The notes beneath the pieces were generated by a model, which searched no databases, was not told the DNA's origin, and was given only the letters and a program-made list of their open reading frames with translations. This document shows positions 1 to 33,682 of a DNA stretch of 33,682 nucleotides, piece by piece (position 1 is the first letter of the stretch; every line of letters starts with the position of its first letter). The position numbers were made by a program, and so were the translations under genes. The DNA is from Verrucomicrobiales bacterium (GTDB lineage: Bacteria; Verrucomicrobiota; Verrucomicrobiia; Limisphaerales; SXTU01), in the NCBI GenBank assembly GCA_005791875.1, contig SXTU01000038.1, positions 1 to 33,682 on the forward strand. The letters are read 5' to 3'.

Positions 1-534
1 CACCGAGAGCAGCGACTCCGACTGGCACCGCGTCGCCCACTGCCAGTTGGAATACGGCAGCACCACGTGGCAGAACCGATGATCCAGCGGCTGGCCGGCG
101 ATGGTCACGCCCAGTTCCTTGGCGTGCGTCCAGTCCACCTGTAGCACCTCGCCCGGACGATGTTCCTGCGCGAAGATCACCTCGGGATCCGGCCCGTGTT
201 CCAGCCGCCACTGCCGCACCCGCCGCTGGAACGTCCGCAACTGCCCTTCCTTGAGCGCATCCCCCGCCGTCTCCAGCAGATGCTCAAACAACGCCGTGGC
301 CTCCAGCTCGGGGGCCGCCCGCAAATACCCCTCCGCCCGTGCCCACGCCGCGTTCAGCGAATCCGTCCGCGTGCGCCACGGGCGCGGCCCACGCGCCGCC
401 AACGCCACCGCCCCAGACTTCACATACTTCCGCGCCGTCTTGGGGTCCATCCCCGCCTTCATCGCACTCATGCTCAGGTTCCCTTCCCGTTTGAACTCGG
501 TGACGAGCCGAGTCAGTTGTTGCTGGTTGATCAT
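1..534 (-). mobile_element. istA: IS21-family transposase IstA, N-terminal part, truncated by window edge
   Basis: Minus-strand reading from ATG at 534 is open to base 1: MINQQQLTRLVTEFKREGNLSMSAMKAGMDPKTARKYVKSGAV...FAQEHRPGEVLQVDWTHAKELGVTIAGQPLDHRFCHVVLPYSNWQWATRCQSESLLSV. HTH followed by a DDE-type core (VDWTHAKELGVTI) as in IS21 IstA. Absent from the supplied ORF track because it has no stop inside the window. Confidence 0.85.
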
Positions 535-610
535 TCGCCAGCAGTCTGCACCAGCGGTTTTCTAAACCGCCCGGCCAGCCCGCCAACGCGCTTCCCTCGA
601 CTAGGGAATT

Positions 611-871
611 TTAGTTGTCGTCGAGGGGAAGGGTAATTGTCGTTTTACGCTGGCGGGTGGCGGTGCGCTCGTAGGGTTGGGCTTGGAGGACTTCATGGCG
701 TTCGACGCGCATGGCTTCGTTGACGAGGAGGCGGAGGACCGTGTCGAGCCACTTGGCCGCGATTTTTACCCACGGCAACCTGCTGTCCTCCGAGGTCGAG
801 AGGGCGCCAATCTTCCCCCGGAGTTCTGCTAGGCGCCGGAGGGCCAGCGCTCGATCCTGCGTCTTCAGCGA
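611..871 (-). pseudogene. IS256-like (mutator) transposase N-terminal remnant
   Basis: Minus-strand open stretch LKTQDRALALRRLAELRGKIGALSTSEDSRLPWVKIAAKWLDTVLRLLVNEAMRVERHEVLQAQPYERTATRQRKTTITLPLDDN*. The NEAMRVERHEVLQAQPYERT segment resembles IS256-family N-termini, then ends abruptly. Confidence 0.5.
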
Positions 872-1099
872 TCAGCGAAATTGCTTGTCGGCCCTTTTTA
901 GCAGCGCGTAATATGTTCTCGATGAACGATGGCTATACAAATTCTCACCAACCTTGTCGAAGACAGGGGTGCGGGACTCACCGTTGCTCTGGGCCTGATC
1001 GGAAACCATCCCTGAAGCATACGGTTACATTTCCGGGTGACAATGGTAAGTTTATCACCATGCCGTTTTCGTCCCAAGTAGTTGCAGAATAGTTGGTTC

Positions 1100-1174
<75 letters not shown>

Positions 1175-1387
1175 CTTCAAAACACCCTTTATAACAACTA
1201 CGTTAATTGAGTGGTATAACGGCTCTGGAAGAAGCGTTTGCTTGAGCCAGCAGCCAGTCGAAGACGAGGGAGTGCCCGCGCCGGGCGTCATGCCAGAAGC
1301 GTTGCAGTTCGCTCTGCAGCACCGCCTCCAGCTCGGCCAGGCGATCGGCAGCCGGTCACCGGTCGGTTCGCCGGTGCAGGCAGGCAT

Positions 1388-1795
1388 CTACACCTTGAGT
1401 CGTCGCAGCAGTTCTGTCGGCTTGATGATCTCAATTCCAAACGGCTTGCCCATGTCGAGCAGGTCTTTGTCGTAAGCTGTCACGATCCGGGCTCCCGCGC
1501 CCAGCGCACACGCCAGAATCGGATCATCATTGGCATCGCGCGAGCGCTGTTTGCCCAATGGTGCCGGTTCGATGGTCCGCACGTTGGCGAGATACCAGTT
1601 CAGCATCGGCTTGGAGTCATGGGGGAAGCGGCCAGCAGCAGCCAACTCTTCCGCCTTGTCTCTCGCCTCAGTGATGGTCGCGGTCGTGGCGTAGGCGATC
1701 AGCCGCCGCCGGGCCACCATGACGAGGCACTGGTAGGCTTCACCACGCCAGCCAATGCCGGCCAGAACCACGCTGGTGTCGAAGACGATTTTCAC
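1388..1795 (-). CDS. PIN-domain toxin (VapC-like / COG1569-type)
   Basis: MKIVFDTSVVLAGIGWRGEAYQCL...DANDDPILACALGAGARIVTAYDKDLLDMGKPFGIEIIKPTELL; conserved Asp residues of the PIN fold; 4-bp overlap with an upstream antitoxin-like ORF. Confidence 0.85.
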   Translation of the reverse strand: MKIVFDTSVVLAGIGWRGEAYQCLVMVARRRLIAYATTATITEARDKAEELAAAGRFPHDSKPMLNWYLANVRTIEPAPLGKQRSRDANDDPILACALGAGARIVTAYDKDLLDMGKPFGIEIIKPTELLRRLKV

Positions 1796-2046
1796 TTCGA
1801 CCGCCGTGAAGAGCGGCGCAGTCGGGACAGTTCGCGCATCATCGCTGGCGGTGGCTCACCCACGGGCGCTTCCTTCATCGCTTCGCGGATATCGGCCAGA
1901 TCCTCCTCGATCCGCTGCTGGCGGCGATGGCGGAGGAGATCCCGGACATACTCGCTGAAGTTGCCGAACCCACCCGTCGCCATGTCAATTCGGGCGAAGG
2001 CGTCGAGTTCATCGGTGAGGGCGATGTTGGCTGTTTTGGTGGCCAT
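1792..2046 (-). CDS. CopG/ParD-type ribbon-helix-helix antitoxin
   Basis: MATKTANIALTDELDAFARIDMATGGFGNFSEYVRDLLRHRRQQRIEEDLADIREAM...; RHH-like N-terminus, ATGA overlap with the PIN gene. Internal ATG at 2046 preferred over the ORF-track start at 2070. Confidence 0.8.
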   Translation of the reverse strand: MATKTANIALTDELDAFARIDMATGGFGNFSEYVRDLLRHRRQQRIEEDLADIREAMKEAPVGEPPPAMMRELSRLRRSSRRSK

Positions 2047-2271
2047 GCCGGGAAGGTAGCTTCCAACCATTAGTTGTCAAACTTTGCCATGACGTGAAAA
2101 TCACCTTCGTGTCCCCTCCCGGACTGCTGTAGTGTTCGATTTGGTGGGATAATGTAATGACAGGAACCGGCGTTTAACTGTTGAACGCCGGCCCCTCCCG
2201 TCAACGATCAGCCCTGTCTTCCACAAAGACGGGGGCTCGTTCTCCCCAACCCCAACCTCGAAAGGAATACC

Positions 2272-2391
2272 GTGTCCCTTCAAGGCGAAGAAATGTTGGT
2301 CGGTCAAATCATCCCCCGGCTCCGCGTCATGATCCCGCACTCCGTCTCCCAAGTCGGCCACGAAGACTACGAGGAGTTGGTCCAGGACAGC
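2272..2391 (+). pseudogene. N-terminal fragment of an unidentified ORF (GTG start)
   Basis: [40 protein letters not shown], preceded by a GAAAGGAA ribosome-binding-like sequence; reads directly into an unrelated fragment. Confidence 0.4.
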
Positions 2392-2502
2392 ACTGTGAAC
2401 CTCGGCGACGATGCGGACACCACTGGCGCTGTTTACGGCCAATTGGCTGGCGCGTTCTACGGTGAGGCGGTCCTGCCGGTGCCCTGGCTGGAACTGCTGG
2501 CA
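2392..2502 (+). pseudogene. ADP-ribosylglycohydrolase C-terminal fragment
   Basis: [37 protein letters not shown] matches the characteristic GDDADT-GA-x-GxLAGA-xYG C-terminal metal-site motif of ADP-ribosylglycohydrolases; no N-terminal domain upstream. Confidence 0.6.
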
Positions 2503-2547
2503 CCCCATGTCCCTCTCCCGTGTCCACCAAATAGAGTCAACCTCACC

Positions 2548-3036
2548 ATGAGCCTCCGCATTCTCCACACCGCCGACAACCACATCGGTCTTTCCTTCAA
2601 CCAATACCCGGAAACTGCCCGGAAACGCCTGATCGGGGAACGTTACGCCGCGCTCGAACGGATGGTGACTACCGCCAACGACCGCAAGGCGCATTTCATC
2701 GTCGTCGCAGGCGACTTGTTCGATAAAACCACTCTCACCCAAGCCCAGATCGAGCGGGCTGTGAAGATCCTTGGAAAATTCGAAGGTGAGGCGGCCCTTG
2801 TTCTCGCCGGCAAACACGATTTCTGGGAAGGACCGGACAGCAAGCTCTGGAAACAGTTCCGCGCCGCTGCGAACGGCACTTGCGTGCTGGCCCTGACCGA
2901 ACCTGGCGCCAAGGACTTTGAATTCGACGATCAAATGGTCCGCTTCTACGCCTGCCCCTGCCCCAGCAATCATGGCAAGGAGCACACCATTGGCTGGGTT
3001 GCCGGAGATGGGCGACGCTCAGGACATCGGTCTTGA
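2548..3036 (+). pseudogene. SbcD/Mre11-type DNA repair exonuclease, N-terminal fragment
   Basis: [62 protein letters not shown]...[16 protein letters not shown]...; metallophosphoesterase motifs (TADNHIG, GDLFD, GKHDF in place of GNHD); stops after ~160 aa. Confidence 0.7.
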
Positions 3037-3154
3037 GCGACTGGCGAATTAACTTGCCGCCCACTCTGACCCGCGCAAAATAAATGCCTGATGGCTCGTA
3101 GCGAACCAAGTTTGCCGCCGGGGTTTTTTTCCACTGTGAAGGGTTGTCGGACAT
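3011..3154 (-). pseudogene. Tyrosine recombinase/integrase, N-terminal fragment
   Basis: [48 protein letters not shown] resembles the N-terminus of phage-type integrases (SGIYFARVRVGGKLIRxSLKTD); no catalytic domain follows. Confidence 0.65.
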
Positions 3155-3244
3155 TGGTTCTTTGTAAGCAGTATCACATGGCGGTATCAGATTTGCCATC
3201 CACGGTTCTAACGCGGATCGTAAAAACCTTTAATTAAGCAAGTT

Positions 3245-3320
3245 GGGCTCGTAGCTCAATGGTTAGAGCAGGCGACTCCTAAGCGCTTGGTTACCGGTTC
3301 GAATCCGGTCGGGCCCACCA
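3245..3320 (+). tRNA. tRNA-Arg (CCT anticodon), CCA encoded
   Basis: Acceptor GGGCTCG/CGGGCCC, D stem GCTC/GAGC, anticodon loop CTCCTAA, T arm ACCGG-TTCGAAT-CCGGT, ACCA end. Confidence 0.93.
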
Positions 3321-3322
3321 CC

Positions 3323-3601
3323 TCAGCGCTTCTCCCCGGCCAATCGGTGCAGCACCCACGCGACGCCGAGCGACAGCGCGGCGAGCACTCCCAGCGGAAT
3401 GAGGACCATCAAAACCTTGAGCTTCCAGGCCTGACGAATCGCCGGGTCCGTGAACAGCTCGTGCATCCACAGCGCGGCGATCGCGAGCAGGACCAGGGTT
3501 AATCCCCTCTGGCCGAAGCGTTGCAGGCGTCCGGACCAGAGCGCCTTGCCGCTCGCCGGGGGAACGCTGATCAGATCGGAGGCTTCCATGAGGTCGCTCA
3601 T
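3323..3601 (-). CDS. Hypothetical small membrane protein
   Basis: 92 aa with two hydrophobic segments (LTLVLLAIAALWM; VLMVLIPLGVLAALSLGVAWVL); 4-bp overlap with the SDR gene. Confidence 0.6.
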   Translation of the reverse strand: MSDLMEASDLISVPPASGKALWSGRLQRFGQRGLTLVLLAIAALWMHELFTDPAIRQAWKLKVLMVLIPLGVLAALSLGVAWVLHRLAGEKR

Positions 3602-4356
3602 TGCGCCATCCAGCCGCCGTCAATCACCACGTCGGTGCCGGTGATGAAGCCGGAGTCACCGGACGCGAGGAAGACGGCCAGCGCGGCGACTTCCTCGGGC
3701 TTGCCGAAGCGACCCACGGGAAGTTGCGCGGTGAACTTGGCGAGCAACTCCGGGTTGTTCAGGATGGGCGTGTTGATCTCCGTCGAGCATGGACCGGGGC
3801 TGATGGCGTTGACGGTGATTCCCTTCGCTGCGAGTTCGAGCGCGAGCGACTTCGTGAGGCCCATGATGCCCGCCTTGCTCGCGGAATAAGGCACGCGATG
3901 CGCGATGGAGATGTGCGCCATCATCGAGGCAAGGCTGATGATGCGACCGCAGCCGGTCTCAATGTGCGGCACGAACGTGCGGCACAGGAGGAACACGCTG
4001 GTCAGGTTCGTGTCGAGGACCTGGTGCCACTCGGCGAGCGAGAAGTCCGTGACGGGCTTGCGGATGTTGATGCCGGCGTTGTTGACGAGGATGGTCACTT
4101 TGCCGAAGCGGGCGAGCACGTCCTGCCGCAGCTTCTCCACCTGCGCCTCGCTGGTCACGTCCACCTGGTAGGTTTCGGCTTCTGCAGCACGTTCGCGGCA
4201 GGCGGCTTGGACTTCGGCGAGCAGCTTCGTGTCGCGGGAGACGAGCGCGAGTCGTGCGCCGGCATCGGCGAAGGCGAGCGCCATTGCCTTGCCCAAGCCT
4301 TTGCTCGCGCCGGTGATGACGGCGACTTTGCCGGAAAGTTTCTTGTCGGTGCTCAT
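3598..4356 (-). CDS. SDR family NAD(P)-dependent oxidoreductase
   Basis: GKVAVITGASKGLGKAMALAFADAGA, LVNNAGIN, YSASKAGIMGLTKSLALELA, SGDSGFITGTDVVIDGGW. Confidence 0.92.
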   Translation of the reverse strand: MSTDKKLSGKVAVITGASKGLGKAMALAFADAGARLALVSRDTKLLAEVQAACRERAAEAETYQVDVTSEAQVEKLRQDVLARFGKVTILVNNAGINIRKPVTDFSLAEWHQVLDTNLTSVFLLCRTFVPHIETGCGRIISLASMMAHISIAHRVPYSASKAGIMGLTKSLALELAAKGITVNAISPGPCSTEINTPILNNPELLAKFTAQLPVGRFGKPEEVAALAVFLASGDSGFITGTDVVIDGGWMAQ

Positions 4357-4375
4357 GGGAGGAGAAGAGACCGGC

Positions 4376-5245
4376 TCACTTCGGATAGTCGCGCCAGAGC
4401 CACTTGAGCACGTCGGGAAAGATGCTGCCGCCGTGCTTGCTGTTGTGCGCGCCTTCGCCGAAGTCGAAGCGCACGTCGTAGCCGGCGAATTTGAGCGCGG
4501 AGGCCATCTGCTGGTTGCACAGTGACCAGTCGCCGAACTGGTTCTTCACGTCGTCCACGCCGCTCTGGATGGAGACGCGGATGGGCTTGCGCTCGGTCTT
4601 GCGGACGAGCGCGGGATAGACGTGGCCACCCCGGATGTTCGTGTAGCTGCCGATGGTTGTGAGCGCTTTGCGGAACTGGTCGGGCCGCTCCCAGCAGACG
4701 GTCCACGAGCAAATGCCGCCGCTGCTCGCGCCGCAGATGGCGCGGCCCTCGGGGTTCGTGGTGAGGGAATACTGCTTGGCCACCTCGGGCAATATCTCCT
4801 CCAGCAGGAAGCGCGCGTAGCGGTCGCCGAGCGAGTCATACTCGAAGCTGCGATTGCTCACGCGCCAGGCACTCTCCGGCTTGGCGCGACCGACTTCGTG
4901 GCCGGGGTTGATGAGGATCGCGATGGTCACGGGCATCTCGCCCTTGGCGATGAGATTGTCGAAGACCGTCGGCACGCGCCAGTTGCCCTTCAGCCCCACG
5001 TAATCGTGACCGTCCTGAAAGACCATCACGCACGCGGGCTTCTCCGCCTTGTATTGCGCGGGCACATAAACCCACCAGTCGCGCACGGTGTTCGTGAAGA
5101 CCTTGCTGTGACACTCGGGCATCTTGATTAGCTTGCCCTGCGGCACGCCGGGCTGGACCTCGTGGTAGGGGGTGATCTTGAACTCGTCAGCGGCGCGAGC
5201 GGTGAGCGCGATGGTGAGCAGCAGGAGCGAGAGAATGCGTTTCAT
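4376..5245 (-). CDS. Secreted esterase (enterochelin-esterase-like alpha/beta hydrolase)
   Basis: Signal peptide MKRILSLLLLTIALTARAA; DWWVYVPAQYKAEKPACVMVFQDGHDY; ICGASSGGICSW nucleophile elbow; GAHNSKHGG. Confidence 0.85.
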   Translation of the reverse strand: MKRILSLLLLTIALTARAADEFKITPYHEVQPGVPQGKLIKMPECHSKVFTNTVRDWWVYVPAQYKAEKPACVMVFQDGHDYVGLKGNWRVPTVFDNLIAKGEMPVTIAILINPGHEVGRAKPESAWRVSNRSFEYDSLGDRYARFLLEEILPEVAKQYSLTTNPEGRAICGASSGGICSWTVCWERPDQFRKALTTIGSYTNIRGGHVYPALVRKTERKPIRVSIQSGVDDVKNQFGDWSLCNQQMASALKFAGYDVRFDFGEGAHNSKHGGSIFPDVLKWLWRDYPK

Positions 5246-5349
5246 GGTCGAGTGGGCGCAGTGTGCGCGACTGGCAGAATGGCATCAAGCCCCGAGCCAT
5301 CGGAAGAAATCTGCCTGACTCGCCACGCGGTTCATCCGATGCTTGGCCC

Positions 5350-6240
5350 GTGAGCGTCCGCATCGAACTCCTCCAAGTCGCCCGGCTCGGCGCGCAGTTG
5401 CTCGGCGATTCCGCCGGCCTCGTGGGCGACTTTTACCGCCGCCAGTGGACTGCCGACGGCGCGGGGCGTGACCGCTCGGACCGGCCTGACCTCTACTACA
5501 CGGTCTTCACGCTGAACGGCTGCGAGGCGCTGCAAGCTGAGTTTCCCGACGCGAAGTTGGAGTCGTGGCTGCGGACGTTCGGCGAGGGCGAAGGGCTGGA
5601 CTTGGTTCATCTCACGTCGCTCGCGCGCTGCTGGGCATCGCTTGGCAAGAAGCGGATGCCCGCTGGTCTGGCGAAGGCGTTGCTCTCGCAGCTCGAGGCG
5701 TTTCGCAAACCTGACGGTGGCTATGACAACGACACGAAGAAGAAGCACGGCAACGCCTACGGCTCCTTCCTCGCGCTCGGTGCGTATCAGGACCTCGGCA
5801 AGTTTCCGCCGCGACCGTTGAGCATCGTGCAGAGCCTCAAGCTGCTGGAGACGCCCGACCACGCTTGGAACAACTCGCCCGGCTTGCCGGTCGGCTCGAC
5901 GAATCCCACTGCCGGCGCGGTTACGCTGCTGCGACATTTGCACTTGCCGTTGAATCCTGCCGTTGGCGACTGGCTCCTCGCGCGGCTGCATCCGCAAGGC
6001 GGCTTCACCGCCGTGCCCGGCGGGCCGATGCCAGACTTGCTTTCAACAGCCACCGCGCTCCACGCGCTCGCGAGCCTCGACCGCCATCTCACTGCCGCGC
6101 AACGCGAGCGCTGTCTCGACTTCGTGGACTCGCTCTGGTCAGCGGAAGGCGGCTTCCACGGTCACTGGGCGGATGACCACCTCGACGCGGAATACACATT
6201 CTACGGATTGCTCGCGTTGGGGCACTTGAGCGTGGCCTGA
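5350..6240 (+). CDS. Prenyltransferase/squalene-oxidase-repeat protein
   Basis: VSVRIELLQVARLGAQLL...; repeated GGYDND, GGFTAVPGGPMPDLLSTATALHAL, GGFHGHWADDHLDAEYTFYGLLAL motifs. GTG start at 5350 preferred. Confidence 0.7.
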   Translation: MSVRIELLQVARLGAQLLGDSAGLVGDFYRRQWTADGAGRDRSDRPDLYYTVFTLNGCEALQAEFPDAKLESWLRTFGEGEGLDLVHLTSLARCWASLGKKRMPAGLAKALLSQLEAFRKPDGGYDNDTKKKHGNAYGSFLALGAYQDLGKFPPRPLSIVQSLKLLETPDHAWNNSPGLPVGSTNPTAGAVTLLRHLHLPLNPAVGDWLLARLHPQGGFTAVPGGPMPDLLSTATALHALASLDRHLTAAQRERCLDFVDSLWSAEGGFHGHWADDHLDAEYTFYGLLALGHLSVA

Positions 6241-6242
6241 GT

Positions 6243-7922
6243 TTACTTCTTCGGCTTGAGCTTCAACTCCAGCTCCTCCAAGCGCTGCTTCACGCGCGTC
6301 AGCTCGGGCGAAGGCGGCAGCAAGGCGGCCAGTTCCTGCCATGCGACGAGTGAGGGGATTTCGCGGCCCAGCTTTGTGAGTTGCTCGGCGCGGGCGACGA
6401 GCAGACGGACGCGCTGTTGCTGCGTGGGTTGGTTCGCGAGCGCCTTGTCCCACACTTCAATAGCGAGATCCGGCTTCTCCAACTTGAGTTGCAGGTCGCC
6501 GAGTTTCTCCAGCAGCACCGCGCTGGACTTCGTTTCCGCCTGCTCGTTCAAGTAGCCGACCATCTCCGCGGCGGACGTGCCTTGCGCAAGGTTTAGGTTC
6601 ACCACCCGCAGGTGCGACCATGCGACGACGGGGTTGCGGCGCTTGAGCAGGCCCGCGTGCATCTCGCCCGGGTGCCGTCCGAACGGCTGGTAGAGAGGGT
6701 CGCCGACGATGGTGGTCTGCCATGAGAGCGAACCCTGCGCCGCGTAAGCCGCTTCGCCAAACGTCCAGCCCGCCGCTGTGAGCCGATGGAAGAAGACGCC
6801 GAGGTCCGGCGTGCCGGCGAGGAACGGCTCATCCACGCAGCCCATCGTGGCGGTCGCGCCCTTCGCGAGCAGCGGGCCGCACCAGTTCTTGTCCGCCGAG
6901 CGCAGCGTGTGCGCGCTGAACGAGTGCAGGTGATACGCCACCGCGCCGGGCATGAACTCGACCGAGTTGCGTGCGAACGGGCCGGACACGTTGCCGTCAT
7001 ACCAGCCCGCGTAAAGGCCGACTTGGCTGAGAGGAAAGCCGGCGGAGAACGTCGCCGGCGTGTCGTCGAGCGCAGTCTCGAAGCCGAAGCGCCTCACCAC
7101 GTCCGCCGCCTTGCGCAGCCACTCGTCGCCAGCCAGGTAGCCGCCGTCGCGGATGCCGCGCGCGTCGAAGTAGGCGCGGCCCCACAGCCCGTCGCGCTCA
7201 GCGACGAGCGCCTTGTCCACAAGACCGCGCGCGATGGCGGCGATCGGGCCGTCTAGCCGCGCGACGAGGAGGATGCCGTTGGTCGGATGAAGTGTTGCGA
7301 TGTTGGTCGCCGCGTAGTTGCGGTTCGGGAGCGCGCTCGTGAGCTGGTGGCGACCGAGGGCGAGCGGGAGCGCGGCGAGCTCGCTATCCACGGCGGCTTC
7401 GTTGCGACGGAGTTCGGGCTGGAGCTTCTCCGCGCTGGCCTCGGCGAGTGAGTTGTCGCGCGTGATTTTCAACGGCACGCCGAAGCAGAGGACGAGGTAG
7501 CGGATATGCGACTCGGTGACCGCAGGTGCGTTGGTCAGGTTGAACTCTCGCGTGGTGGCGTCCGCACGGAGCTTCCACAGCCCGCGCTCGCTGAGCGCCT
7601 TCAACAGCGGCTCCTGCAACTGCTCGCGGAATTCCTTGCGCGTCATCGTCTCGCTGGTCGGCAGCGGAAGGCCGATGAGCTGGTTCGCCGGCACGCCGCG
7701 CGCAGTGAAGTAGTGCGAGGCGACGGACTTGGAGTCCTCGACCGAGCTGTTGTAGAGGACGATGGCGGAGTCGCCGGGGGCGGCGGGGCAGATGGAGGCG
7801 ATGGAGAGAAGGAAAACTGCCAGCAGACGGGCCGCATGATGCGTGTTGCGTGTGGCGTGTTGCCCGAGTCGTCCGGCAGGCCGGCTCAGAGCACGCAACA
7901 CACAACACGCCACACGTTTCAT
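6243..7922 (-). CDS. TIGR03790 family protein
   Basis: [49 protein letters not shown]...[12 protein letters not shown]...; start ATG 7922 overlaps (ATGA) the upstream gene stop. Confidence 0.7.
7849..7916. repeat. Inverted repeat inside the 5' end of the TIGR03790-like CDS
   Basis: CGTGTGGCGTGTTG (7849-7862) and its exact reverse complement CAACACGCCACACG (7903-7916). Confidence 0.8.
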
Positions 7923-8701
7923 AGTTCGACCCTCAATCCATCCCACGCCAGCGACACGCTCGGCGGCATCTCCGCCTGGTCGAGATCGTGGTCATACCCG
8001 TCGGTCAGGTGCGTGAGGTAAGTCTGGCCGGCGTTGATGCGCCGGGCGGCGGTGAGCGCTTCGTCGAGGCTCATGTGCGTCCAGTGCGGCGTCTTGCGCA
8101 GCGCGTCGAGCACGACGATTTCCCCGCCGCGAATCTGGGCGATGACTTCGTCCGGCACTTCCTTGCAGTCGCTGCAATAGGCGAGCCGCTTGCGACCGCC
8201 CTGCTCGAAGAGGAAGCCGTGGCAGGGCGTTTTTCCGTGCGGCAGCGGTAGCGGCGTGATGCGCAGGTCGCCGATTTCAAACGGGCCGTTGAACACGCGC
8301 GGGGCCGGGATGAAGTAGCCTTCCGAGTGCGGGCCGTCGTGGAAGGCGTAGAGGAAAATGCGGCGGAGATGCGCCATCGTCGCCGCGCTGGCGTGGATGG
8401 GCAGAGGCTTCTCCCCGGCGAGCTGACAGAAGCGGCGGCAGTCGTCCATGCCCATGATGTGGTCGGCGTGCGCGTGAGTGACTAGCACGGCGTCGAGTCG
8501 CGTGATGCGCTCGCGGAGGCATTGGATGCGGAACTCCGGCGTGGTGTCCACGACGAGGCGGGCGTGAGGCGTCTCGACGTAGATGGAGGGACGAGTGCGG
8601 TGGTTCTTCTGGTTGGCGAGGAATGTGGGGGCATGTTCCTTGCCGATGGCTGGCACGCCGTTGGAGGTGCCAGTGCCGAGGAAAACGAGCTTGAAGGACA
8701 T
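7919..8701 (-). CDS. MBL-fold metallo-hydrolase (PhnP-like)
   Basis: [20 protein letters not shown]...[20 protein letters not shown]...; [13 protein letters not shown] metal-binding motif. Confidence 0.88.
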
Positions 8702-8764
8702 CGCGCAGGAAGGTTGCCCGCAGGCTGTCGGCAAGTCAAAGCGTGGCCGATGCGCTGTTGGAAA

Positions 8765-10207
8765 TCAGGCGCGGCCTTGCAACTCGGCAATCGGCTGGCC
8801 GCTGCGGAAGAGCAGCGGCACGGGGCGACCGGTGAAGTCGGGGATGCTGATCTCCTCCGCGTTGATGCCGAGGTGATGGTAGAGCGTCGCGAGGAAATCG
8901 CCGGGGCCGAGACGGCGCTCGATCACATCCTCGCCGCGCTTGTCGCTCGCGCCGATGATGCCGCCAGTCTGAATGCCGCCGCCGGACCAAAGATTCGAGA
9001 AGGCGCGCGGCCAGTGGTCACGGCCCGGTTGCACGACGCCCAAGGGCCGGCTCGCCACACCGCCGCCGCTGCTGGCGACGTTCGTGATGCGCGGGGTGCG
9101 GCCGAACTCACCGGAGACGACGACGAGGCAACGCCGGTCGAGGCCGCGCGCGTAGAGGTCTTTGATGAGCGCGGACACGGCCTGATCGAAGTAGGGCGCG
9201 CGGAACTGAAGGGCGTCGAAGACGTGGTGATTCACCGCGTGGTCGTCCCAGTTGCCGACGCGACCACAGAGTGGGCCGTCGAACGTGGGGGTGATGATTT
9301 CCACGCCGGCCTCGACGAGCCGCCGCGCGAGCAGGCATTGCTGGCCCCACTGGTGGCGGCCGTAGCGGTCGCGGGTGCGGGCGTCCTCTTTGTTCAGGTC
9401 GAACGCGTCGCGTGCCTCGGGGCTGGTGAGGAGGTTGAGCGCCTGCGCTTCGAAGTCATCCACGGCGCGCATCACGCCGGAGCGGTCGGCCTCGCGGGCG
9501 AGTGTGTCGAGGCGTTGCTTGAGCGTGAGTCGGTCGTTGAGCCGGGCGGACTGCGCGGCGTCCTTCAGCCCGATGTTCTGCACCTCGAACTTCGGGTCGT
9601 TCGGATCGCCGGTGACCATGAAAGGCGAGTAGGCCGGGTCCAAGTAGGCGTTGCCCGTGATGGTGAAGCTGTCGTAGCGCGTGATGCCATTCACGCCGAC
9701 GCAGTTGGGAATTCGCCGCGTGCGGTCGGCGAGGACGTAGTTCGCCGCCGTCATCCAGTCCGGGTAAATGGGCTTGGGCTTGTCCTGCGGGTCAGGGTCG
9801 CCCGTGAGCATCTGGAGAGAGCCGGCGGGATGGCCGCCGCCGTTGTGCGAGAAGGAGCGGACGAGCGTGAACTTGTCCGCGAGCTTCGCATGGAGCGGCA
9901 GCAACTCGGTGAGGTTCATGCCCGGCACGCGCGTGGCTATGGGCCGGAAGACTCCTCGATACTCCTCGGGGGCGTTGGGCTTGGGATCGTAAGTGTCGAG
10001 GTGCGACAGGCCGCCGCGCAACCAGACTAGAATGACCGCACGTCGCTCGCGCTTCGAGGGAGCCGCCTGCGCCCGCAATCGCAAAAGGCCCGGCAGCGAA
10101 AGGCTCGCAAAGCCCGACAGTCCCACTCGGAGGAACTCGCGGCGCTTCACGGGATCTAGGCAGGCCAGCGGGGGTGAAGCAGTCTTGCGGGTGGTGCCGA
10201 TCAGCAT
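8765..10207 (-). CDS. DUF1501 domain-containing protein
   Basis: MLIGTTRKTAS...RREFLRVGLSGFASLSLPGLLRLRAQAAPSKRERRAVILVWLRGGLSHLDTYDPKPNAPEEYRGVF...; Tat-like leader and DUF1501 motifs. Start placed at 10207. Confidence 0.9.
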   Translation of the reverse strand: MLIGTTRKTASPPLACLDPVKRREFLRVGLSGFASLSLPGLLRLRAQAAPSKRERRAVILVWLRGGLSHLDTYDPKPNAPEEYRGVFRPIATRVPGMNLTELLPLHAKLADKFTLVRSFSHNGGGHPAGSLQMLTGDPDPQDKPKPIYPDWMTAANYVLADRTRRIPNCVGVNGITRYDSFTITGNAYLDPAYSPFMVTGDPNDPKFEVQNIGLKDAAQSARLNDRLTLKQRLDTLAREADRSGVMRAVDDFEAQALNLLTSPEARDAFDLNKEDARTRDRYGRHQWGQQCLLARRLVEAGVEIITPTFDGPLCGRVGNWDDHAVNHHVFDALQFRAPYFDQAVSALIKDLYARGLDRRCLVVVSGEFGRTPRITNVASSGGGVASRPLGVVQPGRDHWPRAFSNLWSGGGIQTGGIIGASDKRGEDVIERRLGPGDFLATLYHHLGINAEEISIPDFTGRPVPLLFRSGQPIAELQGRA

Positions 10208-10333
10208 TTGTGGCGAGATGTGCACGCCGCGAGCGAGAGGGCAATTCACCCGGCCAGCCGGAAGCAGGCTTTTGGGATTTGCTACCTCCCCGGCATTCCC
10301 GTAGAAAACACGCTCCCGCTGCGGCGGGCTGTG

Positions 10334-11896
10334 ATGAAACCAGCTGTCGAACTCTACGATACGACCCTCCGAGATGGCTCGCAGGGTGAAGGCGTCAACT
10401 TCTCGGTCGCGGACAAGCTCCGCATCGCCGAGCGCATTGATGCCTTCGGGATTCACTACATCGAGGGCGGCTGGCCGGGCAGCAATCCGAAGGACATCGA
10501 GTTCTTCGCGCAGGCCAAGCGCCGCAAGTTCAAGCACGCCAAGCTCGCCGCGTTCGGCTCCACGCGAAAGAAGGGCGTGGCTGTGGAAAGCGATGACCAA
10601 GTGCGCCTGCTCATCGAGGCGGGGACGCCCGTCGTCACCATCTACGGCAAGACCTCCATGCTGCACGTGAGGGAAGTCCTGCGCTGCACGCCGGATGAAA
10701 ACCTCGGCATGATCGGCGACACCGTGCGTTACCTGAAGGACCACGGGAAGTTCGTCATCTACGACGCCGAGCATGGCTTCGACGGCTACAAGCTCGACCC
10801 CGAATACGCCCTCGCGACGTGGCAAGCCGCCGAGCAAGCGGGCGCGGACATGGTCGTGCTGTGCGACACGAACGGCGGCTGCCTGCCAGGCGAAGTCGCC
10901 GCCATCACGAAGGCTGCTGCTGGCCGATTGAACTGCCGCGTGGGCATCCACACGCACGACGACATCGGCCTCGGCGTCGCGAACGCGCTGGCGAGCATCG
11001 AGGCCGGCGCGGTCCAGGTGCAGGGCACCATCCACGGCTACGGCGAGCGCACGGGCAATTGCAACCTGACGAGCGTCATTCCGTGCCTGGAATTGAAGAT
11101 GGGCAAGACGTGCTTGTCCGCCACGTCGCTGCGCAAGTTGAAGGAGCTTTCCCTCTTCGTGGATGAAGTGGCGAACCTGCGCCACAACCCGCGGCAGCCG
11201 TGGGTTGGATCTTCCGCCTTCGCGCACAAGGGCGGCGCGCATGTCAACGCGGTGCAAAAGCTCGCGTCTAGCTACGAGCACATTGAACCTGCGCTGGTGG
11301 GCAACGAGCGCAACATCCTCGTGAGCGACCTCTCCGGCCGCAGCAACATCTTGCTCAAGGCGCGCGACCTCGGCTTCAAGCTGGCCGACGGCGCGCCGGA
11401 GACGAAGCAGATCCTCGACCGCGTGAAGGAGCTGGAGCACGCGGGTTACGAATACGAGGCCGCCGAGGCTTCGCTCGCGCTGCTCATCCGCGGCATCCTC
11501 GACCACAACCCGGAGTTGCTCTTCACCGTGGACGATTACCACGTCTCGATGCGCGGCAACCGGAAGACTTCGACCAACGAAGCCACGGTGAAAGTGCGCG
11601 TCGGAGACGAGGTGCACCACGAAGTCGCCGAGGGCGACGGCCCGGTAAACGCGCTCGACGGCGCGCTCCGCCGCGCGCTGGCCAAGTCCTTCCCGCAGCT
11701 CAAGAAGGTCACGCTTACCGACTACAAAGTCCGCATCCTCGACGGCGTGGCCGGCACCGGCGCAAAGACCCGCGTGCTCATCACCTCCACCGACGGCAAG
11801 CGCGAGTGGGGCACCGTGGGCGTGAGCGAGAACATCATCGAAGCGAGCCTCCAAGCGCTGGTTGACAGCATGGAGTATGCACTGCTGAAGAAGTGA
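10334..11896 (+). CDS. cimA: (R)-citramalate synthase (2-isopropylmalate synthase-like)
   Basis: MKPAVELYDTTLRDGSQGEGVNFSVADKLRIAERIDAFGIHYIEGGWPGSNPKD...HTHDDIGLGVANALASIEAGA...GYGERTGNCNL; C-terminal LeuA dimer domain. Confidence 0.9.
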   Translation: MKPAVELYDTTLRDGSQGEGVNFSVADKLRIAERIDAFGIHYIEGGWPGSNPKDIEFFAQAKRRKFKHAKLAAFGSTRKKGVAVESDDQVRLLIEAGTPVVTIYGKTSMLHVREVLRCTPDENLGMIGDTVRYLKDHGKFVIYDAEHGFDGYKLDPEYALATWQAAEQAGADMVVLCDTNGGCLPGEVAAITKAAAGRLNCRVGIHTHDDIGLGVANALASIEAGAVQVQGTIHGYGERTGNCNLTSVIPCLELKMGKTCLSATSLRKLKELSLFVDEVANLRHNPRQPWVGSSAFAHKGGAHVNAVQKLASSYEHIEPALVGNERNILVSDLSGRSNILLKARDLGFKLADGAPETKQILDRVKELEHAGYEYEAAEASLALLIRGILDHNPELLFTVDDYHVSMRGNRKTSTNEATVKVRVGDEVHHEVAEGDGPVNALDGALRRALAKSFPQLKKVTLTDYKVRILDGVAGTGAKTRVLITSTDGKREWGTVGVSENIIEASLQALVDSMEYALLKK

Positions 11897-11897
11897 T

Positions 11898-12374
11898 TTT
11901 AACCACGGATGGACACGGATGGACACGGATTCAAAACCCGACTTGCATTACCCGGAGAATGCCAAGCTGCTGCTCAAGGAAGAGACGCATCAGATTCTTG
12001 GGTGTGCGTTTGAGGTGCTGAACGAGGTTGGCCACGGCCTGCACGAGAAGATTTACGAGAACGCGATGGTCGTGGAGTTCAAGCTGCGGGGAATCCCCTG
12101 CGACCAGCAGAAGCGGTATCCGGTGTTGTTCAAGGGTGTTCTCGTTGGCGAATACGTCCCGGACTTGATTGCCTACGATTTGGTCATCGTGGATGCCAAG
12201 ACGATTGACCGCATCACCGACCACGAGCGTGGCAAGATGATAAACTACCTTCGCAAGTCGAAGCTCCGCATCGGCCTGATTCTGAACTTGAAGCACGCAC
12301 GCCTGGAGTGGGAGCGCATCGTCGTTTGAGTTTTTGCTTTATCCGTGTCCATCCGTGTCCATCCGTGGTTAAAC
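11898..12374. mobile_element. Candidate repeat-bounded unit: 33-bp perfect inverted repeats flanking a GxxExxY gene
   Basis: Left TTTAACCACGGATGGACACGGATGGACACGGAT (11898-11930); right ATCCGTGTCCATCCGTGTCCATCCGTGGTTAAA (12342-12374) is the exact reverse complement, 33/33. Confidence 0.7.
11919..12329 (+). CDS. GxxExxY protein (TIGR04256-like)
   Basis: MDTDSKPDLHYPENAKLLLKEETHQILGCAFEVLNEVGHGLHEKIYENAMVVEFKLRGI...VGEYVPDLIAYDLVIVDAKTIDRITDHERGKMINYLRKSKLRIGLILNLKHARLEWERIVV; GLHEKIY is GxxExxY. Confidence 0.92.
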   Translation: MDTDSKPDLHYPENAKLLLKEETHQILGCAFEVLNEVGHGLHEKIYENAMVVEFKLRGIPCDQQKRYPVLFKGVLVGEYVPDLIAYDLVIVDAKTIDRITDHERGKMINYLRKSKLRIGLILNLKHARLEWERIVV

Positions 12375-12384
12375 CTCTTTTGAC

Positions 12385-15231
12385 ATGACCGAGATTTCCA
12401 AAGCCTACGAGCCGCAGTCCGTGCAGGACAAATGGTATGACTTCTGGGTGAAGCAGGGCTGCTTCACCGCTGACGCCGCGCGCGTCACCGACGAGCGCCC
12501 GGCCTACTCCATCGTCATCCCGCCGCCGAACGTCACCGGCATGCTCCACATGGGGCACGTGCTCAACAACACCATCCAGGACATCCTCGCCCGCAAGGCG
12601 CGGATGGACGGCAAGGAAGTTCTCTGGCTGCCCGGCACCGATCACGCGGGCATCGCCACGCAGGTGCAGGTGGAGAAGGCATTGAAGAAAGAGGAGCGCC
12701 TGACCAAATACGATCTCGGTCGCGAGAATTTTTTGGAGCGCGTCTGGTCGTGGAAAGAAAAGCACGGCGGCATCATCATCAACCAACTCAAGAAGCTCGG
12801 CTGCTCGTGCGACTGGACGCGTGAGCGGTTCACGATGGATCCGGAGTATTCGCGCTGCGTGCAGAAGGTGTTCGTGGAGCTTTACAAGAAGGGCCTCATT
12901 TATCGCGGCAAGCGAATGGTGAACTGGTGCCCCGCCTCGCAGACCGCGCTCTCCGACGAGGAAGTCGAAATGAAGTCGCAGAAGGGCTTCATGTATCACT
13001 TCAAGGTGGAGGCGGTGGAAGTGGATGGCTCACCGGCGAAGGGTGGCCCGCACCCCCTCACCCCGGCCCTCTCCCCCGAGCGGGGCGAGGGAGAAGACAG
13101 CGCGCAGACCTCGCCCGCAACGAATCCGCTCTCCCCCACCGGGGGAGAGGGTCAGGGTGAGGGGGCGGCGCGACCAAACGGCCCGATGACGGATTCAGAG
13201 GGTCGTGTTTGGCTCACCATCGCCACCACGCGGCCGGAGACGATCCCCGGCGACACCGCCGTGGCCGTGAACCCGAAGGACCCGCGTTACGCGCATCTCA
13301 TCGGTCAGCACATCGTGCGGCCGTTGCCCGCGGAATTGCCGCGCGCGCAGAAGCTCATCCCGATCATCGCCGATGACCATGTGGATTTCGAGTTCGGCAC
13401 CGGTGTGCTGAAGGTGACGCCCGCGCACGACAAGGCGGACTTCGAGATCGGAGCGCGCCACAAGCTGCCGGTCGTGGACATCATGAACGCGGACGGCACG
13501 ATGAACACCCTTGCGGGTGGGCCACTAGCCGGACTCGAGCGGTTTCAGGCTCGAAAAGTCGCCGTGGAGTTGCTGCGCGAACAGGGCGTGCTCATCGAAG
13601 AGAAGCCTTACGAGAACAACGTCGGTTTCAGCCAGCGCGCCGATGTGCCGATTGAGCCGCGCTTGAGCGAGCAATGGTTTCTGAAATACCCCGCCGTCGC
13701 GCAATCAAAGGCGAGCGTGGCCGAGGGGCAGATGAAGTTTTATCCCGACCGCTGGACGAAAGTTTACGACCACTGGCTGACGAACATTCAGGACTGGTGC
13801 ATCAGCCGGCAGCTTTGGTGGGGGCACCGCGTGCCGGTGTGGTATCGCGGCGGCGAAGTGCATTGCGGACTTGAAGCGCCGCAGGGCGAAGGGTGGCAGC
13901 AAGACCCCGATGTGCTCGACACGTGGTTCAGCTCGTGGCTGTGGCCGTTCGCCACGATGGGTTGGCCGGAGAAGACCGACACGCTGCGCAAGTTTTATCC
14001 AACCACCGACCTCGTCACCGGGCCGGACATCATCTTCGTCTGGGTCGCGCGCATGATCATGGCGGGCTACGAGTTCATGGACGAGCTGCCGTTCAAGAAC
14101 GTCTATTTCACCGGCATCATCCGCGACAAGCAGGGACGCAAGATGTCGAAGACGCTCGGCAATTCGCCCGATCCGCTCGTGCTCATCAGCCAATACGGCG
14201 CGGACGCCCTCCGCTTCGGCACCATGCGCAGCGCGCCGCTCGGTCAGGACGTGCTTTTCGACGAGAAGGACGTGGAGCTGGGCCGCAACTTCTGCAACAA
14301 GCTCTGGAACGCCTGCCGGTTCCGCCAGATGCAGGGCGGCGAAGTGCAGGGCGAAATCACCGCCGCGCTGCTCTCCAGCGACGACCGTTGGATTCTCCTC
14401 CGCCTCGACCTCGCCATCCGCGAGGTGAGCGACGCGCTGGCTAGCTACAACTTCGCCACCGCCGTGCAATCGCTCTACCGCTTCTTCTGGAGCGAGTATT
14501 GCGACTGGTATGTGGAGGCGAGCAAGGCCGCCTTCTTCGGCGAAGACGCGGCGCTCAAGGCGAACAAGGTCGCAGTAATTGATTTCGCCCTCTCGCACCT
14601 GCTGCGGATGTTCCACCCGCTGCTGCCCTTTATCACGGAGGAGCTTTGGCACGGGATGGGTTACTCGGCGGACATGCCGGAAGAGCAGGGCGGCCGGACC
14701 ATCATGTTCGCCCGCTGGCCCAAGCCGCTCTCCGACGACGAGAAGGAAGCGTGGGGCCTCGACGATACCGTGGAGACGTTTGCGAATGCGAAGTTCGAGC
14801 TCGTCACGCAGGGCCGCAACCTCAAGACGCAGTTCAACATCGGCGCGGGGAAGAAGGGCAAGTTCACCCTCAAGCCCGTCGGCCAGCTCGACTCACGCGA
14901 AGCCGAAGTGCTTCGCCTCCTCCTCAGTGCCGAGTCACTGGAACTTGACTCGAACTATGCGCCGAGGAAAGGCACCCCCACCGCGTTCACCAAGCTGGGC
15001 GAGCTTTACCTGCCGCTCGACGGCCTCGTGGACGTGGAGGCTGAGCGCGCGCGACTCACGAAGGAACTGGCAAAGATTCAGGCCGAGATTGAGAAGGTGG
15101 AGCAGAAGCTCGCCAACCCGAGCTTCGCGCAGAAAGTCCCGCCCGCCGTGCTAGACGAGCACAAGCAACGGCTCGCCGACTGGCATGTCAAACTGGCGCA
15201 GACGAAGGCGGCAATCGAGGCGCTGGGCTAA
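12385..15231 (+). CDS. valS: Valine-tRNA ligase
   Basis: PPPNVTGMLHMGHVLNNTIQD, WLPGTDHAGIATQ, CDWTRERFTMD, LTIATTRPETIPGDTAVAV, KMSKTLGNSPDPL; C-terminal coiled coil. Confidence 0.97.
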   Translation: MTEISKAYEPQSVQDKWYDFWVKQGCFTADAARVTDERPAYSIVIPPPNVTGMLHMGHVLNNTIQDILARKARMDGKEVLWLPGTDHAGIATQVQVEKALKKEERLTKYDLGRENFLERVWSWKEKHGGIIINQLKKLGCSCDWTRERFTMDPEYSRCVQKVFVELYKKGLIYRGKRMVNWCPASQTALSDEEVEMKSQKGFMYHFKVEAVEVDGSPAKGGPHPLTPALSPERGEGEDSAQTSPATNPLSPTGGEGQGEGAARPNGPMTDSEGRVWLTIATTRPETIPGDTAVAVNPKDPRYAHLIGQHIVRPLPAELPRAQKLIPIIADDHVDFEFGTGVLKVTPAHDKADFEIGARHKLPVVDIMNADGTMNTLAGGPLAGLERFQARKVAVELLREQGVLIEEKPYENNVGFSQRADVPIEPRLSEQWFLKYPAVAQSKASVAEGQMKFYPDRWTKVYDHWLTNIQDWCISRQLWWGHRVPVWYRGGEVHCGLEAPQGEGWQQDPDVLDTWFSSWLWPFATMGWPEKTDTLRKFYPTTDLVTGPDIIFVWVARMIMAGYEFMDELPFKNVYFTGIIRDKQGRKMSKTLGNSPDPLVLISQYGADALRFGTMRSAPLGQDVLFDEKDVELGRNFCNKLWNACRFRQMQGGEVQGEITAALLSSDDRWILLRLDLAIREVSDALASYNFATAVQSLYRFFWSEYCDWYVEASKAAFFGEDAALKANKVAVIDFALSHLLRMFHPLLPFITEELWHGMGYSADMPEEQGGRTIMFARWPKPLSDDEKEAWGLDDTVETFANAKFELVTQGRNLKTQFNIGAGKKGKFTLKPVGQLDSREAEVLRLLLSAESLELDSNYAPRKGTPTAFTKLGELYLPLDGLVDVEAERARLTKELAKIQAEIEKVEQKLANPSFAQKVPPAVLDEHKQRLADWHVKLAQTKAAIEALG
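13051..13170. repeat. PLTPALSP-type inverted repeat inserted in frame in valS
   Basis: Arms caccccctcaccccggccctctcccccgagcggggcgagggag and ctctcccccaccgggggagagggtcagggtgagggggcggcg are mutually inverted; encodes PHPLTPALSPERGEGED...NPLSPTGGEGQGEGA. Confidence 0.85.
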
Positions 15232-15284
15232 AGACTCCTGCCCGCGGTGGTTTGCGCGGGCGATGGCGTCCATGCTTCAAAGCA

Positions 15285-15312
15285 AACGGGCCGACCTCAA
15301 GGTCGGCCCGTT
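15285..15312. terminator. Bidirectional intrinsic-terminator-like hairpin between valS and the cytochrome gene
   Basis: AACGGGCCGACC-TCAA-GGTCGGCCCGTT: perfect 12-bp stem, 4-nt loop, in a convergent gap; no long U-tract. Confidence 0.7.
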
Positions 15313-15339
15313 GACGTGAGAATGTGGTGGCGGTGACGG

Positions 15340-16443
15340 TTACGGCTGCTTCTTCTTTTTCTTCGCGTCTTCTTTCTTGTCGTCCTTCTTTTCAGGAGCC
15401 TTCGGCGCGTCCGGCTTCTTCTCGGCTGCCTTCTTCGCGTCGTCGGCTTTCTTGGCGTCGTCCGCCGCCTTCTTGGCCTCCTCCGCCTTCTTGTCGGCCT
15501 CGGCCTTCGCGGCGGCGGCGAAGGCGAAGGCTTTCAGGTCCGCGCCATTATCAATGCGGGCGGCGGGCAGGGCCTTCTTCAACTCCGCCACACCAGCGTC
15601 CGTCGCCTTCGACTCAAAGAGGTAAACGCTCTGGAGCTTTTTCAGCCCGGCAAGCTGCTTGAGTCCGGCGTCCGTGACCTGCGTGCCAACGAGGTTGATG
15701 TATTCGAGATTCGCGAGGGTCTTCAGCCCGGCAAGGCTGGAGTCCTTCACGGTGGCGTTGGCGAGGTTGAGGCGGCGGAGGTTGGTGAGTTTACCCAACT
15801 TCGCCAGGTCAGCGTCGGTGAGTTCCACGCCAGCCGCGTTAAGCTCAAGCAGGTTGCTCACGTCCTTGATCTGATCCCAAACCTTCGCGTCGAACTTCTT
15901 GCCGACGACGCGGAGGTTGATGTAGCGCCAGTTGCTGCCCTGAGCAATTTCGCGCGCGGTGATACCAGCCTTCGCAAGTTCGGCGACGGCCTTGGTCTCG
16001 GCGGCGGTGGGCTTGGGAGCGGGAGGAAGTTCGTTTTCCTTCTTGGCGGTCGCGCCACCGGCAGGCGTGAGCTTTAAGCCCGAGGGCCAGTCCGCGCCGG
16101 CGTCAATCCACGCCTTGATGAGATCGGTGGTGGCTTTGGAGAGCGGCTCGCCCTTGGGCGGCATAATGTCGTCGTGGCCCTTGGCGAGGGTGATGACTTT
16201 GTAGATGCGGCTGTCGGCGGACTTGCCGGGGACGAGGCCGACGAGGCCGCTGTCGCCGCCCTTGAAGGCGGTCTCCTTGGAATCGAGGCGCAACTTGCCC
16301 TTCTGCTTCTCGGGCCCGTGGCATTCGAGGCAGTTTTTGGCGAAGATGGGACCGATGTCCTTCGCGAAGTCGGGCTTGCTGGCGGCGAAGGAAGTCGCGG
16401 CGCTCAAGGCGGCGATGGCAAACAGTGGGGTGATCAGTTTCAT
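15340..16443 (-). CDS. Cytochrome c-domain (planctomycete type) protein with leucine-rich repeats and Lys/Ala/Asp-rich tail
   Basis: Signal peptide; FAKNCLECHGPEKQKGKLRLDS (CxxCH); IMPPKGEPLS; LRR run LTNLRRLNLANATVKDSSLAGLKTLANLEYINLVGTQVTDAGLKQLAGLKKLQSVYL; tail EKKPDAPKAPEKKDDKKEDAKKKKKQP. Confidence 0.88.
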   Translation of the reverse strand: MKLITPLFAIAALSAATSFAASKPDFAKDIGPIFAKNCLECHGPEKQKGKLRLDSKETAFKGGDSGLVGLVPGKSADSRIYKVITLAKGHDDIMPPKGEPLSKATTDLIKAWIDAGADWPSGLKLTPAGGATAKKENELPPAPKPTAAETKAVAELAKAGITAREIAQGSNWRYINLRVVGKKFDAKVWDQIKDVSNLLELNAAGVELTDADLAKLGKLTNLRRLNLANATVKDSSLAGLKTLANLEYINLVGTQVTDAGLKQLAGLKKLQSVYLFESKATDAGVAELKKALPAARIDNGADLKAFAFAAAAKAEADKKAEEAKKAADDAKKADDAKKAAEKKPDAPKAPEKKDDKKEDAKKKKKQP

Positions 16444-16492
16444 ATATGGTGCGATTTCAGCGGAGGTTCAGACGGAAAGCAAGGCCGACGCT

Positions 16493-17704
16493 TCAATAGT
16501 CCGCGATGGAGCCGTCCTTCAACTTTGCCAGCGGCCACTTGTAGGTCTGCGGCTTCTTCGCTTCCGCATCGAGAATCTTCGCGTCCATCTCGACGCCGAG
16601 GCCGACGCCCTTGGGCAGGGCGACGTAGCCGTCCTTGTCCACCGACCAGTCTATCATGGCGATGCCACGGGGGTTGAAGCCCATGTTCGTCGGGTAGAAC
16701 TCATGGATGAGGAAGAGCGGCGTGGCGGCGGTGGCGTGGATGCTGGCGGAGATGCCGAGGTTGCTCGCGGTGCAATGCGGCGCGAGCGGCACCATGTAAG
16801 TCTCGGCCAGCGCGGCAATCTTGCGCATCTGTGAAATGCCGCCGGTGTGGCAGCAGTCGGGCTGGAGGATGTCAATGCAGCGCTCCTGCAAATACGGAAT
16901 CATCCCCCAGATCGTGCGGTCGCGTTCGCCGGTCGCGAGCGGGATGTTGATGGCGGCCTTGAGGCGTTTGAAGACCTCGATGTTGCCGGGCACGGCCGGT
17001 TCCTCGATGAAGAGGAGGTCGTAGGGTTTGAGCGCGCTGGCGAGCTGGATGAGCGTCGCGGGCGGCACGGCGCAATGCGCGTCGAACATCACCGCGCCGT
17101 CGGGACCGACCCGTTCGCGAGCGGCGGCGATGGCCTTGACCATGCGCTGAATGTCGGCGGGCGTGCCGGAGTGTTCGTAGATGCCGTGGGGCGGAACCTT
17201 CTCCGCCTTGGGCGTGTGATAAACGCGGATGCGGTCGCGCACCGGGCCGCCGAGCAGGCTGTAAACGGGCACGCCCCAAAGTTTCCCGGCCAAGTCCCAC
17301 AGTGCGATGTCAATGCCCGAGATGACGTGGACCATGAACGGCCCGCCACGGATGTCGCGATGCGCGCGGTAGAGCTTTTGCCAGAGGTGCTCGATGCGGG
17401 TGGGGTTCTCGTCCTTGAGCAACTCGTAGAGCGACTCCATCAGCGTGATCGCAACGCGGATGTCCGTGCCCTTTATTTCGCCCCAGCCGCTGACGCCGTG
17501 GTTGGTGTCAATGCGGATGAACAACACTGGGTTGACCCACCAAGCCTTGTAGCCGGTGATGCGGATGGAACTCGTCTTGTCCGCGACGGTTACGGCGGGA
17601 TTGCGCTCGGCACAAAGCGCGTCCTGCACCATGGCTAAGCCCGTGGCGGCGGCGGCACCCAAGGCGACAAAGTCCCGGCGTGTGGAAGGTGTGGGCTGAT
17701 TCAT
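16493..17704 (-). CDS. Mandelate racemase/muconate lactonizing enzyme family protein (enolase superfamily)
   Basis: Tat-like leader STRRDFVALGAAAATGLA; GVSGWGEIKGTD; GIDIALWDLAGKLWGVPVYSLLGG; LFIEEPAVPGNIE; DILQPDCCHTGGISQMRKIAALAE. Confidence 0.9.
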   Translation of the reverse strand: MNQPTPSTRRDFVALGAAAATGLAMVQDALCAERNPAVTVADKTSSIRITGYKAWWVNPVLFIRIDTNHGVSGWGEIKGTDIRVAITLMESLYELLKDENPTRIEHLWQKLYRAHRDIRGGPFMVHVISGIDIALWDLAGKLWGVPVYSLLGGPVRDRIRVYHTPKAEKVPPHGIYEHSGTPADIQRMVKAIAAARERVGPDGAVMFDAHCAVPPATLIQLASALKPYDLLFIEEPAVPGNIEVFKRLKAAINIPLATGERDRTIWGMIPYLQERCIDILQPDCCHTGGISQMRKIAALAETYMVPLAPHCTASNLGISASIHATAATPLFLIHEFYPTNMGFNPRGIAMIDWSVDKDGYVALPKGVGLGVEMDAKILDAEAKKPQTYKWPLAKLKDGSIADY

Positions 17705-17756
17705 GCGCGGAGTTTTCGGCGGTCTTGCGATGATTGCAAGCGCCCGTTCGCGGGAG

Positions 17757-17832
17757 CTGTAGCGGCGGGTCTGTGACCGCCGTCAGCTAATTGTAGTCCC
17801 AGCAGGTCGGCGCTCACAGAGCGCCGCTACAG
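17757..17832. repeat. REP-like double-hairpin inverted repeat
   Basis: CTGTAGCGGCGGGTCTGTGACCGCCG (17757-17782) versus CGGCGCTCACAGAGCGCCGCTACAG (17808-17832), inverted. Confidence 0.8.
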
Positions 17833-17846
17833 TTGGCACGCGCCGC

Positions 17847-18740
17847 CTAAAACACCTCCGCCCGCAGCCCCGTCGTGTCCCGCACGACTTGCGCGATGCG
17901 TGCGAGGCTTCGCAACGGCAGATGCCCGCACTCGGAATGCGGCGTGGGCCGCGTGGCCGAGTAGATTTGCACCAGCAGAATGTTAGCGCCCGCGTTCTTC
18001 AGCTCCTTCAGCCGCTGCGCGTATTCGCGGATCTCCGGCTCCGGTGGCTCTTGGCCGTTGACGAGCGGGAACAGGCTTTGGATCACCACGGGCCGCTGCC
18101 GGGCGAGCGCCAGGATGTTCGCAAGCACCTTGTCGAGCAGCACCGTCGGACGGTTGATGCGCTCCATCCAAGCCTGCGTTCCCACGTCGAGCTTGGCCCA
18201 GACCTCGTCGCGGCTGGTCAGGCAGCAGATGCCCTCGGCAACCTGCGGACGGTCCAGCCCGGTCGCGTTGGTGATGAGGACGATCTTGAAAAACGGCAGG
18301 CCACACCGCATGCGCACGTGCATGACGGCGTGGACGACATCGAGGAACACCGAGCAAAGCGTCGGCTCGCCGTCGCCGCTCAGGTTGACCTGACGGAGCT
18401 GAAGCAACTCCGCCGGCAGGCCTCGGAAACCATCCAGCGCCGCAAGCCCGCCCGACTGCACCAGTGCCAGCATGCGGCCCAGCTCACCCGCCATCGCGTC
18501 CACGTCCAGTTGCGCAGCGCGACAGTGCGTGTGCCGGTCCACCTCGCAGTAGATGCATTCGAAGTTGCACTCCTGGTCCGGGTTCAGGTTCACGCCGAGC
18601 GACAGCCCCCGCGCACGCGGCGAAACCAGGGCATAGACAAACTTGTTGCCGAGGAAATCCCGTGGCGCGCCAAACGCCGTGCCCGCTGGCCGGGACGCGG
18701 TGCGTCCAGTCGGCGGTTTGCTGCGGGCGGGTGGTTCCAC
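17847..18740 (-). CDS. Radical SAM protein
   Basis: GTG start; LGVNLNPDQECNFECIYCEVDRHTHCRAA (CxxxCxxC), VNLSGDGEPTLCSVF. Confidence 0.88.
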   Translation of the reverse strand: MEPPARSKPPTGRTASRPAGTAFGAPRDFLGNKFVYALVSPRARGLSLGVNLNPDQECNFECIYCEVDRHTHCRAAQLDVDAMAGELGRMLALVQSGGLAALDGFRGLPAELLQLRQVNLSGDGEPTLCSVFLDVVHAVMHVRMRCGLPFFKIVLITNATGLDRPQVAEGICCLTSRDEVWAKLDVGTQAWMERINRPTVLLDKVLANILALARQRPVVIQSLFPLVNGQEPPEPEIREYAQRLKELKNAGANILLVQIYSATRPTPHSECGHLPLRSLARIAQVVRDTTGLRAEVF

Positions 18741-18773
18741 GGCCAGGATGGTGTTTGAGTGTGGTTCCCGACT

Positions 18774-19313
18774 TCAGGCGCGGAGAAACTCGGGCTCCTC
18801 CTCGCGCACCACCAGCACCGGACACGGCGCGATGCGCGCGACGTTCTCAGTCACGCTGCCGAGGAACACATGTTTCAGGCCCGTGTGGCCGTGCGTCGAG
18901 ATGATGATGAGATCGGCGTCGAGTTCCTTGGCCGCCGCCGCGATTTCCGAGGCGGGCCGGCCGATGCGCGTCTGCTTGGTGGCGGGCACGGCATCGCCCA
19001 CCTCTTCCAGCAACAGTTTGTCCATCGCCTTATCCGCCGCTTCGCGGACCTGGCCCTCCATCAGCGGCGAGTCAATCATGCCGAACTCGCCGACCGTGTA
19101 GTTGATCTGGGTGACGAAGAGCAGCGTGAGGCTCGCCCCGAACTGCTTCGCGAAGGGGATCGCGTAGCGCAGGGCCTTGCGCGAGCACTCCGAGAAATCC
19201 ACCGGCACGAGAATCTTGTGGATGCTGAAAGGCGACGGAGTCTCGCCGGGCAAGCCGGCTTCCCTCGCCCCGAGTTCGACCACCACACCACCGTTTGCAG
19301 GTTTGATTTTCAT
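18774..19313 (-). CDS. Universal stress protein (UspA family)
   Basis: HKILVPVDFSECSRKALRYAIPFAKQFGASLTLLFV...ADLIIISTHGHTGLKHVFLGSVTENVARIAPCPVLVVR. Confidence 0.92.
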   Translation of the reverse strand: MKIKPANGGVVVELGAREAGLPGETPSPFSIHKILVPVDFSECSRKALRYAIPFAKQFGASLTLLFVTQINYTVGEFGMIDSPLMEGQVREAADKAMDKLLLEEVGDAVPATKQTRIGRPASEIAAAAKELDADLIIISTHGHTGLKHVFLGSVTENVARIAPCPVLVVREEEPEFLRA

Positions 19314-19417
19314 GGCGTCACCCTAGGCCGCCTCCCGCGCGCGACCACACTGGCTTTGGCAAGGGCTGGCTTTCCGTTGCGGGCGCGGGAGCAATTCTGG
19401 CCGGGGGAATTCACGCG

Positions 19418-20377
19418 TTGAATTGCGCCACCGCCGCCGCTAGGTTCCGCGCCGTGCTCGACGACCGGGATTATATGCGTTCAACGGAAGGCTCCTTCCG
19501 CCGGACCACGACGTTTTATCTCGTCGCCGCACTCGCCATCATCTTTCTGATCCAGGCGATTCTCCAGACCTTCGCCCGCTTCGACCTCGCTGCTAGGCTC
19601 GGCCTGCACGGTGAGGAACTGGCCTCCGGCCAATTCTGGCGGCTCGTCACCTTCCAGTTTGTCCACGCCTGCCCGTGGCCGTGGCATGTCCTCTTCAATT
19701 GCCTCGGCCTCTACTTCCTCGGCGTCGTGGTGGAAGGATCCTACGGACGCCATCACCTGCTGAGACTGTTCTTCCTCGGCGGACTCGTTGGCGGCGGTTT
19801 CCACCTCGCAGTTTCCCTTCTGCCGCACCACGGATCAGCGGGCGTCATCGGCGCTTCCGCCGGTGTCCTGGCCTTGCTCGGTGCCTACGCCACGCTGAAC
19901 CCGTCGCGCGAAATGTGTTTCATCGTCCTGTTCTTCCCCGTGAACTTGCGCGCGTCCGTCGTGCTGTGGTTCATCCTGGGTCTCTCGGTGTTCGGCATCG
20001 TGTTCCCCTTCGACCGCGTGTCCGGTGCGGCGCATCTGGGCGGGCTGCTCTTCGGCATCGGCTACGCCCGCCGCGCCTTGGGCGCTAGCGACGACTTCCC
20101 AGTGGCGAAGCTCTTCAACTGGGAAAACCTCCTACCCACGCGACGCACCAGTTCCACGCGCACGGCTGAATCACTCAGCGCGCGTTCAGGATCTGGCGGC
20201 AGCATCGAATTGCGCCGGCCCGGCAACGCAGCGACCGAGTCCTCCAGCGACGACTTCATCAGCAAGGAAGTGGACCCCATCCTCGACAAAATCTCTGCCC
20301 ACGGCATCCACAGCCTGACCGACCGCGAGCGCAAGGTCCTGGAGCAAGCCCGCGCGGCGATGGCGAAACGGAGTTGA
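19418..20377 (+). CDS. Rhomboid family intramembrane serine protease
   Basis: QFWRLVTFQFVHACPWPWHVLFNCLGLYFLG; GVIGASAGVLALLGAYA (catalytic Ser); SGAAHLGGLLFGIGYA (His). Start could be 19475. Confidence 0.85.
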   Translation: MNCATAAARFRAVLDDRDYMRSTEGSFRRTTTFYLVAALAIIFLIQAILQTFARFDLAARLGLHGEELASGQFWRLVTFQFVHACPWPWHVLFNCLGLYFLGVVVEGSYGRHHLLRLFFLGGLVGGGFHLAVSLLPHHGSAGVIGASAGVLALLGAYATLNPSREMCFIVLFFPVNLRASVVLWFILGLSVFGIVFPFDRVSGAAHLGGLLFGIGYARRALGASDDFPVAKLFNWENLLPTRRTSSTRTAESLSARSGSGGSIELRRPGNAATESSSDDFISKEVDPILDKISAHGIHSLTDRERKVLEQARAAMAKRS

Positions 20378-20416
20378 GTCTGCGCGGTTGCCGCGAGAGG
20401 GGGCGGAGAGTGGAGA

Positions 20417-20495
20417 GGTAGGGCGCGTCTGTCCCCAGCGCGACGGTTTGGCATACCTCCGCTGCAGCGGCGCGCTGGGACAGACGCGCCCTACC
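20417..20495. repeat. Inverted repeat, GGTAGGGCGCGTCTGTCC type
   Basis: GGTAGGGCGCGTCTGTCCCCAGCGCG (20417-20442) and CGCGCTGGGACAGACGCGCCCTACC (20471-20495); reverse complements except one extra C. Confidence 0.85.
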
Positions 20496-20552
20496 AAACG
20501 CCCCGACTCCGTGACCGTTCTCCCCCACCCGTTCCCTGCACTCATAAACTTG

Positions 20553-20622
20553 GCAGGGCCGACCTGCGGTCGGCCTCGTCATTCCCTTCAGAGACACGAG
20601 GCCGCGCGCATCGCGGCCCTGC
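20553..20622. repeat. REP-like double-hairpin inverted repeat, GCAGGGCC..GGCCTCGT type
   Basis: GCAGGGCCGACCTGCGGTCGGCCTCGT (20553-20579) and ACGAGGCCGCGCGCATCGCGGCCCTGC (20596-20622). Confidence 0.85.
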
Positions 20623-20646
20623 GGGTTCAGGGTCGCATATCGCGCA

Positions 20647-21852
20647 CTACTTGGCCTTCTTGGCATCCGGCTTCTCCGCCTTCTTCTGCTTCTCCGGCTG
20701 CGAGAGCTTCGAGCGGAGGGCATTTTGGAATTCCTTGAAGTTCAGGTCCACGACGGTGAAGCCGTCTTTGCGCGGGGACTTCGCCAGGAGCTTTTCCAAG
20801 TGTGCCGTGCGCTCCTGCGTGGCGGGGTGGGTGCTGAGGAAGTTCAACGCGTCCATCGCCTCACCGCCGGGAATCTTCTCCCGCAGCTTCTCCTCCTCGC
20901 GCCGCATTTTCTCGAAGAAGGTGATCATGCCACGCGGATTGAGCTTCGCGGCTTCGAGGTAGCGGAAGCCTTGCTCGTCCGCCTCGCGCTCGTGGTCGCG
21001 GGAGAACTTCTGCGTGAGCAGGAAGGGCGCGTTGTTCACGAGGATGGCGGCGAGGCCAGAGACATCGCCGAAGAAGATGCTGACGATGCCGTAGAGGCCC
21101 AAGCCCTGCACGATGCCGCGCATCCCGTGCTGCTCTGTGACGTGGGAGATTTCGTGCGCGAGGACGCCGAGGACTTCCTCGGGCGTCTCCGCCCCGAGGA
21201 GGAGGCCGGTGTGAAAGGTTAGGTTGCCGCCGGGCAGGGCGAAGGCGTTGAACGAGGCGTCCTCGATGATGTGCAGCTTGAACTTGTAGCGGTCCTGCGG
21301 GACGACGGCGAGGAGCGGCGCAGCGAGTTGCTCGAACTGCTTCTTCACGTCGGCATCGGTGACGAGCTTGCTGGTGAGGGTGACTTGGGCGAATGCGGTG
21401 TCGCCGAGCTTCTGCTCCCACTCGGCAGGCACCTGGCTGGCGACGGCCTTGACCATGGGGTCTTTCGCGAGCCACACGCCCGCAATGGCCGCGACGATAA
21501 GCGCCAAAATGCCGAGGGTGATGCAGCGCCCGACGAGTTTGCGGCGGCGAATGCGGTCGCGCGCACGGGTGAGGGTGGGGTTCTGCGCGAAGGCCGGGTG
21601 GTCGAGGATGGCCTTGTCGCTGGTGAAGATGGAGGCCTTGGGGAAATTCGCGTGGGCGAAGAAGACAAGGCGGTCGCTCGCGCCGCCGAGGTTGATCTGG
21701 ACGCTGTCGAGGGGGAACGCGAAGAAGCCTTGGTCGCCCGCGAAGTTCACCATGCCGCCCTCGATGCGCAGCGTGCCGGAGATGCGGCGCGTGCCGTGGT
21801 CCGGGTGGAACGCACCGGCCTCGAAAGAGTCTTTGGTTGTTTGAGCGGGCAT
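20647..21852 (-). CDS. M48 family metalloprotease
   Basis: MPAQTTKDSFEAGAFHPDHGTRRISGTLRIEGG...LGVLAHEISHVTEQHGMRG (HExxH), READEQGFRYLEAA. Start moved to 21852. Confidence 0.92.
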   Translation of the reverse strand: MPAQTTKDSFEAGAFHPDHGTRRISGTLRIEGGMVNFAGDQGFFAFPLDSVQINLGGASDRLVFFAHANFPKASIFTSDKAILDHPAFAQNPTLTRARDRIRRRKLVGRCITLGILALIVAAIAGVWLAKDPMVKAVASQVPAEWEQKLGDTAFAQVTLTSKLVTDADVKKQFEQLAAPLLAVVPQDRYKFKLHIIEDASFNAFALPGGNLTFHTGLLLGAETPEEVLGVLAHEISHVTEQHGMRGIVQGLGLYGIVSIFFGDVSGLAAILVNNAPFLLTQKFSRDHEREADEQGFRYLEAAKLNPRGMITFFEKMRREEEKLREKIPGGEAMDALNFLSTHPATQERTAHLEKLLAKSPRKDGFTVVDLNFKEFQNALRSKLSQPEKQKKAEKPDAKKAK

Positions 21853-21872
21853 GGTTGGGGGAGCTTCGCAGC

Positions 21873-22286
21873 TCAGTCGGCGAAGGCGAGGTAGATGACA
21901 AGCACGGGGAAGCCCAGCGGGACGATGACGACGAGGCCGAGCGCTTCGCAGAGCATCATCCAGTTGTAAACGAAGATGAAAGGGATCGGCAGGACGAGCA
22001 GGTAGAGCGCGAGCAGCCACAGCGGCAGTTTTGCCGCGCGCAGACGGGGGATGATGTTCAGAATTGGAAACCACACGAGCAGCCCCGGGTCATGCCCGAC
22101 GCGCTCGCAGATGCGCTTGAGGCAAAAGCAGTAGAAGAGGTGCGCGGCCAGCGCGAAGTAAAACGCCATCGCCAGCAGCGCGAGGATGAACCCGATCGCC
22201 GCCGCCTTCAGCACCCATGAGGCCGAGGCGCTCTGGATGAACTGGTCAATCGACTGAACGTCGAGGAGTTGGTGCAGGAGGGTCAT
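21873..22286 (-). CDS. Hypothetical multi-pass membrane protein
   Basis: 137 aa, at least three hydrophobic segments; CERVGHDPGLLVWFPILNIIP. Confidence 0.65.
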   Translation of the reverse strand: MTLLHQLLDVQSIDQFIQSASASWVLKAAAIGFILALLAMAFYFALAAHLFYCFCLKRICERVGHDPGLLVWFPILNIIPRLRAAKLPLWLLALYLLVLPIPFIFVYNWMMLCEALGLVVIVPLGFPVLVIYLAFAD

Positions 22287-22292
22287 TGGAAA

Positions 22293-22381
22293 GTAATCAG
22301 TGTTTCAGTCTTCAGCGTTCAGTCAGAGGCGCGCTCGGGAAGACTGAACACTGATTACCGAACACTGAACACTGAATACTG
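22293..22381. repeat. Inverted repeat followed by degenerate GAACACT tandem repeats
   Basis: GTAATCAGTGTTTCAGTC (22293-22310) versus GACTGAACACTGATTAC (22342-22358), one indel; then cGAACACTGAACACTGAATACTg. Confidence 0.75.
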
Positions 22382-22417
22382 CTCCCGTCGGAAGCCGTCT
22401 GCCTCAGCCCGCGCTCG

Positions 22418-23227
22418 TCACTTCAAGGTCTTCCGCAGCCACGCCGTGAGCTGCTGCGCATAGTCCGGCACCAGCTTGTCCCAGCCGCCCATGCCATGCG
22501 CGCCGTCGGGGATGGTGATCAGGTCGCACGTGTTGCCGAAGGCCTTCGTCTGCGCCTGGAACTTCACGGACTGCGCGTAGTCCACCTGCGCGTCCTTGGT
22601 GCCGTGCAACTGAAGAAAGGGCGGCAGGCCCTTGCGCAGGTAAGTCGTCGAGGACGCGGCACGGAGCTGTTTCATCGCCACATCATTCAACTCGGTCAAA
22701 CCGAACAGCGCGGACAGCGATGGCCCCAGCGCATTGCGCGCCTTTGCGTGGAACTCCAGGTCATGCGGCGCGTAAATGGGCACTACCGCCGCGACGCTGG
22801 TCTCCCCGATGCCACGCACGCCGACATAGGACACGAGATGCCCACCTGCCGATTCGCCCACGAGCGCGAGGCGTTTGGGGTCGGCCTTGTATTCCTTCGC
22901 GTTGGCCTTCACCCAGCGGATGGCACGCTCGACGTCCTCCGCGCACGCTGGCCAGCGATTCGTCGGCGCGAGCCTGTAGTTGATGGTGAACCACGTGAAG
23001 CCCGCCTCCGTCATCGGCGCGAAGAGCGGCGTGATGAACTTGTTCTTGTCGCCGTTCCGCCAGCCACCGCCGTGCACAAGGATGACCGTGGGAAAGGGCC
23101 CCGCTCCATCCGGCACATTCGCATCGAGAGTGAGGCTCACGTCTCCGACCTTGGCGAACTCGATGTCGGCCCTGCGTTCGGCAAGTGCCGTGGCGGCGAG
23201 CAACAACAGCGTGATGAAGGAGCGCAT
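22418..23227 (-). CDS. Secreted alpha/beta hydrolase (BD-FAE-like)
   Basis: MRSFITLLLLAATALAE; FPTVILVHGGGWRNGDKNKF; LALVGESAGGHLVSY; DGAHGMGGW. Confidence 0.9.
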   Translation of the reverse strand: MRSFITLLLLAATALAERRADIEFAKVGDVSLTLDANVPDGAGPFPTVILVHGGGWRNGDKNKFITPLFAPMTEAGFTWFTINYRLAPTNRWPACAEDVERAIRWVKANAKEYKADPKRLALVGESAGGHLVSYVGVRGIGETSVAAVVPIYAPHDLEFHAKARNALGPSLSALFGLTELNDVAMKQLRAASSTTYLRKGLPPFLQLHGTKDAQVDYAQSVKFQAQTKAFGNTCDLITIPDGAHGMGGWDKLVPDYAQQLTAWLRKTLK

Positions 23228-23282
23228 GACGGTGATGCTACGGGCAACTTGGCTTACTCGAAACTCCGAAATCGGGAAGGAA

Positions 23283-23354
23283 CACAGAATCATGGAACAT
23301 AAAATCATTGGGAGGCAAAGGCTGCGATTCCCTAGAGCTCGGCATGATTCTGTG
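23283..23354. repeat. 12-bp perfect inverted repeat between hydrolase and sulfatase
   Basis: CACAGAATCATG (23283-23294) and CATGATTCTGTG (23343-23354). Confidence 0.7.
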
Positions 23355-23375
23355 AAGTCGGCGAGACGCCTTGCT

Positions 23376-24857
23376 TCACTCGTCCTGCTTCTTCTTGCCC
23401 TTGCCCTTCTTGGTGGCCGGTTCCGCAGGGGCTGCTCCCGGCTTGTTCGGCGTGGGCATGGGGGCTTTGACTTCCGCGCGCCAGGCGACGAGGCGGGCGT
23501 GGAGTTCCTTGGCCTTGTCCGGCATTTCCTTCGCGAGGTTCTTGGATTCGCCGATGTCGTTGCGGAGGTTGTAGAGTTCGAGCTTCCCGTCTTCGAGATA
23601 CTCCATGAGCTTCCAGTCGCCGGCTTGAATCAGGCTCACGGGCGTGGTGCGCCAGAGGCCGGGTCCGGAGCCGAGGTAGCCGGGGAAGTGCTGGAAGATG
23701 GCGTCACGCTGGAGCTTCGCGGCCGGGTCGCGAAGAAGTTTCACGAGGCTCTCGCCGTCCAGAACCTGCCGTGGCATCGGCGCGCCGGTGAGTTCGAGGA
23801 AGGTCGGGAAGATGTCCACGTGAATGGTCGGCACTTCACACGCAGAGCCGGGCTTCACCACGCCGGGCCAGCGCACGATGAACGGCTCGCGCGTGCCGCC
23901 CTCGTAGAGGCTGCCCTTGCCGCTGCGCAGCGGGGCGTTGTCGGTGATGCCGCCGCCGTCGTCGCCGGCTTTGCCTTTCTTCCCCTGGCCTTCCTTGCCC
24001 GGCTCGCGGAGAAGGCCAAGGGGACCGCCGTAGCCGCCGTAGCCGCCGTTGTCGCTGGTGAAGATGAGCACGGTGTTGTCCGCGAGCTTGAGGTCGTCGA
24101 GGGTTTTCATCACGCGGCCCACGCTCTCGTCCACGCTGGCAATCATCGCGGCGTAGGTGGGGTTGTTGTGACCGCCGACGCCGGGCTTGGGCTTGAACTT
24201 CGCGATGAGGTCGGCCTTCGCCTGAAATGGCGAGTGGACGCCGAAGTGCGGGAGGTAGAGGAAGAAGGGCTTGTCCTTGTGCCGCGTGATGAAGTCCACG
24301 GCCTTGTCCGTGAGGAAGTCGGCGAGGTATTGGCCCTTCGGGTAATCCGTCTTCGGGTTGGTGTTGAAGTCGAAATGCACGCCCGCGCTGGAGATGGCCT
24401 CGTCGAAGCCGCGCTTGCCGGGATGGAAGTCGCCGCGCTCGCCGATGTGCCACTTGCCGAACATCGCGGTGGCGTAGCCGGGGGCCTTGAGTTGCTTGGC
24501 GATGATGTCGCGGTCGAGCGGGAGGTCGGTGACGTTGTCCACGGGGCGGAGCGGGCGCTGGCTCCAGTCGAAGCGGTCAATGCCGCCGACGGTGTAAACG
24601 CCGGTGCGCGCGCCGTATTGGCCGCTCATCAAGGCCGCGCGTGTGGGCGCGCAGTTCTGGCAATGATGATGGCTCATAAGCCTCATGCCCTGCGCCGCGA
24701 GCCGGTCAATGTTCGGCGTCTCGTAGTATTTGCTGCCGAAGCACGCGACGTCCGTGTAGCCGAGGTCGTCGGCCATGATGAAAATGATGTTGGGCGTGCG
24801 CGGCGCGGCGAGCGCGAGCTGCGCGGTGAGGGCGAGCAAGAGAAGGGCAGGTTTCAT
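23376..24857 (-). CDS. Sulfatase (arylsulfatase type)
   Basis: APRTPNIIFIMADDLGYTDVACFGSKYYETPNIDRLAAQGMRL...CAPTRAALMSGQYGARTG (C-x-P-x-R formylglycine site). Confidence 0.95.
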   Translation of the reverse strand: MKPALLLLALTAQLALAAPRTPNIIFIMADDLGYTDVACFGSKYYETPNIDRLAAQGMRLMSHHHCQNCAPTRAALMSGQYGARTGVYTVGGIDRFDWSQRPLRPVDNVTDLPLDRDIIAKQLKAPGYATAMFGKWHIGERGDFHPGKRGFDEAISSAGVHFDFNTNPKTDYPKGQYLADFLTDKAVDFITRHKDKPFFLYLPHFGVHSPFQAKADLIAKFKPKPGVGGHNNPTYAAMIASVDESVGRVMKTLDDLKLADNTVLIFTSDNGGYGGYGGPLGLLREPGKEGQGKKGKAGDDGGGITDNAPLRSGKGSLYEGGTREPFIVRWPGVVKPGSACEVPTIHVDIFPTFLELTGAPMPRQVLDGESLVKLLRDPAAKLQRDAIFQHFPGYLGSGPGLWRTTPVSLIQAGDWKLMEYLEDGKLELYNLRNDIGESKNLAKEMPDKAKELHARLVAWRAEVKAPMPTPNKPGAAPAEPATKKGKGKKKQDE

Positions 24858-24909
24858 TTGGTGACTTTACAGACGCGCGGAGCAGGAGGCGAGGTTTCAA
24901 CCCGAACTC

Positions 24910-25185
24910 CGAAGTCGAGGCTGAAAGCCTCAGACATGACAGCCCGGGGCAACGCCCCGGGTAGCGGAATAGAAGGATCATAGCCCTGAAGGGGCGGAAC
25001 ATTATGTGTCGCCCTTTCAGGGCTTGGAATCTCCTTGCCGGGTTACCCAGCCACGGAATGCGCAGCCCTGTAAGGGCGATACAAAATGTTCCGCCCTTTC
25101 AGGGCGGCGATGCCTCTCTGTCCGGCACCCAGGGCGTTGCCCTAGGCTGGTATATGGCAGGCCTTCAGCCTGCGACTTGGACGCT
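24910..25185. repeat. Composite ~275-bp imperfect palindrome made of nested short palindromes
   Basis: Elements A (24918-24930 / ~25160-25171), B (24941-24962 / 25127-25148) and C (24983-25023 / 25065-25105) are mutually inverted around a common centre at ~25044; C arms match at 37/41. Confidence 0.85.
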
Positions 25186-25258
25186 CGATTTCAACGGCCC
25201 CAAGCAAACCGGCCAGAGCGGGTGCCGCTCTGGCCGTTCGCGAATGTGCGGTGTGCTC

Positions 25259-27337
25259 TTACCTCATCAGCGCTTGCGCGGAGGCGACGAGGTTGTCGGC
25301 GCTGAGGCCGTGCAGCTTGTAAAGTTCCTCGGCGAGGTAGGCGCTCTGGCCGAATTCGCCCGGGATGCCCAGCGAGGTCATGCGGTGCGCGATGCCCGCG
25401 CGGCTCAAGGCGTGGCTGACTTGCGCGCCCATGCCGCCGACGACTTGATGGTCCTCGATGGTCACGACGCGGCCACCGGCGGCTTTCACAGCGGCCCCGA
25501 TGGTCTCGATGTCCACGTGGTTGATGAACGGGTTGTTGATGACGGTCGCCTGCACGCCTTGCTCGGCGAGCTTCTTGCCAGCAGCAATGGCCTTGTCCAG
25601 CAGCACGCCACAGCCGATGAGGACGACGTCGGTGCCTTGCGCGAGGACTTGCGCCTTGCCCCACGGATACGTCGCGCCGGAAATCCAGCTCATCGGATAG
25701 TTTTCGCGGCCCACGAAGAAGAGGTAGCTCTCGCCGTCCTTGCCCGCCGCGCGGTCAGCGGCGTAGCGCGTGATGGCTTGATACATGAGCGACTCGGCCT
25801 CGTCCGGGCAGCTCGGCATGATGACGCACGTGTGCGGGATGGAGCTGACGGCCGCGAGGTAGGTCGTGGCCTGGTGGCTGGCACCGTCGGCGGCATCCTG
25901 AAAGCCGATGTGGCTGAACATGGCGATGACCGGGGCTTGCGAGAGCGCGGCCATCGTGAGCGGCAGGTTGCCTTTCGTGACGCCGAATTGCCCGAAGGTG
26001 TCCACGATGGGGATGTAGCCAGACTTCGCGTAACCGGCGGCGACGCTAATCATGTTCGACTCCGCTATGCCGACCTCGACGAAGCGGTCGGGCAAGGCTT
26101 TCTGAAACGCGCTGATGCCGGTGGAGCCTTGGACGTCGCTGGAGATGGAGAAGACCGGCAGGCCCTCGGTCGCGGCGCGGACGGCACCCTTCGCGAGGCC
26201 GGCTTGAACTTTGTCTTTCTTGATGGCCGGAGCAGCCGGAGCAGCAGCGGCCGCAGCGGCGGCCTTAGCTTTCTTCGCGGCTTCGGATTTTTCCCAATCG
26301 GCGCGGAGCGCGGCACCCCACGCGATGAGTTCAGCCGGCGCGGTGTCGCCGGCGTAAAGCTCCGTGACCCAGTCGCCGATTTTCTCGCCGTTCGCCAACG
26401 GGAAGCCGTGGCCGCCGGCGGAGTTCTCGACGGTGGCCTTGATGCCGACGCCCTTGACGGTCTTGACCCAGAGGCAAACGGGTTGCTTGGGGTTTGCCTT
26501 CGCGGCGGCGGCTCCTTGTTCCACCGCGAGGTAAACGGCTTGGAGGTCGTGGCCGTTCGCGACCGGAATCACGTTCCAGCCCAGCGTGGCCATCGCGTTG
26601 AAGCTCGGCTGCATGGAGAAGGAATCCTTCGTGATACGGCCGGAGAGCTTGGTGTCGTTGTCGGAAAGGATGAGCACGAAGGGATTCACGCGGTCCTTCG
26701 CGGCGAGGCCGGGGATGGCGGCGAAGGCTTCCTTGGCCTCGCCTTCCATCGCCGCGCCGTCGGACACGGTGCAGATGGTGACGCGGTCGCGGCCGGCGGT
26801 GCGGTCACCCATCGCGAGGCCCTGCGCCTGCGGGAGACTGGAGCCGAGCGGACCGTTGGAGACGAGCACGCCCTCGGGGTTGAGGTGGGACTCGCCGTGG
26901 CCGGTGAACTTGCTGGCGATGCTGCGGAAGCCCTTGAGCGTGTCGAGGGTCATGCCATCGAAGCCGTAAATGGCGCGCAGGGCGTAAATGCCGTTCTCGG
27001 TGTGGCCGGCGTCGTTGACGAAGTTGAAGGCCTCGTGCCACTGGCGGCCCGACGTGGCGAACATCTGCGCGTGGACGGCCGCCATGATTTCCGCGAAGGC
27101 CGCCGGGCCGCCCCAATGGCAGGCCGCGCCGCCGACGACGGCGTGGACGTTCATGAGCGCGACGAGCGTGCGGGTCGCGCGCGGGTCGGCGACGGTGACG
27201 GGCTGGCCGGCGGTGTTCTTGACCGTGACGGCGTATTTGGGCGCGGCGGAAGGGGTGGGAGCGAGGCGGGACTTGAGGGCGAGGGGCTGGAGCGCGGGGG
27301 CTTCGAGCTTGGCGACAAGGGAATTATCAGCGGCCAT
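25259..27337 (-). CDS. tkt: Transketolase
   Basis: Thiamine-diphosphate domains: SSLPQAQGLAMGDRT, GDGAAMEGEAKEAFAAI-like VSDGAAMEGEAKEAF, LSDNDTKLSGRI; C-terminal EVGIAESNMISVAAGYAKSG..IVDTFGQF, VVTIEDHQVVGGMGAQVSHAL. Confidence 0.9.
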   Translation of the reverse strand: MAADNSLVAKLEAPALQPLALKSRLAPTPSAAPKYAVTVKNTAGQPVTVADPRATRTLVALMNVHAVVGGAACHWGGPAAFAEIMAAVHAQMFATSGRQWHEAFNFVNDAGHTENGIYALRAIYGFDGMTLDTLKGFRSIASKFTGHGESHLNPEGVLVSNGPLGSSLPQAQGLAMGDRTAGRDRVTICTVSDGAAMEGEAKEAFAAIPGLAAKDRVNPFVLILSDNDTKLSGRITKDSFSMQPSFNAMATLGWNVIPVANGHDLQAVYLAVEQGAAAAKANPKQPVCLWVKTVKGVGIKATVENSAGGHGFPLANGEKIGDWVTELYAGDTAPAELIAWGAALRADWEKSEAAKKAKAAAAAAAAPAAPAIKKDKVQAGLAKGAVRAATEGLPVFSISSDVQGSTGISAFQKALPDRFVEVGIAESNMISVAAGYAKSGYIPIVDTFGQFGVTKGNLPLTMAALSQAPVIAMFSHIGFQDAADGASHQATTYLAAVSSIPHTCVIMPSCPDEAESLMYQAITRYAADRAAGKDGESYLFFVGRENYPMSWISGATYPWGKAQVLAQGTDVVLIGCGVLLDKAIAAGKKLAEQGVQATVINNPFINHVDIETIGAAVKAAGGRVVTIEDHQVVGGMGAQVSHALSRAGIAHRMTSLGIPGEFGQSAYLAEELYKLHGLSADNLVASAQALMR

Positions 27338-27553
27338 AGGTTAAGTCGGGTTGGGTTCGCTTGAGCAGGTTTTTGCGTTCCAACAGAGCGGCTTAAGTTA
27401 GGAACGCAGCACGAAAATGGGAAGAAGGAAGTTGGCCCTCACGACTCTGCGGGATCATTCACCGGCAAAAAGATCGCTGGTGGCGTATGAACAAACGCAT
27501 CTCGCGATCCAAGGCGACCATCAGCCGGGCCGCGACGCCAACCCACGAATGCT

Positions 27554-30500
27554 CTACTTGCGGCGCGGCTTGGAACCGGCGGAGTCGGAGAGGTTCTTGA
27601 GATACTGCTCGACGAGCGGGCTGTATTCCTCGGGGGCGCGCTCCGTCTGGCTTTGGAGCAACGCATTGCGGTCGCGGGCGGGCAGGCCGAGGAAGCCGCT
27701 CGCGCCTTTCACGTCGCCGCGCGTCTTGCCGTCGGCTCCGGCCTGGCCGTCGAAATTGCCCTTGCCATCGCCTTGGCCTTCTTTGCTGTTGGGGTCGGGC
27801 TTCCCTTCGCCGGGGCCCTTGGCCTGACCTTTGCCCTTCTGCTGACTCTCGCCCTGGCCCTTTTGTCCCTGACCCTGCTGCGCCATCTGCTGGCCGACGC
27901 CTTCCTGCGCGAGCGCGAGCGCGGCGGCGGCTTGCGCGAGTGCGGCCTGCGCGGCCTCGGCGTTACCCTGCGCGGGCTGGGCCTTGCCGGCGTTGGCCTG
28001 CGCGGCGGCTTGGGTGAGCGCTGCCAAAGCCTTCTCCAAGGACATCTGTGCCTGCTGCGGAAGCGGTCCGGCCTCACCGGCGGCGAGCGGCGCGATGCTC
28101 TGCGCGGCAGAATCAAGGGGCTGCGCGGCTTGCTGCGCGGCCTGCGAAGCGGCGAGCATCTCGGTGAGCGCCTTCACATCGGCCTGCTGCTTGGCGAGCT
28201 GCGGGAGGGACGGCGTCGGCTTCGCGGCCTGCGGAGAACCATCGGGCTGGCCCTCACCGGGCTGGCCTTCACCGGGTTTCCCTTCACCAGGCTTGCCCTC
28301 GCCCGGTTTTCCTTCGCCGGGTTTGCTCTCGCCGGGTTTCGCATCTGCTGGCTTCGCGTCGGCAGGAGCGCCGTCGGCTTTCTCGCCAGCGGGTTTGCCT
28401 TCGGCTTTGGCGGCTTCCTGTAAGCCCTTCTGCGCCTTCGCCATTTCGCCGACAGCGGCCTTCAAGTCATTCTTGCCGAGCTGCTCGGCGGCTTTCTCTG
28501 AGGCAGCCTTCGCTTCGGCGACGGGCTTGGACTGCGGCTGCGCCTTCGCCTTTTCACCAACGGCAGCGGCGATTTCCTGCTGCTTCTGCTTGAGCAACTC
28601 CTGCAAGCCCGCCGGCTGATCCAACTTTGCGAGCGCCTGATTCACCTGCTGCTGCGCGGCGGCGACGGCCTCGGAAGCCTTCGCAAGCTGCGGGGTGTTG
28701 TTCGGCGGCGGCTGGCCGAGTTCTTTGGCAAGCTCCTGCTTCTTCTGTTCCACGGCGTTCTTCGCGGCCTGAAGATTCGCCTGCGCCTGCGCCTGGTCAG
28801 GACGCGCCTTGGCGGCGTCGGGCTTGTCCAAGTTCGCCTTCGCGTCGGCCATGTTCTCCTTGGCCTTGCCCAGGTCGTTCGCGGCTTCGGGGGAAACTTC
28901 CTTCGCGTCGTTCTTCGCGGCTTCGGTTTGCTTCGCGAGGTCGCCCTGCTCCTTGGGGGTCTGCGGGCTGGCCTTGTTCTCCGGCTTCTCAGCTCCCTTG
29001 GCGGTGTCCATCGCGAGCTTCTGCTGCTCCTGCATGATTTTGCCAATTTCCTGACCGAGCTTGTCGAGCTTGGCCAAGTCCTCCTTCGCCTTCTCAAGCT
29101 TCGCGATTTGCGAATCAATCTGCTGCGCGGCCTTGTCGAGCGCGTCCTTCGCGGCCTGCTGGGCCATCGGTGCGTTGGCCTTGTTCTCCAAGGCCTGCTG
29201 CGACTTCTCCTGCTGGCGCACGGCCTCGCCAAGCGTCTTCGCGGCGTCGGGCGCATTCGCGGCGGCGTCCTGCTGCGTCTGCTGCGTCTCGGCCTTCACG
29301 GACTCCTGCTTCGCGGCCTGCTCGGCAAGTTTCTCCGGCTTCTTCTCGGCTGCTGCGGCCTTCTCGGCTGCGGCGGCGCTCTCCTGCACCTGTTCCTGCT
29401 TGGCGGCGAGTTCCTCAACCTTCTTCTTGAGCTCTTTCAAATCGGCGAGCTTGTCCTTCGGCTTCTGCTGCTGCGCCTCGGCCTTGGCGATTTGCTGCTC
29501 AAGGGTCTTCTTCGCGTCCGCCATCTTGGCGAGCGCCTGCTCCTGCTTCTCGGTCACGGGGGATTCAGTCGGCGTGCGACGCGGCTGATCCTGCTGCAAC
29601 TGCGCACGGGCCTCCTGCTGCTTCTCGACGGCGGCCTTGAGTTCCTCGGCGGCCTTCGGCGCGGCCTTCTCCACGTCCTCGCGGATGGAATCTGTCTTGT
29701 CCACGACCTCGGCCTGCTTCTTCTCGGCATCGGCCACGTCGGTCTTCTCGGCGCGCGGCGACGTGGCCTCCTTGGTCTCCGCCTTCACTTCCTTCTGCTG
29801 CTCGATGGCCTTCTCCAAATCGCGCAACGCCTGCTTCATCACTTCGAGATTGTCGCGCGCGGGCTGGAGCAGCTTGGCGAGGTCTTGGAACACATCGCGC
29901 GCGCGCTTCTCGTTGCCGGCGGCGGAGAGCAAGTTCGCGGACTTCAAGTCACCCGTGGCCGACACCAGCGTTGCCGCGAGCCGGGAATCCTCGGCCTTGG
30001 TCAACGCAGTGCGGGGACGCTCGGCGGCCGCTCCGTCCATCGCGGCGACGACCTTTGCGAGCTTCGTGAGCACAATCTTCGCCTCGTCGCCGATCGTGCT
30101 CTGCTCCGTCTCCTGCAACTGAAGCGCTACGGTGTGCGCCGTCTCGCTGCGGCGGGCGTCGCGGCCCTTGGTCAAGGTGGCGAGGCCGATGACTTCCTTG
30201 AGATTCTCCCCCTGACGCCGGGCCAGCGCCGCGAAGCGCGCGGCAATTTCCTGCAATGCCTGCTGGCGCTGATATTCGAGCAGCAACGCGCGGAGCTGCA
30301 CGGTGACACCCTTCTGCCCGGCGAAGGCGTCGAGCGCGTTGCGGCGGCCGGCGTCGACATCCGTGGTGGTGCGCGTCTGCTGGAGCAGCGTCACGACGCG
30401 GGCGATTTCCTTCTCGGTCAACTTGTCGAGGACGCTGCGGATGGCCTTGAGCACGACCACATCGTCTCCCTCCAAGCCGTTGCGCTCGTATTCCTCGATA

Positions 30501-30667
30501 ACCGCGCCAAGTTGGACGCCGACGCGCGAGGTCGTTGCCTTGATTTGCTCCTGTCGCAACTCCTGCTGGAGCAACTTGTCGCCGCTCTTGGCGAGATCCG
30601 CGCGGGCGGGCGGGGTGAACAGGGCCCCGGCGGCAACCGCCAGAGCGAGAATGGTTTTGCAGTTCAT
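27554..30667 (-). CDS. Very large secreted Ala/Gln/Lys/Glu-rich coiled-coil protein with PGEGK tandem repeats
   Basis: Signal peptide MNCKTILALAVAAGALFTPPARA; ~1037 aa dominated by heptad-like A/E/K/Q sequence; KPGEGKPGEGKPGEGKPGEGQPGEGQP segment. Start moved to 30667. Confidence 0.8.
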   Translation of the reverse strand: MNCKTILALAVAAGALFTPPARADLAKSGDKLLQQELRQEQIKATTSRVGVQLGAVIEEYERNGLEGDDVVVLKAIRSVLDKLTEKEIARVVTLLQQTRTTTDVDAGRRNALDAFAGQKGVTVQLRALLLEYQRQQALQEIAARFAALARRQGENLKEVIGLATLTKGRDARRSETAHTVALQLQETEQSTIGDEAKIVLTKLAKVVAAMDGAAAERPRTALTKAEDSRLAATLVSATGDLKSANLLSAAGNEKRARDVFQDLAKLLQPARDNLEVMKQALRDLEKAIEQQKEVKAETKEATSPRAEKTDVADAEKKQAEVVDKTDSIREDVEKAAPKAAEELKAAVEKQQEARAQLQQDQPRRTPTESPVTEKQEQALAKMADAKKTLEQQIAKAEAQQQKPKDKLADLKELKKKVEELAAKQEQVQESAAAAEKAAAAEKKPEKLAEQAAKQESVKAETQQTQQDAAANAPDAAKTLGEAVRQQEKSQQALENKANAPMAQQAAKDALDKAAQQIDSQIAKLEKAKEDLAKLDKLGQEIGKIMQEQQKLAMDTAKGAEKPENKASPQTPKEQGDLAKQTEAAKNDAKEVSPEAANDLGKAKENMADAKANLDKPDAAKARPDQAQAQANLQAAKNAVEQKKQELAKELGQPPPNNTPQLAKASEAVAAAQQQVNQALAKLDQPAGLQELLKQKQQEIAAAVGEKAKAQPQSKPVAEAKAASEKAAEQLGKNDLKAAVGEMAKAQKGLQEAAKAEGKPAGEKADGAPADAKPADAKPGESKPGEGKPGEGKPGEGKPGEGQPGEGQPDGSPQAAKPTPSLPQLAKQQADVKALTEMLAASQAAQQAAQPLDSAAQSIAPLAAGEAGPLPQQAQMSLEKALAALTQAAAQANAGKAQPAQGNAEAAQAALAQAAAALALAQEGVGQQMAQQGQGQKGQGESQQKGKGQAKGPGEGKPDPNSKEGQGDGKGNFDGQAGADGKTRGDVKGASGFLGLPARDRNALLQSQTERAPEEYSPLVEQYLKNLSDSAGSKPRRK
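28246..28365. repeat. 15-bp-period degenerate tandem repeat coding PGEGK units
   Basis: Successive units ggctggccttcacc / gggtttcccttcacc / aggcttgccctcgcc / cggttttccttcgcc / gggtttgctctcgcc. Confidence 0.8.
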
Positions 30668-30894
30668 GATTTGGGCAAAGTTCGCCGGACGTTCAACACG
30701 TCCCACAGGAACAACAGCACGGTAAGCAGACGGCAGCGGGAGGCAATGGGATTCACGTTTATGCGCGGCGGCAATGATGGGAACACTCCGGTCCCCCATC
30801 AGGCGCCACAGCCGCCTCGACCCATATTGATAGGGGACAAGAGTGTCTCCTCCACGCTTGCGGGCGGGCCGCTCCTATCCGCACACTTTATCGC

Positions 30895-32160
30895 ATGACT
30901 TCAAAGTGGAAGTTCCTCGGGTTATCCGCCGTATTGTGGCTGGGGTTGTTCATCACCCTGCCGCATTGGCTCGGCGCGCAGACGAACACCAGCGCTGCCG
31001 CCAACGCCGGCACGAACGCCCCGGCGCGTGCCGCCACCGCCACGAACCTGCTCACGCAGCTCGCCGGCGAGCGCGCGGATGTGCTCACGTTCGGCCTGGA
31101 CAGCTTCGAGCCGCTCCGCACATCGTTCCTCGGCAACCCGCTGTGGCAATACCTCGCCTCGCTCATCTACATCGTGCTGGCGTTTTACGTGGCGAAGTTC
31201 CTCGACTGGCTCACGCGCGTTTGGCTGCGCAAGTTCACGGGCAAGACCAAGACTTCGCTCGACGACCAGCTCCTCGAAGTGCTCAACGGGCCCATCAAGG
31301 TCATCGCGTTCGTCGTCTTCCTGCACATCGGCCTGAGCATCTCGCACTGGCCGCCGGAGGCCGAGCTGTGGCTGCACAAGGCGTTCGTCGTCATCCTCGC
31401 CGTCTCGCTCACCTACATGGGGCTCAAGGTCACGGACGTGCTGGTGGACATCTGGCGCGAGCGCGGCGCGGACGTGGAGAAAGGCACGAACGACCAGCTC
31501 TTCATCGTCATCCGCAAGGGCATCAAGGCGTTCTTCCTCGTCATCGCCGCGCTGGTCACGATGCAGAACCTCGGGGTGAACGTGACCGCCGCCATCGCTT
31601 CGCTGTCCATCGGCGGCCTGGCCATCGGTCTCGCGGCGCAGGACACGCTGGCGAATCTCTCCGGCGCAGTGGCCATCTTTGCCGACAAGCCCTTCCGCGT
31701 GGGCGATCGCGTGCAGGTGGACAAGGTGGACGGCACGGTGGAAGGCATCGGCATGCGCAGCACGCGCGTGCGCAGCCTGGACGGCCACCTCGTCACCATC
31801 CCGAACAAGACGATGGGCAACGCGACGATCACGAACGTCACGGCGCGGCCCAACATCAAGACGGAGATGAACCTCGGCATCACTTACGACACGCCGACGG
31901 AGAAGGTGAAGCGCGCGACGGCCATTCTCGAAGAAGTCTATCGCGCGCACCCGCTCACGACGGACGTGTGGATCAGCTTCAACCGCTTCGACGCGTCCGC
32001 ATTGAACATCTAGGTGATCCACTGGTGGAACGGCGTGGAGCCGCAGGCGCACCTCGCGGGGATGCAGGAGCTGAACCTGGAGATCAAGCGCCGCTTCGAG
32101 GCCCAGCGCATCGAGTTCGCCTACCCGACGCAGACGGTGCATTTGAAGACGAGGAGTTGA
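30895..32160 (+). pseudogene. MscS-family small-conductance mechanosensitive channel, interrupted by in-frame TAG at 32011-32013
   Basis: AIASLSIGGLAIGLAAQDTLANLSGAVAIFADKPFRVGDRVQVDKVDGTVEGIGMRSTRVRSLDGHLVTIPNKTMGNATITNVT...NRFDASALNI*VIHWWNGVEPQAHLAGMQELNLEIKRRFEAQRIEFAYPTQTVHLKTRS*. The ORF track stops at 32013. Confidence 0.85.
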
Positions 32161-32195
32161 GCGTGAAGGGGCGCGTCGGTCGCCGAGGGCAGAGC

Positions 32196-32993
32196 TCAGT
32201 TCTTGACCTCTGTGCGCCCGCGCAGCCATGAGACCGTCACGACCGTCAGAGCGGACACGAGGACGATGAGGGTGGCGAGGGCGTTGATGTCGGGCGTGAG
32301 GCCGCGCTTCACCGAGGAGTAGATCAGGATGGGCAACGTGGTCGAGCCGGGGCCGCTTGTGAAGAAGCTCACCACGAAATCATCCAGGCTCAACGTGAAC
32401 GCCAGCAGCCCGCCCGCTACAATGCCCGGCACCATCAGCGGAAACGTCACGTGCCGGAACGTCAGCCACGGCCCCGCACCGAGATCGGCAGCGGCTTCCT
32501 CAAGCTGCGGGTCGCAGTCGGCCATTCGCGCGCGCACGACGATGGCGACGAAGGGGATTTGAAATGTGATGTGCGCGAGCGTCATTGTGATCATGCCGAG
32601 TTCAAAACCCGCGAGCCATTTGCGAATGACCGCGAAGAAGAGCAGCAGCGCAACCGCCATCACGATGTCTGGGATGAACACCGGCACATGCAGGACGTGG
32701 TGGAAGAGGCGCTTAAAGGGGAACTCGTAGCGGCTCATGCCGTAGGCCAGCACCGAGCCGAGCAGCACCGAGAAGAACGTGCTGGTGCACGCGAGTTCGA
32801 TGGTGTTGATCGCGGCGGAGATGGCCGGGTCGTTGTCAATCAGCCGGAGATACCAATCCACCGTGAAGCCCTGCCACGCGACGCCATAGCGCGCGGCGTT
32901 GAAGGAATACACGATGATGACCGCCAGCGGCGCGTAGAGGAAGACGAACACCAACAGCGCGGCCAGCGCGGTCAAAGGCGAGCGGCGGGTCAT
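32196..32993 (-). CDS. potC: ABC transporter permease, spermidine/putrescine PotC-like
   Basis: MTRRSPLTALAALLVFVFLYAPLAVIIVYSFNAARYGVAWQGFTVDWYLRL...EEAAADLGAGPWLTFRHVTFPLMVPGIVAGGLLAFTLSLDDFVVSFFTSGPGSTTLPI. Start moved to 32993. Confidence 0.9.
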   Translation of the reverse strand: MTRRSPLTALAALLVFVFLYAPLAVIIVYSFNAARYGVAWQGFTVDWYLRLIDNDPAISAAINTIELACTSTFFSVLLGSVLAYGMSRYEFPFKRLFHHVLHVPVFIPDIVMAVALLLFFAVIRKWLAGFELGMITMTLAHITFQIPFVAIVVRARMADCDPQLEEAAADLGAGPWLTFRHVTFPLMVPGIVAGGLLAFTLSLDDFVVSFFTSGPGSTTLPILIYSSVKRGLTPDINALATLIVLVSALTVVTVSWLRGRTEVKN

Positions 32994-33055
32994 GGGGTGC
33001 TTGGTGGTGTGTATGAGATGAAGCACACCGCAGGACGCTCGTGAGCGACGCGCGA

Positions 33056-33225
33056 CTCCCTCTCCCTCACCGGGAGAGAGGGCCGGGGTGAGGGGGCAAG
33101 TCGTCCAGAAGTGCGAAGTGCCAAGCACAAAGGAAACGCAGCCCAGCCAGATTTTGAATCCCAGTGCCCCGTTACTTCGCACGCCGCCCCCTCACCCTGC
33201 CCTCTCCCCCGATGGGGGAGAGGGT
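33056..33225. repeat. PLTPALSP-type inverted repeat between the two permease genes
   Basis: ctccctctccctcaccgggagagagggccggggtgagggggcaag (33056-33100) and ccgccccctcaccctgccctctcccccgatgggggagagggt (33184-33225); inner GTGCGAAGT/ACTTCGCAC. Confidence 0.85.
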
Positions 33226-33282
33226 GGTCGTAGGAGGCCGCAAAGCTACGCTGATTAGCCAGTCGGAAAAGCAGAGCAGCCT

Positions 33283-33682
33283 TCATGGCAACGCGACCTC
33301 CCTCCGGCCCTTCGTGACGCGCGTGTGCAGCCACAGGCTGATGAGCATCACCACCAGCGCCGCCACCGCGATGGCCGAGCCGAACGGCCAGTCGCGGCTC
33401 GCGCCGAACTGCTGCTGCACCGCGTTGCCGAGCAGCGCGACCTTCGCGCCGCCGAGCAAATCAGGAATGACGAACTGTCCCGTCGCCGGGAGGAACACGA
33501 GGATTCCGCCCGCGATCATGCCGGGCCGGATCTGCGGCATTACGGCATGCCAGAAGGCGCGCAATGGCGACGCGCCCAAATCTTCCGCCGCCTCAGTGAG
33601 CGACCAGTCCACCTTCTCCACGCTCGCGTAGAGCGGGAGGATCATGAACGGCAGGTAGTCGCAAACCATCGCGAGCATCACG
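33283..33682 (-). CDS. potB: ABC transporter permease, PotB-like, C-terminal part, truncated by window edge
   Basis: YLPFMILPLYASVEKVDWSLTEAAEDLGASPLRAFWHAVMPQIRPGMIAGGILVFLPATGQFVIPDLLGG (EAA loop); open to the right edge. Confidence 0.88.
   Translation of the reverse strand, partial: VMLAMVCDYLPFMILPLYASVEKVDWSLTEAAEDLGASPLRAFWHAVMPQIRPGMIAGGILVFLPATGQFVIPDLLGGAKVALLGNAVQQQFGASRDWPFGSAIAVAALVVMLISLWLHTRVTKGRREVALP

Follow-up and report, generated by a model that had tools for sequence, protein, structure and literature searches.

The mobility of intervening sequences (IVSs) has been a standing question since around 1990. The IVS of Coxiella 23S rRNA is 428 nt long, has a 28-bp terminal stem, contains an S23 ORF, is excised by RNase III and has been described as a selfish element (PMC4990558). 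Here we describe a unit of similar anatomy from a Verrucomicrobiales bacterium, in which inverted-repeat ends likewise surround one ORF within approximately 0.4–0.5 kb. The two compare closely in length (476 bp vs. 428 nt), in terminal repeats (33 bp vs. 28 bp) and in having a single internal ORF. However, the IVS ORF encodes S23 (PF05635), a four-helix bundle, whereas the ORF of our unit encodes a GxxExxY protein (PF13366, PD-(D/E)XK); the unit is IVS-like in anatomy, with a nuclease-like gene replacing S23.

The GxxExxY family is common in bacteria, and we know of no function assigned to it. Searches of the open-licence literature with GxxExxY, PF13366, TIGR04256 and the repeat sequences returned nothing relevant, and in the same literature we found no description of inverted repeats flanking these genes. 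The genome of Chrysochromulina parva virus contains one annotated GxxExxY protein (PMC12085832).

A GxxExxY gene between inverted repeats

The DNA analysed, hereafter the window, comprises positions 1–33,682 of contig SXTU01000038.1 (assembly GCA_005791875.1). The unit lies between two genes that we take, from their translations, to be cimA and valS, and has the following features:

11898–11930, plus strand: left arm, TTTAACC-ACGGATGGAC-ACGGATGGAC-ACGGAT, three sub-repeats with a period of 10
12341–12373, minus strand: right arm, exact reverse complement of the left arm
11919–12329, plus strand: GxxExxY / PDDEXK_3 ORF of 136 aa (ORF call, profile matches)
11898–12373, no strand: whole cassette of 476 bp, arms plus ORF

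The arms are complementary over 33/33 nt (100%), are spaced 410 nt apart and contain three CACGGAT-type units each, with a 10-bp period. A first-pass annotation of the locus had read perfect 33-bp inverted repeats with this period around the gene, and had correctly placed the left arm at 11898–11930 and the start codon (ATG 11919) within it, as confirmed by the ORF call. Some of its measurements required correction: the right arm lies one base before the 12342–12374 it gave, the repeat-bounded unit is 476 rather than 477 bp long, and the cassette, while starting just after the cimA-like ORF as described (ORF end 11896, cassette start 11898), ends 11 rather than 10 nt before the valS ATG (12385). 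RNA of the cassette is predicted to be closed by a terminal stem of approximately 32 bp (MFE −197 kcal/mol), and neither an intrinsic terminator or T-run nor an Rfam match was found at the unit. The 17-mer CACGGATGGACACGGAT occurs four times in the window at up to three mismatches, compared to 0.13 occurrences expected from shuffles.

Profile searches matched the ORF to TIGR04256 (GxxExxY; 117.6 bits, cut-off 35) and PF13366 (PDDEXK_3; 107.7 bits, cut-off 22), scores that mark the protein as a clear member of the family. Alignment with 47 relatives showed invariant residues E43, Y46, D82, K94, and N123, among which E43, D82, and K94 make up the conserved core of the PD-(D/E)XK superfamily. The AlphaFold2 model (pLDDT 90.9) has Cas4 SSO0001, LHK-Exo, and lambda exonuclease as its nearest PDB folds, none below E 0.001. 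From profile, core and model together, the protein is predicted to be PD-(D/E)XK nuclease-like, in agreement with the fold that the first-pass annotation had proposed to look for. Its closest relative differs by a dN of 0.06 and a dS of 0.99; the low dN relative to dS indicates that the protein is maintained by purifying selection.

PADLOC assigned no defence system to the window protein. The only match, at E 0.027 and to the second such protein of the same genome, was weak and was disregarded, and we rejected defence-system membership. Few family members are carried on plasmids (8 records). Four loci (L089, L093, L120, and L121) encode two GxxExxY domains per reading frame of 264–300 aa and lack a flanking inverted repeat; these are perhaps a domesticated subgroup.

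The host genome is dense in inverted-repeat elements, and several others occur in the window. A gene-less hairpin at 22293–22358 (GTAATCAGTGTTTCAGTCTTC / GAAGACTGAACACTGATTAC) resembles the arms (CAGTGTTCAGTATTCAGTGG) around an S23 gene from the same genome (L270). Imperfect inverted repeats of a PLTPALSP-encoding kind lie at 13053–13165 and 33058–33224, one of them in frame inside valS; sister valS genes seemingly lack the greater part of it (gap of 196 vs. about 11–19 bp in some sisters). Other sequence families are represented by compact or nested inverted repeats at 17757–17832, 20417–20495, and 24912–25178.

Inverted repeats around GxxExxY and S23 genes

Bracketing was scored by aligning the 160 bp upstream of each gene to the reverse complement of the 160 bp downstream, with thresholds of an alignment score of at least 12 or, more strictly, at least 16. 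For the order-level set, 58 genomes of the window's order yielded 91 GxxExxY loci, with 87 genes scored. At the lower threshold, 77% of the 87 were bracketed, compared to 0.8% of 363 other ORFs at these loci and 7.3% when upstream and downstream flanks were mismatched; at the stricter one, the values were 65.5% for GxxExxY genes and 0% for control ORFs. Similar results were obtained across phyla, where 80% of 75 GxxExxY genes were bracketed compared to 1.3% of 452 control ORFs, in a set of 80 loci from many phyla that was drawn in one scan from a narrower alignment and is biased to GxGF-E-Y members. Since this set includes isolates (Roseibacillus L190, Verrucomicrobium L192, Marinobacter L205, and Geothrix L208), the bracketing is not an artefact of metagenome assembly. 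GxxExxY paralogues are patchily distributed, ranging from 0 to 10 per genome.

Tandem structure is also widespread among the arms: for 97 arms of at least 24 nt, the best internal period was mostly 8–11 bp, with a mean autocorrelation of 0.63 compared to 0.41 for shuffled arms. An in-frame ATG lay within the left arm of 19/66 and 13/59 genes, and an in-frame stop separated arm and gene in 13/66 and 19/59. Given that the in-arm ATG occurs in a minority of genes, occlusion of the start codon by the hairpin, as suggested from the window alone, is not a shared feature of GxxExxY cassettes; we rejected the in-arm start as a general device and regard it as incidental. Separately, CACGAATTA units occur in longer tandem runs with 9-bp spacing in one genome (G051:C49:101-153, G051:C63:9-61, and 246-289), an expansion that suggests the number of sub-repeats may change by slippage.

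Arm sequence follows protein phylogeny. Within the order, arm similarity between genomes rose with protein identity (Mantel r 0.42; 0/2000 permutations), and across phyla the correlation was 0.54 (0/2000). The relationship holds even among the paralogues of one genome: when arms were shuffled only among same-genome paralogues, 0/2000 shuffles reached the observed value, with a maximum of 0.30. Co-inheritance of gene and arms could by itself yield such a correlation, and gene-less copies were therefore tested against the presence of the matching gene.

In the 4.7-Mb host draft genome, CACGGATGGACACGGAT had 62 matches at up to two mismatches compared to 1 for the reversed control; thus, the arm is not confined to the cimA–valS locus, a point that the first-pass annotation had raised for checking. 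The assembly contains only two PF13366 genes, the second of which, on contig C169, is bracketed by a different arm, GTTAGACACGGATTGCACGGATTAACACGGATT. Most other arm copies form short gene-less inverted pairs. These fall into three types, of which two correspond to the window and C169 cassettes and the third, CACAGAT, lacks a gene in the assembly; by eye, the loops seem unrelated rather than internal deletions. The host thus contains dispersed inverted doublets as REPINs do, with intergenic position confirmed at three junctions. At two loci (L008 and L140), a hairpin of another type sits within the loop of a hairpin, and the pair therefore appears to insert as a unit.

Copy numbers across genomes point in the same direction. 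Outside the gene, CACAGAG copies numbered 69, 45, 7, and 2 in the four genomes with the matching gene, compared to a mean of 2.2 and a median of 0 in the remaining genomes (p = 0.001). Copies were likewise commoner where the matching gene was present for CACGAATT (p = 0.02), with p = 0.07 for CACGAATG; for ACAGGATT across phyla, a raw p of 0.0002 became 0.006 or 0.04 after subtracting two or four own-arm matches. The combined p was 7e-5, for genomes that are related and drafts that are incomplete. This association, which weakens once own arms are subtracted, would support action of the gene in trans, if not strongly. The earlier idea that gene and repeat are tied together in a minimal repeat-bounded element is upheld by the pairing around most GxxExxY genes, the match of arm type to protein phylogeny, the gene-less copies and the different contents of the cimA–valS site in sister genomes.

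S23 genes showed the same arrangement: 83% of the 35 in the order were bracketed by inverted repeats, compared to 0.7% of 151 control ORFs, and their arms are also tandem short repeats, of other sequence. This bears on a model in which other machinery mobilises the hairpins, with GxxExxY and S23 genes carried as cargo or accessories. Such a model accommodates the occurrence of genes of an unrelated fold in cassettes of similar architecture, as well as repeat-rich genomes in which no GxxExxY gene was detected, such as the draft assembly G003, which contains 37 CACAGAG copies and no detected PF13366 gene. Yet the bracketed genes we met belong to two families, with other ORFs bracketed at a rate of about 1% or less; arm type corresponds to the protein; and purifying selection preserves the catalytic core, which would not be expected of expendable cargo. 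We consider the model fairly unlikely, while noting that S23 cassettes share the architecture with no nuclease, and a nuclease is hence not the sole mobiliser of the whole class.

Contents of the same junctions in sister genomes

The cimA end was present in 10/11 genomes of the genus. In all 7 sister genomes that keep the cimA–valS junction, the gap contained an inverted repeat, in most cases with no gene and of a different sequence type. The contents in the host and these sisters were:

GxxExxY cassette: G000 (host), G005, one G002 contig
Gene-less CACAGAT pair: G009, G004
CACGAAT inverted repeat: G001
CACAGAG inverted repeat: G003
CACGGAT-TGAA inverted repeat: G007
CGCGAA inverted repeat: the other G002 contig

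Between the two G002 contigs, identity is 96.4% in cimA and 97.4% in valS, yet the junction holds different contents, which indicates either a recent swap or a difference between two close populations. Similar turnover was observed elsewhere. The position upstream of cysD is occupied in the host by its second GxxExxY cassette, in G006 and G003 by gene-less pairs, and in G002, G010, G007, G005, and G004 by inverted-repeat cassettes holding a different ORF, which a PF05635 search identified in G002, G007, G005, and G004 as a member of the S23 / 23S-rRNA intervening-sequence family; S23 and GxxExxY cassettes therefore share this intergenic junction. The third junction has a gene-less pair in the host where G001 and G005 carry GxxExxY cassettes with CACGAAT arms. 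GxxExxY genes at the same site had dS values of 0.92 and 1.30, compared to 0.41–0.60 for cimA or valS in the same comparisons, a difference that fits independent arrival, although the gene is short and its codon bias may differ.

The first-pass annotation had proposed looking for an empty site and for target-site duplications. Neither was seen: no readable sister junction was empty at cimA–valS or upstream of cysD, none of the three junctions compared provided a perfect empty site, and an all-versus-all comparison of same-genus loci revealed insertions and swaps with no clean target-site duplication. The lack of empty junctions at these two sites, together with the strong predicted stems, would fit a model in which the hairpins are mRNA-processing or mRNA-stabilising structures between operon genes. 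Selection would then keep their position, gene conversion between the dispersed copies would renew their sequence, and GxxExxY would be a domesticated conversion enzyme. We regard such a host function as improbable, given that the nested hairpins, the presence and absence of hairpins at other junctions, and the patchy paralogues look parasitic, and that the unit has neither terminator T-run nor Rfam match.

Repeated occupation of the same sites, combined with a PD-(D/E)XK fold, could also be read as homing or addiction, with the nuclease attacking unit-less alleles, or the chromosome once the unit is lost. This is very improbable: the sites mostly hold gene-less or other-type hairpins, the unit has no antitoxin or methylase partner and its protein no PADLOC match, and the shared sequence is that of the arms, not the flanks.

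Proposed mechanism and relation to known systems

Taking these findings together, we judge it on balance probable that the unit is an IVS/REPIN-like minimal inverted-repeat element, with arms of approximately 33 bp built of tandem sub-repeats of approximately 10 bp and a single PD-(D/E)XK-like gene acting on its own arm type. In the mechanism we propose, the protein would recognise arms of its own type, as cruciform, hairpin, or tandem sites, and would cut there. Cutting would lead to the hairpin being copied or replaced at intergenic sites, which would mobilise both its own cassette and, in trans, gene-less hairpins. In function, such elements would resemble REPINs and their RAYT enzyme, and in appearance IVSs and their S23 ORF. 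Within operons, RNase III may cut the transcribed stem, so that insertions would stay cheap.

More tentatively, and with somewhat less than even confidence, we propose that bacteria widely carry a class of mobile element that has neither transposase nor recombinase: its only protein, a PD-(D/E)XK nuclease, would propagate both the inverted-repeat cassette encoding it and gene-less hairpins that share the arms. Along with S23/IVS cassettes, it would form part of a broader group of single-gene inverted-repeat elements that replace each other at the same intergenic sites. The occurrence of GxxExxY cassettes across many phyla, along with gene-less copies of their repeats dispersed in the same genomes, suggests that a minimal selfish DNA element of a hitherto undescribed kind is widespread. 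Should gene and arm prove to be functionally paired, each GxxExxY gene comes with a predicted DNA substrate, and the family could be taken directly to bench tests. Many short interspersed hairpins of Verrucomicrobiota, Planctomycetota, Chloroflexota, Bacteroidota, and other phyla would then share an origin and be linked to 23S rRNA intervening sequences.

Comparison with described systems places the cassettes between several of them. Whereas IVSs reside in helix 45 of 23S rRNA, GxxExxY cassettes lie between protein genes, as at cimA–valS, and their arms belong to another sequence class. The miniature inverted-repeat elements (MITEs) of insertion sequences are similar in that short non-autonomous elements exist alongside longer gene-bearing ones; however, GxxExxY elements have no transposase, the loops of their gene-less forms do not, by eye, look like internal deletions, and no target duplication was found for them. 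With the REPIN/RAYT system, they share dispersed intergenic inverted doublets, predicted hairpins, and a type-specific link to one resident enzyme gene (PMC3116915). They differ in that RAYT is an HUH tyrosine transposase rather than a PD-(D/E)XK protein (PMC3116915), and in that the GxxExxY gene lies inside its own repeat pair, between arms made of tandem units of approximately 10 bp.
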